Source of the DNA: Streptomyces violaceusniger
Lineage (GTDB): Bacteria; Actinomycetota; Actinomycetes; Streptomycetales; Streptomycetaceae
Direction: 5' to 3'
DNA length: 64,000 bases
Assembly: GCA_005405945.1 (NCBI GenBank)
Contig: BJHW01000001.1
Coordinates: 1,488,001 to 1,552,000 of the forward strand
Under the pieces are notes generated by a model. The model saw only the letters and a program-made list of their open reading frames with translations, made no database searches and was not told the DNA's origin. Position numbers and translations under genes: made by a program. Position 1 is the stretch's first letter, and every line of letters starts with the position of its first letter. Shown here piece after piece: positions 1 through 64,000 of the stretch.

Positions 1-3000
1 CCGGGGCCATGCCGGTACGGACCGGCTCCAGCCAGAAGCGCTCCCGCTGGAACGCATACGTCGGCAACTCCACGCGGCGGGGGCGGGCCGGCGCCAACAG
101 GGCTGACCAGTCGACCTGCCGCCCTCGTACACAGATCTCGGCGAGCGCCTCCTGCAGCGAAGGGACTTCGTCCCGGCCATCGCGCAGCACCGACGCGAAG
201 ACCACGTCGGACACGCACTCCTGCCCCATCCCGGAGAGCACCCCGTCCGGGCCCAGCTCCAGGTAGGTGGTGACTCCCGCGTCCGCCAGACTCCGCACAC
301 CGTCCGCGAACCGCACCGTCTCGCGGACGTGCCGCACCCAGTACTCGGCGGAGCACAGCGCCTCGGCATCCGCGACCAGGCCCGTCACATTCGACACGAC
401 GGGAATACGCGGAGGCGCGTACGACAGCCCCTCGGCCACCTGCCGGAACTCCGCCAGCATCGGCTCCATCAACGGCGAATGGAACGCATGCGAGACACGC
501 AACCGCTTGGTCTTGACGCCCTCGGCCTCCAGCAGCCCAACAACCTCCACCACCGCCTCTTCCGCACCGGAAATCACGGTCGAACGCGGCCCATTGACCG
601 CCGCAACACTCACCTCAGCCTCACGACCGGCCAGCAACCGAAGCACAACCGCCTCAGCCGCCCGCACCGACACCATCACCCCACCCGACGGCAACCCCTG
701 CATCAACCGCCCACGAGCCGCCACCAACACACACGCATCCGCAAGCGACAACACCCCCGCCACACACGCCGCCACCAACTCACCAATCGAATGCCCCGCC
801 ACAAAATCCGGCCGCACACCCCACGACTCCACCAACCGGAACAGCCCCACCTCCACCGCGAACAACCCACACTGCGTAAACCCGGTCTCATCCAGCCCCA
901 CCGCATCCCCGAACACCACATCCCGCAGCGGACGCTCCAACACCCCATCGAACAGCGCACACACCTCATCGAACGCGTCCGCGAACACCGGGAACGCCTC
1001 ATACAGCTCCCGGCCCATCCCAACCCGCTGACTACCCTGCCCCGAGAACAACACCGCCAGCTTCCCCGGCACCACCGAACCCCGCACCACACCCGCCGCC
1101 GGTACACCATCCACCAGCGCCCGCAGCCCGGCCACGAAGCCCTGACGGTCACCGGCCAGCACCACCGCACGGTGCTCGAACACCGACCGCGTGGTCACCA
1201 GGGACGAAGCCACATCCACGACCGATGCCTCAGCGTCCATGTCGCCACGCACCGCCGACAGCAACCGCTCGGCCTGCGCCCGCAGCGCGCCCTCGGACTT
1301 CGCCGACACCACCCACGGCACCGACGCCGGAGCCTCCCGCCCCTCGGCCACCGGCTCGGCAACGCCCACCTCCGCGGGAGCCTGCTCCACGATGACGTGG
1401 GCGTTCGTCCCACTGATGCCGAACGACGACACGCCCGCGCGCCACGACCGGCCCGTCTCCGGCCACACCACCGCATCCGTCAGCAGTTCCACCGCACCCG
1501 CCGACCAATCCACATGCCGCGACGGCTCGTCGACGTGCAGCGACTTCGGCAACACACCGTGCCGCATCGCGAGCACCATCTTCATCACGCCCGCGACACC
1601 CGCCGCCGCCTGCGTATGACCGATGTTGGACTTCACCGACCCCAGCCACAGCGGCCGGTCCTCGGCGCTCCGCTCCCGCCCATAGGTCGCGAGCAGCGCC
1701 TCGGCCTCGATCGGGTCGCCCAGGGCCGTGCCCGTGCCGTGTGCTTCGACCGCGTCCACGTCGGCGGGCGACAGCCCGGCGTTCGCCAACGCCGCTCGGA
1801 TCACGCGCTGTTGGGAGGGCCCGTTCGGCGCGGTCAGTCCGTTTGACGCACCGTCCTGGTTGACCGCGCTGCCCCGCACCACCGCGAGCACCTGGTGCCC
1901 GTTCCGCCGCGCGTCCGACAGCCGCTCCAGCAGGAGCATCCCGGCGCCCTCGGCCCAGCCCGTGCCGTCCGCCGCCGACGCGAACGGCTTGCACCGGCCG
2001 TCCGGGGCCAGCCCCTGCTGCCTGCTGAACTCCACGAACAGCCCGGGCGTCGGCATCACCGTCACACCACCGGCGAGCGCAAGCGCGCACTCGCCCTGGC
2101 GCAGCGACTGGACCGCCAGATGCAGGGCCACCAAGGAGGACGAGCAGGCGGTGTCCACCGTCATCGCCGGGCCCTCGAAGCCCATGGTGTAGGAGATACG
2201 GCCGGAAGCGGCGCTGACGGTGTTGCCGGTCAGCAGATATCCCTGGAGCTCCTCCGAGGCGTCGTGCATCCGCGGGCCGTAATCCTGGGACATCGCGCCC
2301 ACGAAGACACCGGTCCGGCTCTTCTCCCGCCCGGCCGGGTCGATGCCCGCGCGTTCGAAGACCTCCCAGGAGGTCTCCAGCAAGAGCCGCTGCTGCGGGT
2401 CCATCGCCAGCGCCTCGCGCGGCGAGATCCCGAAGAAGGCGGCATCGAAGTCCCCGGCGTCGTAGAGGAATCCGCCTTCGCGGGCGTACGTCGTCCCGGC
2501 TCGTCCGGGGTCGGCGTCATACAGCCCGGACAGATCCCAGCCCCGGTCCGCCGGGAACGCCCCGATGGCGTCACCACCGGAGGCGATCAGCTGCCACAGT
2601 TCCTCGGGCGACCGCACACCACCGGGGTAGCGGCAGCTCATGCCCACGATCGCGATCGGCTCGTCCGGGGCCACGCCGACCGGTGCCGACGCCATCTCCT
2701 CGCACCCGTCCTCACCCAGGAGCCTGTCCCGCAGATGGCGTACGAGGGCCCGGGGCGTGGGGTGGTCGAACAGCAGCGTGGTCGACAGTCGCAGTCCGGT
2801 AGTGGTGTTCAGGCGGTTGCGGAAATCGACGGCGCCGAGCGAATCGAAGCCCAGCTCCTTGAAGGTCCGACCCAGATCGACGGCTTCCGGCCCTTCGTAC
2901 CCCAACGCGGTGGCGACCTGGTCACGCACCAGGTCCGCCAGCATCTCCCCTCGCCGGGCGTCGTTCAGCGGGGCGAGACGTGCCCGTAGGAGCGATGCCG

Positions 3001-5745
3001 CGTCGGTCGCCGATGTGTGGTCCGCGCTGCCCTCGGGATCGGTCGCATCGGCTTGGGTGAGCGAGTTCGGCTCCGGCAGGGCTTGGACGTCCAGCCAGTA
3101 CCGCTTGCGCTGGAAGGCGTACGTGGGCAGCTCGACCCGGCGCGCGGACGTCCCGGCGAACATCCCCGTCCAGTCGACAGAGGCCCGCCCGCATACGCCT
3201 CGGCCACCGAAGTCAGGAAGCGATCCAAGCCGCCCTCGTCACGGCGCAGCGACCCGACGGCCGTCACCTCAGAGCCATGCTGCTCGGCGGTCTGCTCCAC
3301 CCCCACCGTGAGTACGGGATGGGCGCTGGCCTCGATGAACACCTGGAAGCCATCCGCCAGCAGGGCGCGTACAGTCTCCTCGAAGCGCACGGTCTGACGC
3401 AGATTCCGGTACCAGTACCCGGCATCCAGACCGGCCGTGTCCAGCACCACACCGGTCACCGTCGAATAGAACGGCACCGACGACGACCGAGGATCGATCC
3501 CCGCCAGCTCCCGCAGCAACTCGCCCTCGATGGCCTCCACATGAGCGCAGTGCGAGGCGTAATCCACCGGCACACGCCGTGCCCGGACCTCCTCCGCCTC
3601 ACACACGGCCAGCAGCTCGTCCAACGCGTCCACGTCACCAGAGACCACGACCGCCGAGGGGCCGTTCACCGCCGCCACCGACAGCCGCTCGCCCCACGCC
3701 GCGAGCCGCGCCCGTACGCGCTCCACGGGCAGCGACACCGACACCATGCCACCGCGCCCGGACAGCGCCCGCAGGGCCCGGCTGCGCAGGGCTACGACGC
3801 GCGCGGCGTCCTCCAGCGACAACGCACCCGCCACACACGCCGCCGCGATCTCCCCCTGCGAGTGGCCGATGACGGCCGATGGCTCCACGCCGTACGAGCG
3901 CCACAGCTCCGCCAGCGACACCATCACCGCGAACAGGACGGGCTGCACGACATCCACCCGCTCCAGCGCCGCGGGGTCACTGAGGACTTCCACCAGCGAC
4001 CAGTCCACATGCGGCGCCAGGGCCGCCGCACACTCGTCGATCCGCCGGGCGAACACCGGCGAGGAATCCAGCAGCCCGGCCGCCATGCCCACCCACTGCG
4101 ACCCCTGCCCCGGAAACACCAACACCGCACGACCATCACCACCCGCAACCACACCCCGCACCACACCCGCCACATCCCGGCCCTCAGCCACCGCACCCAA
4201 GCCCTCAACCAAAGCCGCACGGCCGGACCCCCACACCACCGCACGATACTCGAAGGCACTACGCGTCGTCGCCAGAGAGAACCCGACATCCCCGGCCGAC
4301 AGCTCCGCCCGCTCCCCCACGTACGACGCCAACCCACCCGCCTGCGCCCGCAACGCCGCCTCGGAGCGCCCCGACACCACCCACGGGATCCGGCCCGGAG
4401 CACCCTTCCCTCGGCTCCCGCCGCGTCCCGAGCCACCACCGGCTCGGGTGCCCCGGAGAGCACCACATGGCAGTTCGTCCCGCCCACGCCGAACGAGCTG
4501 ACACCGGCGGTCAGCGCCTCCCGCGTATCCCCTCCGCGATCCACGGTTCGGATGCCGTCTGCACCCGCAGCTTCAGCCGGTCCAGTGGAATATCCGGGTT
4601 GGGCGTCCGGAAGTTGAGGCTGGGGAAGAGCTCGCCGTGCTTGAGTCCCAGGGCCGTCTTGATGAAGCCGACGACACCGGCCGCGCCCTCCAGATGGCCC
4701 ACGTTGGTCTTGGCCGACCCGACCCGCAGCGGTGCGTCGGTGGGCCGTCGCGCCGCGCCCAGGACCGCGCCCAGCGCCGCGGCCTCGATCGGGTCGCCGA
4801 CCCTCGTACCGGTGCCGTGCAGCTCCACGTACTGCACCCGGGCCGGGTCGACCCCGGCCTGCCGGTAGGCGCGGCGCAGGAGCTCCTCCTGGGCCGCCTG
4901 GTGGGGGCGGTGAGGTGGTCCCCGCCACCGTCGTTGTTGAGTGCGCTGCCGCGGATGACGCAGTACACGGGGTCCCCGTCGGCGAGGGCGTCCGCGAGCG
5001 GCTTGAGGACGACCGCGCCGCCGCCCTCGCCGCGTACGAAACCGTTGGCGCGGGCGTCGAAGGTGTAGGTGACGCCGTCCGCTGACAGCCCCCGAACCGG
5101 GCAGCGCTGACGCCGCTCTCGGGGCGAGGTTGAGGTGGACGCCGCCGGCGATGGCGATGGATGACTCGCCGCGGCGGATGCTTTCGCAGGCCAGGTGGAT
5201 GGCCGCCAGCGAGGACGCCTGTCCGGCGTCGAGGGTGAGGCTGGGTCCGCGCAGGCCGAGGTGGTAGGAGACGCGGTTGGCGATGATGCCGCGGTGGAGT
5301 CCGGTGAAGCTGTGCCGGTCGATGGCGTCCGGGCCGCCCCGCCGGGTCAGCGTGGCGTAGTCGTCCGCGATCACACCGATGTACACGCCGGTGCGGCTGT
5401 CGCGGAGCCGGTCCGGAACGATTCCGGCGTCTTCGAGGGCCTCCCAGGTCAGTTCCAGGGTCAGTCGCTGCTGGGGGTCCATGGCCGCGGCCTCGCGTGG
5501 CGAGATGCCGAAGAAGGCGGCGTCGAAATGGTCGATCCGGTCCCGGTCCAGGAATCCGCCCCGGCGTGGGGCACCAGTGTCCCCGCCCCACCGTCCCTCG
5601 GGGCCTCCGTGATGGCGTCGGCGCCGTCGCGGAGCAGGTGCCGGAAGGTGGCGGGGTCGGGTGCTCCGGGGAGGCGGCAGGACAGTCCGACGACCGCGAT
5701 CGGTGCGTCCGTCGTGTTCGGCGAGGTGCCGTCGGAACCCTTCAT
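1..5745 (-). CDS. Modular type I PKS: KSQ-AT-ACP loading module, then KS-AT of module 1 (runs off left edge; loading module frame-broken)
   Basis: This is the start of a polyketide synthase. The ATG at 5745 follows a GGGAG ribosome site. The loading KS (about 5720-4450) has Gln in place of the active Cys (LDAGQASSL, Gln codon at 5219-5221), so it is a decarboxylating KSQ. AT0 (about 4130-3240) has GHSQG and YASH, the methylmalonyl pattern, which predicts a propionyl starter. The ACP (about 2960-2740) carries [12 protein letters not shown]1 (about 2665-1385) has [10 protein letters not shown]1 (about 1070-130) has GHSIG and HAFH, the malonyl pattern. The post-AT linker [12 protein letters not shown] is cut by the edge. 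The loading module needs about six one-base corrections between 5590 and 3190, whereas 3100-1 reads open. The breaks look like sequence errors. Domain identity is secure; AT specificity is inferred from motifs. Confidence 0.93.
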
Positions 5746-6013
5746 GAGCGTGACTCCCTGGATCCAGGAACGTAGGACGCCGGGCGCACACCAGCGCAAC
5801 GCGAAGGTCTGCGCCGCGTCCGGGCAGGACAGCGGGACAGGAGAACGAGATGGCGAAGCGGGCGGGGAACGCACGGGACAGGGTCGGGCGGGACCCTCCC
5901 GCGTGGCGGATGCCACGCGGGGCGCTCATGTCCTGTTGACCGGTGGCCCGTAGTCCGTGGTTCGCGGGCCGTGTTCCCCGGGCTTCGTGGATGTCTTGTG
6001 GGTCTGGCGGGGC
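5746..6013. other. Gap between the PaaK-like gene and the PKS
   Basis: This 268-base stretch lies upstream of the PKS start. It could hold a PKS promoter or simply be a leader within one transcript. I see no clear -35/-10 pair, strong stem-loop or small gene in it. Confidence 0.35.
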
Positions 6014-7081
6014 CTAGTAGATGCCTTCCGGCGCCGATCGCACGACCTGAAGTGGCTTGACGTTGGCGACGCCGTCACACGGCCACTCCGGGCCCGTGTC
6101 GTACCGCACCGCGAGGTCGCGCTCCAGCACATTGGGCAGGAAGAGGTCGTCGTGCAGGACGGTGAGCCGGACCTGGCCCTGTTCGCCGTATCCGACCACC
6201 TCGGACCAGTCGTCCTTGTCGACGACCGCCATGGTCACCTGCGGATAGTTCGGCAGGTACGGCATGAGGACGCCGTCGTCCTCCACGGGCAGGCCCACGG
6301 TGTTGCCGAAGGTGTTGGCGTAGGTGACGACGACCAGTCCGCCGCCCAGGGCCTTGTGGAAGGACCTGCGCATGGCGGGGGTGGCGTGTGTCCCGCTGAG
6401 CCGTACGCCCAACAGCTGCGCCACCAGCTCGGGCCTCGCCTTGATCAGGGCCTGCAGCAGGGCCGGGGTGGTGACGAGGTAGTCGACCGGCTGGTGCTCC
6501 AGGACCGCGGCGATCTGCTCGGTGATGTGGGCCGTGTACTCCTGCGCGTCCTTCAGCCTGCCGTCGCGCAGCAGCCGCTTGACCCAGCGGGGGTCGAAGT
6601 CGATGCCGTACACCCGGCCGTCGTACAGGTCGGCCAGATCCACGGCGCCGTGTCCGATGAGGTGCGGGCCGGTGGGAGTGGCCTGGAGCCAGGTGCGGCC
6701 GGGCTCGAATCCCTCGCGCTCGATCACCCAGCGCCGCCAGGCGGCGCGGTGCTCGAGCATCGGCGCGGTGTAGAACACCCGGCAGGGGTTGCCGGTGGTG
6801 CCTCCGGAGTCCCAGATCCGGCCGGTCAGGGGCCGGGGCACGGCCTGGGGCACCAGTTCGGCGGGGTCCAGGGTGCGCAGGTCGCCCAGCGGCATCGGGC
6901 CGAAGGCGGTCAGCTCGTCGTAACGGGTGATGTCGCGTGGGTCGATGGCGAGTTCGGCGGCGCGCTTGAGCCAGTACGGGGTGCCGGTGTCCGGGTCGAA
7001 GTGGCGGCGGACGACCCGGCGGGTCCAGGCGTCGATGTCCTGCGAGAGCCACTGGTCGATCTGCTCGGTCACATCCTTCAC
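6014..7081 (-). CDS. Short PaaK/LuxE-like adenylate-forming enzyme
   Basis: This 355-aa protein resembles the phenylacetate-CoA ligase/LuxE group. The adenylate-binding loop reads DSGGTTGNP (about residue 80), followed by a VFYT segment. The family activates carboxylates as acyl-AMP. It ends near YDTGPEW, about where PaaK enzymes begin their C-terminal lid domain with the catalytic lysine, so it is some 70-80 residues shorter than a normal PaaK. The length is nearer to LuxE acyl-protein synthetases. The GTG start at 7081 overlaps the TGA of the upstream acyltransferase by three bases, so the two are probably translationally coupled. Its place between the acyltransferase and the PKS suggests a role in loading or transferring an acyl unit. 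The substrate cannot be read from the sequence. Confidence 0.72.
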   Translation of the reverse strand: MKDVTEQIDQWLSQDIDAWTRRVVRRHFDPDTGTPYWLKRAAELAIDPRDITRYDELTAFGPMPLGDLRTLDPAELVPQAVPRPLTGRIWDSGGTTGNPCRVFYTAPMLEHRAAWRRWVIEREGFEPGRTWLQATPTGPHLIGHGAVDLADLYDGRVYGIDFDPRWVKRLLRDGRLKDAQEYTAHITEQIAAVLEHQPVDYLVTTPALLQALIKARPELVAQLLGVRLSGTHATPAMRRSFHKALGGGLVVVTYANTFGNTVGLPVEDDGVLMPYLPNYPQVTMAVVDKDDWSEVVGYGEQGQVRLTVLHDDLFLPNVLERDLAVRYDTGPEWPCDGVANVKPLQVVRSAPEGIY

Positions 7082-8115
7082 TGGGTCACCCCGGCTTCCG
7101 TGGAGGGGAGTTCGATGCCGAAGTCGTAGACCGCGGTCATCGCCTCGAAGACATGGTCCGGAGATTCCACGTGGACCACGGGGAACGACGCGTTCTGGAA
7201 GGTGCCGAACGCGGCGGGGCCGAGCACCAGACCCAGTTCGGTGCCGCCGTCCTCCAGCCCGCCGATCATGTGCGGGACGCTCACGGGGGCGGTGGGGTTG
7301 CGGCGGAAGAGATCGCGGATCTCCTCGGCGGTGGTGAGGGCCTTGCGCTCCATGCACGAGTGCACGGGCACCCGTGGGTCATGGAAGGTCATGGCCTCCA
7401 GCGTGGGCTCGAGGAAGTCGCTGATGTGCTGCTGGAGCGGCGAGTGGAAGGCCGCGCCGTGGTCGTCGGACACATGCAGCGCCCCGGCCGGGAACCGCGC
7501 GCCGAACTCCTGGAGCGCGGAGCGGTAGCCGCCCAGCAGCACCATGCGCTCCTGGCCCGTGCCGACCTTCCCGAGGTCGGCGGAGAGATACACATCGGGG
7601 ACGTCGGCGAGCAGGTCGCGGACGGCGGTGTCGTAGGGGATCCGCAGCATGGCGACGGCCTGCGGGCCGTGGTCCGCGGCGGGCGGGGGTACTTCCCGCA
7701 ATCGCATCAGAAGCGTGAAGAGATCCTGACGCTCGACGGCTCCGGCGAGAGTGGCGCCGACCAGTGCGCCGAAACTCAGTCCGCATACGGCGGCCGGTGT
7801 TATGCCGTATTCCTCGGCGAGAACATCCGCAATTCCTAATACGGCCGCGGCCTGACGAATGGCACCGATCCCTTGTCGGTGCTCCTGTCCGGGTTGCCGC
7901 TCTTCTTCGAATATCCGCTGGACGTCTATACCCGTCCACTCGGCGATTCGTTGATAGGTGTGCTGCACACTCGGAAAGAGTTCATACAGCTCTGCGCCGG
8001 CTCCCGGCTGATCGTTCATACCACCGTCGAGGACATACGCAAGCGTCACCCCGAAACCCCCGTTTCCGCCCGTTCGCACCGGGCCAAAGCGTGCCGCATC
8101 GCCGCGGCACCCCAT
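7078..8115 (-). CDS. Discrete FabD-like acyltransferase with divergent active site; carries a TTA codon
   Basis: This 345-aa protein belongs to the malonyl-CoA:ACP transacylase fold. The nucleophile motif reads GLSFG where the family normally has GHSxG, and the second catalytic region is AAFHSPL with its His kept. The N-terminal FxGQG-type motif is replaced by VLDGGMND. The ATG at 8115 follows GGGGGAG; an upstream in-frame start would only add a low-quality leader. Codon 93 (7837-7839) is TTA, the rare leucine codon read by bldA tRNA, and the DNA around 7700-7950 is less GC-rich than its neighbours. It may load or edit acyl groups on the PKS or a carrier protein. It could also be non-catalytic given its altered motifs. 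Confidence 0.7.
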   Translation of the reverse strand: MGCRGDAARFGPVRTGGNGGFGVTLAYVLDGGMNDQPGAGAELYELFPSVQHTYQRIAEWTGIDVQRIFEEERQPGQEHRQGIGAIRQAAAVLGIADVLAEEYGITPAAVCGLSFGALVGATLAGAVERQDLFTLLMRLREVPPPAADHGPQAVAMLRIPYDTAVRDLLADVPDVYLSADLGKVGTGQERMVLLGGYRSALQEFGARFPAGALHVSDDHGAAFHSPLQQHISDFLEPTLEAMTFHDPRVPVHSCMERKALTTAEEIRDLFRRNPTAPVSVPHMIGGLEDGGTELGLVLGPAAFGTFQNASFPVVHVESPDHVFEAMTAVYDFGIELPSTEAGVTQ

Positions 8116-8210
8116 GAAGTGCTCCCCCGAGATCCCCGTTCCGCTAGCGGGTCCCAAGAATCGCCCAGCTGTTCGCGTGGGCTCATCAAACCTCTCGCCG
8201 CCAAGGCGTG

Positions 8211-9496
8211 TCAAGCAAGATCGACATGCCTTGCGCCACCTTTGCCTAACCCGGTCGACCTCATTGCGCGACCGCATTTCGGCGTCCTCGCGGGGCCGCC
8301 GAGCTCCTCCCAGACCTGGTCAAGGGCCTTGACGAACATCTCCACCTCGGAGGTGGAATGCACGGCTCCGGGTGCCACCCGCAGGATCTCCCCACCGGCC
8401 CGTACGCTGGGCGAGTTGATCGCCTGCACATAGATGCCGTGCCGCTCCAGCAGCGCCGTGGACATCCGCTTGCACAGGGCCTCGTTCCGCACCAGCACGG
8501 ACACGATGTGGGTGAGGTCGGAGATGAACGGGATCCGGCGCTCCTTCAGCAGCCGGTGCATCAACTGTGCGTTAGCCCACAACCGTTCCCTTTCGGCCTC
8601 CGAGGAGCGCAGATGGCGGACGGCGGCGAGGGCGGCGGCGGCCACGGCGGGCGGCATCGCGGTGGTGAAGATGAAGGAGCGGGAGAACATCCGCACCGCC
8701 TCGATCACCTCCGCCGGGCCCGCGATGTACCCGCCGTTGGTGCCAAAACCCTTGGCCAGCGTGCCCATGATGACGGTGAACCGGTCGGCCAGCCCCTCGC
8801 GCGCCGCGATGCCGGCGCCCTGCGGACCGTACATGCCCACCGCGTGCACCTCGTCGAGGAAGGTCATGGCACCATGGCGCTTGGCGATGTCGGCGATCTC
8901 CGCGAGTGGCGCGATATCGCCGTTCATCGAGTAGACCGACTCGGCGACGATCAGCTTGGGCGCGTCGGGGTCCGCGGCGGCGAGCAGTTCCTCGAGGTGC
9001 GCGGTGTCGTTGTGCCGGAAGATCCGCTTCTGGGCGCCGCTGTGGCGCAGGCCGTCGATGATGGAGGCGTGGTTGAGCGCGTCGGAGAAGACGACGCACC
9101 CCTCCATGCGGCCCGCGATGACGGACAGCGCGCCGTCGTTGGCGGTGTAGCCGGAGGTGAACAGCAGCGCGTCGTCCTTGCCGTGGAGCGCGCTGAGCTC
9201 CTTCTCCAGAGATACGTGGTAGTGGTTGGTGCCACCGATGTTGCGCGAGCCGCCGGCACCCGCCCCGTACTGGTCGACGGCTTCCTTCATGGCCTCCAGG
9301 ACGGCGGGGTGCTGGCCCATGCCGAGGTAGTCGTTGCTGCACCAGACGCTGATCCGGGGGTGTCCTCGACGCCGCTGACGCTGGCGGCGGGGAACTGACC
9401 GGCGAGCCGTCCGATCTCCAAGAACTCTCGCTTTCCACCGTCAGAACCCTCGGTGAGGCGCGAGAAGAGGTCCAGATATTGGGTCGTCACGTCCAC
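8211..9496 (-). CDS. 5-aminolevulinate synthase-like enzyme of the C5N pathway (frameshift near 9355)
   Basis: After one base is restored in a C run near 9355, this reads as a 428-aa PLP enzyme of the alpha-oxoamine synthase family. It has the [10 protein letters not shown] entry motif, LDEVHAVG with the PLP-ring Asp/His, and [15 protein letters not shown] with the PLP lysine. The family condenses succinyl-CoA with glycine to 5-aminolevulinate. Copies inside polyketide or moenomycin clusters also cyclise the CoA ester to 2-amino-3-hydroxycyclopent-2-enone (C5N). The two adjacent ligases make that role likely, because a housekeeping ALAS is not expected in Streptomyces, which makes heme by the C5 route. 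A TTA codon lies at 8247-8249 near the C-terminus. The start is GTG at 9496. Confidence 0.9.
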
Positions 9497-9750
9497 TCAC
9501 TTCGCTTTTAGGCTACTTGGGGAGCGCGCAGAAAGCGGGATGAGCCGTAACGACCCCCCGCCGGCGCCAATCTACATGTGGTCGGCCGTCAATCGGTATG
9601 CCGAAAGGCAATCTCCGCGCACCCGATCCGGTTTCACGGCAGGAAACTGACGGGTGACTGGAAGAAGGTTGCCATGCCGGGGGCAGGGTGTCATCCTTCA
9701 GCGGGAAACGGCACCTTGAACTCATCGGCACACGGCGAACTGGAGTTTCG
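9497..9750. promoter_or_regulatory. Divergent promoter region of the C5N genes
   Basis: This 254-base gap separates the leftward ALAS gene from the rightward ligase genes, so both transcripts should start here. A GGAG ribosome site at 9742-9745 serves the ligase start at 9751. I see no unambiguous -35/-10 pair or clear operator palindrome, and no small ORF worth calling. Confidence 0.4.
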
Positions 9751-11290
9751 ATGTCTCCGACCGACAATTACGTCCGACGGGTCCTCGAGGCTCTATCGGC
9801 CGATGCGGAGCGGGTTGCCCTGCTCCGCGACGATGAGCGGTTCACCGCCGGTGAGTTCACCCGCACCGTGGTCGCGGCGGCGGAATTGCTGCGCCGCGAG
9901 ATAGCGGAAGAAGAAATTCCGGTCGTGGCCGTACTGACGGTCGCCAACACCCGGCCACCATCATTCTGCGCTATGCGGCGAACCTCATCGGCGCCACGGT
10001 GGTCCATCTGCACTCCACCAACGCGGTGGACCCCACCGATCAGCTGGCCACCCGCGAGCGGCACGAGATCCTGCAGAAGACCGGCGCCACGTTCCTCGCC
10101 GTGGACGAGGAGAACCTGGGCCTGGCCCGGGAGCTGTGCGAGCGTCTGCCGGATCCGCCCCGGCTCGCCGGACTGGGCTCCCTCGGCCCCGATGTGCTGG
10201 ACCTGACCACGGGCGACGCGGACGCCTTCGATCTGACGGTCGTGGAAACCGACCCCGAGCGCCCGGCCGTGGTCCTGTTCACCAGTGGCACCAGCGGCAC
10301 CCCGAAGGGGTGACACTCCCCTTCCGCGTCCGAACTCTCTATCTGCGGGCGGGACTTGAGGCGCCCGGCCCGATCACCTATCTGTCCACACTGCCGGTGA
10401 GCCACTCCAACGGCTCGGGCGCCGACCTCGCCCTCGCCTCCGGTGGCACGGTGGTCCTGCACGAGGGCTTCGACACGAGCGCGGTGCTCGACGCGGTGGA
10501 GCGCCACCGGGTGTCCGCGCTCACCCTCACCCCTCCGCAGCTGTACATGCTGGTGGACCACCCGGCCATCAAGGACACCGATCTGTCCAGCATCCAGATC
10601 ATCTCCTACGGTGGCTGCCCCGCCGCCCCGGCCCGGCTGGCCGAGGCGGTCGAGGTGTTCGGCCCGGTGCTGCTCCAGTTCTACGGCACCACCGAGACCA
10701 GCGGGATCAGCGTGCTCGCCCCGCCGGACCACTTCGACCCCGAACTGCGGCTCACCGCCGGTCGGCTGACCGCCGAGGTGCGCATCCGCGACCTGGAGGA
10801 CCAGCGCGATCTGCCAGTGGGCGAGATCGGCGAGATCTGCGTACGGTCGCCGTTCAACATGCTCGGCTACTGGCGCGAGCCGGAGCTGACCGCCGAGACC
10901 GTACGCGACGGCTGGGTGTACACCGGCGACTTCGGTTCCCTCGACGAGCGCGGCTATGTGCGGCTGCACGGCCGGGTGGGCGAGGTGATGAAGACCAACG
11001 GGATCAAGGTCCATCCCACCGCCGTCGAGAACGCGTTGCTGACCCACCCCGATGTGGCCCAGGCCGCGGTGTACGGAGTGGCAGACGGGGACCGGGTGGA
11101 GCACATCCACGCCGCCGTGGTGCTCCGGCCCGGTGGCGCCGCCGACTTCACCTCGCTGCTCGACCATGTGTCCGGTGAGCTCTCGCCCAAGCACGTACCG
11201 GCCGCCATCACCTTCCATGACGACCTTCCGCTGACCGGTGCGGGCAAGCCGGACAAGCAGCGGCTGGCCGCCCAGCGGGCCGGGGCATGA
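9751..11290 (+). CDS. AMP-dependent acyl-CoA ligase/amide synthetase of the C5N pathway (two frameshifts)
   Basis: The corrected protein is about 513 aa and belongs to the acyl-adenylate-forming (ANL) superfamily. It has the P-loop FTSGTSGTPKG, QFYGTTETSG, the hinge region YTGDFGSLDERGY and the C-terminal catalytic lysine motif GAGKPDK. Frame breaks near 9953 and 10312 are fixed by one base each; the second sits in a G4 run that should be G5. Known C5N clusters carry one acyl-CoA ligase that activates 5-aminolevulinate and one amide synthetase that joins C5N to the polyketide acid. This gene and the next probably provide those two activities, but which does which needs phylogeny. Its stop overlaps the next start by four bases (ATGA). 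Confidence 0.88.
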
Positions 11291-12827
11291 CGCTCACCGC
11301 GGCGGCGGTGCTCGCCGAGTCCGCACTGCGGCGCCCGGACCACCCCGCGCTCGTCTTCGGCTCGCGGCGCATCACCTACCGCGAGCTGTGGGACGCCACG
11401 CGGCGGTACGCCGCCGTACTGCGCGACCAGGGCATCGGCCCCGGCGACCGGGTGGCGCTGCTGCTGCCGAACTCCCCGCACTTCCCGATGGTGTACTACG
11501 GGGTGCTGGCGCTCGGCGCGGTGGCCGTCCCGGTGCACGGTCTGCTGCGCGCCGACGAGATCGTCCATGTGCTCCGCGACTCGGAGTCGAAGGTGCTGGT
11601 GTGCGGGGCGCCGATGCTCACCGAGGGCGCCAAGGGAGCGGAGGTGGCCGGGGTACCGGTGGTCACCGTGCTGGAGGAGCACGACGGCGGCCGTCCGCGC
11701 CTGGACGCCCTCGCCGAAGGCGCCGAGCCCATCGAGCGGTGTGTTCCGCGCGAGCCCGGCGACCTCGCCGTGGTCCTGTACACCTCGGGCACCACCGGCC
11801 GTCCCAAGGGTGCGATGATCACCCACTTCAACCTGGTGATGAACGTGAGCACCACCATGCGCTCGCCGTTCGACCTCGGTCCCGACGATGTGCTGCTCGG
11901 CTGTCTGCCCCTGTTCCACACCTTCGGGCAGACCTGCGGGATGAGCACCACCTTCCTGGCGGGCGGCACGATGGTGCTGATGAGCCGGTTCGACGGCCCC
12001 CAGGCGCTGGATCTGATGGTCACCGAGGGGTGCACCGTCTTCATGGGCGTGCCCACCATGTATCTGGCCCTGCTCGACGCCGCCGCCGAGGACCCCCGCC
12101 GCCCCGCCCTCGACCGCGCCTTCTCCGGGGGCTCGGCGCTTCCGGTGAAGGTGCTCGAGGACTTCCAGGAGGTCTTCGACTGCCCGATCTACGAGGGGTA
12201 CGGGCTGACCGAGGCATCACCGGTGGTCGCCTACAACCAGAAGGCGTGGCCGTGCAGACCGGGGACGGTGGGGCGCCCGATCTGGGGCGTCGAGGCGGAG
12301 ATCGCCGCGGCCGATGTGGAGGACCGCGTCGAGCTGCTGCCGACGGGCACGGTCGGTGAGATCGTCATCCGCGGCCACAATGTGATGGCCGGGTACCTCA
12401 ACCGCCCGGAGGCCACCGCCGAGGTGCTGGTCGACGGGTGGTTCCGCTCGGGCGACCTCGGCACCAAGGACGCGGAGGGCTATCTCACCCTCGTGGACCG
12501 CAAGAAGGACCTGGTGGTGCGCGGCGGCTACAACGTCTACCCGCGCGAGGTGGAGGACGTGCTGATGCGCCACCCGGCCATCGCCCAGGTGGCCGTCATC
12601 GGACTGCCCGACGAGGTGTACGGCGAGGAGGTGTGCGCCGTGGTGCGGCCACGCCCCGGGGAGGTTCCGGACGCGGCGCTCGGCTCCGCGATCGTGGCGT
12701 GGGCCAGGGAGCGGCTCGCCGGGCACAAGTACCCCCGCCGAGTGGAGTTCATCGACGCCTTCCCCTGGGCCCCAGCGGCAAGGTGCTCAAACGCGAACTC
12801 GTCGGCCGCTTCACCACCGGCCGGTAG
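11287..12827 (+). CDS. AMP-dependent acyl-CoA ligase of the C5N pathway (frameshift near 12768)
   Basis: The corrected protein is about 513 aa and resembles long-chain fatty acid-CoA ligases. It shows the P-loop YTSGTTGRPKG, EGYGLTEASP, the hinge SGDLGTKDAEGYLTLVDRKKD and the C-terminal GPSGKVLKREL with the catalytic lysine. A C4 run near 12768 should be C5; without that base the last residues are lost. Translation is coupled to the upstream ligase through an ATGA overlap. In known C5N pathways one such enzyme makes 5-aminolevulinyl-CoA for cyclisation by the ALAS-like enzyme. A strong hairpin at 12981-12997 lies downstream, so this is probably the last gene of the rightward unit. Confidence 0.88.
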
Positions 12828-12921
12828 CCAAGCGACCGCCAGCCGAGCGACCGCTAGGCGCTCCGCGGGAAGTGGCGCCAGGCGTCGTCGGCCGACTGCG
12901 GCGCGGTCGTGGCTGGTCCCA

Positions 12922-12978
12922 CGCGGCGGAGCCGCATATCGACACAGCCGCGCGGCGGAGCCGCACATCGACACAGCC
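12922..12978. repeat. Two 28-bp direct repeats
   Basis: Two copies of a 28-base unit (12922-12949 and 12951-12978) differ at one position. Each contains GGCGGAGCCGCA followed by TATCGACACAGCC or CATCGACACAGCC. They lie in the 344-base gap 12828-13171, just before the terminator hairpin. The rest of that gap holds no gene I can support. Confidence 0.75.
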
Positions 12979-12980
12979 CC

Positions 12981-12997
12981 GCGCCCCTTCGGGGCGC
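12981..12997 (+). terminator. Hairpin terminator after the ligase pair
   Basis: A perfect 7-base stem GCGCCCC/GGGGCGC closes over a TTC loop. It lies 150 bases after the ligase stop and before the next gene, so it plausibly ends the C5N ligase transcript. No T-run follows, as is usual in Streptomyces. Confidence 0.55.
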
Positions 12998-13171
12998 CGC
13001 CCGAACCGTAGCGGACTTCCTCCGACCTGCTGAGCCAACCGGCTGGTAGCCAATCGGGCGGTAAAGAATTGTCGCCTCAGGGGAGTTCCTGGCGGATACC
13101 TTTACCCGCACCCGCGCCCTCCACCACTATGGGCACTCGTCTCACTGTCGGTGACACGAGGAGTGGTGAGG

Positions 13172-14946
13172 GTGACCGACCCGCACGGAACCGAACCCGA
13201 TGCCACCACCGGGCAGCGGCCCTACCCCCAACTGTCCGACACGGAGCTCACCGAGCGGATCCGCTCCGGGGCGCCCACCGCCCTCCCCGCCACCCAGGAG
13301 CTGAGGGAGCGCCACCTTTCGGCGGTGCTGTCCTACGCCCGGCTCTGCGGCAGGACCCGGGCCGACGCCGACCAGCTCACCGACCTGTCCTTCGGCCTCG
13401 CCGCGCAGGAGACCTGTCGCGGTATCGACCCCTGGGGGCCGTGGCGCCACCATCTGCTGCTGCTCGTCCAGCGGGTGGCCGCCACCTGGGCGGAGGGCGG
13501 CCGGGGGAGCGGCTGGATCCCGCGTTCGCCGAGTGGCTCGGCCACTGTGGCATCGCCGCGGGCGGTGAGGCCGGACTCCCGAGGCCGAGGGAGCGTTCGG
13601 CCATGCTCGGCGGCTTCCTCACCCTCTCGGCGCGCACCCGCGACGTCCTGTGGTACAGCGTAGTGGAGGAGGAACCCGACACGGTGGTGGCCACCTTCGC
13701 GGGAGTGGCGCCGCACACCGTCCCCACGCTCCGGGAAACGGCTCGGAGCGCGCTGCGCGAGGCGTGGCTGCGGACCCATCTGGAGCATGGCTGCGAGCAG
13801 ACGTGCCAGGGGTTCCGGGCACTCATCGAGGCGGCCGTACGCCCGGAGAACCCCCGGCGCTGCGACGACCTGGACCGCCATCTGTCCGGCTGCCTTTCGT
13901 GTGCCGGGGTGTACGGCGACCTGATACGGATGGACGAGGATCCCCGGCCCGTGATCGCCGATGGGCTCCTGGGGTGGGGCGGAACGTCCTATGTCACGGC
14001 GGACTCGGTCGGCGGTGTGCCGTCCGTGGGTTCGGCGGCGCCGTCGCCCGCGGAGCCGCCGCGGCCGGAGCCTCCCTCGGTCCCCGCTCCCCCGCCGTCG
14101 TATTCCCCGGTGGGGCCCACCGGTGTCGCGGGAGTCGCGGCGAATGCGCCGATGGACGGTGGGTCCGTGGGACGTTGGCGCCCACGGGCCTGGACGGGCT
14201 CCCGGCCGCGCACGACGGCCGCGCTGGTCGCGGTGGCGGCCGTGGCGGCGGTGGCCCTCACCATAGTCCTCCTGGTGTCCGACGGGGACGACATGGCCCC
14301 GGCCGGTCGCGCGAACACCCCTGCGCCCACGGCCACCCCGGCGGCTCCTTCGTCGGAGCCGACGACGAATCCACCGGCTCCGACGAAGAGGCCACAGCGC
14401 CCGCCGAACCCCGGTGGCATGACCGAACCGTCCACGACCGCTCCCGCCTCCCCTCCCCCGAGCACCGCCCCGGCGCCCGTCACCCCGATTCCGGACGACA
14501 GCTACACGGCGGTGATCAATGCCGCCTCCGGGCTCTGCCTGGACATCCGCGATCAGCAGTTGGAGAAGCGCACGGACGCGATCCTGGCCCGGTGCAGCGG
14601 GAGCGACACCCAACGGTGGCGGCTGGACTCGGAGGGGCTGCTGCACACCGAGGCCGACCCCGACTTCTGTCTGGACTCGCGCGGGGACACCGACCGGGGT
14701 GTCGGCATCTGGCCGTGCTCCTCCGCCGACGGCGACAACGGCGAGAACCTGCGGTTCGCGATCGACCGCCACGGAGTGATCCGCCCTCATATCGCACCCG
14801 ACTTCGCGGTCACCCCGGACGGCGACGACCCCGACAGCGAGGTCGAGCTGCGCTCGGCCGAGGACCGCGACGACCAGCGATGGAACGCCGGCCTCGGGGA
14901 TGCCTCGGCCGATGTGTCGGTGTCGGACGCCACCCCGGCACGGTGA
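13172..14946 (+). CDS. Membrane protein with sigma-like N-terminus, zinc-finger motif and ricin-type lectin domain (frameshift near 13500)
   Basis: A GAGGAG ribosome site at 13158-13163 supports a GTG start at 13172. With one base restored in a G5 run near 13500 the product is about 591 aa. Residues about 1-220 resemble sigma-factor region 2/4 proteins. Next comes DRHLSGCLSC, an HxxxCxxC anti-sigma-type zinc motif. A Pro-rich stretch leads to one membrane helix (TTAALVAVAAVAAVALTIVL), then a Pro/Thr/Ser linker. The C-terminus is a ricin B-type trefoil domain (SGLCLDIRD, CSGSDTQRWRL, DFCLDSRG). This suggests a cytoplasmic signalling head and an outside carbohydrate-binding tail. A link to the polyketide cluster is not evident. 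Confidence 0.75.
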
Positions 14947-14957
14947 CCGTCAGCGGG

Positions 14958-15939
14958 TCATCCGGCGTCCAGGCCGAAGAAGGTGATGGCCCGTGCGGCC
15001 ATCCCTGCCGTCGGGAGGGAGTGTCCGATGCCCTGAACGCTGATCGCCTCAACGGGGGCCTGGCTGCCCGTGGCGCCGTAGCGGGTACGGGTCCAGGAGG
15101 ACTGCGGATGGTCCGTGAAGGCCGGGGTCTGGCTCACCCGAGCACATGGGTCCACTGCTTGATCTCCTCGCCGAAGTTCGGATAGCGCAGGGTGCCGTCC
15201 GCGGTGCCGTGCCACAACTGCATCCTCGGCCGGGCGCCCTGGTATCCGGGGTAGGCCCGCGTACCAGATCGCCCCACGCCTGCGGTGTCTTGGTGATGGT
15301 GCCGTTCGCGCAGGCGGTGTTCCAGCCGGATCCGTCGGTGGTGGCGAAACAGCCGAAGGGCACGCCCGAGAACGCCGCGCCCGCCTTGAACACATCCGGG
15401 TAGTCGCCCAGCAGGACGTTGGTCATCATGGCGCCCGACGAGGCGCCGGTGACGTACACCCGGTTGGGGTCGGCGTTGTGGCGCTGCTGGGCGTAGCGGA
15501 CCATCGAGACGATGCCCACCGGGTCACTGCCGCCGTCGTGCCGCAGCGCCTGCGGGGAGGAGACGTCGAAGCAGGCGCCGCTTCTGGTGGCGGAGGGATA
15601 GATGACGATGAAGCCGTACCGGTCGGCCAGGGAGGCGAACTCGGTACCGGAGTAGAACGCGGGCCCCGAGCCCGTGCAGTAGTGCACCGCCACGAGGACG
15701 GCGGGCCGTGCCGCGACGTTGTTCGGCACGTACTCGTACATGCGGAGGTTGCTCGGATTGTTTCCGAAGCCCGTGACCTCGGTGAGCGAGGCCGCCGCCG
15801 CGGGTGACGGTGCCAGCAGGAACAGCGAGGCGAGCAGCGGCAGTACGCCGCCGAGTAACGCCGCGGCCATCGACCTCGGTGTCCTTCGGCGGCGTCCGGG
15901 CGTGCACGTGGTCGCCGCCGAGGCGGGGATGTGGTTCAT
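14958..15939 (-). CDS. Secreted PHB depolymerase/feruloyl esterase-family hydrolase (frameshifted)
   Basis: The ATG at 15939 follows AGGAAGGA. The N-terminus is a classic export signal: an Arg-rich stretch, a hydrophobic core [20 protein letters not shown], then an Ala-rich cleavage site near residue 50. The mature part has the nucleophile motif [13 protein letters not shown], and the His is probably that in GIGHSLP near the C-terminus. It belongs to the carbohydrate esterase family 1/PHB depolymerase group, which cleaves acyl esters on plant cell wall polymers or polyesters. Breaks near 15245 and 15150 need one base each (corrected length about 327 aa). Codon 28 is TTA (15856-15858). It lies 40 bases after the SGNH esterase gene, so one transcript under the CebR site is likely. 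Confidence 0.82.
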
Positions 15940-15979
15940 GTGACGGTCCTTCCTGGGCTGTGACGGTGAACGGGGCGGC

Positions 15980-16744
15980 TCATGCCGCCCGTGCGGCCGA
16001 CCCGTTGCCATGCGCCCCGGACCCGGTGGTGGTGAACGAGGGGTTGCCGATGCTGCCCGGCACCGACTGCAGCGCCCGCCACCAGACGTCGGCCATCTTG
16101 TTGTAGCCAGTGGCGTTGGGGTGCACTCCGTCGGCCAGGTCCGCGGGCGTCAATGCGCTGTACATGTCAACCAGATGGACGTGCTTCCCCGCGTTGACCT
16201 TGCTCTGCACGATGCCGGGGATCGCCGCGTTGTATGCCCGCACGACCGAGTCGCTGAAGCCCAGCGGGGTGATGGTGGCGACGAAGAGCTCCGCGTTCGG
16301 CGCTTGGGCGGTGATGTGGTCGATCAGAGTGGAGAGCCTGGCGGGCGCCCCGGCGGGGTTGCTGCCATAGATGTCATTGGTCCCGATGTGCAGCAGGATC
16401 GTGTGCGGGTTCTGGGTGCGCAGCCAGTTCACGACGTTGTCGTCGATCTGCTGGATCGTCCAGCCGGAGTGGCCCTCGTGGTCGTGATCACCGAGGCCCG
16501 ACGGGCCGTTGAAGAGCGAGCCGACGAAGTCGACCTTGTAACGGCCCGCCGTGAACTTCTGCCACAGTCCGACGCGGTAACCGCCCGGGACGTTGAACCC
16601 ATCGGTGATCGAGTCGCCCAGCGGCATGACCTTCACCCCGCCGTTGGACTCGGCGTGGGCCGTGCCGACGCCGAGCGGGACGAGAACGGCGAGGAACGCG
16701 AGTAAGGAGATCAGGGCGGCGAGCGGATGTCTGGTGCGTGCCAT
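15980..16744 (-). CDS. Secreted SGNH-hydrolase esterase
   Basis: This 254-aa protein starts at ATG 16744 after AAAGGAAA. Residues 1-31 form a signal peptide ending AHA. The mature enzyme has the SGNH blocks: GDSITDG with the nucleophile Ser, GHSGWTI, HIGTNDIYG, and DGVHPNATGYNKMAD with the catalytic Asp and His. Such enzymes are extracellular esterases, often acetylxylan or other carbohydrate deacetylases. Codon 14 in the signal peptide is TTA (16703-16705). A CebR palindrome lies about 93 bases upstream of the start, which predicts induction by cellobiose. With the next gene it forms a small polysaccharide de-esterification operon. Confidence 0.88.
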   Translation of the reverse strand: MARTRHPLAALISLLAFLAVLVPLGVGTAHAESNGGVKVMPLGDSITDGFNVPGGYRVGLWQKFTAGRYKVDFVGSLFNGPSGLGDHDHEGHSGWTIQQIDDNVVNWLRTQNPHTILLHIGTNDIYGSNPAGAPARLSTLIDHITAQAPNAELFVATITPLGFSDSVVRAYNAAIPGIVQSKVNAGKHVHLVDMYSALTPADLADGVHPNATGYNKMADVWWRALQSVPGSIGNPSFTTTGSGAHGNGSAARAA

Positions 16745-16836
16745 GCGCTTTCCTTTCGGCGGTCCATGAGGTTCAGTTGGGCGGCCACGGGGCGGGTACG
16801 GGCGCCCTGGTGCCGTGGAACACATCAATGGGAGAC

Positions 16837-16852
16837 ATGGGAGCGCTCCCAT
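16837..16852. promoter_or_regulatory. CebR-type operator palindrome
   Basis: The 16-base perfect palindrome ATGGGAGCGCTCCCAT contains the 14-base core TGGGAGCGCTCCCA, the known binding site of CebR, the cellobiose-responsive LacI repressor of Streptomyces cellulase genes. It sits between the GNAT gene and the SGNH esterase and points to control of the two esterases. A partial second copy (GGGCAGCGCTCC) follows about 10 bases later. Confidence 0.85.
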
Positions 16853-16904
16853 ATTGGTGTAGGGCAGCGCTCCACCACCGTCAAGCCCTCTCTCGCCCTT
16901 GTCC

Positions 16905-17426
16905 TCAATCCGCCCGCAGATGAACGGTGAGCTGTCGGCGGAAGCACACCCGGTGCTGCCCCGGGCCGTCGTAATCGCCGTGTACGGGAAGGCCGTTGAC
17001 CTCACGGTCGCCCTCCTCGATCGTGAACCCCATCGCCCGGTGGAAGGTCACGGACCCGGTGTTCAGCGGCGAGGTGATGGCCTGCACCTCACGGCGGCCC
17101 GCCTCGGCGGCGCGCTCGAAGAACGCCGTGTAGAGCCTGCGGCCCACGCCCTGTCCGCGCAGCTCAGGGGCCACCCCGACGAAGTGGATGTACGCCCCGT
17201 GGTCATTGTCCGCGGAGTGGAAACCCACGAGGAACGCCTTGATCCCGTCGCCGTCCTCCAGCACCAGGCTGGTGCCGGAGAAGAACTGCAGAAACAGCCT
17301 GGGCAACAGCAGGGACAGCTCACGGGCCTGGTCGGGGGTGCGTGAGTCGCCCCACCAGCTCCGTACGCACTCGACGATCGTCCCGTGGTCGGAGACATGG
17401 GCCCGGCGCAGTGTCATCTCGCTCAT
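16905..17426 (-). CDS. GNAT-family N-acetyltransferase
   Basis: This 173-aa protein has the acetyl-CoA binding motif of the GNAT fold, FVGVAPELRGQGVGRRLY (about residues 82-100), with Arg/Gln-x-x-Gly-x-Gly. The C-terminal FHRAMGFTIEEGD strand is typical. It transfers an acetyl group to an amine, but the substrate cannot be told. The ATG at 17426 was chosen because a longer reading adds a low-complexity leader. It reads toward the esterase operon with the CebR region between them, and nothing ties its function to either neighbour. Confidence 0.85.
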   Translation of the reverse strand: MSEMTLRRAHVSDHGTIVECVRSWWGDSRTPDQARELSLLLPRLFLQFFSGTSLVLEDGDGIKAFLVGFHSADNDHGAYIHFVGVAPELRGQGVGRRLYTAFFERAAEAGRREVQAITSPLNTGSVTFHRAMGFTIEEGDREVNGLPVHGDYDGPGQHRVCFRRQLTVHLRAD

Positions 17427-17488
17427 GGCGCACCAGGCTAGTCCGGCCGGCCCCGCGCCGGTTGAACGAGGCGTCCGTGACGGCCTCT

Positions 17489-18412
17489 TCAATCGGCCGC
17501 CGACAGCGCCTTGAGCAACGCGTCCGTGGCGTCCGCGGCAGCGCCGTGCGCGGGCGTGCCCAGGAATTCTCGCCGCCGTTGCTCGGCCAGGGCGCGTCCC
17601 GAGGTCAGACACCATCGCCACCACCGTTCGAGTTCGTCGGGGTGGAGCTGTCCGGCGCCGAGCGTGGCGGGCCAGTCGACGGCCCGCGCCTGGGCGCTCA
17701 GCTTCGCCCCGCCCTCGACGGGGTCCACCGCCAGCGCCGGAACGCCCGACCGCAGCGCCACGACCAGGCCGTGCAGCCGGTCGGTGACCACGACGTCGAG
17801 CCGCCGCACCACGGACTCGAACTGCTCCGGAGTGGCGCACAGGCGCCAGTCGTGGGTGTCCAGACGGGTGGTGAGCTCCAGCCGCGCGCAGTCCTTGGAG
17901 GCGAGCCAGCGGGTCAGGCCCGCCGCCACCTCGTCATGGCGCCGTGCCTGCCCGTACTCGCCCTGCCCATGGGTGAGGATCACGCCCACGACCGGTGTGG
18001 CGGTGACGGCGGGAGCACCGGCGGCGAGGTCGCGAACCGGCGGCACATCACCGGGCGTGTCGCGCGGGATGACATGGTGGAAACCGCTGACCGCCGGGGA
18101 CGAGGCGTCGATCACGGAGGTGCCGACGGCGATGCGGACGCACGACCGGAACCGGGTGTGCAACTCCTCGATCTGGGAGCCGTGCAGCGGTCCGCACAGG
18201 AACACCAGATAGGAGTAGGAGCTCTCGGCCGCTTCGGGCAGATGCAGCGCGTCGGCCCGGTAGCCCGGGCTCCAGGCCACGTCGTACGGGATCCCGGCGT
18301 GGTCCAGGACGGCGCGCACCCGGTGCAGGGCCAGCACATCGCCCGCGGTGGCCTCGCCGTGGAGGAAGCTGAACCAGCCGGTGAGCAGGACCTTCCGTGC
18401 GCTCCTCGTCAT
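17489..18412 (-). CDS. Polysaccharide pyruvyl transferase-family protein
   Basis: This 307-aa protein carries the DRLHGLVVALRSGVPALAVD motif (about residues 220-240) that marks the polysaccharide pyruvyl transferase family. It opens with KVLLTGWFSFLHGEATAGD, the family's N-terminal strand and phosphate-binding turn. Members move pyruvyl or related groups onto cell-surface sugars, though many actinobacterial copies are uncharacterised. The ATG at 18412 follows GAAGGG. It lies 103 bases below the aldehyde dehydrogenase and is separated from it by a strong hairpin, so it is probably its own unit. Confidence 0.8.
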   Translation of the reverse strand: MTRSARKVLLTGWFSFLHGEATAGDVLALHRVRAVLDHAGIPYDVAWSPGYRADALHLPEAAESSYSYLVFLCGPLHGSQIEELHTRFRSCVRIAVGTSVIDASSPAVSGFHHVIPRDTPGDVPPVRDLAAGAPAVTATPVVGVILTHGQGEYGQARRHDEVAAGLTRWLASKDCARLELTTRLDTHDWRLCATPEQFESVVRRLDVVVTDRLHGLVVALRSGVPALAVDPVEGGAKLSAQARAVDWPATLGAGQLHPDELERWWRWCLTSGRALAEQRRREFLGTPAHGAAADATDALLKALSAAD

Positions 18413-18460
18413 GCCCGCCCTTCTCTCTTCCGTGATCCGAGTGCGAACGGTCACCTTCCA

Positions 18461-18494
18461 TCATCACCGCGCCGGGTCGGCGGCGCGGTGATGA
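18461..18494 (-). terminator. Strong hairpin after the aldehyde dehydrogenase operon
   Basis: A perfect 13-base stem (TCATCACCGCGCC paired with GGCGCGGTGATGA) closes over 8 bases just after the aldehyde dehydrogenase stop at 18516. It probably ends the leftward operon that begins with the agmatinase-family gene. Confidence 0.75.
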
Positions 18495-18515
18495 CAGGCC
18501 GGAGGGCGGCAGATC

Positions 18516-19964
18516 TCAGAGGGCGGTCATGACGTGTTTGACGCGGGTGTAGTCCTCGAAGCCGTACGCGGAGAGGTCCTTGCCGTAGCCGGACTTCTTG
18601 TAGCCGCCGTGCGGCATCTCGGCGGCGAGGATCATATGGGTGTTGATCCAGACGCAGCCGAAGTCCAGGGCCTTGCACATCCGCATCGCCCGGGCGTGGT
18701 CCTTGGTCCACACCGAGGAGGCCAGCGCGTACTCCACGCCGTTGGCGTACGCCACGGCCTCGGCCTCGTCGCGGAAGGACTGCACGGTGATGACCGGGCC
18801 GAAGACCTCGTTCTGGATGATCTCGTCGTCCTGCCTGAGCCCGGAGACCACGGTGGGCGCGTAGAAGAAGCCCTTGTCGCCGACCCGGTGGCCGCCCGCC
18901 TCAACGGTGGCGTGGGCGGGCAGCCGGTCGATGAAGCCGGTGACCTGGGCCAGTTGGTTGGCGTTGTTCAACGGCCCGTAGAGCACGTCCGCGTCGTCGA
19001 TGCCACCGCCGGTCCTGATCGCGGCGGCGGCCTTGGTGAGCGCGCCCACGAACGCGTCGTGGATCGACTCGTGGACGAGGACGCGCGTGGCCGCGGTGCA
19101 GTCCTGGCCGGCGTTGAAGAATCCGGCGAGGGAGATGCCCTCCACGGCCGCCGCGACATCGGCGTCCTCGAAGACCACCGCCGGGGCCTTGCCGCCCAGT
19201 TCCAGATGGACCCGCTTGATGTCCTTCGCCGCCGAGGCGGCGACCTGCATGCCCGCGCGCACCGAGCCGGTGATGGCCGCCATCGCCGGGGTGGGGTGCT
19301 CGACCATCAGCCGGCCGGTCTCGCGGTCGCCGCACACCACGTTGAAGATGCCGGCCGGAAGGTCCATCTCCTTGAGGATGCCGCCGATGATGCCCGCGAG
19401 CAGCACGGTGGAGGCGGGGGTGGTGTCCGAGGGCTTGAGGACGACGGTGTTGCCCGCGGCGAGGGCCGGGGCGAACTTCCAGACGCCCATCATCAGCGGG
19501 TAGTTCCACGGTGCGACCTGCGCGCACACCCCGATCGGCTCGCGCCGGACGATCGAGGTCAGACCCTCCATGTACTCGCCCGCCGACCGGCCCTCCAGCA
19601 GACGCGCGGCTCCGGCGAAGAACCGGATCTGGTCGACGATCGGGGCGATCTCCTCGGTGAGAGTGAGGGCGCGCGGCTTTCCGGTGTTGCGGCACTCGGC
19701 GTCCGCGATCTCCTCCGCCCGCGCCTCCACCGCGTCCGCGATCTTCAGCAGCAGCCTCTGCCGGGTGGACGGGGTGGCGTCGCGCCAGGTGGGGAAGGCC
19801 GACGCGGCGGCGGCCATCGCGGCGTCGACATCGGCGGCGCCGGACCGGGGCGAGGTGGCGTACACCTCGCCGGTGACGGGGTCGGTGACCTCCAGGCGGC
19901 GGCCGTCGGCAGCATCGATGTACTCGCCGTCGATGTGGTTGCGCAGTACGAGAAGCTCGCTCAT
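18516..19964 (-). CDS. Aldehyde dehydrogenase, gamma-aminobutyraldehyde type
   Basis: This 482-aa NAD-dependent aldehyde dehydrogenase shows all family motifs: PWNYPLMMGVWKFAPALAAG (cofactor), ITGSVRAG, LELGGKAP with the general-base Glu, and FFNAGQDCTAATR with the catalytic Cys. The overall pattern fits aminobutyraldehyde and betaine aldehyde dehydrogenases, which oxidise aminoaldehydes made from polyamines. Its start overlaps the stop of the NTF2-like gene by four bases. As the last gene of the operon with the agmatinase-family enzyme it could oxidise an amino- or guanidino-aldehyde. The exact substrate is inferred from context. Confidence 0.88.
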   Translation of the reverse strand: MSELLVLRNHIDGEYIDAADGRRLEVTDPVTGEVYATSPRSGAADVDAAMAAAASAFPTWRDATPSTRQRLLLKIADAVEARAEEIADAECRNTGKPRALTLTEEIAPIVDQIRFFAGAARLLEGRSAGEYMEGLTSIVRREPIGVCAQVAPWNYPLMMGVWKFAPALAAGNTVVLKPSDTTPASTVLLAGIIGGILKEMDLPAGIFNVVCGDRETGRLMVEHPTPAMAAITGSVRAGMQVAASAAKDIKRVHLELGGKAPAVVFEDADVAAAVEGISLAGFFNAGQDCTAATRVLVHESIHDAFVGALTKAAAAIRTGGGIDDADVLYGPLNNANQLAQVTGFIDRLPAHATVEAGGHRVGDKGFFYAPTVVSGLRQDDEIIQNEVFGPVITVQSFRDEAEAVAYANGVEYALASSVWTKDHARAMRMCKALDFGCVWINTHMILAAEMPHGGYKKSGYGKDLSAYGFEDYTRVKHVMTAL

Positions 19965-20416
19965 CGTTCCGTTTCCGTGATCGTGGCCGTGGCCGTCGTC
20001 GTGGGAGTGGCCGTGGCCGTGGCCGTCGTCGTGCCGGGCGCTGCCGAGAGGTGTTCGTGCACGGCCAGCCAGCGGCCGTGGGGCTGACGGCGGAAGACGA
20101 TGGTCTCGCGCTCGTGGGTGGTCTCCGCACCGGCCGTGGTGCTCACCGTGGTCTCCACCCGATGAGTGAACACAGCGGTGTCACCAAGGAGTTGGGCCAG
20201 CCGGTCGGTGGAGGCGCAGGACAGGACGCGGAAGTCGTCCTCCGCGACCCAGCGGTCCCACAGGGCCCGGTAGTCCGCGGTGGAGGTGAGGCGTTCGGGG
20301 GTGGTGTGGAAGACGAATGTGGCGTCGGGCGCGAACGCCGCGAAGTAGTCGTCGAGGCAGCCTTCGCCGAACGCCGCCACCAGGGCGTCGGCGGCCCGCA
20401 GAACCTCGTCGTTCAT
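19961..20416 (-). CDS. NTF2-like/SnoaL-fold protein with Thr-Ala repeat tail
   Basis: This 151-aa protein has the cone-shaped NTF2-like fold signature: DALVAAFGEGCLDDYFAAFAPDATFVFH, DYRALWDRWV and ETIVFRRQPHGRWLAVHEHLS, the typical core of DUF4440/SnoaL-type proteins. The last 25 residues are a Thr-Ala rich run (TATATATPTTTATAT) encoded by a GTGGCC-type microsatellite, not part of the fold. It overlaps the aldehyde dehydrogenase start by four bases. Small NTF2-like proteins near catabolic enzymes may be isomerases, dehydratases or ligand binders; no activity can be assigned. Confidence 0.75.
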   Translation of the reverse strand: MNDEVLRAADALVAAFGEGCLDDYFAAFAPDATFVFHTTPERLTSTADYRALWDRWVAEDDFRVLSCASTDRLAQLLGDTAVFTHRVETTVSTTAGAETTHERETIVFRRQPHGRWLAVHEHLSAAPGTTTATATATPTTTATATITETER

Positions 20417-20451
20417 GGGGTGGTGCTCCTTGCGTGCCTTGCGTGGGTGGT

Positions 20452-21096
20452 TCAGCCGACGCGGGCCACGGCCCGTACCGGGGCGCCGTCGGCGGCGGGG
20501 AGCCGCAACGGCAGCAGGGAGACCTCGATGGGCTCTCCCGCCGTCTGCGCGTCGAGCAGGGGGTCGAGACCGGTGAGGTTCTCGGCGATGACGGCGTGGG
20601 CGCCGCACAGGATCCGGTGGGCGGGGAGGTCGTCGGCGGGGGTGGCATCGACGCTCAGCGCGTCGATGCCGACGGTGCGGATCCCGGCGTCCACCAGGAG
20701 TTCGGCGGCCTCCGGGGTCAGATACGGATGGGCGAGGTAGTCGTCGTGGCCCCAGTGCCGCGACCAGCCGGTGGCCACGAGCACGATGTCCCCGCCCCGC
20801 GGTCGGTCCTCGAAGAGGGACGGTCCGAGCGGTGTCCGGGGCTCCGCGCCACGGGCGTCCACCACCACCGCCCGGCCCCAGAAGCGCTCCAGGGGCAGCC
20901 GGTCCAGGGTGGGCAGCGCGTCGTCGATGTGGAACGGGGCGTCGACATGGGTGCCGGACTGCGACCCCATGTCCAGGTGCAGCACGTTCACCCCGTCGGC
21001 GGCGACGCTCAGCGCCGGGGCGATGGCCACCTGCGGATCGCCGGGGTAGACCGGCATGCCCGTGGCCACGGGGACGGAGAGGTCGATGAGGCGCAC
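20452..21096 (-). CDS. Cyclase-family metal hydrolase (kynurenine formamidase-like)
   Basis: This 214-aa protein belongs to the cyclase/KynB family (PF04199). It has DLSVPVATGMPVYPGDP at the N-terminus and SQSGTHVDAPFH, a form of the family metal-binding motif HxGTHxDxPxH in which the first His is Ser. Members hydrolyse formylkynurenine, cyclic imides or isatin. The GTG start at 21096 is seven bases from the permease stop, so it is co-transcribed with the NCS1 permease. In this setting it may open an amide or cyclic amide imported by that permease. Confidence 0.82.
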   Translation of the reverse strand: MRLIDLSVPVATGMPVYPGDPQVAIAPALSVAADGVNVLHLDMGSQSGTHVDAPFHIDDALPTLDRLPLERFWGRAVVVDARGAEPRTPLGPSLFEDRPRGGDIVLVATGWSRHWGHDDYLAHPYLTPEAAELLVDAGIRTVGIDALSVDATPADDLPAHRILCGAHAVIAENLTGLDPLLDAQTAGEPIEVSLLPLRLPAADGAPVRAVARVG

Positions 21097-21103
21097 GGTG
21101 GCC

Positions 21104-22645
21104 TCACGCCCCTTCCGCCACCGCGGGCACGGGCGCGCCGGTCTCCGTGGTGATCGGCGGAACGGACGCGTCCGAGGCGCGGACCAGCCGCGGCCCCTCG
21201 GGCCCGTACACCTCGCGCGGCTCGGGGAAGAGCCACAGCAGCGCCAGATAGAGGAGCGAGGCGGTGGCCAGGCCCACCGGCAGCGAGATGTCCGCGCCGT
21301 CGGCCAGGTCGCCGCACACCCCGACGAACTGGCCGGGGACGTTGACGAAGAGCAGGGCGAGCACCGCCGCGGTCAGCCAGGCGCCCATGCCACGCCAGTT
21401 CCAGCCGTGGTGGAACCAGTAGCGGCCGCCGCGCTGGCGCCGGTTGAACACCTGGAGCGAATCGGGGTCGTACCAGCCGCGCCGGGTCACATAGCCGAGC
21501 ACCATGATGACCATCCAGGGGGCGGTACAGGTGATGATCAGCGTGGCGAAGGTGGAGATGGACTGGGACAGATTGGCGGCGAACCGGCCGAGGAAGATGA
21601 ACCCGATCGAGAGCACCCCGACGAACAGGGTGGCCTGCACCCGGCTGAACCGGGTGAACACGCTGGAGAAGTCAAGACCGGTGCCGTAGAGCGAGGTGGT
21701 GCCGGTGGACATGCCGCCGATGAGGGCGAGCAGGCACACCGGCAGGAAGTACCACCCGGGCGAGATGGCCAGCAGTCCGCCGACGTAGTTCGGCGCGCCC
21801 GCGTCCATGTACGGCGCGGCCTTCTCGGCGATGATCGAGGCGGTGGCCAGGCCGAAGAAGAACGGCAGGACGGTGGCGATCTGCGAGGCGAACGCCGCCG
21901 TGACGACCTTGCGGCGCGAGGTGTCGGCGGGGATGTAGCGGGCCCAGTCGCCGAGGAAGGCGCCGAAGGACACCGGGTTGGACAGCACGATCAGCGCCGA
22001 GCCGATGAACGCGGGCCAGAACCCGGCCGTGGACGCCGAGGGGAACGCCCCCTGGTAGCCGGGGTCGAAGTCCCCCGCGAAGGCGAAGAAGCCGAGGACG
22101 AACAGCGTGGAGGCCGCCACCACGGCGATCTTGTTGACGAAGAGCATGAACCGGAAGCCGTACACGCACACCGTCAGCACCAGCAGCGCGAAGACGCCGT
22201 AGGCGAGGGCGAACACCGCGTCGTTCTGGGGCACGCCCATCAGCCGGTGGGCGCCGCCGACCAGCGCGTCGCCGGAGGACCACACCGAGATGGAGAAGAA
22301 CGCGATGGCGGTGAGCAGCGACAGGAACGAGCCGACGATCCGCCCGTGCACTCCCAGGTGTGCCGAGGACGAGACCGCGTTGTTGGTGCCGTTGCACGGG
22401 CCGAACACCGCGAGCGGGGCGAGGATCAGGGAGCCGCCCACCACGCCGAGCACGGTGGCCGCCAGGCCCTGCCAGAAGGAGAGCCCGAAGAGGATCGGAA
22501 AGGCGCCGAGCACACAGGTGGCGAAGGTGTTGGCGCCACCGAACGCGACGCGGAACAGGTCGAAGGGGGTCGCGGTGCGGTCCGCGTCGGGGATGCGCTC
22601 GACCCCGTAGGACTCGACCTCGGTCAGTGCCGGGGAATCACTCAT
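21104..22645 (-). CDS. NCS1-family nucleobase/cation symporter (CodB/cytosine permease type)
   Basis: This 513-aa membrane protein has about 12 hydrophobic helices and NCS1 hallmarks: [22 protein letters not shown] before helix 1, [16 protein letters not shown] in helix 1, and [20 protein letters not shown] in the middle. NCS1 carriers take up purines, pyrimidines, allantoin, hydantoins or related nitrogen compounds with protons or sodium. Its ATG lies inside the end of the agmatinase-family gene (8-base overlap) and its stop is seven bases from the cyclase gene. It is the obvious importer for this operon's substrate. Confidence 0.9.
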
Positions 22646-23599
22646 CCGTCTGCTCCCGCTTCCCTTGGAGTGCGAGCAGGCTGATCAGGTCGTAGGCGAC
22701 GTGGGAGGCGGCGACCGAGGTGATCTCGGCGTGGTCGTAGGCGGGCGCCACCTCCACCACATCCGCGCCGATCAGACGGCATCCGGCCAGGCCGCGCAGG
22801 ATCTCCAGAAGCTCGCGCGAGGTCAGGCCGCCCGCCTCGGGGTGCCGGTGCCGGGGGCGTGGGCCGGGTCGAGGCAGTCGATGTCGATGGAGATGTACAG
22901 CGGCCGGTCGCCGATGCGCTGGCGCAGCTGGTCGGCCACCTCGTCGGCGCCGCGCCGGTAGACATCGGCCGAGGTGACGATGCCGAAGCCCAGCTTCTCG
23001 TCCTCGGTGAGGTCCTGCTTGCCGTACAGCGGGCCGCGGGTGCCGACGTGCGAGAGGGCGGAGGTGTCGACGATGCCCTCCTCCACGGCCCGGCGGAACG
23101 GGGTGCCGTGGGTGTGCTCGGCGCCGAAGTAGGTGTCCCAGGTGTCGAGGTGGGCGTCGAAGTGGAGCACCGCGACCGGGCCGTGGCGCCGCGCGGCGGC
23201 GCGCAGCAGCGGAAGCGCGATGGTGTGGTCGCCGCCGATGGTGACCAGGCGGGTTCCTTCGGCCTGGAGGCTGCCCGCGGCGTCCTGGATGGTCTCGATG
23301 GCCTCGCCGATGTCGAAGGGGTTGACGGCGATGTCACCGGCGTCCGCCACCTGCTGGGTGGCGAACGGGGACACGTCCAGGCCGGGGTGGTAGGGGCGCA
23401 GCAGCCGGCTGGCCTCGCGGACCGCGGCGGGCCCGAAGCGGGCGCCGGGCCGGTAGGAGACACCGCCGTCGAACGGGACGCCCACCACCGCCACGTCGGC
23501 TCCCGCGACCTCGTCGAGGCGGGGCAGCCTGGCGAAGGTGGCCGGGCCGGCGAAGCGCGGGACCCGGGAGGAGTCGACGGGTCCTCGGGGTTCGGTCAT
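22638..23599 (-). CDS. Agmatinase/guanidinobutyrase-family ureohydrolase (frameshift near 22840)
   Basis: The corrected protein is 320 aa, the usual ureohydrolase length. It shows the manganese ligand motifs [24 protein letters not shown] and [18 protein letters not shown]. Just after the last motif a C4 run should be C5; the restored frame continues [15 protein letters not shown] and ends [10 protein letters not shown]. The family removes urea from agmatine, guanidinobutyrate or similar guanidino compounds. The neighbouring aldehyde dehydrogenase and permease would fit a guanidino or polyamine catabolic route. It is divergent from a PucR regulator that may control it. Confidence 0.87.
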
Positions 23600-23709
23600 G
23601 GTGTTGCAGTCCCTTCGTGACGTGCGCCGGTGGGGTCCGGTCGAGCGAGTGTGCACAGCGGGGGAACCGCGCGACAATCGTTGCTGAGACAAAGAGTTAG
23701 GCTCAATTT
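23600..23709. promoter_or_regulatory. Divergent promoter of the ureohydrolase operon and PucR gene
   Basis: The last 40 bases before the PucR start are AT-rich and contain two short inverted motifs, CAA-TCG-TTG (23675-23683) and TTG-CTGAGA-CAA (23681-23692). This is a plausible PucR operator or promoter, but no family consensus is firm enough to prove it. Confidence 0.4.
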
Positions 23710-25169
23710 GTGGTGAACAACAAAGAGCAGGGCGTGACGGTCGACGATCTGCTGTCGTATCCGGCCCTGCAGCTGCGGTTGATCGCGGGTGGCGCGGGGC
23801 TGCACCGCTCGGTGTCCTGGGCGCATGTGAGCGAGTTGGACGACCCCACGCCCTGGCTGCTGGGCTCCGAGATGATCATGACGACGGGGATAGCGATGCC
23901 CCGCTCGGCGGCCGGGCAGCGCGCCTATCTGCAGCGGCTGGACGACGCCGGGGTGGCCGCCCTGGCCGTCTCCGCCCAGCTGCGGATGCCCCCGCTGCGC
24001 CGCGCGTTCTTCGCCGCCGCCGAGGAGCGGGGCATGCCGGTCCTGGAGATCCCGCTGGCGGTGCCGTTCATGGCGGTGGCGCAGGAGGTGGCCGCCGCCG
24101 TCCAGGAGGACGCCCGCCACCGGCTGGGCGCCCAGTTGCAGGTGTTCGGCGCGCTGCGCTGGCTGACCTCGGAGAACCTGGACACCGCGACGCTGTTCGG
24201 CCGGCTGGAGAAGCTGTCCGGCTACGACATCTATCTGTGCACCCCGCAGGGGCGGCCGCTGCTGCCGGGTGTGCCCGCGCCCGACGCGTCGGTGATCCCC
24301 GGCTCGGCGGACGCCCCGCCGACCATCCCCGGTGGCTTCGCCCTCCCGGTCCCCTCCCCGGTGGCCCGGCGGGCTTCCTCATCGCCTTCGAACGCGAGGG
24401 CGCCCGCCCGGCGGGGCTCGCCGTGGTGCAGCACATCGCCACGGTGGCCGCCCTCCAGCTCGCCATGGTCCGCACCGAACGGGAGACGCTGCGCCGCGAG
24501 GGCGCGGAGATCCTCGCCGAACTGCTCCAGGGCGCCCTCGAACCCGCGGTGGCGCGCCGCCATCTGCTGCGCCACTCCATCGAGGGCGAGACCGTGCTGG
24601 CGGTGGTGAGGGGCGTCACCGAGGACGCCGTGCTGCGGGCGCTGGAGGACCAGCCGTGTCTGCTGCTCAAGCGCGGCGAGGACCGCTATCTGCTCGGCTC
24701 GCCCGACCTGGCTGAGGCGGTCGAGTCCCTGCCGGGTGTGGCCGCCGGGATGAGCCGCCCGTTCAGCCCCGGCTCCCCGCTGCGGATCGCCCAGCGCGAG
24801 GCGCTGTGGGCGGCCTCCCACGCCGTCGCGTCCGGCCGCGCCCTCGTGCGGTACGGCGACGATGTCACCGGCCGCTGGCTGCCCGACGACCCGGCCGCGC
24901 TCACCGATCTGGTCGAGCATGTGCTGGGCGAGGCGCTGCGCTACGACACCGGCCACGGCTCACGGCTGCTGACGTCGGTGCGCACCTGGATGGAGCGCGA
25001 CCGCCGCACGGACGAGGCGGCCGCGGCGCTCCATGTGCACCCCAATACGCTCGCCTACCGGCTGCGCCGCTTCCATGAGCTGACCGGCCGCGATCTGTCC
25101 ACCACCGGCGCGTTCGCCGAGGTCTGGCTGGCGATCCGGGCGGCGAGCCGGCTCGGTCTGCTCGACTGA
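23710..25169 (+). CDS. PucR-family transcriptional regulator (frameshift near 24365)
   Basis: The corrected protein is about 486 aa. The N-terminal PucR domain ([44 protein letters not shown]) is the purine-catabolism sensor type. The C-terminus is the PucR-type helix-turn-helix, [30 protein letters not shown]. Family members respond to nitrogen-compound catabolites. It is divergent from the ureohydrolase-permease operon and is its likely regulator. The GTG start at 23710 is followed by a second GTG, and either could be used. Confidence 0.88.
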
Positions 25170-25196
25170 GTGTGGCTCCCGGGGGGCGCTCGGCGC

Positions 25197-26003
25197 TCAG
25201 TGCGGGCGCCGGCCCCAGCAGGTGATGAGCGGGGCCGTGGTCACATCCATGCCCTCGCCGCGCAGCTGGTCCAGGTGGCGCTCGATCTCCTCCTCGGTGG
25301 CCAGGCCCCCCGCCACCAGTCGCCCGCGCAGCTGACGCACGGTGGCCGCCTCCAGCTCCCGGCAGGCCGGGGAGGTCAGCGGGAAGCAGCCCTCGGCGCG
25401 TACGTCGTGCAGCCCGGCGCCGCGCAGCAGGGCGGGCAGGGTGCGGCCGAAGGCGAGGTCCACACCGCGCTCGGCGAGCAGCGCGCGGAATCCGCGGCGG
25501 ATCCGGTTGGCCAGTTCCTCGGCCGGGCCGCGCTCATCGGGGCAGGCCAGCGGCTGGAGCGCCGGGTCGGCGTCCTCCAGCACCAGCCATCCGCCCGGCC
25601 GGACCGCCCCGGCCATCCGCCGCAGCGCCTCGGCCCGGTCGGGCAGGTGCACCAGCACCAGCCGGACGTGGACGAGGTCGAAGCCACCGCCCGGCGGCTC
25701 GTCGCTCGCCACGTCATGGCGCCGCACCTCGATCGGTCCGGCGGCCGGGCCGGACAGCTCGGTGAGCCAGGAGGTGTCGATGTCGGTCACCAGCACCTGC
25801 CCGCCGGGCCCGACCCGCTCGGCGAGGGCGGTGGGCACCGAGGGCCCGCCCGCTCCCACCTCCCAGCAGCGCCACCCGGTGGCCAGGCCGAGCTGGTCGA
25901 GGTGGTCCAGGGTCCAGGGGTCGAAGAGCTCGGCCAGCGCGTCGAAGCGCCGGCCGGCCTCGCGCTGCCGGTTGTCCAGCAGATAGCCGGTCTCGGATGT
26001 CAT
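25197..26003 (-). CDS. SAM-dependent methyltransferase
   Basis: This 268-aa class I methyltransferase has the SAM-binding block CWEVGAGGPSVPTALAERV, an acidic end of strand 2 (LVTDIDTSWL), FDLVHVRLVLVHLPD and a RPGGWLVLEDAD strand. Such proteins methylate small molecules or act on lipids or quinones; the acceptor is unknown. The ATG at 26003 overlaps the stop of the PucR gene by four bases, so the two are translationally coupled. This pairing with a regulator is more informative than the fold itself and suggests one small unit. Confidence 0.83.
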   Translation of the reverse strand: MTSETGYLLDNRQREAGRRFDALAELFDPWTLDHLDQLGLATGWRCWEVGAGGPSVPTALAERVGPGGQVLVTDIDTSWLTELSGPAAGPIEVRRHDVASDEPPGGGFDLVHVRLVLVHLPDRAEALRRMAGAVRPGGWLVLEDADPALQPLACPDERGPAEELANRIRRGFRALLAERGVDLAFGRTLPALLRGAGLHDVRAEGCFPLTSPACRELEAATVRQLRGRLVAGGLATEEEIERHLDQLRGEGMDVTTAPLITCWGRRPH

Positions 26004-27604
26004 GCGCCCCATCCTCCCGCGCCGGTCGCGGTCAGCGTGTCCAGGGCGGTGACGGCGACATGGAGCTGGGTGCGCTGCACACCGGACTCCAGATCGCGGC
26101 CGAGGAGCCGTTCGATGGTGTGCAGCCGCTGGTAGAACGCCTGGCGGGACAGGCCGATCTGTTTGGCGGCGATGGACTTGTTGCCCGCGGCGAGGTAGTG
26201 GCGCAGCGTGGTCAGCAGATCGCCCGCGTGCCGCTCGTCGTACTCGATCAGCCTGCCCAGCTGGTGCTCGACGTACCTTTGCACACGGATGTCGTCGCGC
26301 AGCGCGTACAACAGCTCGGGCAGTCCGACGTCGGAGGGCACGTGGAACGGCCGGTGCGGGGTGACGGGGCCGATGGCGTCCACGACCTCCTCGGCCTCCC
26401 GGAACGCCCGTGCCACCTGGTCGATCTCGGTCACTCCCGGCCCGACCGCCACCACCGCAGGCGCGCCCAGGGTCTCCTCGGTGAGCCGGCTGACCCGCTC
26501 CACCACCGGCTGCCAGGCGCTGGCCCGGGCCAGGGCGAGCAGCACCCCGGTCCGGTCCGGGGAGAGCCGCCCCACCAGGGCCCGAGTGCCGGAGCCCCGC
26601 AGGGCGTCGGCGAGCCGGTCGTCCAGGCCCGTCTCGTCGGCGGTGGCGCCGTGGTGGCCGATGGCGAGAGCGATGAGGCGGTGGCCGACGACCGGTATGC
26701 CGAGGGCCTCGATGCGGATGCGTGCCTCGGTGCGGCCGCGGTAGCTCCAGCCCAGCAGCTCCAGCAGGGCGCAGGTGTGGGCCTGGCGGTCCCACCGGGT
26801 GTGGCCGGTCAGCCGGGCGAGGGTGAGGGCGGTGGCGGCGCGTCCCAGGATCATGGTGTGTTCCGGGTCGGCCGCGGGGGCGGCCGCGTTCGGCACCGCC
26901 ACCAGCCGCCCCCAGCGCCGACCGTTGTGCTCGACGGGGGCCACCAGCCAGCCCTCCGGTCCGCTGGCCTGCACGGTGTCGGGGGTCGGCGTGGCGCGGG
27001 AGCGGCGCTGCCATGCCTCCAGGACCTGGCCGGCCGTGCCGCCCCCCGTACCGGAGAACACCGCGTGGTGCAGCAGGTTCTCCAGGACCACCGGGCGGCC
27101 CATCAGATCGGCGGCGGCGCGCACCAGCTCCTGCGGCTCGGCGTTGCGCAGCGTCAGCCCGGTGAAGATCTCATGCACCTGCTGGGAGCGGCGCAGCAGT
27201 TCGCCCTGTGCGTCGAGGATCAGCGCGTGGACGGTCTGGGTCACCTCGATGAAGCGGATGCCCCGGGACAGGACGATCAGGGGAAGGTCCCGGGCGCGGC
27301 AGGCGGCCACCAGGTCCGGTGGCACCTGCTGGTAGCGGCGGCCGAGCTCCACCACGAGCCCCGCGGCGCCGATGTCGGCCAGCTGGTCCACATAGCCGCG
27401 CAACCGGCTGGGGTCGTTGGGCTGGGGCATTCCCGTGGTCAGCACGAGCTCACCGCCTTCGAGGAACGAGGCGGGGTCGAGCAGCTCGGTGACGTGCACC
27501 CAGCGGACCGCACGGCCCAGCTGCTCCTCACCGGCCATCACACGGGGAAGTCCCGCGACGATGACGGGAAGACGCAGGACGTCGGCAACCGTGAGCAACG
27601 GCAT
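26000..27604 (-). CDS. PucR-family transcriptional regulator
   Basis: This 534-aa regulator starts at ATG 27604 with the PucR N-terminal domain (MPLLTVADVLRLPVIVAGLP, RWVHVTELLDPASFLEGGELVLTTG). A middle GGDEF-like/CdaR domain spans about residues 290-410. The C-terminal helix-turn-helix region is LRHYLAAGNKSIAAKQIGLSRQAFYQRLHTIERLLG. It reads toward a methyltransferase with a four-base overlap. The nearby amine oxidase operon upstream of its promoter is a possible target, in line with PucR control of nitrogen catabolism. Confidence 0.88.
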   Translation of the reverse strand: MPLLTVADVLRLPVIVAGLPRVMAGEEQLGRAVRWVHVTELLDPASFLEGGELVLTTGMPQPNDPSRLRGYVDQLADIGAAGLVVELGRRYQQVPPDLVAACRARDLPLIVLSRGIRFIEVTQTVHALILDAQGELLRRSQQVHEIFTGLTLRNAEPQELVRAAADLMGRPVVLENLLHHAVFSGTGGGTAGQVLEAWQRRSRATPTPDTVQASGPEGWLVAPVEHNGRRWGRLVAVPNAAAPAADPEHTMILGRAATALTLARLTGHTRWDRQAHTCALLELLGWSYRGRTEARIRIEALGIPVVGHRLIALAIGHHGATADETGLDDRLADALRGSGTRALVGRLSPDRTGVLLALARASAWQPVVERVSRLTEETLGAPAVVAVGPGVTEIDQVARAFREAEEVVDAIGPVTPHRPFHVPSDVGLPELLYALRDDIRVQRYVEHQLGRLIEYDERHAGDLLTTLRHYLAAGNKSIAAKQIGLSRQAFYQRLHTIERLLGRDLESGVQRTQLHVAVTALDTLTATGAGGWGA

Positions 27605-27702
27605 CTGGACGGACTCCCTCCGGATACCGCTCATCATCGCAGAGCCGGGCCGCCGCGCCCAGGGCCGTCGAACCGGGCCCGGACGCGGCGGCACCCGGCC
27701 CC

Positions 27703-27820
27703 AGAGCCTGTGTCATATCCCCGGCCGGGCGTGCGACGCCTGGCACGCTCCCCCAGCTACCGCTGGGAGGTGCCCCCTGATGCCGCACTCTGATCCGACC
27801 GGGGATATGACACAGGCTCT
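27703..27820. mobile_element. MITE-like element with 22-bp perfect terminal inverted repeats
   Basis: The ends 27703-27724 and 27799-27820 are perfect inverted repeats of 22 bases, beginning AGAGCCTGTGTCATATCC. The 74-base centre has no coding capacity but contains a hairpin, CCCAGC-TACC-GCTGGG. The size, the perfect ends and a GAGCCTGT-type terminus resembling Streptomyces insertion sequences suggest a miniature non-autonomous transposon. Its right end overlaps the stop codon of the amine oxidase gene by one base. A bidirectional terminator is the alternative reading. Confidence 0.6.
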
Positions 27821-29213
27821 CACGGACGGCGTGCGATGAGGTCGGCGATGGTGGCGATGGGTGAGGTACGGACACGTCCGCCCGCCTCGTGGCGGTCGGC
27901 GAGGCGATAGGCGGCGTACAGGCCGCGCACCCCCAGCCAGCGGAACGGCTCGGGCTCCCAGGTGCCCGGCGCGTGGCCGGTCCACGGCAGCCGGGTGAGC
28001 CGGGTGTCGCGGGCCAGGACCAGATCGGTGAGGGTGCGGGCGGCCAGATTGGTGGAGGTGACTCCGTGGCCGACGTACCCACCAGCCCAGCCGAGCCCGG
28101 TGGCCCGGTCCAGGCCGACCGTGGCGGACCAGTCGCGGGGCACGGCCAGCACCCCGCACCAGGCGTGGTCCACCCGGGCCCCGGCCGTCTGCGGCAGCAT
28201 CCGCTCCAGGGTCCGGGTGAGCTGGCCGATCGTCCGTTCGCCGACCCGCCCCTCGTGGTCGGTGCGCGAACCGAAGCGGTAGGGCACCCCGCGCCCGCCG
28301 ATCGCGATCCGGTCGTCCGCGGTGCGCTGGGCGTACATATGGCCGTGGGCGGTGTCCCCGAGGGTCTCCCGGCCCTCCCAGCCGATCTCCCGCCAGATCC
28401 GGGCGGGCAGCGGCTCGGTGACGATCATGGAGCTGTTCATGGGCAGCCAGGTGCGCCGCAGCCCCTTGAGGGACGCGGTGAACCCCTCGGTGGCCCGGAG
28501 GACGACGGGGGCCCGTACGGTGCCGTGCGCGGTGATCGCGCGGCCCGGTTCGATCGCGGTGACCGGGGACTTCTCATGGATGGTGACACCGAGCCGCTCG
28601 ACGGTGTCGGCGAGGCCGCGGACCAGGGCGGCCGGCTGCAACCGGGCGCAGTGCGGGGTGAAGGCGGCGGCGGTGACCCCGTCGATGCGGATGCGCGCCA
28701 CGGATTCGGCGGGGGTGAGCAGCACCGAGTCGGCCACTCCCCACTCATGGTCCTGTTCGACCTTGTGGCGCAGCCGGGTGGCCTGGGCGGGGGTACGGGC
28801 GACGCGCAGGGTGCCGCCCTTGACGATACCGGCGTCGATGCCCTCGCGGGCGGCCACGCCGATCACCTCGTCCACCGCCTCGTTCATGGCCCGCTGCCAG
28901 TCCAGGACCGCGGGTTTGCCGTAGGCCCTGGCCATCCGGTCGCGGGCACCGGGGATCAGCCCGGAGGCCCAGCCGCCGTTACGGCCCGAGGCGCCGAATC
29001 CGGCGAACTCGGCCTCCAGGACGGTGATCCGGAGACCGGGGTCGGCGTGTTTGAGGTAGTACGCGGTCCACAGCCCGGTCAGTCCGGCGCCGACGACGCA
29101 CACATCCGCGTCACGGTCGCCGGGCAACGCCGGGCGGGGGCGGGGAGTTCGGCGAACCAGTGGGCGACGCGGCCGTTGACCGGTGCCGGACGGCCGGCCG
29201 TGGTGGCGGTCAT
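27820..29213 (-). CDS. FAD-dependent amine oxidoreductase (DAO family; frameshift near 29127)
   Basis: The ATG at 29213 opens a corrected protein of about 464 aa. After a 33-residue leader the FAD site VCVVGAGLTGLWTAYYLKH appears, then EAEFAGFGASGRNGGW, a segment typical of gamma-glutamylputrescine oxidase-like and glycine-oxidase-like enzymes. The C-terminal GLGWAGGYVGHGVTSTNLAARTL closes the flavin site. The family oxidises amines or N-methyl amino acids to imines and hydrogen peroxide. It is the last gene of the MFS-HAD-DAO operon. Together with the aminoaldehyde dehydrogenase nearby it suggests amine breakdown, but the substrate is not shown. Confidence 0.85.
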
Positions 29214-29286
29214 GGATTCCCTTCGCGGCGAAGAGCGGTGGGGTGGCGGTGGGGGGCGGTGGCGGCGGAAGTGGCCGGGGCGAGGG

Positions 29287-29952
29287 TCAGACGCCGAGCA
29301 GTGGGGGCAGCTCGGACAGGTCCTTGATCTCCTCGTACGGCTGGAAGGCGTCCGAGCCGGGGAAGCCGTAGCGGTTCACCCAGATCCGCCGCATGCCCGG
29401 GTACCGCTTGGTCGGCATGATGTCGTACTCCCAGCCCTGGGCGGCGTGGATGATGTCCTCGGGGCCGCGGCCGGTGGCCGTCATGAGGTACTCGAACGCC
29501 TGCGGCAGCGGCTTGTAGGCACCGGCCTGCTCGGCGGTGAGCACATGGTCGAAGTCCACGCCGAGCGCCTCGACGGCGTAGGTGATCAGGTCGTCCTCGC
29601 TGTTGGAGAGGATCGCGATGTCGTACTCGCCCTTGAGGCGGCGCAGCGCGTCGGGGACCTCGCGGAAGGGGGTGAACTTCTTGATGGCCTCGATCAGCGC
29701 CTCGCCGTCCTCGTCCCGGTACTCCAGGCCGTGCAGCGTCATGACATTGCGCAGGGTGCGGCGGACGACTTCCCGGTAGGGCAGGTACTCGTCCAGGACG
29801 CCCTGGAAGCGCATCACATACGCGTCGTGGTGGAACCGATCGGGGTCGACACCGATCTCGGCGAGCCGGTCCTTGACGATCTCGTGGGTGGCGGTGCGGG
29901 TGTCGAAGTTGATGAGCGTGCGGTAGCAGTCGAAGGAGACCAGCTTGCGCAT
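29287..29952 (-). CDS. HAD-superfamily hydrolase, haloacid dehalogenase type II-like
   Basis: This 221-aa protein has the HAD motifs: SFDCYRTLINFD with the nucleophile Asp, ILSNSEDD with the motif II Ser, and AYKPLPQAFEYL with the motif III Lys. The last acidic motif is replaced by QGWEYDIMPTKRYPG. The DxYxT form of motif I is characteristic of 2-haloacid dehalogenases, but many relatives are phosphatases. It lies between an MFS carrier and an amine oxidase in one leftward operon, with 55- and 73-base gaps, so it probably handles a product of the imported compound. Confidence 0.83.
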   Translation of the reverse strand: MRKLVSFDCYRTLINFDTRTATHEIVKDRLAEIGVDPDRFHHDAYVMRFQGVLDEYLPYREVVRRTLRNVMTLHGLEYRDEDGEALIEAIKKFTPFREVPDALRRLKGEYDIAILSNSEDDLITYAVEALGVDFDHVLTAEQAGAYKPLPQAFEYLMTATGRGPEDIIHAAQGWEYDIMPTKRYPGMRRIWVNRYGFPGSDAFQPYEEIKDLSELPPLLGV

Positions 29953-30007
29953 GGGCGAATTCCTTTCCGCTGAAGGGGATTGGACGGTCTGACAGGTGGC
30001 GGGGACG

Positions 30008-31399
30008 TCAGGCCCGGCTGCTGGCTTCGGCCAGGCCGAGGTTCTTGGTTTCGGGGGCGAGGACGACGGACACCACCAGGCCGATGAGCGTGATGGCCAC
30101 CCCGATGGCGAGGGTGCCGCGGACCCCGAGGTCGGCGGTGGCCATCGGGAGCAGGAAGGTGCTGGAGGCGGAGCCCACCCGGCTCATGGCGGTGGCGACG
30201 CCGACGCCGGTGGCCCGCAGATCGGTGGGGAACAGCTCGCTGGGATAGACGAACTGCAGTCCGCTGCCCGCGGCCTCGAAGAACTGGAAGGCGGCGAAGA
30301 GGGCCACCACCAGGGCCGCGTAGTGCAGTGGCAGCACGGTGAGCGCGATCAGGGAGACGTTGACGCACAGGAAGCTGCCGATGAGCAGCGGACGCCTGCC
30401 GACGCGGTTGACCACGACCAGCCCCAGGCCCGTTCCGGCGACCGCGATGGTGGTGATCAGCGCGCTGGCGCCGAAGGTGCCGGTCACCCCGAAGGACTCC
30501 AGCATCTGCGGCTGGAAGGACCGCACCGCGAAGGCCGGCGCCACCTGACAGATCCAGAACAGCGAGCAGAACAGCGCGGGGATCCCGTAGCCACGCCGGA
30601 ACACCTCGGCGAGGTTGCCGAGGCCGGAGCCGCCACGCCGGTCCTGGCGGACCTCGGCCAGCAGTTCCTCGGCGCTGACCTCCTGGCCGAGGTGGCGGCG
30701 TACGACCTCCCTGGCCTCCTCCACCCGTCCCCGCGACGCCAGCCAGCGCGGCGACTCGGGCACGCCCGCCCGCAGGAGGAGGAAGAGCACGGCGGGGACC
30801 GCGCCGGAGGCGAGCATCCAGCGCCAGGCGTCGTCGCCGGTGCCCAGCAGCAGCCAGCCGGCCCAGAAGCTGACCCCGTACCCCACCCACCAGGCCAGGA
30901 CCAGCCCGGACAGGGCAGGGCCACGCATCCGGCGGGGCACCAGCTCGGTGGTGAGGGCCGAGGCGATCGGGTAGTCGGCGCCGATCGCGATGCCGATGAA
31001 CAGCCGCAGCACCGCCAGTTGCCACGCCTCGGTGACGAAGAACTGCAGCGCGGAGCCGATCACGAACGCGACCAGGTTGAGCACATACATCAGATGGCGG
31101 CCCACCCGGTCGGTGATCGGGCCGAACACCACACCGCCGAGGAAGACTCCGACGAGGACGGACGCCGCGACGAGCCCGGTCCACATCGTGTCCAGGTCCA
31201 GGGCCGGGGTGATCAGGCTGAGCGCCACCCCCATGATGCCGAGCAGATAGCCGTCGCAGAACGGACCGCCCATGGCGACGGCGACCATCTTGCGGTGGAA
31301 GGCGGTGACGGGGGCGTTGTCCAGGGTGGCCGCGGAGCCCTGGAGGGGCTCTCGGGAGGGATCGCGGGAGGGATCGCGGGAGGTTCTGGGAAGGGACAT
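30008..31399 (-). CDS. MFS transporter, sugar/metabolite:H+ symporter type
   Basis: This 463-aa permease has 12 predicted helices. It has the MFS signature FGPITDRVGRHLMYVLNL after helix 2, and GADYPIASALTTELVPRRMRG and PESPRWL, which mark the sugar porter/metabolite symporter branch. The N-terminus holds a short repeat, SRDPSRDPSREP, from a 12-base tandem repeat. The ATG at 31399 follows AGGAG. It is the first gene of the operon with the HAD hydrolase and amine oxidase and should import their substrate. Its promoter region is shared with the divergent hydroxyacid dehydrogenase gene. Confidence 0.88.
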   Translation of the reverse strand: MSLPRTSRDPSRDPSREPLQGSAATLDNAPVTAFHRKMVAVAMGGPFCDGYLLGIMGVALSLITPALDLDTMWTGLVAASVLVGVFLGGVVFGPITDRVGRHLMYVLNLVAFVIGSALQFFVTEAWQLAVLRLFIGIAIGADYPIASALTTELVPRRMRGPALSGLVLAWWVGYGVSFWAGWLLLGTGDDAWRWMLASGAVPAVLFLLLRAGVPESPRWLASRGRVEEAREVVRRHLGQEVSAEELLAEVRQDRRGGSGLGNLAEVFRRGYGIPALFCSLFWICQVAPAFAVRSFQPQMLESFGVTGTFGASALITTIAVAGTGLGLVVVNRVGRRPLLIGSFLCVNVSLIALTVLPLHYAALVVALFAAFQFFEAAGSGLQFVYPSELFPTDLRATGVGVATAMSRVGSASSTFLLPMATADLGVRGTLAIGVAITLIGLVVSVVLAPETKNLGLAEASSRA

Positions 31400-31559
31400 G
31401 CTTGCATCTCCTGGGGACGAGGAGGGGCGCTGCGGCGCGGGCCGATGCCGGGGCGGCGGGCATCGTGGATCAAGCATTCGTTGACGTTCCGGCTGGCCAT
31501 CACCCTGGTTCAGCCGTCGGCCACCGTCAACGTCCACCGTGTTCCGTCCCTCGCCATCG

Positions 31560-31585
31560 GGTGGACACTCTGTCCGTTGTCCACC
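31560..31585. promoter_or_regulatory. Inverted repeat in divergent promoter (candidate operator)
   Basis: GGTGGACA (31560-31567) and TGTCCACC (31578-31585) form perfect 8-base arms around a 10-base spacer, placed between the divergent MFS operon and the hydroxyacid dehydrogenase. The spacing suits a dimeric regulator. The identity of that regulator is unknown; the nearby PucR protein is a candidate. Confidence 0.45.
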
Positions 31586-31691
31586 GGCGTGGTCCCGGCC
31601 ACGCTTGAGGCGTCCGCCCGTACCCATCACGCCCGTGGGAGCCCCGTCATGACCGATGCCGCCGCCGCGGCCGCCGCCGTGGGAGCCGGAC

Positions 31692-32663
31692 GTGGCTGAC
31701 CGGCTGGTCGTCCTGTACCGGGACCATCTGCCGCCCAACCGGGCACGGATCGAGTCCCTCGCCGAGACGGTGTACGCCACCGAGGAGGAGCTGCCGCTGT
31801 TCCTCCCCGGCGCGGACGCCCTGCTCGCGTGGTGGCCGCTGACCTCCGCTGTGGCCGGCGCCTGGCCCGACGATCCGGCGAAGGCCCCGCGCTGGGTGCA
31901 TGTGGCCGCGGCGGGGGTGGAGCCGTTCCTCTTCCCCGCGCTGACCGGCAACCCCGAGGTGGTGCTCACCAACGCGCGGGGCGTCTACGACCGGCCCATC
32001 GCCGAGTACGTCCTGGGGCTGATCCTCTCCCTCGCCAAGGACTTCCCCGGCACCTGGGAGCATCAGCGCCGCCGGGAGTGGCGCCCCAAGGACAGCGAGC
32101 GCATCGACGACCGCACGGTCCTGGTCTGGGGCACCGGCTCCATCGGGCGGGCCGTCGCCCGGCTGCTGCGCGCGGTCGGCATGCGGGTCAGCGGCACCGG
32201 CCGCACACCGCGGGCCGCCGACCCCGACTTCGGCGTGGTGCACGGCCCGGCGGGCCTGCGCGAGGCGCTGGGCGCGGCGGACTATGTGGTCCTGGCCGCC
32301 CCGCTCACCCCCGCCACCCGTGGCATGGTCGACGCACCCGTGCTCGCGGCGATGAAGCGGGGCGCGCGGCTGGTCAACGTCGGGCGTGGCCCGCTGGTCG
32401 AGGAGCGGGCCCTCGTGGACGCCCTGGCCCAGGGCAGGCTGGCCGGGGCGGCGCTGGATGTCTTCACCCACGAGCCGCTGCCGGTGGAATCGCCCCTGTG
32501 GGAGATGCCGGGTGTCATCGTCTCCCCGCACACTGCGGGCGAGGTCACGGACTGGCGCGCCGACCTGGGCGAACTCTTCCTCGACAATCTGCTCCGGCGG
32601 CGCGAGGGCCGTCCCCTGCGCAATGTGGTCGACAAGGCCCTCGGCTATGTGGTGGACGGATGA
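31692..32663 (+). CDS. D-isomer specific 2-hydroxyacid dehydrogenase
   Basis: The GTG at 31692 follows a GGGAG site; the in-frame ATG further up gives only a Pro-rich leader. The 323-aa protein has the NAD site VWGTGSIGRAVARLL, VNVGRGPLVEERAL with the substrate Arg, an acidic Glu region at DVFTHEPLP, and the catalytic His in VSPHTAGE. The family reduces 2-oxoacids to D-hydroxyacids or the reverse, including glyoxylate and hydroxypyruvate. It is divergent from the MFS-HAD-amine oxidase operon and may process a 2-oxoacid product of that route. Confidence 0.88.
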   Translation: MADRLVVLYRDHLPPNRARIESLAETVYATEEELPLFLPGADALLAWWPLTSAVAGAWPDDPAKAPRWVHVAAAGVEPFLFPALTGNPEVVLTNARGVYDRPIAEYVLGLILSLAKDFPGTWEHQRRREWRPKDSERIDDRTVLVWGTGSIGRAVARLLRAVGMRVSGTGRTPRAADPDFGVVHGPAGLREALGAADYVVLAAPLTPATRGMVDAPVLAAMKRGARLVNVGRGPLVEERALVDALAQGRLAGAALDVFTHEPLPVESPLWEMPGVIVSPHTAGEVTDWRADLGELFLDNLLRRREGRPLRNVVDKALGYVVDG

Positions 32664-32664
32664 G

Positions 32665-32698
32665 ACGGTCGCTGACGCCCCCGCGCGCCAGCGACCGT
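32665..32698. terminator. Bidirectional hairpin between convergent genes
   Basis: Perfect 10-base arms ACGGTCGCTG and CAGCGACCGT close over 14 bases in the 45-base gap between the hydroxyacid dehydrogenase and the convergent CocE-type hydrolase. A small T-rich stretch (TTTCACCGTTTT) follows on the plus strand. Confidence 0.7.
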
Positions 32699-32708
32699 TT
32701 CACCGTTT

Positions 32709-34489
32709 TCACCGTTCGGCGCGGACCCGAGGCAGTTCCAGCGCCGAGCCCCCGTGCACGGTGACGCGCACGGGCGTGAGGGTGGTCGCGTCGAGCGTCG
32801 GCTCGCCGCTTCCGGTGTTACGGGCGAAGCGGGGGTGGGCGCCGCCGCTGATCTGCAGACGGACCCGGTGGCCGGGGGCGAAGCGGTGGGCGGTGGAGCT
32901 CATCGGCACGGTGACCTCCAGAGGGTGTTCCGGTGTGGTGGGCAGCCGCACCAGCCCGTCGCACACATTGACCGAGCGGCCCTTTTCGTCGACGTCGCAG
33001 AGCCGGGCGAAGACATCGGCGTACCCGGTGTCCGTGGAGATCCGCAGCCGTGCGGCCACCGGTCCGAGGACGTCCATCGGCTCGCTCATCGGCTCGCTGG
33101 TGAACGTCAGCACATCGGGGCGCCCCTCGAGGCCGGCGTTGTCACGGCTCCCGGCGGTGCGCGAGAGCAGTGGCCCGCCGATGGACGGGGTGGGGTCGGC
33201 CGGGTCGTAGCGGAAGGCGGCGAGCGGGACGGACGACGCCTCGGGCCGCTGCCGGACGAGCCGCCCGTCCCCGCCGGGAACCACTGGCCGACGGCCGGGG
33301 ACGGCGGCCAGTCGGCGAGGTCCCGCCAGTGCCCCTGACCGCCGATGTGCCCCTGACCGCCGATGTGCCCCTGACCGCCGGTGTGCACCCGACCGCCGGT
33401 GTGCACCGGACCGCCGATGTGCACCCGCACCCGGGCCGGGCGCAGCCCCGAGGGGTCGTCGCACAGATGCGCGCGCAGCCAGGCGAGACTTTCGGCGAAG
33501 ACCTCCGGCCAGCCCGCCTGGAGCGCGGAGGTGTGGGTCCAGGGGCCGACGAGCAGGGAGGTGTCGCAGCCCGCCCGGCGCAGCCGGCCGTACTGCTCGA
33601 AGGTCTGGTCCACCAGCGCGTCGTGCCACCCGCTGATCAGGCAGGTGGGGACGCGCGAGGTGGCCGCGGCGCCGCCTGTGGGCGCGCCCTCCCAGAACGG
33701 GTCGTCGGCGTCCGGGTGTGACATCACCTCGTCCAGCCAGGGCACTTCTCCCCCGAGTCCGCGGACGTACGACCCGCGCAGCGGCAGCGCCCGGGTCATC
33801 TCCGCGAGATGCCGCCGGAGGCGCAGCGTGGCCCGGAGGAAGGGGCCGAACCCCCGGTGCTGGGAGGTCATACCGGAGCCGACGAGCAGCGCGTTCTCCA
33901 GTTGCAGGGCGCCGTTGCGGTGGAAGAGGGCATGTGGGTCGTGCAGGCCGACCTGCACCACCATCGCCCGCAGCTCCGGCGGCGGGTCCAGGGCGAGCGC
34001 CCACTGCGCATAGCCGAGATAGCTCGGCCCGAGAGTGCCCAGCGCGCCGTTGAACCAGGGCTGGTCGCGCAGCCAGTCCACGGTGGCCCGGCCGTCGGCC
34101 ACCTCGTTGCGCCACAGGTGGAACTCGCCGCCCGAGCCACCTGTGCCGCGGCAGCTCTGGAGGACGACGTGGAAGCCCTGCTCGGCGAAGAGCACACCGT
34201 ACATGGGTGACCAGGGCACTCCCCGGCCGTAGGGCGAGCGCACCAGCAGGGTGGGGAAGTCGCCTTCCGCACGGGGGAAGTAGTGGTCCGTGATCAGGAG
34301 GCTGCCGTCGGCGGCCGGCACCTCGAGGTCCGGCTCCCATCCCGCCTCGTACCGCTTGGCCGGAAGGCCGCGCCAGGTCGCCCTCATCATCCGTGCGGAC
34401 AGCGGCGGCTTGCCCGAGGGCGCGACCCAGGTGGCTCCGGGCCCGCCGTCCGTGGCCCCGGACACTCCGTCGCGCGTGTGTGACGTCAT
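32709..34489 (-). CDS. CocE/NonD-family serine hydrolase (X-Pro dipeptidyl-peptidase type; frameshift near 33280)
   Basis: The ATG at 34489 follows GAGGGGAA. The corrected protein is about 593 aa, usual for cocaine esterase-like hydrolases. It has LLVRSPYGRG, VVLQSCRGTGGSGGEF, the nucleophile GTLGPSYLGYAQW, and GWHDALVDQTFEQY and GPWTH for the acid and base region. The C-terminal jelly-roll domain starts near 33250. A G4 run at the break should be G5. Between the two domains there is an unusual HxGG-type hexapeptide repeat (33333-33430). The family cleaves acyl esters or X-Pro peptides. A TetR gene is divergent and likely controls it. Confidence 0.86.
33333..33430. repeat. 18-bp tandem repeat inside the CocE gene
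   Basis: About five to six 18-base units (GTGCCCCTGACCGCCGAT and variants) run head to tail. They encode HxGGxx hexapeptides such as HIGGQG, HTGGRV and HIGGPV. The repeat keeps frame, so length changes would leave the hydrolase intact. It lies at the border between the catalytic and jelly-roll domains. Confidence 0.85.
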
Positions 34490-34512
34490 TCCGCGTTCCC
34501 CTCCCCTAATCC

Positions 34513-34525
34513 CGTACGACGTACG
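34513..34525. promoter_or_regulatory. Near-perfect palindrome, candidate TetR operator
   Basis: CGTACGACGTACG is symmetrical apart from its central base. It sits 24 bases upstream of the CocE start, between that gene and the divergent TetR gene, where an autoregulating repressor would bind. Confidence 0.55.
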
Positions 34526-34553
34526 AGAATAGTAGATGCTTGGATGGATCCCG

Positions 34554-34606
34554 CAAGTCGCCATGGGGGGCAGTCGCCATGGCGGGGCAAGTCGCCATGG
34601 CGGGGA
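34554..34606. repeat. Three 16-18-bp direct repeats before the TetR gene
   Basis: Three copies of AGTCGCCATGGxGGGG follow each other with small spacers just upstream of the TetR start. Each holds a CCATGG palindrome. They may be a simple expansion in the leader or form part of the regulatory region. Confidence 0.7.
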
Positions 34607-34621
34607 AGGAGCGATCAGGTC

Positions 34622-35344
34622 GTGGTGCGCGGTGACGGGTCCGGCGCCGGAGGCGTCGACCCCCAGCAGCTGTGGCTGAACTCCGACCGCCCCCGCAAGG
34701 GGCGCAAACCCGCCTTCAGCCGGGCGGCGATCACCGCCGCGGCGGTCGCCCTCGCGGACGCGGAGGGCATCGACGCGGTCACCATGCGGCGGGTGGCCTC
34801 GCAGGTCGGCGCCGGGGTCATGTCGCTGTACAGCTACGCCCCCGACAAGGAGACGCTGCTCCAGCTGATGGTCGACCACGTGAGCGGCGAGCTGTCACCG
34901 CCGGACCCGCTGACCGGCGACTGGCGTGCCGATCTGAAGGCCATCGCCCATGCCCAGCGGGCGCTGATGCTCCGCCACCCCTGGCTGCCCACCGCGCTGT
35001 TCAACCGCCGCTGGTCCCTCGGGCCCAACACCCTGGCCTTCCTGGAACACGCGCTCGCCGCCCTGCGGCCCACCGCGCTGGACGGCGGCGCGAAGCTGGA
35101 GGTGTTCAGCCTGATCACGGCTTTCACCGCCAGGCTCGTCGCCGATGAGATCGCCCAGGCCGCGCTGTCCGCCTCACCCGAGCGGGCCGCCGCCGAAGCC
35201 CGCTACCTCGCCGCGGTGGCCGCCGACGGACACCATCCGGAGCTCGCCGAGGCCCTCTCCGCCCCGCCACGCCCGCTCACCCCCGATGCCACGTTCGCCC
35301 GACTGCTCGACCGCATGGTCGACGGCCTGGACGCCGGCTCGTAA
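34622..35344 (+). CDS. TetR-family regulator, probably of the CocE gene
   Basis: This 240-aa protein starts at one of three tandem Val codons; GTG 34622 lies best behind the GGAAGGA site. The TetR helix-turn-helix is FSRAAITAAAVALADAEGIDAVTMRRVASQVGAGVMSLYSYAPDKETL, broken here only by the usual loop residues, about 26-75. The C-terminal part is the TetR_C type with LRHPWLPTALFNRRWSLGPNTLAFLEHAL. It is divergent from the CocE hydrolase with a palindrome between them, so it probably represses that gene and itself. The ligand is unknown. Confidence 0.87.
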   Translation: MVRGDGSGAGGVDPQQLWLNSDRPRKGRKPAFSRAAITAAAVALADAEGIDAVTMRRVASQVGAGVMSLYSYAPDKETLLQLMVDHVSGELSPPDPLTGDWRADLKAIAHAQRALMLRHPWLPTALFNRRWSLGPNTLAFLEHALAALRPTALDGGAKLEVFSLITAFTARLVADEIAQAALSASPERAAAEARYLAAVAADGHHPELAEALSAPPRPLTPDATFARLLDRMVDGLDAGS

Positions 35345-35359
35345 GGCGACCCGGGGGCT

Positions 35360-35524
35360 AGGGTCCTTCTGACGGATCTCCGCGGCGTCGCGACGTCCGG
35401 GGCGTGCTCTCGCCGCACCGCACGAAAGCCCAAGTAGCTCCGCTACGAGGACCTCCGCGCGGCACGCCGAGAGCACGCCCCGGACGCCACTCCTTCCTCC
35501 ACGGAGATCCGCCAGAAGGACCCC
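35360..35524. repeat. Nested 165-bp palindromic element
   Basis: Outer arms (35360-35382 and 35502-35524) pair AGGGTCCTTCTG with CAGAAGGACCCC and CGGATCTCCG with CGGAGATCCG, with small bulges. Inner arms (35392-35412 and 35468-35488) pair CCGGGGCGTGCTCTCG with CGAGAGCACGCCCCGG perfectly. A central hairpin is GTAG-CTCCG-CTAC. The element fills the space between the convergent TetR and Rrf2 genes. It may be a double terminator or a small mobile palindrome. Confidence 0.7.
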
Positions 35525-35539
35525 AGAGACGTCTTGCCC

Positions 35540-35997
35540 CTAGGGATTGGTCCACGCCTCCGGGTCCTCGGCGAGGCCCAGGACGTCGCCGGGCAGCTTG
35601 GCCGCGGCCACCTCCGCGAGGGTCACCTCGCCGAGGATCTTGCGCACGTTGGCCCGTACCGCGATCCACAGCGGCAGCAGCGACTCCGCGGGTCCGCAGT
35701 ACGACAGCTCGGGCGGGCGCACTCCGCGCACCGACACCAGGGGGCCGTCGACCACCCGGATCACCTCGGCGATGCTGATGGTGTCCGCCGGGCGGGCCAG
35801 CCGGTAGCCGCCCTTGCCGCCGCGCTGGCTGGCCACCAGGCCGCCCCGGCGCAGATCGCCCAGGATCCCCTCGAGGAACTTGTGCGGGATGCCCTGCGCA
35901 CCGGCGATCGCCTCGGCCTTGACGGAGATGTCCTCCCCGCCGCGGCCAGTTCCAATGCCGCCCGCACCGCATAGTCCGCCTTCGCCGAGATCCGCAT
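35540..35997 (-). CDS. Rrf2-family transcriptional regulator with a single cysteine (frameshift near 35935)
   Basis: The corrected protein is 152 aa. It starts MRISAKADYAVRAALELA, the typical Rrf2 winged-helix opening, and continues KAEAIAGAQGIPHKFLEGILGDLRRGGLVASQRGGKGGYRLARP as helix and wing. Rrf2 proteins that carry a Fe-S cluster have three close cysteines; here I see only one (LSYCGPAES). It therefore looks more like the CymR type that senses sulfur status through a partner. An acyl-CoA dehydrogenase-like monooxygenase gene lies just upstream in the same direction, and an AT-rich palindrome precedes that gene. Confidence 0.82.
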
Positions 35998-36030
35998 GCG
36001 CTGATTATCCGCCCCTGACCCGCCGCGCCG

Positions 36031-37225
36031 TCAGAAGGGCAGGGTGAACGGGGGGTGCTCGCCGTTGAGGAAGTAGTCCCCGACCTCGTGGAGCCGGTGG
36101 GCGACGGGGTCGTAGAGGGTGTGGGTGCGCGCGTTGCGCCAGAAGCGGTCGAATCCGTAGGCGGAGGAGGCGGAGCGGGCGCCGACCACGTCCAGGGCGC
36201 GGGCGGTGGCGTCGTGGGCGGCCCGGGAGGCGGCGGCCTCGGCCGCGGCGGCGAGCACGGTGATCTCGGCGCATTCGTCGTCGGTCAGGTCCTCGCCACG
36301 CGCCAGCCCGCCGTCCAGGGCCTCCAGCGCCTGATCGGCGAGGGCGGCGGCGGACAAGGTGGCGACGGTCAGCTCCCCGTAGGTGGTCAGCGCGTACGGA
36401 TCGCGCGGGGAGGTGTGCGGCCAGGGCCCGTGCACCGCCCTGGTGTACTCGCGGGCCTCGGCGAGCACCCCCTGCGCGATCCCGAGACATATCTGCGCCG
36501 AGACCAGTCGGCCGGTCGGCGCGGCCAGGCCGCTGAACGGCGAGAGGGTGTCCTCGTCCCAGGAGAGCGGGCCGAGCACCGCGTCGTCCTCGACCGGCAC
36601 CGCGTCGAACTCCACGCTTCCGCCGGCCGCCAGCCGCTGCCCGAAGGTGTCCCCGTCGTCGCCGCCGCACACCACACCGGGGTGGGCGGTGTCGACGAGC
36701 ACGGCCAGCGGTTCACCGGTGTCGGCGTGGGTGGCGCGGACAGCCAGCCGGTCGGCGACCAGCACGCCGGTGGCGTACCCCTGGCGTCCGTTCACCAGCC
36801 GGCCGCCCCTCCCGGAGGTGAGCGTCAGCCGTGGCTCGCGGGGGACAGCCCGCCGCCCCAGCACCACTGCCCGGCCGCCGACTCGCGCTCCACCCGGGCG
36901 GCGAGATCGGCCCCGCCGAAGAAGCGGGCACTGAAGGACAGCAGGTAGTGACAGCCGAGCACCTGGCCGATCGCGCCGTCGGCCGCGGCGATCTTCCGCA
37001 CAACGGCGCAGGCCGTGGACCAGTCCGCTCCCCGCCGCCGTGCTCGACGGGGATCAGCAGCGCCAGCAGCCCCGCCTCGCGGAGCCGCGCGATCTCGTCG
37101 TACGGCGCCTTGCCGGCCTGGTCGCGGACGACCGCGTCCGTGGCGAGGTCGTCCGCCGCCTCGCCGGCGATCTGCAGCCACCAGGCGCGGTCGGGTGCTT
37201 CGGCCGCCGCATCCACCACCGTCAC
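36031..37225 (-). CDS. Acyl-CoA dehydrogenase-family flavoenzyme, SfnB/DszC-like (two frameshifts)
   Basis: The GTG at 37225 follows GGGGAG. With single-base corrections near 37030 and 36850 the product is about 398 aa. It shows ARLREAGLLALLIPVEHGG, IGQVLGCHYLLSFSARFFGG, the VNGRQGYATG strand, FSGLAAPTGRLVSAQICLGIAQGVLAEA and a C-terminal ARTHTLYDPVAHRLHEVGDYFLNGEHPPFT. The latter ending is typical of FMNH2-dependent desulfurisation or sulfur-acquisition monooxygenases rather than beta-oxidation enzymes. The neighbouring Rrf2 regulator and the AT-rich operator fit regulation by sulfur or cysteine. The substrate is inferred only. Confidence 0.78.
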
Positions 37226-37258
37226 GCCCCGCTCCCCTCATCCGGCCGGACTTCATCA

Positions 37259-37290
37259 TTCCCTATTTTTCCAGTAGGGAAAATAGGGAA
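37259..37290. promoter_or_regulatory. AT-rich 32-bp palindrome, candidate Rrf2 operator
   Basis: The arms TTCCCTATTTT and AAAATAGGGAA are perfect, and 13 of 16 positions pair across the whole site. In DNA of over 70% GC such an AT-rich palindrome stands out. It lies 34 bases upstream of the flavoenzyme start and 90 bases before the GAF gene. It probably binds the nearby Rrf2 regulator, which is an inference. Confidence 0.65.
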
Positions 37291-37381
37291 CTCGGCCACG
37301 GCCGTCCAGTGAGCGCTGTCCGACATATGCCAGTGCTACGTTTGTCCGAGAACGCCCTATTCCACGAAGTGAGGCTCTGGG

Positions 37382-37957
37382 ATGGCGGAGCGGCGCGGAA
37401 CCTACGCGGTCGGGCGCTCCCACTCATGGGGCGATGAACGGCTGTCCCTCCTTTCCGCGGTCGGCACCGAGCTCACCGACCGTGAGGTGCTGCGGCACGC
37501 CCTGGACCAGGCGGTCTCCGAGCTGGGCGGACTCGCGGGTCTGGTGCACTGGTCCTGCGGCCCGGCCGGGAGCCGGACGCTGCGCCTGGTGCTCGCCAGC
37601 GGGCTGCCGCTGCCCGCCCTCGGCGGCTGGGAGGAGATCCGCCAGGACGAGGCCCCGCTCGCCCCCGCCCGAGCCGTGCGGGACGGCCGCTTCGTATGGC
37701 TGCCGGCGGCCTCCGGCGAGACCGCCGGGCCCGGGGAGACCGCACGCACCGCCTTCGGGAGCCTCCCGGCGGGGACCACAGTGGCCTCCGTCCCGCTGAC
37801 CGGGCCGGACGGGCCGGTGGGCGCGCTGTCCGTCCTCACCGGCCCGCGCGAGCCGACGCCGGAGCAGGCCGCCTTCCTCGAGGCGGTGGGACGCTGGGCG
37901 GAGCGCCGCCTCTCGCGCTCGGGAGCCGGGGTCGGCGACTGCGACGAGTACCCCTGA
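37382..37957 (+). CDS. GAF-domain protein, probably the N-terminal part of the SpoIIE phosphatase
   Basis: This 191-aa reading is one GAF sensor domain: ERLSLLSAVGTELTDREVLRHALDQAVSELGG, a ligand pocket, then SVPLTGPDGPVGALSVLTGP and AFLEAVGRWAERRLSR. It stops at TGA 37955-37957. The next reading, 25 bases later, is in the same frame and opens inside a PAS domain without a ribosome site. Two nearby single-base errors would fuse both into one GAF-PAS-PAS-GAF-SpoIIE-ATPase protein, the common Streptomyces layout. It is treated separately here because the fusion cannot be proved. Confidence 0.6.
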   Translation: MAERRGTYAVGRSHSWGDERLSLLSAVGTELTDREVLRHALDQAVSELGGLAGLVHWSCGPAGSRTLRLVLASGLPLPALGGWEEIRQDEAPLAPARAVRDGRFVWLPAASGETAGPGETARTAFGSLPAGTTVASVPLTGPDGPVGALSVLTGPREPTPEQAAFLEAVGRWAERRLSRSGAGVGDCDEYP

Positions 37958-37981
37958 TGGCAGCAGCGGCCGGGCGGCTCG

Positions 37982-40373
37982 GTGGTCCAGCAGTCCGTGG
38001 ACGCGGTCAAGGCCGGCTCCTGGGAATGGGGCATCCACACCGGTGAGATGCGCTGGGACCGGGCGGGGCTGACGCTTCTCGGCCTCCCCGGCGGCTACGA
38101 GCGGCGGATCGAGAGCTGGCTCAATCTGATCCACCCCGAGGACATGCCGCGGGTGATGGCCGCCACCGAGAAGTCGCTGCGCGAGCGGAGCGGCTACGAG
38201 GCCGAGTACCGGGTCCGCCGCCCCGACGGCACCACCGGCTGGGTGCAGAGCCGCGCCCATCTCGAGCTCGACGCGAACGGCGAGCCGGTCCGCATGCTCG
38301 GGAAGGTCTGGGACACCACCGAGAGCCGAATGGCCCGGGAGTCGGTCGGACAGGCGCTGCGGTACATGAGCGACGCGTTCTTCGCGGTGAACCGGGACTG
38401 GCGGATCACCTTCCTCAACGTCGAGGCCGAGCGCCTGGTCGGCCCGGCCGGAGAGGTGCTCGGCCGGCCGCTCTGGGAGGGCCCCGCGGGCACGGTCCCC
38501 GAGTTGGAGGACCGGTGTCGGCGCGCCGCCGCCGACGGCAGGCCGACCGGGTTCGACATCCGGTGGCCCACCGACGACCGCTGGTACCACATACGGCTGG
38601 TCTCGGTGCCCGATGGGCTGACGGCCTATCTCACCGATGTCACCGAACGGCGCACCCAGGCCGCGCGGCGCGCGGAGGCCGAGCGCGTCGGCGCCGAACA
38701 GGCCGCCAGGATCAGCGACTTGGGCAACGCGCTCGCCGACGCGGTGACCACCCAGGACGTCGTCCAGGTCGTGGCCGCCCATGTGCTGCCACCGTTCGGC
38801 GCCTCGGGTCTGCTGATGCTGTGCCTGGAGGGCGGCCGGCTGAACGTGGTGGGCTCCGTGGGCTATCCCCGGACCTTCCTCAGCAGGATCGACGGGGTCC
38901 CCGCCTTCGCGGGCTACCGCCCGCTCAACGAGGTGCTCGGCTCGCGCCTGCCGCGCTTCATCTCCTCGACCGAGGAGTATGAGCAGCTGTTCCCCGACCT
39001 GACCGGCAACCCCGCCATCGCCCGGAAGAACGCCTGGGCCGTGCTTCCCCTGATCGCCTCGGGGAACGCCATCGGCACCTGCACCGTCTCCTTCGACGAG
39101 CCCCGCCGCCTCTCCGCCGATGAGCGCACCCTGCTCACCGCCCTGAGCGGAATGGTCGCCCAGGCGCTGGCCCGGGCCCGGCTCTACGACACCGAGCACG
39201 CCCGCGCCCAGGCGCTCCAGCGCGGTCTGCTGCCCCGGGCCCTGCCCTCCCCGGCCGCACTCACCCCCGCCGTTCGGTATCTGCCCGCCAGCAGCGGTAC
39301 GGACATCGGCGGCGACTGGTACGACGTGATCCCGCTGTCCGCGGAGCGGGTGGCCCTCGTCATCGGCGATGTGATGGGCCACGGTCTGGCCGAGGCCGCC
39401 ACCATGGGGCGGCTGCGCACCGCCGTACACACGCTCGCCAACCTCGAGCTGCCGCCCGAGGAGGTCCTGGCCCATCTGAACGAGGTCGTCAGCGATCTGG
39501 GCGACGACTCCTTCGCCACCTGTCTGTACGCGGTGTACGACCCCGTCACGGGGTACTGCTCCCTCGCCCGCGCCGGTCATCCCCCGCCCCTGATCGTGCG
39601 CCCCGACGGCAGCGTGGAGTGCCTGGAGCCGACGCCCGATCCGCCGCTGGGCGCCGGGGAGCCCCCGTTCTCCACCGTGGATCTGCGGTTGCCCGACGGC
39701 AGTCTGCTGGTGATGTACACCGACGGCCTGGTGGAGTCCGCGGCGCGCGACATCGACACCGGTATCGCCGAGTGCACCCAGGTGCTGACCAGCGAGTACG
39801 GCCGGCTCCTCACATGTCCTCCGCCCCGTCCGCGTACCAGCGGCCGCTGGGCGGGCGGTCGGCACGGGACGGACCACGACCGGCTGGACCGGCTCTGTGA
39901 CCTCCTGGTCGGGGCCATGCTGCCCGCGAAGCGGCTCACCGCCGACGACACCGCCCTGCTGATCGCCCGGCTCCACGGGCTGGCGTCCGGGAACACCGCC
40001 GGGTGGCCGCTGCCGGAGGACCCGGTGGCCGCCGGTCTGGCCCGTACCCATGTGCGCGAACAGCTCGAGGCATGGGGCCTGGAGGAGCTGGCCGTGACCA
40101 CCGAACTGCTGGCCAGCGAGCTCGTCGCCAATGTCGTCCGGCACGCCAGGGGACCCACCCGGCTCCGGCTGATCCGCGGCAATTCGCTGATCTGCGAGGT
40201 CTCGGACGCCAGCGCCACCACCCCCGGATCCGCCGGGCCGCCGAGACGGACGAGGGAGGCCGGGGCTGCAGTTGGTCTCCGCGCTCTCGCAGCGCTGGGG
40301 GACCCGCTACACCGCCGAGGGCAAGTGCATCTGGACGGAGCAGCCCATCGGGTGGACCGGCACACCGCCGTGA
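37982..40373 (+). CDS. PAS-PAS-GAF-SpoIIE phosphatase with C-terminal anti-sigma-type ATPase (frameshifts near 40230 and 40262)
   Basis: About 797 aa after correction. Domains in order: PAS (WEWGIHTGEMRWDRAGLTLLG, 10-120), a second PAS (MSDAFFAVNRDWRITFLN, 125-230), GAF (245-410), then the PP2C-like SpoIIE domain (ALQRGLLPRALPSP, GGDWYDVIPL, VIGDVMGHGLAEAATMG, ARAGHPPPLIV, YTDGLVES). It ends in a HATPase_c domain like RsbW/SpoIIAB (LASELVANVVRHARG and LQLVSALSQRWGTRYTAEGK). Such proteins dephosphorylate anti-anti-sigma factors in response to signals. The two breaks near the end fit G-run errors; uncorrected, the ATPase is lost. Confidence 0.85.
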
Positions 40374-40406
40374 GGGCCGACGGACCGCCCTGAGACCCCG
40401 CGTGTG

Positions 40407-41146
40407 TCAGCCGAAGGCGAGCTCGCCGCCCCGGGCCTCCAGGATGGCACCGGTGATGTAGCTCGCCCGGGAGGAGACGAGGAAGAGCACGGCTTCGGCG
40501 ATCTCCTCGGGCACCGCGGGCCGGTCCAGCACCGTGGCCCGCGCCACGGTCCGCAGGGCCTCCTCCCCCATCTCGGAGGTGCCCGGGGTGCGGACCGGAC
40601 CCGAGCGGACGGCGTTGACCCGGACTCCCCGGCCGCCGAACTCATCGGCCCACACCCGGGTCAGCAGCTCCAGCGCGGCCTTCGAGGCGCCGTACGCCCG
40701 GCGTTGCGGGCGGGGGCACCGGCGGCGATGGTGCTGAGGTTGACGATGGCGCCGTGGCCCCGGGCGGCCATGCCCGGTGCGAGCCGCCCCACCAGCAGAA
40801 GCGGCGCACGGGCGTTGATGGCCATGTGGACGTCGAACATCTCGGACGAGGTCCCGGCGGTGTCCGCGAACCGGTAGACACCCGCGTTGTTGACCAGGAT
40901 GTCCACGTCCCCCGCCTCGGCGGCCAGCCGCCGCACATCGTCGGCCTCGGCCAGATCCGCCGCCACGAATCTGGCGGTGGCCCCCGCCGCGGACACCTCC
41001 CGGACCACGTCCGCGCCCCGACGCGCGTCCCGGCCGTGGACGACGACCTCGGCCCCCAGCGCCCCCAGCCGCAGGGCCACGGCCCGGCCGATCCCCGCCG
41101 TGGCACCCGTGACCAGGGCCGTGGCACCGGACAACTCACCACTCAT
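40407..41146 (-). CDS. Short-chain dehydrogenase/reductase (frameshift near 40705)
   Basis: The corrected protein is 246 aa, the classical SDR length. It has TALVTGATAGIGRAVALRLG for NADP binding, VDILVNNAGVYRF, GAIVNLSTIAAG, a YGASKAAL catalytic Tyr/Lys pair that spans the break, and ITGAILEARGGELAFG at the end. The substrate is unknown. The start at ATG 41146 lies 237 bases from a divergent SDR gene. It is convergent to the SpoIIE gene with 33 bases between the stops. Confidence 0.83.
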
Positions 41147-41383
41147 GCGGACACTCCTCACCGTAGGCCGGACGCCGATCCACACCACACGCACCGGATG
41201 CTTACCGCACCCACCCCCACCGGGCCGCACGGCTCGCCGCCCCAGGAGCTGAACGGACGTCCGCGCGGAGCCGCCGGATGGCGCCGGGCCGACCTCGGCT
41301 TCGCCGATGACGCCGTTCGAGGACGTCGAGGACGCCGATGACACGATCTTCCGCGTGGCGCTCGTCTTTGCTGTACTGCGGGG

Positions 41384-42200
41384 GTGCGGGAAACATCGAC
41401 AACCAGCCATGTCGCCCTGGTGACGGGGCGAACCAGGGGATCGGCGCCGCGACGGCACGAGCGCTGGCGGCCCGCGGTGTCGCGGTGCTGTGCACCTATC
41501 TGCGACCGCCACCCGGCACCGGCGAGGGGACGCCCAGGATCCGTACCACGCCGCGCGATTCACCGACGGTGAACAGATCGCGGCGGAGATCCGCCGGGCC
41601 GGAGGGCGGGCCGAGGCTTTCGAAGCGGACCTCGGTGACCCGGCGGTTCCGGAACGGCTCTTCGACCTCGCCGAGGACCGCCTGGGCCCGGTCGACATCC
41701 TGGTCAACAACGCCTCGGGGTGGATCCAGGACACCTTCACCCCCGATCCGGCCGACCGGTTCGACCGGCCGCTTCGCCCCGTCACCGCGGAGACCTGGTC
41801 CCGGCAGTTCTCGGTGGACGCGATGGCGCCCGCGCTGCTGATCGGCGAACTGGCCCGGCGCCACCGGGCACGCGGTGCCGACTGGGGGCGGATCGTGGGC
41901 CTGACGTCGGGAGGGGAGCTCGGTTTCCCGGGAGAGGTGTCCTACGGCGCGGCGAAGGCCGCGCAGACCGACTACACCCTGTCGGCGGCCGCGGAGCTGG
42001 CCGACCTCGGCATCACGGCCAATGTGGTGCAGCCGCCCGTGACCGACACCGGGTGGGTCACGGACGAGGTCCGGCGGTTCGTCGCCGCGAGCGCCACCCA
42101 CTTCCATGTCGCCGATCCGGCCGAGGTCGCGAAGACCATCGTCTTCCTCGCCTCGGACGAGGCCGCGCTCATCACCGGAAACGTCATCACCCTTCGCTGA
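41384..42200 (+). CDS. Short-chain dehydrogenase/reductase (two frameshifts)
   Basis: Corrected near 41430 and 41525, this reads as 272 aa from GTG 41384. It has SHVALVTG followed by NQGIGAATARALAARG, VDILVNNASGW, WGRIVGLTSGG, VSYGAAKAAQTDYT with the catalytic Tyr and Lys, and a C-terminal VFLASDEAALITGNVITLR. It belongs to the classical SDR family. Twenty-five bases later a dihydroxyacid dehydratase-type pseudogene begins in the same direction. SDR-dehydratase pairs are common in sugar acid pathways, so this may once have been a sugar dehydrogenase-dehydratase operon. Confidence 0.78.
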
Positions 42201-42225
42201 CAGCGATCGCCAGAGGAAGTGCAGA

Positions 42226-43340
42226 AGTGACCGACACGGGAACACACGGCCGTCGGCGCAGTGCGGCCCGGTTCGGTGCGGAGGGCCGGTCCGGGATGGT
42301 CTACCGGCCCTGGATACGCAACCAGGGCTACACCAGCGAGGTGTTCGACGGCCGTCCGGTGATCGGCATCGCCACGACGAGGTCGGAGCTGGCGCCCTGC
42401 AACAGCCATCTGCAGCGGGTGGCGGAGTCGGTGAAGCGCGGGGTGTGGCAGGCCGGTGGCTTTCCGCTGGAGTTCCCCGCGATGGCGCTGGGCGAGACGC
42501 TGATGCGGCCACCGCGATGCTGTACCGCAATCTGCTGGCCATGGAGGCCGAGGAGCTGATGCGGGCCAATCCGCTGGACGGTGTGGTGCTGCTGTCCGGC
42601 TGTGACAAGACCACCCCGGGTCTGCTGATGGCCGCCTCGAGCGTCGATCTGCCGGCCATCATGGTCACCGGCGGCCCGATGCTCAACGGCAAGTACCGGG
42701 GCAGGGATGTGGGCTCGGGCACCCAGGTGTGGCGGTTCGAGGCCGAGCTGGCGGCCGGGCGGATGCCCCAGGAGGAGTGCCACTTCGCCGAGAGCTGTAC
42801 GGCCCGGTCAGGCCGGCACTGCATGACCATGGGCACCGCGTCCACCATGGCGTCGATGGCCGAGGCGCTCGGTATGCAGCTGCCCTGTTCGGCGAGCTGG
42901 CCGGCGGTGGACTCGCGGCGGTACGAGACGGCGCAGCGCGCCGGGCAGCGGATCGTGGCCATGGTGGAGGAGGATCTGCGGCCGTCGCAGATCATGACCC
43001 GGGAGGCGTTCGAGTGCGCATCTGTGACGGCCGGATGTCCGGCACCGGCTTCGGCACCGTGGTGCTCCATGTGTCCCCCGAGCCCGCCGTCGGCGGCCCG
43101 CTGGCGCTGGTGCGCGACGGCGACTGGATCACCCTGGACGTCCCGGCGCGCACCCTGACCCCCGAGGTGGGCGAGGAGGAGCTGGAGCGCCGGCGGGCCG
43201 CCTGGGAGCCCTCGCCGCCGGTCGCCGACCGGGGCTGGAGCAGGCTCTACACCGAGCATGTGCTCCAGGCGGATCAGGGCCTCGGCCTGGACTTCCTGGT
43301 CGGCGGCAGCGGACATCCGGCGCCCCGCGAGTCCCACTGA
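42226..43340 (+). pseudogene. IlvD/Edd-family dehydratase with a large internal deletion
   Basis: The reading starts at GTG 42226 with RSGMVYRPWIRNQGYTSEVFDGRPVIGIA, an opening seen in sugar-acid dehydratases. It continues VVLLSGCDKTTPGLLMAA (Fe-S Cys) and GRHCMTMGTASTMASMAEALG. Right after IMTREAFE, near 43014, the text jumps to VRICDGRMSGTGFGTVVLHV, which belongs roughly 190-200 residues later in the family. The middle of the protein, including part of the Mg and Fe-S environment, is missing. Total length is about 371 aa against the usual 570-590. A separate single-base break lies near 42512. The deletion cannot be a homopolymer error. Confidence 0.8.
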
Positions 43341-43392
43341 CCCTGACGGTCACCGCGCGGTGGTACGTACGGCCGCCGCGCACCGGCCATCA

Positions 43393-44971
43393 GCTTGGCG
43401 TTTAACCTCGCAAGTCACTCGACCTGCTGATCTGCGGTTCTTCCCGGGACAGCGGAGGCGGCCGTTCTCCACGCTTCGAGATGTCGAGTCACAAGCACGA
43501 GAGAACGGCCGCTGTTATGAGTCTCCCGGTCCGCGCGCCCGCGGGCGAGGCGTTCGACGTCTTGTCCCGCTTTCGGGTCGAGTTCTACGAGTGCCTTTAC
43601 GCCCGCGCGGATGCGCTCTTCGAGCTCACGGACGCGGTGCTGTGTGCGGACGGGCCGGTGAAGACGCTGGTCGAACTGTCACTGGCGGTCGAGCACCGGC
43701 GCGGACACGGGGCGATGTACGCGGCGTTGGACCGGGGCTGGCTGGAGCCGGCGCGGTTGCGGCGTGCGCTGGCGGGCCTGCCGCTGCCGAGGGCAGCCGA
43801 CGGACGGATCGTGCTGGCTGTGGACGTGAGCAACTGGCTCCGCCCGGACGCCCCGACCAGCGAGGACCGGCTGTTCTGCCACGTCTACGGACGCGGTGCC
43901 CGCAGCAGGGACCAGTTCGTGCCGGGCTGGCCGTACTCCTTCGTCGCCGCCCTGGAGACCGGCCGGACCTCCTGGGTCACGTTGCTGGACGCCGTGCGCC
44001 TCGGGCCGGCCAACGACGCGACCATCGTCACCGCCGGCCAACGACGCGATATCATCGAGAGGTTGGTCCAGGCCCAGCAGTGGCAGGCGGGTGATCCGAA
44101 GATCTGGATCGTCATGGACTCCGGCTACGACGTCGCCTACCTCTCCCATACCCTGGCGGACCTGCCCGTCGCCCTGCTCGGACGCCTGCGCTCGGACCGC
44201 GTCATGCTCCGTGACCCCGGCCCCGCCCGCTCCGGGCCGAAGGGCGGACGGCCGCGCCGGCACGGCGGTGCCCTGACCTTCGCCAAGCCCCACAGCTGGC
44301 ACGAACCCGAGGTCACCACGGTCACGGACACCACCCGCTACGGCAAGGCCGAGGCGATGGCCTGGGACCGGATGCACCCGCGGCTCACCCACCGCGGCCC
44401 CTGGCTGAACCACACGAGAGAGGAACGGCCCATCCTGCACGGCACGTTGATCCGCCTGAAGGTCGAGCGCCTGCCGGGCGACCGTGACCCGAAACCGGTC
44501 TGGCTGTGGTGCTCGGCCACCGCCGCCACACCGGCGGACGTGGAGCACTGGTGGCAGTCCTTCCTGCGCGGATTCGACCTCGAGCACACCTTCCGGCTCA
44601 TGAAACAGACCCTTGGCCGGACCGCCCCGAAGGTCCGCCACGCGGACACCGCCGACCTGTGGACCTGGCTCCTCATCGCCGCCCACACCCAGCTCCGCCT
44701 CGCCCGGCCCCTCGCCGAGGACCTCCGCCGCCCCTGGGAACGACCGGCCGAACCCCGTCGACTCACCCCCGCCCGGGTGCGGCGGGGGTTTCGCAACGTC
44801 CGCGCGACCACGGCCCGTCCAGCGACCGCACCGAAACCGTCCCGGCCAGGTCCCGGGCGGCCTGCAGGCTCGAAGAACAAACAGCGGGCCAGGCACCACG
44901 ACGTCGGCAAGACAGTCAAACGCGCCGAGTCGATCAAGAAACACCAAGCCCGCCCACGTTAAACGCCAAGC
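43393..44971 (+). mobile_element. IS701-like insertion sequence
   Basis: The ends GCTTGGCGTTTAAC (from 43393) and GTTAAACGCCAAGC (to 44971) are perfect inverted repeats of 14 bases, or 15 if one flanking base is counted. TCA, extendable to TCAG on shifted borders, occurs at both flanks (43390 and 44972), which looks like a target duplication. One full transposase gene fills the element. The right flank is exactly the stop codon of the esterase gene, so insertion just missed that gene. The element appears intact and recent. Confidence 0.85.
43481..44962 (+). CDS. IS701-like transposase, DDE type
   Basis: This 493-aa protein is the only gene of the element and ends ten bases before its right border. 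DDE candidates are AVDVSNWLRPDAPTSEDRLFCHVYG, IVMDSGYDVAYL and FDLEHTFRLMKQTLGRTAPKVR. The C-terminus is basic and Arg/Lys-rich (GRPAGSKNKQRARHHD), suited to DNA binding. The reading is unbroken, in contrast to many neighbours. ATG 43481 is the longest start; ATG 43517 (MSLPVRAP) is an equally possible start, and neither has a good ribosome site. Confidence 0.87.
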   Translation: MSSHKHERTAAVMSLPVRAPAGEAFDVLSRFRVEFYECLYARADALFELTDAVLCADGPVKTLVELSLAVEHRRGHGAMYAALDRGWLEPARLRRALAGLPLPRAADGRIVLAVDVSNWLRPDAPTSEDRLFCHVYGRGARSRDQFVPGWPYSFVAALETGRTSWVTLLDAVRLGPANDATIVTAGQRRDIIERLVQAQQWQAGDPKIWIVMDSGYDVAYLSHTLADLPVALLGRLRSDRVMLRDPGPARSGPKGGRPRRHGGALTFAKPHSWHEPEVTTVTDTTRYGKAEAMAWDRMHPRLTHRGPWLNHTREERPILHGTLIRLKVERLPGDRDPKPVWLWCSATAATPADVEHWWQSFLRGFDLEHTFRLMKQTLGRTAPKVRHADTADLWTWLLIAAHTQLRLARPLAEDLRRPWERPAEPRRLTPARVRRGFRNVRATTARPATAPKPSRPGPGRPAGSKNKQRARHHDVGKTVKRAESIKKHQARPR

Positions 44972-45981
44972 TCAGTGGGCCAGGAGCCTGCGCAGCCACC
45001 GCAGCCGCGCCTCCCGCGCGTCCCCCGAGACGGCCGCCCGCGGTGCCATGCCCGAGAATCCGTGGAAGGCACCCGGCCAGACGTGCAGTTCGGCCTGTCC
45101 CCCGGCCCGCCAGATACGGCCGGCGTAGTCGACGTCCTCGTCGCGGAAGGTTTCCGCGGCCCCTACGTCGATGAACGCGGGAGGCAGACCGGACAGATCC
45201 GTCGCCCGGGCCGGCGCGGCGTACGGCGAGACGTCGTCGGTCCCGCGCGCGGCGCCGAGCAGCGCCGTCCACCCGGCCTCGTTGGCGGCCCTGTCCCAGA
45301 CCCCGACTCCCGCCATCTGCAGGGCGGAGGGCGTGTCGTTGCGGTCGTCCAGCATCGGGCACATCAGCAGCTGTCCGAACAAGGCGGGGCCGCCGCGGTC
45401 CCGGGACATCAGGGCGACCGCGGCAGCGAGGCCGCCGCCCGCGCTGCCCCCGACGACGATGACGCGCCCGGGGTCGATGCCCAGCTCGGCGGCGTGTTCG
45501 GCCGTCCAGGCCAGACCGGCGTAGCAGTCCTCGACCGGCCCGGGGTGCTGGGTCCCCGGCGCCAGGCGGTACTCGACGGAGACCACGGAGAGCCCCAGTT
45601 CCTGGGCGAGGTCGAGCATCTCCGGCAAGCCCGTGCGGTTGTCCCCGACCGTCATGCCACCGCCGTGGATGTGGTAGAGCACCGGCACCGCAGTGGCCGC
45701 GTCCGCCAAGCGGCAGATCAGCAGGGAGACGTCCGGCGCGCCCGCCGGGCCGGGGACGGACCGCTCCTCGACCCGGAAGCGTCCGTCGCGCTCCAGGGCC
45801 TCGTTCGTCACCGGCTCCATCCCGGGCACGTCCTGAGGGGGAGTCGCACCCGGATCGGCCCGGAGCCGCCGGGCGGCAGGAGCTCGTAGATGGCCGCGAG
45901 CGCCGTGGCGAGTTCCGGGTCGAACGGCGGCGGTGGCCCGAGCGGTGCCGTGGCCGTCCGGTCGGGCGAGGTGTGCTCCAT
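44972..45981 (-). CDS. Alpha/beta hydrolase, hormone-sensitive lipase family esterase (frameshift near 45835)
   Basis: Corrected near 45835, this is a 336-aa esterase from ATG 45981. It has the oxyanion motif YHIHGGGMTVGD, the nucleophile motif VVGGSAGGGLAA, SGLPPAFIDVGAAETFRDED with the acid residue, and WPGAFHGFSGMAP with the catalytic His. This is the hormone-sensitive lipase (HSL, type IV) group, which hydrolyses short-chain esters. The IS701-like element sits directly after its stop codon and probably replaced whatever lay downstream. No partner gene is obvious. Confidence 0.87.
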
Positions 45982-46115
45982 GGTCGGCTCCCAGGGGGCG
46001 TGGCAGGAGAACTCCTATGGTCGGCCGCCCGCTACCCCAAGATCAGCAGCCGCTCGGCGGATTCTAAACCGACCGGGTGGCGAGGCGGGAGGGCGGCCTG
46101 ACAAATGGTCAGCCA

Positions 46116-46951
46116 TCACCCGTTCCAGCTCTCGTCGTACGGATCGCGCGGGGCCGGGACCGGCCTGGACCGGCTGACCTCGAGGTACGGGATGGCGCCA
46201 CCGCCCACCGGGTCCGTGGTCCGCTTGCGGGTGTAGGTGCCGATGACCTGGAGCCAGGTGTCGGGCTCCAGCACCGGGGGGACCCGTCCGGTCAGGCCGA
46301 TCTTGACGGGCTGGGCGTCGGCGGCGCAGCAGTTGAGCGCCATGCGGACGAGGTAGGGGGCGCCGTGGCCGTCGAGGGCGACGAAGCCGGTGATCCTGAC
46401 CCTCCGGTGGGCCAGGGAGTGCCCGTGGTCGTACACCGCGCGCCCGGCGTAGTCGGCCACGTTGAGCGGCAGCGGATCCCCGGCGGGGAGGGCGGGGAAG
46501 CCCCAAGGGCGTTGCAGCGCCGTGCCGGTGTGCATGGCGGTGTACGAGCCGAGTGCGGGCGGCGCCACCAGGATGAGGGCGAACAGCGGGAGCACGAGGA
46601 GCCAGGAGACACCTGGTTCCCGGTGGGCATGGTGGGCTTCGCCCTCGCCGTGGCCGCCTTCGCCCTCACCCTGGCGGCCTTCGCCCTCACCCCGGCCGCC
46701 TTCGCCCTCGCCGTGGCCGCCTCCGCCCTCACCCTGGCCGCCTCCGCCCTCCCCGCGTCCGCACCGGCCGGGCGCGTCCGCCACTCGTACCAGACGGTGG
46801 CGACGGCGGCCGCCATCAGGACGACACCGGCCGCGAGGAGCAACGGGCGCAGCCCCGCCTTCACATAGCGCAGATAGAGGTCGGTGGATCCGGCCCGCAG
46901 CACCGCCCCGCCGACCAGGAACAACACGATCGCCTGAGCCTTCCGGTTCAC
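46116..46951 (-). CDS. TIGR03943-family membrane protein with Gly/Glu/His-rich linker (frameshift in the linker)
   Basis: The corrected product is about 278 aa from GTG 46951. It has two N-terminal membrane helices (AIVLFLVGGAVLRAG and LLLAAGVVLMAAAVATVWY), an acidic-His linker with repeated GEGEGGHGEG units, one further helix (WLLVLPLFALILVAPPALG), and an outer domain with ALNCCAADAQPVKIGLTG. TIGR03943 proteins occur next to YraQ/DUF318-type permeases and are thought to act as their partner subunit, often in metal-responsive operons. Here the start overlaps the permease stop by four bases. The linker could bind metal ions. Confidence 0.75.
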
Positions 46952-47960
46952 AGCAGCACCGCCCGACCAGGGTCGACACCAGGACGGCGAGGACGAAGGT
47001 GGCGGGCGCGAACCGCAGCGCGAAGCCGCGGCCGAATGTGCCGGTCTGCATGGCGAACAGCTTCAGGTCGATCATCGGCCCGACGACGAGGAACGCCAGC
47101 CGGGCGGTGAGCGAGAACTGCGACAGGGACGCGGCCACGAAGCCGTCCGCCTCGGAGCAGATCGACAGCAGTACCGCGAGGACCGCCAGGGCCAGGATCG
47201 ACACGACCGGGTCATCGGCGGCGCCGCGCAGCCAGCTCTCCGGCACCACGGCCTTGAGGGTGGCCGCGGCCATCGCGCCGACGACGAGGAAGCCACCGGC
47301 GTGCATCACGTCGTGGCGTACGGAGGCCCAGAACGCGGCGCCCTTTCCGTGGCCGTGGAAGGCGGGGCGGGCCGGTGGGCGCAGCCAGTCGGCCCGCCCC
47401 AGCCGCTGCCACAGCCAGCCCATCGCACACGCCACCAGCAGACTCGCCACGAACCGGGCGAGCACCATCTGCGGCTGGCGGGGGAACGCGACGGCGGTGG
47501 CGGTCAGCACGATCGGGTTGATCGCCGGGGCGGACAGCAGGAACGCGAGCGCCGCCGCGGGGGTGACGCCCCGGCGCACCAGCGCCCCGGCCACCGGCAC
47601 GGAGGCGCACTCACAGCCGGGCAGCACCGCCCCGGCCACGCCCGCCACCGGCACCGCGACGGCGGGCCGCCGCGGCAGCGCGCGGGCGAAGAACGACGGC
47701 GGGACGAACACCGCGATGAGCGCCGACAGCAGCACGCCGAGCACGAGGAAGGGCAGGGCCTGGAGGACCACCGCGGTGAACACGGTCATCCAGCTCTGTG
47801 CCACCGGAGCCGACAGCGCCCGGCGGACCGGCCCCTGCGCGACCACCACCAGGAGCAGCAGCATGATGAGGCCGAGGGAGGAATCGAACCGCCCGCCCCG
47901 CGGAGCGCCCGCGTCGCGGCGGCCGGCCCCGGTCGGGGCCGGTTCGGTGGTGGTGGTCAC
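46948..47960 (-). CDS. Predicted permease, YraQ/DUF318 family (frameshift near 46965)
   Basis: The GTG at 47960 starts a 337-aa protein with 8-10 membrane helices. It shows the family features VLQALPFLVLGVLLSALIAVFV, VLPGCECASVPVAGALVRRG (conserved Cys pair), FLLSAPAINPIVLTATAVAF and SICSEADGFVAASLSQF. The family is predicted to export or import small or metal-linked solutes; the substrate is unknown. A single-base error near the end otherwise fuses it to the next gene. The corrected C-terminus, RAVLL-stop, overlaps the TIGR03943 start (GTGA), giving the standard two-gene unit. Confidence 0.8.
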
Positions 47961-48088
47961 GGGTGAGGTACCTCCGGCGTCGAGGGTGCGGGGCGCGGTT
48001 CCCCGCCCCCTCCAGTACGCCGGTTCGGCCCCGCGTGCTCACCGCGGCCACCATGAGCCGGAAGTCCCCCTGGGGGCCGCCGCTTCGC

Positions 48089-49243
48089 TCAGCCGGGGCT
48101 CACCCACGTGCCCAGGTCGGCGGAGCGGGTCATGGCGTCCAGCACGGTGGCGCTGTACACGGCGTCGTCCAGGGTGGCGCCGTGAGCGGTGCCCTCGGCG
48201 ATGGACCGCAGGAAGTGGTACGCCTCGATCACCTTCAGGTCGTCATAGCCCATGCCGTTGGCCGAGCCGGGCTGGAAGGCGGCGTACTCGCCGTGCCCGG
48301 GTCCGACGTACACGGTGGAGACGGGCTGGTCCTGGTACGCGGTGCCGCGGCTGACGCCGAGTTCGCCCATCCGCCGGAAGTCCCAGAACACCGCGCCCTT
48401 GGTGCCGTGGATCTCGAAGCCGTAGGTGTTCTGTTCGCCGACCGAGACCCGGCAGGCCTCCAGCACCCCGCGGGCACCGGAGGCGAAGCGCAGCAGGCAG
48501 GAGACGTAGTCCTCGTTCTCCACCGGGCCCAGCTCGCCGCCCGTGGCCCGGGTGTGACCGGCGGTGGCGCCGGTGGGGCGGGCCCGCTCGGGCACGAACA
48601 CGGCGGTGTCGGCGGTGAGCGCGTCGATCTCACCGAGCAGGAAACGGGCCAGGTCCACTCCGTGGGAGGCGAGGTCGCCGAGCACTCCGCTGCCGCCGCG
48701 CGCACGTTCGTAGCGCCAGGTCAGGGCGGATTCGGGATGGGCCGCGTAGTCGCTGAAGAGGCGGACGCGGGCATGGGTGACGGCGCCGATCTCCCCGGCG
48801 GCGATCATGGCGCGGGCGGTCTGGACGGCGGGTGCGTTGCGGTAGTTGAAGCCGACCGCGCCCCGGACCCCGGCCTCGGCCACGGCCCCGGCGACCGCGC
48901 GGGCGTCGTCGGCGGTGAGGCCCACCGGCTTCTCGATCCAGATGTGCTTGCCCGCCCTGGCCATGGCGACGCCGATCTCGCGGTGCAGGAAGTTCGGCGC
49001 CGCGATGCTCACCGCCTGGACGCGGGGGTCGGCGGCGACCTCCTGCCAGTCCCGGGCGGCGGTGGCGAAGCCGTACCGCCCGGCGGCCTCCTCGGCCCGG
49101 CCGGGCACCTCGTCGGCGACGGCGACCAGTTCGGGCCGTACGGCCAGCTGCGGGAAGTGGTGCGGCAGCCGGACGTACGCCTGGGTGTGCACCCGTCCCA
49201 TCCAGCCGAATCCCACGACGGCGACCCCGAGCGTACTCACCAT
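48089..49243 (-). CDS. Gfo/Idh/MocA-family oxidoreductase
   Basis: This 384-aa protein has the NAD(P) site VAVVGFGWMGRVHTQAY at the N-terminus, VSIAAPNFLHREIGVAMARAGKHIWIEKPVGLTADDA with the EKP motif, and GGSGVLGDLASHGVDLARFLLG with the conserved Asp and His. It oxidises or epimerises a sugar or inositol derivative. The ATG at 49243 follows GAAGGG. It is divergent from a LacI regulator, and mirrored 12-base operators stand in the shared promoter region. This indicates sugar-induced expression through that regulator. Confidence 0.89.
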   Translation of the reverse strand: MVSTLGVAVVGFGWMGRVHTQAYVRLPHHFPQLAVRPELVAVADEVPGRAEEAAGRYGFATAARDWQEVAADPRVQAVSIAAPNFLHREIGVAMARAGKHIWIEKPVGLTADDARAVAGAVAEAGVRGAVGFNYRNAPAVQTARAMIAAGEIGAVTHARVRLFSDYAAHPESALTWRYERARGGSGVLGDLASHGVDLARFLLGEIDALTADTAVFVPERARPTGATAGHTRATGGELGPVENEDYVSCLLRFASGARGVLEACRVSVGEQNTYGFEIHGTKGAVFWDFRRMGELGVSRGTAYQDQPVSTVYVGPGHGEYAAFQPGSANGMGYDDLKVIEAYHFLRSIAEGTAHGATLDDAVYSATVLDAMTRSADLGTWVSPG

Positions 49244-49256
49244 GACTGCCCTTCTT

Positions 49257-49350
49257 TGGACCGTTCCAGATCTCTCCCGGCCCACACTGAAAGCCCTCTC
49301 TCCAGGTGTCAACCCCTTTGACAATCGCGTCCGCACTGTGGAACGGTCCA
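49257..49350. promoter_or_regulatory. Pair of LacI-type operators in the divergent promoter
   Basis: TGGACCGTTCCA (49257-49268) lies just before the oxidoreductase start, and its exact reverse complement TGGAACGGTCCA (49339-49350) lies just before the LacI start. Each is itself close to a palindrome (TGGA...TCCA). TTGACA at 49318-49323 may be the -35 element of the regulator gene. Paired sites about 80 bases apart would allow looping and joint control of both genes. Confidence 0.7.
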
Positions 49351-49354
49351 GGCC

Positions 49355-50362
49355 ATGAGACCACCGACGATCCGCGATGTCGCCGAACGGGCCGGAGTGT
49401 CGAAGTCGCTGGTCTCCCTGGTGCTGCGCGGCTCCCAGCAGGTGCGCCCCGAGAAGCGGCGGGCCGTCCTGGCCGCCGTCGAGGAGCTCGGCTACCGGCC
49501 CAACGCCGCCGCGCGCAGCCTCAGCGAGCGGCGCACCCGGACCGTCGGGGTGCTCCTCAACGACCTGCGCAACCCCTGGTTCGTGGAGCTGCTCGACGGC
49601 CTCAACTCCGAGCTGTACGCGAGCGGTCTGCGCACCCTGCTGGCCGACGGCCGGCTCAACCGGCGGCTCGGCGAGGACCTCACCCACACCTTCACCGAGC
49701 TGCGGGTGGACGGCCTGATCGCCGTGGGCACGCTCCCGGACCCGGCGGCGGTGCGCACGGCGGCCGCGCGGGTGCCCACGGTGGTCGCGGGCACCCGCGA
49801 ACCCGTGCTGCCCGACGTGGACATCGTCGCGGGCGACGACGAGCTGGGCGCCCGCCTGGCCACCGAGCACCTCATCGGCCTGGGCCACCGGCACATCGCG
49901 CATATCGCGGGGCGGGGCGTGGTGGGCGAACTGCGCCGCCGCGGCTTCGAGGCGGTCATGCGCGAGCACGGCCTGTCCGGGTCGGCGACCGTGGAGCAGG
50001 GCGATCTGACCGAGGAGGGCGGCTACCGGGCCACGGTCCGGCTGCTGGGCGCGCCGCACCGGCCCACCGCGGTCTTCGCGTTCAACGACATGGCCGGGGT
50101 CGGCGCCCTGTCGGCCGCCGGCGAGCTGGGCCTGCGGGTGCCGGGCGACCTCTCCCTCGTCGGCTACGACAACACCTATCTCGCGCGGCTGCGCCATCTG
50201 TGGCTCACCACCGTGGACAACGCCGGTCATGACATGGGCCGCCGCGCCGCGCGCCGGCTGCTCGACCGGATCGCCGACCCCGCACGCCCCGGCGAGGTGG
50301 CCCTCACCGCACCGGCCCTCGAGGTCCGCGGGACGACGGCGCCGCCACATCCGGCGGACTGA
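49355..50362 (+). CDS. LacI-family repressor
   Basis: This 335-aa protein opens with the LacI helix-turn-helix TIRDVAERAGVSKSLVSLVLRGSQQV followed by the hinge helix region RPNAAARSLSERRTRTVGVL. The periplasmic-binding-protein-like core has LNDLRNPWFVELLDG, RHIAHIAGRG, AVFAFNDMAGVGALSAAGELGLRVPGDLSLVGYDNT and a C-terminal RRLLDRIADPARPGE. It probably represses the divergent Gfo/Idh/MocA gene through the mirrored operators. The sugar inducer is unknown. Directly after its stop lies a broken histidine kinase gene. Confidence 0.92.
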   Translation: MRPPTIRDVAERAGVSKSLVSLVLRGSQQVRPEKRRAVLAAVEELGYRPNAAARSLSERRTRTVGVLLNDLRNPWFVELLDGLNSELYASGLRTLLADGRLNRRLGEDLTHTFTELRVDGLIAVGTLPDPAAVRTAAARVPTVVAGTREPVLPDVDIVAGDDELGARLATEHLIGLGHRHIAHIAGRGVVGELRRRGFEAVMREHGLSGSATVEQGDLTEEGGYRATVRLLGAPHRPTAVFAFNDMAGVGALSAAGELGLRVPGDLSLVGYDNTYLARLRHLWLTTVDNAGHDMGRRAARRLLDRIADPARPGEVALTAPALEVRGTTAPPHPAD

Positions 50363-50363
50363 C

Positions 50364-50980
50364 CGTCGCGAACCGGCCGTTGACGTCGCGCGGGAGATGC
50401 ACGATGTGCTGGGGCACCGGCTGACGGTGCTGAGCCTGCACGCGGGGCGCTCGAGTTCCATACGAAGGCTCCCCGGGAGGAGATCGGGAAGGCCGCCGGG
50501 GTGATCCGGGAGAGCGCCCATCTGGCGCTGCGCGATCTGCGTGAGGTGATCGGGGTGCTGCGCACGGGACCGGCGGAGGACGAGCGGCCCCAGCCCGAAC
50601 TGGCGGATCCGGCCCGGCTGGTGGCGGAGGCCCGGGCGGCGGGCGGCCGGATCGAACTGACCGGGCCGCCCGACGGACCGGCCCCGCCGCCCGTGGTGGG
50701 GCGCACGGCGTACCGCATCGTCCAGGAGGCGCTGACCAACGCGCGCAAACACGCGCCGGGCGCGGCGGTCACGGTGCGGGTGGCCGGAGGCCCGGCCGAC
50801 CGGCTGGCGGTGGAGGTCCACAACGCGCCACCGCCCGGGGCGGCCGTGGACAGCGCCGGTACGGAAAGCAACGGGCAGGGGCTGGTCGGCCTGGCCGAAC
50901 GGGCCCGGCTGGCGGGCGGCGAGCTGAGCGCGGGCCCCGTCCAGGGCGGTTTCCGGGTGCGCGCCTTGGCGCGGGCCTGA
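50364..50980 (+). pseudogene. Truncated two-component histidine kinase
   Basis: No start codon or sensor region is present. The reading opens two bases after the LacI stop directly in the dimerisation domain, AREMHDVLGHRLTVLSLHAG, with the phospho-His. A G4 run near 50450 should be G5; after correction EFHTKAPREEIGKAAGVIRESAHLALRDLREVIGVLRTG follows. The HATPase has YRIVQEALTNARKHAPGAAV and GQGLVGLAERARLAGGELSAG. The family normally has 150 or more extra N-terminal residues with membrane helices. A deletion probably joined the LacI gene to the kinase remainder. Confidence 0.78.
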
Positions 50981-51541
50981 TGCTGGGCGGGGCCCCGGAC
51001 ATCGAGGTCGTCGCGGAGGCCGACGGGGCGGAGGTTCCGGCCCGATGTGGTGCTGATGGGCATCCGGATGCCGGGCGTCGACGGGCTGACCGCCACCACC
51101 GAGCTCCGGGCCCGGCCCGGCGCCCCGGAGGTGCTGGTGCTGACCACCTTCCACACCGACGGCCATGTGCTGCGGGCGCTGCGCGGCGGCGCGGCCGGGT
51201 TCCTCCTCAAGGACACCCCGCCGGGGGACATCGTCGCGGCCATCCGGACGGTGGCCGCCGGGGATCCGGTGCTCTCCCCCGCCGTCATCCGCCGCCTCAT
51301 CGCGCAGGTGGCGGACGGCGGGCAAGAGGACCGGGCCACCGCCGCCCGGGCCCGGCTGGCGCTGCTGGGCGAGCGGGAGCGGGAAGTGGCCCGGGCGGTC
51401 GGGCGGGGTCGGTCCAACGCGGAGATCGCCCGGGAGTTGCATCTGGCGCTGCCGACGGTGAAGGCCCACGTGTCGCGCATCCTGACCCGGCTGGATCTCA
51501 ACAACCGCGTCCAGATCGCCCTGCTGGTCCATGACGCATGA
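50980..51541 (+). pseudogene. Degenerate NarL/LuxR-type response regulator
   Basis: It overlaps the kinase stop at ATG 50980 but opens at MLGGAPDIEVVAEAD, about 20 residues into a receiver domain, so the acidic pocket is missing. Around 51035-51045 the frame shifts and some seven or eight residues are lost. The phospho-acceptor block then reads DVVLMGIRMPG, with Gly where the family has Asp (DVVLMDIRMPG). The rest is well kept: a LTTFHTDG core, GFLLKDTPP and a LuxR helix-turn-helix (LLGEREREVARAVGRGRSNAEIARELHLALPTVKAH, given here in part). The protein cannot be phosphorylated normally. Confidence 0.78.
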
Positions 51542-51844
51542 GCGTCGGACGACGGCTGAACGCCACTCCTCGCACCCCTGAGGGCGAACGATGCGAGACA
51601 TTTTAAATCAGTCGCTTGACTTAAGTATGGCCCATGGGGTTGCCTGATCTTGTCGATGACCGCCCCGCCCCGGACCGAGGGAGAGCGTCGTGACTCCAGT
51701 GGTGACTTCAGGAGACGGCGAGCCGTTACTCAGCTGTCCGATCCCCAGCGATACGACGCTGGGACCACCCGCCGAGTGGGCCCGGCCGCGGCGGCGGGGC
51801 CTGGCCATGGGTGGGCTGCGCGACCTCCCGGTGCGGTGGTGACC
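51542..51844. promoter_or_regulatory. Upstream region of the TetR-P450 operon
   Basis: This 303-base gap has an AT-rich patch at 51600-51630 with TTTTAAATCAGTC and TTGACTTAAGT, including an AGTC-GCTT-GACT inverted motif (51610-51621) that could be a TetR operator or promoter. The remainder is GC-rich. An upstream in-frame extension of the TetR reading exists here but looks non-coding. Confidence 0.45.
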
Positions 51845-52489
51845 ATGGCGGGCAGGGCCGTACGGCAGGAGCGCGCCGATGCCACGCGTGGGGCGATCCT
51901 CGCCGCCGCGGAGCGGCTGTTCGCCGAGCGCGGGGTGTACGCGGTCTCCAACCGCCAGGTCAGCGAGGCCGCGGGGCAGGGCAACAACGCGGCGGTCGGC
52001 TACCACTTCGGCACCAAGGCCGACCTGGTGCGGGCGATCGCCCGGCAACACGCCGAGCAGGTCGAGCGGTTGCGCCTGCGGATGCTGGGCGAGGTCGGCG
52101 ACTCCACCGACGTACGGGACTGGGTGGCCGCTCTGGTGCGCCCGGTCCTCGAGCACCTGGCGGAGCTGCCCAGCCCGACCTGGTACGCGCGGTTCTGCGC
52201 TCAGGTGATGACCGATCCGGCGCTCCACGAGATCATGACCGATGAGTCCCTGGCCTCTCCGGCGCTGCGGCGGACCGTCGAAGGGTTCAACCGGTGCCTC
52301 CCCGAGCTGCCGATCGAGGTGCACATCGAGCGCGGGGCGATGGCGCGCCATCTGATCCTGCACATGTGCGCCGAGCGGGAGCGCGCGCTCGCCGAGAACA
52401 CCGCCACGCCCCGGTCCAGCTGGCACGACGCCGCCACCGGCCTGATCGACGGAATCGTCGGGCTGTGGCTGGCGCCCGTCACCCGCTGA
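51845..52489 (+). CDS. TetR-family regulator of the P450 operon
   Basis: This 214-aa protein starts at ATG 51845 with the TetR DNA-binding domain: AGRAVRQERADATRGAIL, AERLFAERGVYAVSNRQVSEAAGQ and NNAAVGYHFGTKADLVRAIA. The C-terminal ligand domain has WYARFCAQVMTDPALHEIM, a pattern often seen in repressors beside P450 genes. It lies 89 bases upstream of a cytochrome P450 and its ferredoxin in the same direction and probably controls them. Nearby GTG codons (51836, 51839) are alternative starts. Confidence 0.87.
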   Translation: MAGRAVRQERADATRGAILAAAERLFAERGVYAVSNRQVSEAAGQGNNAAVGYHFGTKADLVRAIARQHAEQVERLRLRMLGEVGDSTDVRDWVAALVRPVLEHLAELPSPTWYARFCAQVMTDPALHEIMTDESLASPALRRTVEGFNRCLPELPIEVHIERGAMARHLILHMCAERERALAENTATPRSSWHDAATGLIDGIVGLWLAPVTR

Positions 52490-52578
52490 CCGCGGCCTTC
52501 GCACACCAGCGGCCCGTCGAGGGCCGTCGGGGGAACAACGGGGGTTCCACCACACGCCTCAAACGAATTGAGGGAGCG

Positions 52579-53808
52579 ATGACCAGCACAGTGAACCCGG
52601 TGGACGAGCGCGCCGCGCGGGCCCCGGAGTTTCCGATGGCCAGGGCGGCGGGCTGCCCGTTCGACCCGCCCCCGGAGCTGCGGGACCTTCAGCAAGAGGG
52701 CCCGCTGGCGAGGGTCCGCCTGTGGGACGGCAGCACACCGTGGCTGGTGACCCGGTACGCCGATCAGCGGGCGTTGCTGGGCGACCCGAGGGTCAGCGCC
52801 GACATCTACCGGCCCGGCTACCCCCGCCAGGCCCCGATGCCGCCCGGAGGTTCGGGGGTCAGCTTCATCCTGAAGGACGACCCCGAGCACGCCCGGCTGC
52901 GACGGATGGTGACGGCGCCGTTCGCCATCAAGCGGGTGGAGGCCATGCGGCCCGGTGTGCAGAAGATCGTGGACGATCTGATCGACGAGATGCTGGCCGG
53001 TCCGAACCCGGTGGACCTGGTGGAGGCGTTCGCCCTGCCGGTGCCCTCGCTGGTCATCTGTCAGCTGCTCGGAGTGCCCTACGCCGACCACGACTTCTTC
53101 CAGGACAACAGCAAGGTCATCATCAACCGGGACGTCACCCCCGAGCAGCGCTCGACGGCCCATGGCAACCTGATCGAGTATCTGGACGGCCTGATGGGCG
53201 AGAAGATCGCCCACCCCGCGGACGATCTGCTGTCCGGTCTCGCCGAGCGGGTCACGGCGGGCGAGCTGTCCCGCAACGAGGCGGCGCAGATGGGTGTGCT
53301 GCTGCTGATCGCGGGCCACGAGACCACCGCGAACATGATCGCGCTCGGCACCCTCGCCCTGTTCGAGCACCCCGAGCAACTCGCCCTGCTGCGCGACACC
53401 GACGATCGCCGGCTGATCGACTCGGCGGTGGAGGAGCTCCTGCGCTATCTGCACATCACCCACAGCGGGCGGCGCCGGGTGGCGGTGGAGGACATCGAGA
53501 TCGGCGGGGAGGTCATCCGCGCGGGCGAGGGGCTGATCCTGGCCAATGACATCGCCAACCGCGACCCCGGGATGTTCCCCGAGCCCGACCGGCTGGACCT
53601 CCGGCGTGACGCCCGCCGTCATGTGGCCTTCGGCTTCGGGGTGCACCAGTGCCTGGGCCAGCCACTGGCCCGGATGGAGCTCCAGGTCGTCTACGGCACC
53701 CTCTACCGCCGCATCCCCACCCTGCGGCCGGCCGCCGAGCTGGAGCGGATCCCGTTCAAACACGACGGATCGGTCTACGGCGTCTACGAACTGCCCGTGA
53801 CGTGGTGA
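52579..53808 (+). CDS. Cytochrome P450, CYP105-like
   Basis: This 409-aa soluble P450 follows AGGGAGC at a good distance. It has the oxygen-binding I-helix LLLIAGHETTANMIALG, the K-helix SAVEELLRYLHITHSGRRRVA with ExxR, and the heme loop FGFGVHQCLGQPLARMEL with the axial Cys. The sequence pattern is that of the CYP105 group, which hydroxylates macrolides, terpenoids and xenobiotics. A dedicated [3Fe-4S] ferredoxin gene follows 14 bases later. The TetR gene upstream suggests induction by the substrate. The native substrate is unknown. Confidence 0.92.
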   Translation: MTSTVNPVDERAARAPEFPMARAAGCPFDPPPELRDLQQEGPLARVRLWDGSTPWLVTRYADQRALLGDPRVSADIYRPGYPRQAPMPPGGSGVSFILKDDPEHARLRRMVTAPFAIKRVEAMRPGVQKIVDDLIDEMLAGPNPVDLVEAFALPVPSLVICQLLGVPYADHDFFQDNSKVIINRDVTPEQRSTAHGNLIEYLDGLMGEKIAHPADDLLSGLAERVTAGELSRNEAAQMGVLLLIAGHETTANMIALGTLALFEHPEQLALLRDTDDRRLIDSAVEELLRYLHITHSGRRRVAVEDIEIGGEVIRAGEGLILANDIANRDPGMFPEPDRLDLRRDARRHVAFGFGVHQCLGQPLARMELQVVYGTLYRRIPTLRPAAELERIPFKHDGSVYGVYELPVTW

Positions 53809-53822
53809 CGAAGGAGAAGCTG

Positions 53823-54017
53823 ATGAAGGTGACCGTCGACCAGGACAGGTGCGTGGCCTCCGGCCAGTGTGTGGTGGCCGCGATGGAGGTGTTCGACCAG
53901 CGCGACGAGGACGGCATCGTGGTGCTGCTCAACCCCGAGCCCACGGCCGAGCAGGCCGAGGACGTCCGGCACGCGGCGGCCGTCTGCCCGGCCCTGGCCA
54001 TCGAGATCCAGGACTGA
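53823..54017 (+). CDS. [3Fe-4S]-type ferredoxin, electron donor to the P450
   Basis: This 64-aa ferredoxin has three cysteines placed as C10-VASGQ-C16 and C56-P, the CX5C...CP pattern of Streptomyces P450 ferredoxins of the SoyB/Fdx type with a [3Fe-4S] cluster. It lies 14 bases after the P450 gene behind a GAAGGAGAAG ribosome site. It should pass electrons from a ferredoxin reductase, not coded here, to that P450. A strong terminator follows. Confidence 0.92.
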   Translation: MKVTVDQDRCVASGQCVVAAMEVFDQRDEDGIVVLLNPEPTAEQAEDVRHAAAVCPALAIEIQD

Positions 54018-54039
54018 CGACCCGGCACGCGGGCAACGC

Positions 54040-54081
54040 ATGGGTCGGCGGAGGCGGCCTCGTCCGCCTCCGCCGACCCAT
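54040..54081 (+). terminator. Strong hairpin terminator after the ferredoxin gene
   Basis: Perfect 18-base arms (left 54040-54057 starting ATGGGTCGGCGG, right 54064-54081 ending CCGACCCAT) close over six bases. It separates the TetR-P450-ferredoxin unit from the SDR gene downstream. Confidence 0.85.
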
Positions 54082-54134
54082 CGGGAAGAAACCTACGGTG
54101 AGCGCGGCACGGATCGCCGCGAGGAAAGGAACAC

Positions 54135-54899
54135 GTGAGCAGCACCGGACTCGAGGGTCGTGGCGTCATCGTCACCGGAGCGGGATCGGGAATCGGCCGG
54201 GCCACCGCCCTGGCGCTCGCCCGGGAGGGGGCGCGGGTGCTGGTCGCGGATCTCAACCGGGACGGCGCCGAGCAGGTCGTCGCGGCCATAGGGGCACAAG
54301 GCGGCACGGCCAGGGCCGTCGTCGGCGACCTCGGCGACCAGCGGGTGGTGGACCAGGTCGTGGCCACGGCCGCGGAGGAGTTCGGCGGCCTGGACGTCCT
54401 GGTCAACAACGCCGGCGTCATGGACCGCTTCTCGGCGGCCGCGGACACCGACGACGCCGAATGGGACCGGGTCCTGCGGGTCAATCTGACGGCGCCCTTC
54501 ATGCTCACGAGGGCCGCGCTGCCGCACATGCTGGCCGCGGGCCGCGGTGCGATCGTGTTCACCGCGTCCGAGGCCGCGCTGCGCGGCAGTGCGGCCGGTA
54601 CCGCCTACACCGCCTCCAAACACGGTGTCGTGGGCCTGGTGAAGTCCCTCGCCGTGATGTACCGGGACCAGGGAATCCGTGCCAACGCCATCGCCCCGGG
54701 CGGCACCGCGACCGGCATCCGGGTCGACGCCCGGCCCGGGACTCACGGCCCGGCCGTCATAGGAGCCCATGTCGCGAGCATGGGCAGGATCGCCACGGCC
54801 GAGGAGCAGGCCGCCGCCATCGTCTTCCTCGCCTCCGACGCCGCCAGCAACGTCAACGGCGTCATCCTGCCCGTCGACAACGGCTGGTCCGCCGTCTGA
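54135..54899 (+). CDS. Short-chain dehydrogenase/reductase (glucose/3-oxoacyl reductase type)
   Basis: This 254-aa classical SDR starts at GTG 54135 after GAGGAAAGGA. It has VIVTGAGSGIGRATALALA, LDVLVNNAGVMDRFS, GAIVFTASEAA, YTASKHGVVGL with the catalytic Tyr and Lys, and VFLASDAASNVNGVILPVDNGWSAV. No frame breaks are seen. It is isolated from the P450-ferredoxin pair by a strong terminator and from the following flavoprotein by a 136-base AT-rich promoter region, so it may be a single-gene unit. Its substrate is unknown; it might still serve the same pathway. Confidence 0.9.
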   Translation: MSSTGLEGRGVIVTGAGSGIGRATALALAREGARVLVADLNRDGAEQVVAAIGAQGGTARAVVGDLGDQRVVDQVVATAAEEFGGLDVLVNNAGVMDRFSAAADTDDAEWDRVLRVNLTAPFMLTRAALPHMLAAGRGAIVFTASEAALRGSAAGTAYTASKHGVVGLVKSLAVMYRDQGIRANAIAPGGTATGIRVDARPGTHGPAVIGAHVASMGRIATAEEQAAAIVFLASDAASNVNGVILPVDNGWSAV

Positions 54900-54946
54900 C
54901 GCGGTGGCGAATCGATCACACTGGCCTGTTTTCGATGTTGCAGAAG

Positions 54947-54961
54947 TTGAGCGGGGCTCAA
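54947..54961. promoter_or_regulatory. Short perfect palindrome in the flavoprotein promoter region
   Basis: TTGAGC-GGG-GCTCAA is a 15-base inverted repeat located 75 bases upstream of the flavoprotein start, followed by an AT-rich stretch (GAGATTTAAAGGATATTT) that may hold the -10 region. It is a good operator candidate for the four-gene operon. Confidence 0.5.
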
Positions 54962-55035
54962 TAGAGTGGTTGTTGAGATTTAAAGGATATTTGCACCGCT
55001 TTCCCATGGCATCGCGCTCCTGGAAGGAAGGCACT

Positions 55036-56640
55036 GTGCACAACGAACCTCTCCACTCTTCCGAGGCCCTCGACTACCTCGTGATCGGCGCCGGCCCCGC
55101 CGGCCTCCAACTCGGCTACCAGTTGGCGACGGCGGGGCACCGCTACCGAATTCTGGAAGCCGGAAACAGACCGGGCACCTTCTTCCGCACGTTCCCCCGC
55201 CACCGCCAACTGATCTCCAGCAACAAGGTGCACACCGGCATCGACGACCCCGAGTTCAACCTCCGGATGGACTGGAACTCCCTGCTGTCCCCGGAGCCCG
55301 AGCTGCTCTTCACCCGTTACAGCAAGCGCTATTTCCCGGCCGCCGACGACCTCGTGCGCTATCTGGCCGACTTCGCCGAAGCGTTCGACCTCGACATCGC
55401 CTATGACACCCGGGCGGTACGGATCCGCCGCGACGACGACGGCTTCATCGTCACCGATCAGCACGGCACCGACCACCGCGCCCACCGGCTGGTGATGGCC
55501 ACCGGAGTGAGCCGCCCCTACGTCCCCGATGTGCCGGGCATCGAGACCGCCGAGAACTACACCGTCGTCTCGGTGGACCCCGACGACTTCACCGACCAGC
55601 GCGTGCTGATCCTCGGCAAGGGCAACTCCGCGCTGGAGACGGCCGACAACCTCATCGAGACGGCCGCCGTCATCCATGTGGCCGGACCGCACACCCTGCG
55701 GCTGGCGTGGAAGACCCACTATGTGGGCCATCTGCGCGCCGTCAACAACAACTTCCTCGACACCTACCAGCTCAAGTCGCAGAACGCCGTGCTCGACGGC
55801 CATGTGCTCTCGATCGAGAAGGAGCCGGGCGACGGCGGCCGGTACCGGGTGCGGTTCAGCTTCTCCCGGGCGGACGAGGTCGTGAAGGAACTGCTCTACG
55901 ACCGGATCATCGTGTGCACCGGCTTCCGCTTCGACGCCTCGCCGTTCGACCCCGAGTGCCGCCCCGACCTCGTCATCAACGACCGCTTCGCCGCCCTCAC
56001 CGCGGCCTACGAATCGGTCAACGTGCCCGGGCTGTACTTCGCCGGCACCCTCACCCAGCAGCGCGACTTCAAGCACTCCACCAATGGCTTCATCCATGGA
56101 TTCCGCTACGGCGTACGGGCGTTGAGCCGCATCCTCGACGAACGCCACCACGACCGGCCCTGGCCGCACCAGCCGCTGGCCACCGAGCCGTCCGCGCTGG
56201 CGGACGCCGTGGTGGCACGGGTCAACCGGAGTTCCGCGCTGTGGCAGCAGTTCGGTGTGATCGGCGACCTGCTGGTCGCGGTGGACGGCGATCAGAGCCG
56301 CTATCACGAGGAGGTGCCGGTCGCCTACGCCCATGAATCCCCCCTGACGGCGGGCGCCGACTACTTCCTCGTCACGCTGGAGTACGGCCCCGACCACGAC
56401 AAGGTCGACCCCTTCGACATCACGGTGCGCCGGGCGGCGCAGAACTCGGTCGGGGAAGCCTTCGACGCCTCCTATCTGCATCCGGTGATCCGCCACTTCC
56501 GGGGCGGTGAGCTCCTCGGCACCCACCACATGGCCGAGAACCTGGAGAACGAGTGGAACCACCCGAAGGTCCACCACGCCCCACTGGTCGAGTTCTTCGC
56601 GCGTGAGCTGGACGCACAGCCCACCGGCGCGGGGCGGTGA
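55036..56640 (+). CDS. FOXRED2-like FAD/NAD(P)-dependent oxidoreductase
   Basis: The GTG at 55036 lies behind AAGGAAGG; an earlier in-frame ATG at 55006 is less likely. The 534-aa protein has DYLVIGAGPAGLQLGYQLATAG for FAD, FFRTFPRHRQLISSNKVHTG and FNLRMDWNSLLS, features of the FOXRED2-like branch of flavin monooxygenase relatives, then VLILGKGNSALETADNL for NAD(P)H and FAGTLTQQRDFKHSTNGFIHGFRYG. About 140 C-terminal residues form an extra domain of unknown role. It opens a tight run with a lactate-oxidase-type enzyme, an unusual P450 and an antiporter. The substrate is unknown; hydroxylation of an amine or carbon is possible. Confidence 0.78.
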   Translation: MHNEPLHSSEALDYLVIGAGPAGLQLGYQLATAGHRYRILEAGNRPGTFFRTFPRHRQLISSNKVHTGIDDPEFNLRMDWNSLLSPEPELLFTRYSKRYFPAADDLVRYLADFAEAFDLDIAYDTRAVRIRRDDDGFIVTDQHGTDHRAHRLVMATGVSRPYVPDVPGIETAENYTVVSVDPDDFTDQRVLILGKGNSALETADNLIETAAVIHVAGPHTLRLAWKTHYVGHLRAVNNNFLDTYQLKSQNAVLDGHVLSIEKEPGDGGRYRVRFSFSRADEVVKELLYDRIIVCTGFRFDASPFDPECRPDLVINDRFAALTAAYESVNVPGLYFAGTLTQQRDFKHSTNGFIHGFRYGVRALSRILDERHHDRPWPHQPLATEPSALADAVVARVNRSSALWQQFGVIGDLLVAVDGDQSRYHEEVPVAYAHESPLTAGADYFLVTLEYGPDHDKVDPFDITVRRAAQNSVGEAFDASYLHPVIRHFRGGELLGTHHMAENLENEWNHPKVHHAPLVEFFARELDAQPTGAGR

Positions 56641-56649
56641 CACCGCCCC

Positions 56650-57768
56650 ATGCTGATGACCGTCCAGGACTTCGAAACCGCCGCCCGGACCAGACTCGAT
56701 CCCGTCCACGCCGACTTCATCGCCGGCGGGGCGGGGGACGAGATCACCGTACGGGCCAACGAAGAGGCGTTCCGGCGGCTGCGGCTGCTGCCCAGGGTGC
56801 TGCGCGGCAGCGCCGAGCGGTCGCTGGACATCACCGTGCTCGGCAGCCGGGCGCGGACACCGATCCTGCTCTCGCCGACCGCCTTCCACAAACTCCTCGA
56901 CGGGGAGGGCGAGTTGGCCACCGCACGCGCCGCCGCGGCCGTCGGCGCCATCATGATCGTGAGCATGGCGTCCACGGTGGCGGTGGAGGACATCGCGGAG
57001 GCCACCCGGGGCGCCGGTGAGAACCGCGACCCGGCGCCCCTGTGGTTCCAGCTCTACCTCCAGCCCGACCTGGACTTCACCCGGACTCTGGTGCGGCGGG
57101 CCACCGACGCCGGGTGCGCAGCGCTCGTGGTCACCGTGGACTCCCCGGTGCGCGGCGCGCACGAGCGGGACCTGCGCAACGGCTTCCTGGATCTGCCGGA
57201 CGGACTCCGCTGCGAGCACATGGCCGAGCCTGGGGAGGGCGGCCGGGTGCGGCCGATCGCCATGTCGCCGGAGATCTCCTGGCAGCACATCGACTGGCTG
57301 CGCGGAACCACCTCGCTGCCCATTCTGCTCAAGGGTGCCCTGCACCCGGAGGACGCCCGGCTGGCGGTGCGCCACGGTGTGGACGGGCTGCTGCTGTCCA
57401 ACCACGGGGGCCGTCAGCTGGACACCGTGCCCGCCACGATCGAGCTGCTGCCCGAGATCCACGCGGCGGTCGCCGGCCGGATCCCGATCGTGCTGGACGG
57501 CGGTGTGCGGCGGGGCACCGATGTGGTCAAGGCGCTGGCGCTCGGCGCGTCCGCCGTGGGCATCGGCCGCCCGGTGATGTGGGCCCTGGCCGAGGGCGGG
57601 GAGATGGGCGTGCGGCGGCTGCTGGAGCTGCTGCGCGAGGAGGTCGACCACGCGCTGGCGCTGTGCGGCGCCTCCGGTGTCCGGGACCTCACCCCGGATC
57701 TGGTGCGCGCCCCGGCCTGGCCGGACACCGCCGCGTATGCCACCCGGCCCGGTGGAGCGGTCTCATGA
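56650..57768 (+). CDS. FMN-dependent alpha-hydroxy acid oxidase/dehydrogenase
   Basis: This 372-aa enzyme is of the lactate/glycolate oxidase family. It has the opening FETAARTRLDPVHADFIAGGAGDE, LLSPTAFHKL, WFQLYLQPD, LVVTVDSPVRGAHERD, LLKGALHPEDA with the FMN Lys, SNHGGRQLD with the catalytic His, and LDGGVRRGTDVVKALALGASAVGIGRP for the phosphate. It oxidises 2-hydroxyacids to 2-oxoacids. The start is 9 bases from the flavoprotein stop and its own stop overlaps the P450-like start (ATGA), so it is part of a coupled operon. The natural hydroxyacid is unknown. Confidence 0.91.
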   Translation: MLMTVQDFETAARTRLDPVHADFIAGGAGDEITVRANEEAFRRLRLLPRVLRGSAERSLDITVLGSRARTPILLSPTAFHKLLDGEGELATARAAAAVGAIMIVSMASTVAVEDIAEATRGAGENRDPAPLWFQLYLQPDLDFTRTLVRRATDAGCAALVVTVDSPVRGAHERDLRNGFLDLPDGLRCEHMAEPGEGGRVRPIAMSPEISWQHIDWLRGTTSLPILLKGALHPEDARLAVRHGVDGLLLSNHGGRQLDTVPATIELLPEIHAAVAGRIPIVLDGGVRRGTDVVKALALGASAVGIGRPVMWALAEGGEMGVRRLLELLREEVDHALALCGASGVRDLTPDLVRAPAWPDTAAYATRPGGAVS

Positions 57769-59195
57769 GCCGCGTCGGACGCCCGGCCGCCGGTGCGGCG
57801 GCCGTGGCGCTGACGGCCGGACTGCCGTACTGGCTGCCCCGGCTGGTGATCGCCCTGCGGGTGCGCCTCTTCGCCCGGGTCAACGGCGAGGAGGGCATCC
57901 CGGCGCCCGGCCGTGAGGTGCCGGTCGAGGAGTTCAGGCGGGTCTACGGGCATCCGGCCGCGAACGGCCGCAGCCGCGGCGCCGCCCTGTCCGACCTCTT
58001 CTGGTACTGGCTCTCCCCCGGCCCCGAGGTCCACCAGGAGCATCTGGAACCCGGGCCCCGGTACGACGACGTGGCCAGGACCACCCGGCAGATCCTCGCC
58101 GGGCTCTCCCGGGAGCGGTGGAGCGAACTGGTCGGCCGCTGCACCCGGCGGGTGCTCGATGAACTCGAGACGCGGACCGGTGGATACGGCGCCCGGGAGC
58201 ACCGGGTGCGCCTGCGCGATCTGATGATGCCGGTGTGGGCCGAGGTCTACTACGAGGTGGTCTTCCGCGAACCGTGCCCGCGCCACGTCCGGGACCTCAT
58301 CGTCGGCAACGCCGACGACGTGGTCAGCGCCCTGAAGTGCACCAGCCTGCGCCATATGGACCGGCGGCACCGGCTCACCTCGTATCTGCGCGAACGGCTG
58401 GCCAGCGCTCCCCCGCCGGTTCCGCTGCCGTCGCTGCTCACCGAGCGGGAGCGGGCGTACTACCTACAGGGCACGTTCTTCAACACCGCCGTGGTGCAGA
58501 CGTCGGAGGCGATGGCCCATCTGCTGCTGGCCCTCGCCACACACCAGGGCGTCCAGGAGCGTCTGCTCTCCGGCGAGGAGGAGGACGACTACCTGGACCA
58601 TGTCATCAACGAGACGCTCCAGCACTTCCCGCTGTTCGGCGTGGCCCACCGCATCACCACGGACGAGATCCCCCGGGCCGGAAGACCTCCGATACCGGCG
58701 GGCTCGGTCCTGCTGTTCAACTACCCCGAGTATCAGCGGTCGGGAGCCACCGGGCCTGAGCGGTTCGACCCCGGCCGCTGGCTGTCCGCGGACACCCGGC
58801 CCTCCGCCTTCATCCCGTTCGGCGTGACCGCCAACCGGCCCTGCCCGGCCCGTGGTTTCGCCGTCCTGACCATGCGGGTGGCGGCCGAGGAGGTCCTGCG
58901 GCGCTTCCGGCTGGCGTCCACGGCCGAGCACACCCGGTCGCTGCCCAGCCGCGGCCCCTGTCTGCTGATCCCGCACACCCCCCGGCGGACCCCGGTGGCC
59001 TGGCGACCGGCCATGCGGGCGGCGCGGCTCGCGGGGATGCGGCTGGGCGACCGGTGGGGGGCGATCCCGCGCAGCCTCACCCAGCTGGTGCTCGGCGGCT
59101 ACATGGTGTGGGACGCCCGGCGCCAGGGGCTGTGCCGGAACTACTTCGCCACGGTGTCCGAGGACACCGCCAGACCCGCCGTCGCCGGCAGTTGA
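57765..59195 (+). CDS. Divergent cytochrome P450 with N-terminal hydrophobic segment and altered ExxR
   Basis: This 476-aa protein opens with a hydrophobic stretch (AAAVALTAGLPYWLPRLVIALRVRLFA) that could anchor it to the membrane. The heme region reads FIPFGVTANRPCPARGFAVLTMR with the axial Cys in the P450 place. The K-helix reads INETLQHFPLFGVAHRI, giving ETLQ where nearly all P450s have ExxR. The I-helix also lacks a clear AGxxT. It therefore may catalyse a reaction other than ordinary oxygen activation, like some P450s that need no electron donor, or bind heme for a non-enzymatic role. It overlaps the hydroxyacid oxidase by four bases. Confidence 0.72.
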   Translation: MSRVGRPAAGAAAVALTAGLPYWLPRLVIALRVRLFARVNGEEGIPAPGREVPVEEFRRVYGHPAANGRSRGAALSDLFWYWLSPGPEVHQEHLEPGPRYDDVARTTRQILAGLSRERWSELVGRCTRRVLDELETRTGGYGAREHRVRLRDLMMPVWAEVYYEVVFREPCPRHVRDLIVGNADDVVSALKCTSLRHMDRRHRLTSYLRERLASAPPPVPLPSLLTERERAYYLQGTFFNTAVVQTSEAMAHLLLALATHQGVQERLLSGEEEDDYLDHVINETLQHFPLFGVAHRITTDEIPRAGRPPIPAGSVLLFNYPEYQRSGATGPERFDPGRWLSADTRPSAFIPFGVTANRPCPARGFAVLTMRVAAEEVLRRFRLASTAEHTRSLPSRGPCLLIPHTPRRTPVAWRPAMRAARLAGMRLGDRWGAIPRSLTQLVLGGYMVWDARRQGLCRNYFATVSEDTARPAVAGS

Positions 59196-59211
59196 TGAGG
59201 AGGGTGAGACG

Positions 59212-60489
59212 ATGACTCCCACAGAGCTTGCCCCCGCCTTCTTCATCGCCGCCGTGGTGATCCTGCTGACCTGCCGTCTGGTGGTCTGGTTGACGGGCCG
59301 GTTCGGGCAGCCGCCGGTGGTCGGGGAGATGATCGCCGGTGTGGTGCTCGGCCCGTCGCTCTTCGGTCTCGTGGCGCCGGACGCGTCGGACGCGGTCTTC
59401 CCGCCGGAGCTCAAACCGGTGCTGTACGTGGCCGGGCAGATCGGCCTGGTCGCCCTGATGTTCCACGCGGGGTACGAATTCCGGGCCCACGCCGGGCGCG
59501 GGCTGGCCGGAACCGCGGTGACGGTCTCCGCCGCCGGGGTGCTGGTCCCGCTGCTGCTGGGCGTGGGACTGACCTTCGCGGCCGATGGCCACGTCCCCAT
59601 CTTCGTCGACGGGGTCTCGGTCTGGGTGACCGCGGCCTTCGTCGGGGTCGCGCTCGCCATCACCGCCTTCCCGATGCTGGCGCGCATCATCACCGAACAG
59701 GGGATCTCCGGGACGCGGCACGGGTCGCTGTCTCTCGCCTCGGGGGCCACCGATGACGCGGCCGCCTGGCTCATGCTCGCCGGGGTGCTGAGCGTGGCCT
59801 CGGAGAAGACCGGGCCGATCGTCAAGGCGCTGGGCGGTTCGCTGCTCTTCGTGGCCGTCCTGCTCCTGGTGGGGCGGCGGCTGCTGGCCTGGATCCTGAC
59901 CAAGCCGGGCCTGAGCGACGAGTCCCGGCTGCTGTTCACGGTCGCGGTGCTGTTCTGCGGCGCCTGGTTCACCGACACCATCCAGCTGTACGCGGTCTTC
60001 GGGGCGTTCTCCATCGGGCTGGCGATGCCCCGCCACGAGGCGTCCGAGCGGGTGGTGACGACCATCCAGGGGGTGACCCAGGTGGTCTTCGTGCCGATGT
60101 TCTTCACCTACTCCGGTCTCAACACGCGCTTCGACGTGTTCGCGGACCCCACCGTGATGGCGTTCGGCGCGGGCTGCGTCGTGGTCGCGTCGGTCGGCAA
60201 GTTCGGCGGCTGCTGGGCGGCCGCCAAGCTGTGCGGGGAGCCGAGTGCGGTGGCGGTCCGGGTCGGCGCCCTGATGAACGCGCGCGGGCTGATGCAGCTC
60301 ATCGCGCTCAACATCGGGCTGTCGGCCGGGATCGTCGGTGATGAGCTGTTCGCGGCGCTCGTTCTGGTGGCCCTGGTGACCACGGTGATGACGGTCCCGG
60401 TGCTCAACTGGCTGGACCGCCGCGACCGCGGGTCCGGGACGGCCGGGGAGCCGGCCGGCACCGCGGCCGCGGTGCCGGCCGGGAGCTGA
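59212..60489 (+). CDS. Cation:proton antiporter, CPA2/KefB-like
   Basis: This 425-aa membrane protein has 12-13 helices and the Na+/H+ exchanger family pattern: FGQPPVVGEMIAGVVLGPSLFG, GLVALMFHAGYEF, ALAITAFPMLARII and SGATDDAAAWLMLA with the paired Asp residues of the ion site. It lies 16 bases after the P450-like gene behind a GAGGAGGGTGAG site and ends in a long bidirectional terminator. As the last gene of the redox operon it might export the product or protons, or give self-protection. That role is inferred. Confidence 0.88.
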   Translation: MTPTELAPAFFIAAVVILLTCRLVVWLTGRFGQPPVVGEMIAGVVLGPSLFGLVAPDASDAVFPPELKPVLYVAGQIGLVALMFHAGYEFRAHAGRGLAGTAVTVSAAGVLVPLLLGVGLTFAADGHVPIFVDGVSVWVTAAFVGVALAITAFPMLARIITEQGISGTRHGSLSLASGATDDAAAWLMLAGVLSVASEKTGPIVKALGGSLLFVAVLLLVGRRLLAWILTKPGLSDESRLLFTVAVLFCGAWFTDTIQLYAVFGAFSIGLAMPRHEASERVVTTIQGVTQVVFVPMFFTYSGLNTRFDVFADPTVMAFGAGCVVVASVGKFGGCWAAAKLCGEPSAVAVRVGALMNARGLMQLIALNIGLSAGIVGDELFAALVLVALVTTVMTVPVLNWLDRRDRGSGTAGEPAGTAAAVPAGS

Positions 60490-60507
60490 GCGCCGCCTTC
60501 CGCACGG

Positions 60508-60547
60508 GAGAGGTCCCGGTGTGCCCACGGGCACACCGGGACCTCTC
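60508..60547. terminator. Long bidirectional terminator hairpin
   Basis: Perfect 19-base arms (60508-60526 starting GAGAGGTCCCGG, 60529-60547 ending CCGGGACCTCTC) close over two bases in the 79-base gap between the convergent antiporter and ligase genes. It should stop both transcripts. Confidence 0.9.
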
Positions 60548-60568
60548 AGTCCGGTCAACCCCACACCG

Positions 60569-62145
60569 TCACGCCGTCTCCAGCGGCCCGGTGACCCGCG
60601 ACAGCAGCGCCCGCTTGTCCGGCTTACCACCCGGCGCCACCGGCACCTCGGTCACGACGGTGACGGTGGCGGGGACACTCGCCTCCCCCAACTCCGCGGC
60701 GACGAGCGCGCGCACGGCGTCCAGGTCCGGTTCACGGCCCTCGGCCGGGACGACGAAGGCGTGCGCGGCCTCGCCGGTACGCTCGTCGGGCGCGCCCACC
60801 ACATACGCCTGGTCGACATCGGGATGGGCCGCCAGCGCGCGTTCGATCGCCCCGGCGTAGTGCACGATCGCGTTGATGATGACCACGTCCCGGGCGCGCC
60901 CGGTGAGCCGCAGAAAGCCCCGCTCGTCCAGGTGGCCGACATCGCGGGTGCGCACCCACCCCGCCCGCAGGACCTCCCGGGTCCGCTCCTCGTCCCCCAG
61001 TAGCCCGCCATCGCCGAGTCGGTGCGCACCCATATCTCGCCGGTGGTCCCGGCGGGCACCGGCCGTCCCTCCGGGTCGCGGACGTCCATCTCCACCCCGG
61101 ACCACGCCCGGCCCACCGAGTCGTACAGCTGGTCCGGGAACTCGGCCATCTCGTCCGGGGTGAGCAGGGTGAGCATGCCGGTCTCCGTCTGCCCGTACCC
61201 CTGGTGGACCGCCGGGCCGAGCAGCCGGGCCGCCTCCGCGAGCCGGTGCGGGGCGAGCGGGGACCCGGCCACCAGCAGCACCCGGAGGCTGGAGATGTCC
61301 ACGCGGTCGGTGCGCAGGACGTCCAGCACCTGATGCAGCCGGGGCACGGTCATCAGACACGCGGTGATCCGGTGGCGCTCGAAGACCTGGGGGAAGGCGA
61401 ACGGCGGTTCGGGGATGACGGCGGTGCCGCCGCCCATCAGGCAGACCCCGAGATGCTCGAAGATCACCGCGCTGCTCAGGGTGCCGAAGAGCAGATACCG
61501 CTCGTAGCCCGCCGCGAGTCGTGTGGTCCGCTCGGTCCAACGCGCGGGCTGCCAGGCCCAGTTGAGGGCGAGCGAACGGTAGCTGTGCGCACAGCCCTTG
61601 GGGCGTCCGGTGCTGCCACTGGTCAGCGTCACCAGGGCGATGTCGTCGGGGCGGCCCTGGGCGATCAGCTCTCCCGTGGCCTTCGGGTGGGCGTCCAGGA
61701 GGTCCGGGCCCAGCCGCGACACGGTCACCCCGCCCGCCGCGTCGAGCAGTTCGGGGGTGGCACCGGTCTCGTCGGTCACCAGGACGTCGATTCCATCGGA
61801 GAGGACGTATCCCAGATGGGCCGGGGTCATGCCGGGCCGCAGCCCCGTCACCCGGCAGCCCAGCGCGTAGGCCGCCGCCAGCAGCGCGAAACCCTCGGGC
61901 GTCACATCGGTGGCCACCGCCACCGAACGGCCCGGGCCGAGTCCGGCCGCCCGCAGCCCGTCGGCGCACCGACCGATCAGCTCCAGCACCTCGCCGCGCG
62001 AGAGGACACGCGAGCGGTGTTCGAAGGCGGGCAGCTCCGGCCGCGCGCGGAAGGCGTCAAGGAGGGCCTGGGGGAAGGGTTCCGTGATGGGCTCGGCGTC
62101 GTGGTGGGGGGATCTGTGACCGGACGCTCCGGCTGACGTGTCCAT
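60569..62145 (-). CDS. AMP-dependent acyl-CoA synthetase/ligase (frameshift near 61000)
   Basis: The corrected protein is about 525 aa from ATG 62145. It has the P-loop LVTLTSGSTGRPKGC, HQGYGQTETGMLTLL, GEIWVRTDSAMAGYW, the hinge TRDVGHLDERGFLRLTGRARD and the C-terminal catalytic Lys in PVAPGGKPDKRALLSRV. A G5 run near 61000 should be G6. ANL enzymes of this kind activate fatty, aromatic or other acids as CoA or carrier-protein thioesters. It is convergent with the redox operon, so it may belong to the same pathway or be independent; no carrier protein is nearby. Confidence 0.88.
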
Positions 62146-62320
62146 GTGCGTCTCCGTTCGGGGGTGGTGCCCAATGGGACGTGGTGGATCACCCGACACG
62201 ATACGGCGGCACGGCCCGCCCGCGGCCACGATCGCGGATCATCGGCCGGGCCGCGCTGTCCACGACGGCACCGCGCCACCCCCGGCGGCGTCCGCCACTC
62301 CCCCACTGACCGTCACGCGG

Positions 62321-62929
62321 TCATTCACCACGCCAGACGTTGTCGAAGGCCGCTTCCTCGATGGCCCGCCGCTGCCGCTCCGCCTCCAGCTCCATCACGG
62401 CGTCGTTGACGGCGGCGAGCACGGTCACGGTCGCGTCGCCGGCCGTGCCCGCGGCGTCTTCCGCGGGCTCCTCACGGATGCCGATGGCCGCCGCGAGGGT
62501 CGCGAGGACGGGCTCGTCCGAGGCCCAGCGGTCGGTCGCGTGGCGGCGGGCGGGCGAGTCGACCGGCACCGCCTGACCGGCGCGGAGCGGCAGCCAGCCG
62601 TGGCGCCGCCGGGTGATCTGTCCCGCCTCCTCCAGGGCGTCCAGATAGGCGGAGGACAGGCCGCGGCCCCTGCGCCACAGCCACTCGCCGACCGGCTCGT
62701 GGGGCGGCTGGCGAACGAGCGACGCCGCGGCCTCGTCCAGCAGGCGATCCCCGGTCGGCGGGCAGAGTCCCGGCACGATCCGCTCGTCCTCGATCGTGAG
62801 CGTCTCGGCGCCGAGGAGGTCGATCAGCTCGGCTCCCGCGAGCGCGAGCGACAGGTCGCCCCGCTCCAGGGGTCGGATGGGCGCCACGTCCAGGGTGACG
62901 ATCAGCAGGTCCCGCGGTGTGGTCATCAA
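62321..62929 (-). CDS. GPP34-family (Golgi phosphoprotein 3-like) protein
   Basis: This 202-aa protein shows the GPP34 pattern: TTPRDLLIVTLDVAPIRPLERGDLSLALAGAELIDLLGAETLTIEDERIVP, shown here as a single family block of strands and helices over residues 3-55. It continues WLWRRGRGLSSAYLDALEEAGQI and ARRHATDRWASDEPVLATLAAAIG. The eukaryotic relatives bind phosphatidylinositol phosphate, and actinobacteria hold many copies of unproved function. It is followed on the same strand by no close partner; a 91-base gap leads back to an ATPase-LuxR protein gene. The domain call is firm, the function unknown. Confidence 0.85.
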   Translation of the reverse strand: MMTTPRDLLIVTLDVAPIRPLERGDLSLALAGAELIDLLGAETLTIEDERIVPGLCPPTGDRLLDEAAASLVRQPPHEPVGEWLWRRGRGLSSAYLDALEEAGQITRRRHGWLPLRAGQAVPVDSPARRHATDRWASDEPVLATLAAAIGIREEPAEDAAGTAGDATVTVLAAVNDAVMELEAERQRRAIEEAAFDNVWRGE

Positions 62930-63020
62930 ACGCTCCGCTCGCCGTTCCCCGCCAACGATACGTTCCGAAGCGCAAGGCTGTGCGCCGACGTGGCTGCCGG
63001 GTACGCCATGTCAGCGGCCG

Positions 63021-63992
63021 CTAGGAGCCGCCGGCTCCCCAGGTGTGGGCCAGCGCGGCCGCCTCGCCACGCGAGGTGACGCCCAGCTTCTCCAGGATGT
63101 TCGCCACGTGGAACTTCACCGTCGACTCGCTGATGTGGAGCTCCTGGGCGATCTGCCGGTTGCGCCTTCCGCGGGCCAGTTGTTCCAGAACCTCCAGCTC
63201 GCGCGCCCCCAGGACGTCCAGCGGATCCTCGCGGGCCGGCTGCGGCGGGCCGAGCGGCACGGTGGCCGTCACCGTGGTGCCCCACTCCGGGACCGCGTCC
63301 ACGTCCAGCCGTCCGCCCAGCGCGGCCACCCGCTCCCCGACCCGGCGGGCGTCCAGGGCGGTCCGCCTCAGGACGCCGGGGCCGTCGTCCCGTACGGTGG
63401 CGCGCAGCTCGCCCTCGCCGACCTTCCAGCCGATGTGCACGCGGCGCACCGGGAGCGGCGCGCCGTCCCGGCCCGGCCCCTGCTCGTCCAGCATGGCGTG
63501 CACCACGGCCCGCACCACCGCGCGGGCCGTATTGGCCACGTCGGCGGCGAGCAGCCGGTCCGCTCCCTCCTCGGTGCCGGGCGGGCCGAGGTCCAGCCGT
63601 ACGGACAGGCCGCGCAGCTCAGGGCGGAGCGATGCGGCGAGCCGGGCGAAGGCGTCCCCGGCCGGTTCCTCCGCCAGCGCCTGATCGCGGTCGGTCCGGG
63701 CGCGCAGTTCGGCCAGGGCGCTGACGGCGAGGTCCACCGCGCGGGCCCGGGCGGTCCGGTCGTCCAGATCGCGGCCGCGCAACACGCCGAGCAGGGCGGA
63801 CAGGGCGGCGCCGTGGGCGTCGACGAGTTCGGCGATGGCCGTGGCCCGCGCCGCGGCCGCGGCCCGCGACTGGGCCAGCGTCCCGGGCACCGCCTCGGCC
63901 GCCATCCGGTCGCGGTGCGCGGTCACCAGGTCCCACAGGGCGCGGGCGGCCGCCAGGGCCCCGGCCGGGACGGGGGTCTCCTCGGTCGTCAC
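63021..63992 (-). CDS. LuxR-type transcriptional regulator with N-terminal histidine-kinase-like ATPase domain
   Basis: This 323-aa protein has an Ala/Arg-rich helical N-terminus (about 1-130), then a HATPase-like domain with LLAADVANTARAVVRAVVHAMLDEQ, LRATVRDDGPGVLRR and GERVAALGGRLDVDAVPEWGTTVTATVPL. It ends in a LuxR/NarL helix-turn-helix: LDVLGARELEVLEQLARGRRNRQIAQELHISESTVKFHVANIL. No phospho-accepting His box precedes the ATPase, and no receiver domain is present. The fusion joins parts usually found in separate kinase and regulator proteins. It may sense ATP or another ligand directly. The start near the window edge (63992) appears complete. Confidence 0.82.
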   Translation of the reverse strand: MTTEETPVPAGALAAARALWDLVTAHRDRMAAEAVPGTLAQSRAAAAARATAIAELVDAHGAALSALLGVLRGRDLDDRTARARAVDLAVSALAELRARTDRDQALAEEPAGDAFARLAASLRPELRGLSVRLDLGPPGTEEGADRLLAADVANTARAVVRAVVHAMLDEQGPGRDGAPLPVRRVHIGWKVGEGELRATVRDDGPGVLRRTALDARRVGERVAALGGRLDVDAVPEWGTTVTATVPLGPPQPAREDPLDVLGARELEVLEQLARGRRNRQIAQELHISESTVKFHVANILEKLGVTSRGEAAALAHTWGAGGS

Positions 63993-64000
63993 GAGGACGA

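Follow-up and report, generated by a model that had tools for sequence, protein, structure and literature searches.

The C5N biosynthesis genes and the KSQ-AT(methylmalonyl)-ACP loading module of a type I polyketide synthase (PKS) lie side by side in a 64,000-nucleotide stretch of Streptomyces violaceusniger DNA (the window), which raises the question of what these genes make together. The first-pass annotation had predicted a polyketide amide capped directly by C5N. This prediction is not supported: the same interval encodes relatives of bafilomycin Orf2 and Orf3, and a TE terminates the PKS. A fumaryl-C5N ester attached to a macrolide hydroxyl fits these genes better. With relatives of all five bafilomycin B1 cap enzymes, a KSQ-loaded 12-module type I PKS and a terminal TE, the product is very probably, as judged from the sequence, a macrolide with a fumaryl-C5N (flavensomycinyl) ester; the compound, its ring size and the position of the ester we only infer.

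The C5N gene triad

We examined the ALAS-like gene (8211..9490, minus strand) and found that it encodes a cyclising-type 5-aminolevulinate synthase (cALAS). Its body lies at 8211-9320 and its upstream part continues in another frame to about 9490, the frame being broken near both ends. The PLP motif [11 protein letters not shown] is present on the minus strand, the 5-aminolevulinate synthase model TIGR01821 scores 484.7 bits (cut-off 338.55), and the database holds an intact, near-identical copy (P0004). The marker residues described for cALAS are T83S, I149L/V, T365S and D231T (PMC4525017). At sites 83, 149 and 365, S, L and S are found in the window enzyme and in all 45 cALAS rows, and T, I and T in 7x98 and 2bwn; L092, a 46% relative of unassigned kind, also has S83 and S365, but I149. 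At the D231T site, for which the numbering could not be matched, the residues are E (231) and D (240) in 2BWN and A and T, respectively, in the window enzyme; the classical 7x98 also has T at 240. The ALAS tree took 34 of the 119 other listed matches, picked by name from a list of the best 120 of 8000. In it the window enzyme stands apart from the two classical enzymes included, on which basis a housekeeping heme ALAS was rejected, and it falls in a clade with S. viridosporus, a moe carrier (PMC4525017), and not with the bafilomycin ALAS.

Two adenylate-forming ligases are encoded on the plus strand. Ligase 1 (9751..11290), which is of the amide synthetase type and BafY-like by position and clade, runs through three frames and ends in GKPDK. 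Ligase 2 (11287..12827), of the 5-aminolevulinate CoA ligase type and BafX-like by position and clade, changes frame near its end and reaches SGKVLK in another frame. Each belongs to a clade of 11 rows (support 100/99 for ligase 1 and 100/100 for ligase 2), apart from the paralogous acyl-CoA ligases included, and ligases of the fatty-acid type were rejected on these trees.

The ALAS gene is transcribed divergently from the two ligase genes (head-to-head), and the same order was read in Kitasatospora cheerisanensis. PMC4525017 assigns the head-to-head order to the bafilomycin/moenomycin group and the head-to-tail ams-hemA-all order to the linear direct-amide group; the latter order, seen in the manumycin, ECO-02301 and annimycin group, was not found in the window. 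The family, which the first-pass annotation had considered impossible to name exactly from the right edge alone, can therefore be narrowed to the bafilomycin/moenomycin group and away from the linear direct-amide one. In summary, the ALAS and both ligases group with C5N enzymes, as the first-pass annotation had proposed from the PLP motif and the two ligase endings, and the triad is predicted to be a C5N biosynthesis set that forms 2-amino-3-hydroxycyclopent-2-enone.

The polyketide synthase

The loading module (2732..5745, minus strand) has Gln at the KS active site (LDAGQASS), GHSQG and YASH in its AT and an ACP at 2732-2932, in agreement with the propionate-type loader annotated previously; we assign KSQ to the loader alone. 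Module 1 (KS, malonyl AT; 1..2662, minus strand) was assigned by domain and motif reading, and the PKS continues to the left of the window as far as G000:C1:1427681, with 12 modules and a TE. Two relatives with intact genes, G102 and G171, encode the whole PKS in three genes, from the KSQ loader through 12 modules to the TE.

An acyltransferase and an EhpF-like enzyme beside the triad

Two genes at 6014-7081 and 7078-8049, both intact, lie inside the interval that had been annotated (6014 to 12,827) and had been passed over there. Their presence changes the meaning of the gene set. The former (minus strand) encodes an EhpF-like adenylating enzyme of 355 aa that is a relative of bafilomycin Orf3, and the latter (minus strand) encodes a stand-alone acyltransferase of about 323 aa, from an inferred GTG start, that is a relative of bafilomycin Orf2. 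The adenylating enzyme is homologous to EhpF (PDB 3hgu) over residues 14-355 (E 7.7e-45), and an AMP-binding_C domain was not detected in it. EhpF itself belongs to a different pathway, that of phenazine. In the EhpF-like tree, the window and bafilomycin enzymes share a 28-row clade (support 100/100), but lie in separate sub-clades.

The acyltransferase (Pfam acyltransferase, E 5.6e-8) has the malonyl-transacylase fold (TM 0.80), with the VinK loading acyltransferase among its fold matches. Its Ser-His dyad (Ser92, His202) is invariant in the 15 rows of an alignment made without L009, L010, L011, L016, L026 and L028; the L009, L010 and L011 rows were nearly empty, as the cut-out ended at the stop codon where the aligned stretch begins, and their gap figures are meaningless. 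In the Pfam search, the K. cheerisanensis acyltransferase had no match and the S. samsunensis copy stayed under the cut-off. The Orf3-type adenylating enzyme and the adjacent Orf2-type acyltransferase of the bafilomycin B1-type cap are thus both found, with Ser and His kept. In bafilomycin tailoring in S. lohii, Orf3 is reported to be the fumarate adenylyltransferase and Orf2 to transfer the fumaryl group to a macrolide hydroxyl, before C5N joins the fumarate (PMC7827423). Because of this reported role of the pair in bafilomycin producers, the set most likely leads to a fumaryl-C5N ester and not to an amide at the polyketide carboxyl, fumarate being the predicted acyl group of the cap.

We looked at the distribution of the pair and of cALAS. 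Of the best 80 of 566 loci, 22 have an EhpF-like identity of at least 51%, and in 20 of them the acyltransferase gene is the one immediately upstream of the EhpF-like gene; none of the 58 others has this arrangement, and the acyltransferase is missing from the distant EhpF-like loci (at most 41%). cALAS is absent within 10 kb in 15 of these 20 pair loci, two of which are those of K. griseola and K. cheerisanensis, where cALAS lies elsewhere in the genome. Hence, the acyl substrate of the pair need not be fumarate everywhere, and other acyl half-esters may await discovery. Across 392 genus genomes, cALAS occurs in 8 of the 15 with an EhpF-like gene versus 24 of the 377 others (p 3.5e-6). The two genes are 1.2-87 kb apart in the 7 genomes that have both on one contig, and two of the ten genus genomes carrying the tandem pair have no cALAS.

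Alternative explanations

A C5N amide formed directly on the polyketide carboxyl, as in the manumycin-type and ECO-02301-type compounds, would fit a triad that adjoins a type I PKS, and linear type I polyketides that bear C5N have been described (PMC4525017). However, the terminal TE, a head-to-head order where the direct-amide group has head-to-tail (PMC4525017) and the presence of the acyltransferase/EhpF-like pair make it quite unlikely. The pair could instead move another dicarboxylic acid (e.g., succinate or malonate), with C5N joined to that half-ester, as might be suggested by an acyltransferase far from that of K. cheerisanensis (38%) and by the different EhpF-like sub-clades. We consider this quite unlikely: between the two groups the EhpF-like proteins share 65% identity, and in both they occur with the same C5N triad.

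The position of the pair directly upstream of the loading module, together with the VinK match, raises the idea that it activates and loads an unusual PKS starter unit, but a KSQ-AT-ACP loader is already part of the PKS, in K. cheerisanensis the loader and the pair lie at opposite ends of the cluster, and in S. lohii the pair is reported to act in tailoring (PMC7827423); we give this idea hardly any credence. Lastly, the genes for the ALAS, the two ligases and the PKS all run through several frames in the window, as they would in a dead cluster whose broken frames are real. The corresponding genes are nevertheless intact in G102 and G171, as is the near-identical ALAS in the database, and the alignment of the window region with G102 opens about 175 gaps in 71.8 kb, which suggests read errors. 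The frameshifts therefore look like assembly errors, and a truly broken cluster is disfavoured as very improbable.

Proposed pathway and its implications

For the preferred fumaryl-C5N macrolide ester, the PKS would start from propionate and build a 27-carbon chain, which the TE would close into a ring. The EhpF-like enzyme would adenylate fumarate, and the stand-alone acyltransferase would transfer the fumaryl group to a macrolide hydroxyl. cALAS and ligase 2 would convert succinyl-CoA and glycine into 2-amino-3-hydroxycyclopent-2-enone, which ligase 1 would join to the free fumarate carboxyl. A macrolactone without further modification, once capped in this way, would have the formula C43H59NO10 ([M+H]+ near 750.42), with 14 mass units more if the adjacent methyltransferase is active.

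No product name for the cluster was found in the literature searched, and the main text of the S. rugosispiralis paper has no word starting with bafilomycin, C5N or fumar. We think it fairly probable that these genes represent a macrolide family, so far uncharacterised, in large-genome Streptomyces close to S. rugosispiralis and S. samsunensis, with a propionate-started, 27-carbon heptamethyl ring, a conjugated pentaene, a retained ketone and the bafilomycin B1 cap. On this view, the cap moves from one scaffold to another in two steps: the fumarate pair accompanies the PKS core, as it also does in S. olivoreticuli, and the C5N triad is gained or lost in addition. If true, the fumaryl-C5N cap is not bound to the bafilomycin skeleton, and the acyltransferase and EhpF-like pair near a C5N triad is a small, checkable gene set for finding capped macrolides. 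An antiSMASH region named bafilomycin B1 is listed for S. rapamycinicus in the available part of PMC9206652; such a label, if given from cap genes alone, could mislead.

Comparison with known systems

The locus of S. olivoreticuli ATCC 31159 (complete genome) has the acyltransferase (74% identity), the EhpF-like enzyme (79%), a methyltransferase (72%) and a PKS in which a KSQ loader and 12 modules are accompanied by a TE. This PKS differs in that module 2 is fully reducing and that modules 11 and 12 have exchanged their AT types. The C5N triad was not found in this locus, and the best ALAS-like protein in the genome reaches 47%, with no cyclising ALAS. As a related PKS, the pair and the methyltransferase gene thus occur there with no cyclising ALAS, the C5N triad looks like an add-on to the pair and the PKS, and S. 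olivoreticuli would be expected to make a half-ester that lacks C5N.

The venturicidin/irumamycin macrolides presumably resemble the window product in their side chain. By description, the irumamycin PKS has a KSQ loader and 12 modules in common with the window PKS, as reported in the available part of PMC11672594, where cap genes are unmentioned. Demurilactone was rejected as a candidate, having 14 extension modules, an isobutyl start and no C5N gene in its gene list, as far as the available part of PMC9673147 goes.

The bafilomycin B1 cluster (baf; Streptomyces lohii, S. griseus DSM 2608 and K. cheerisanensis) has relatives of all five cap genes in the window, with identities to the K. cheerisanensis genes of 77% for cALAS, 61% for ligase 1, 74% for ligase 2, 65% for the EhpF-like enzyme and only 38% for the acyltransferase, and with the head-to-head triad in common. 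The bafilomycin PKS of K. cheerisanensis is flanked by the pair and the C5N triad, with the pair at the end of the cluster opposite to the loader, whereas in the window the pair adjoins the ALAS gene and the loader. The window-type PKS has a KSQ loader and 12 modules in three genes, compared to an AT-ACP loader and 11 modules in five genes for bafilomycin; the same module caller, run on the K. cheerisanensis bafilomycin PKS as a control, returned AT-ACP and 11 modules. Bafilomycin itself was rejected on this architecture, and no methoxymalonate-type gene, a further point of comparison with bafilomycin, was found in the ten left-flank pieces scanned. Since the five cap enzyme relatives adjoin a different 12-module PKS, the cluster product is likely a capped macrolide other than bafilomycin, in which a known cap would be joined to a scaffold that is apparently uncharacterised.

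The C5N triad and the reading frames of the locus

The 5-aminolevulinate synthase (ALAS) gene of the window (8211 to ~9490, minus strand) stands head-to-head with two consecutive adenylate-forming ligase genes on the plus strand, ligase 1 (9751-11290) and ligase 2 (11287-12827). Its product scores 484.7 bits against the 5-aminolevulinate synthase model (cut-off 338.55) and, aligned to 2BWN, carries S83, L149 and S365, a combination shared by all 45 rows of the cyclising type (cALAS); two classical enzymes have T, I and T at these positions. These are three of the cALAS markers listed in the excerpt of PMC4525017 (T83S, I149L/V, D231T and T365S); the position of D231T could not be placed in this alignment. 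L092, an unclassified 46% relative, has S, I and S. Identity among the best 120 ALAS matches listed breaks between 33 proteins at 83-100% and the next at 78% and below.

The first-pass annotation had recognised a set of genes for 2-amino-3-hydroxycyclopent-2-enone (C5N) here, and the trees bear it out. In a 48-row tree made by a quick method, the ALAS groups with those of S. rugosispiralis, S. samsunensis, S. viridosporus and others, separately from the classical heme-type enzymes (two in the tree) and from the clade of the bafilomycin cALAS. A 38-row tree of the ligases assigns ligase 1 to an 11-row clade of cALAS-adjacent genes (support 100/99) and ligase 2 to a second such clade (100/100); the acyl-CoA ligase paralogues tested fall outside both. 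The head-to-head order matches the moenomycin/bafilomycin group and differs from the head-to-tail order of the linear direct-amide group, as both are described in the same excerpt (PMC4525017). A second C5N triad of a bafilomycin producer (L129, K. cheerisanensis C1:4655001-4672000) has its ligases co-stranded with the ALAS.

The ALAS, both ligases and the modular PKS (starting from ~5745, minus strand) use several frames in the window. In two relatives of the same genus, G102 and G171, the cluster genes are intact, with the PKS in three open frames, and an intact, near-identical ALAS is present in the database (P0004). The own genome comprises 11.7 Mb in three contigs, with the window at G000:C1:1488001-1552000. 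It has ~93% DNA identity to G102 in this region, with ~175 gap openings in 71.8 kb aligned (G000:C1:1427600-1501000, including window 1-13000); small insertions and deletions are thus abundant in this part of the assembly. Hence, we infer that the frame breaks are assembly errors. A ricin-type beta-trefoil lectin domain protein (13603-14946) adjoins ligase 2, beyond the proposed cluster.

An acyltransferase and an EhpF-like gene accompany the triad

Besides the C5N set, the interval holds two genes left unnamed in the first-pass annotation, both unbroken and on the minus strand: an EhpF-like gene (6014-7081) and an acyltransferase-like gene (7078-8049), relatives of bafilomycin Orf3 and Orf2. 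The EhpF-like protein (355 residues) matches EhpF across residues 14-355 (E 7.7e-45). The acyltransferase is a distant family member, barely above the Pfam cut-off (E 5.6e-8); in the same search the S. samsunensis copy fell below the cut-off and the K. cheerisanensis copy had no match. Its predicted structure (pLDDT 89) has malonyl transacylases as top PDB matches (TM 0.80), and Ser92 and His202 are invariant across 15 aligned rows.

Scanning named genomes yielded 566 EhpF-like relatives, and the loci of the best 80 were used. The acyltransferase lies directly upstream in 20 of the 22 loci with at least 51% EhpF-like identity (L023 and L024 being the exceptions, and the L028 copy fragmented), and in none of the 58 more distant loci among these 80, several on short contigs. 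K. griseola and K. cheerisanensis are both among the 20, and a cALAS lies within 10 kb in five (L007-L010, L025). Seven loci of Frankia, Kibdelosporangium, Amycolatopsis and Nocardia (L014, L015, L016, L017, L021, L022, L026) have the pair and no cALAS within 10 kb. L025 (Streptomyces sp. NRRL WC-3742) has all five cap genes in a different arrangement; no KS was matched within its 21 kb of fetched sequence, and the compound that it caps may belong to another class.

Co-occurrence of the pair and the triad

Across 392 genus genomes, 15 have the EhpF-like gene (E 1e-80 or better) and 32 an ALAS match (1e-130 or better), three of these at merely 53-55% identity. The ALAS occurs in 8 of the 15 EhpF-like genomes versus 24 of the 377 others (Fisher p 3.5e-6). 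The 15 comprise ten with the tandem pair, one with the acyltransferase on the opposite strand and four without it; with the three weak matches removed, cALAS is found in 8 of the 10 tandem-pair genomes (all but G246 and G357) versus 21 of the 382 others (p 1.4e-8), both p values being guides only, given the relatedness of the genomes and the inclusion of the own genome among the eight. Where the EhpF-like gene and the ALAS share a contig (seven genomes), they lie 1.2 to 87 kb apart; in G281 they are on separate contigs.

S. olivoreticuli also has the pair (74% and 79% identity), with a 12-module PKS that has a KSQ loader and a related domain order, differing in M2 (DH-ER-KR) and in swapped M11/M12 AT types; a methyltransferase (72%) adjoins the PKS end, as at the own locus. 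No C5N gene was found at this locus, and the best ALAS-like protein genome-wide is 47% identical. This gene content suggests that the fumarate pair travels with the PKS core and that the C5N triad has been gained or lost.

The PKS and its predicted chain

Domain models made from the own cluster were applied to its pieces and to the intact relatives. The leftward extension proposed in the first-pass annotation gave 12 modules and a TE, and its KSQ-AT(methylmalonyl)-ACP loader was recovered in both sets as KSQ-AT(YASH)-ACP. Malonyl modules are M1, M5 and M7 (KR) and M9 and M11 (DH-KR; AT motif of M9 unread in G102); methylmalonyl modules are M2 (DH without KR), M3 (DH-ER-KR), M4 (KR without LDD), M6, M8 and M10 (DH-KR) and M12 (DH-KR-ACP-TE). 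By textbook logic, this would yield a 27-carbon chain with seven methyls, a 2,4,6,8,10-pentaene and a 14-ene, hydroxyls at C13, C17, C19 and C25, and a ketone at C23. The 2-ene is its least sure feature, since the M12 DH motif of G171 lacks the Gly (His and Asp kept).

To the left of the window (G000:C1:1405-1421 kb; L001, L002) lies a second PKS of iterative look, with KS, AT, KR, PS-DH (weakly matching a phosphopantetheinyl transferase) and ACP; genes of hydrolase, glycosyltransferase and methyltransferase type accompany it. G102 and G171 show synteny for the KS/AT part of this second PKS, a part that did not appear in the region fetched from S. olivoreticuli.

The predicted product and known systems

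The first-pass annotation had proposed a polyketide amide capped by C5N. The C5N cap is retained; for the amide we substitute a fumaryl-C5N ester of the bafilomycin B1 type, the best reading of the locus, and a likely one, given the five cap genes and what surrounds them. A literature search covering few subscription journals found no name for the predicted macrolide, which thus appears uncharacterised.

K. griseola and K. cheerisanensis belong to species reported as bafilomycin makers (excerpts of PMC4064034 and of PMC4384148, the latter on a different strain), and proteins of 321 residues (malonyl transferase) and 360 residues (CoA ligase) are listed for the S. griseus bafilomycin cluster (excerpt of PMC3679948). 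For bafilomycin in S. lohii, Orf3 is reported to adenylate fumarate and Orf2 to pass the fumaryl group to a macrolide hydroxyl, with C5N attached to the fumarate afterwards (excerpt of PMC7827423). The K. cheerisanensis PKS has the pair on one side (367-369 kb) and the triad on the other (435-439 kb). Identity of the window proteins to those of this species is 65% for the EhpF-like enzyme and 38% for the acyltransferase; in a 36-row EhpF-like tree, one 28-row clade (100/100) includes the enzymes of both the window and bafilomycin, in separate sub-clades, so they are related without being close orthologues. As a control, the same domain caller read five frames in K. cheerisanensis, with an AT-ACP loader and 11 modules. 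This agrees with the excerpt of PMC3679948, which describes five genes for one starter and eleven extenders. The window-type PKS, in contrast, has a KSQ loader and 12 modules in three frames; this different loader and module count mean that its scaffold is other than that of bafilomycin.

Closure at C19 would yield a 20-membered ring, one candidate ring size and that of the venturicidin family. The PKS of irumamycin, a member of this family, is alike by description in having a KSQ loader and 12 modules (excerpt of PMC11672594).
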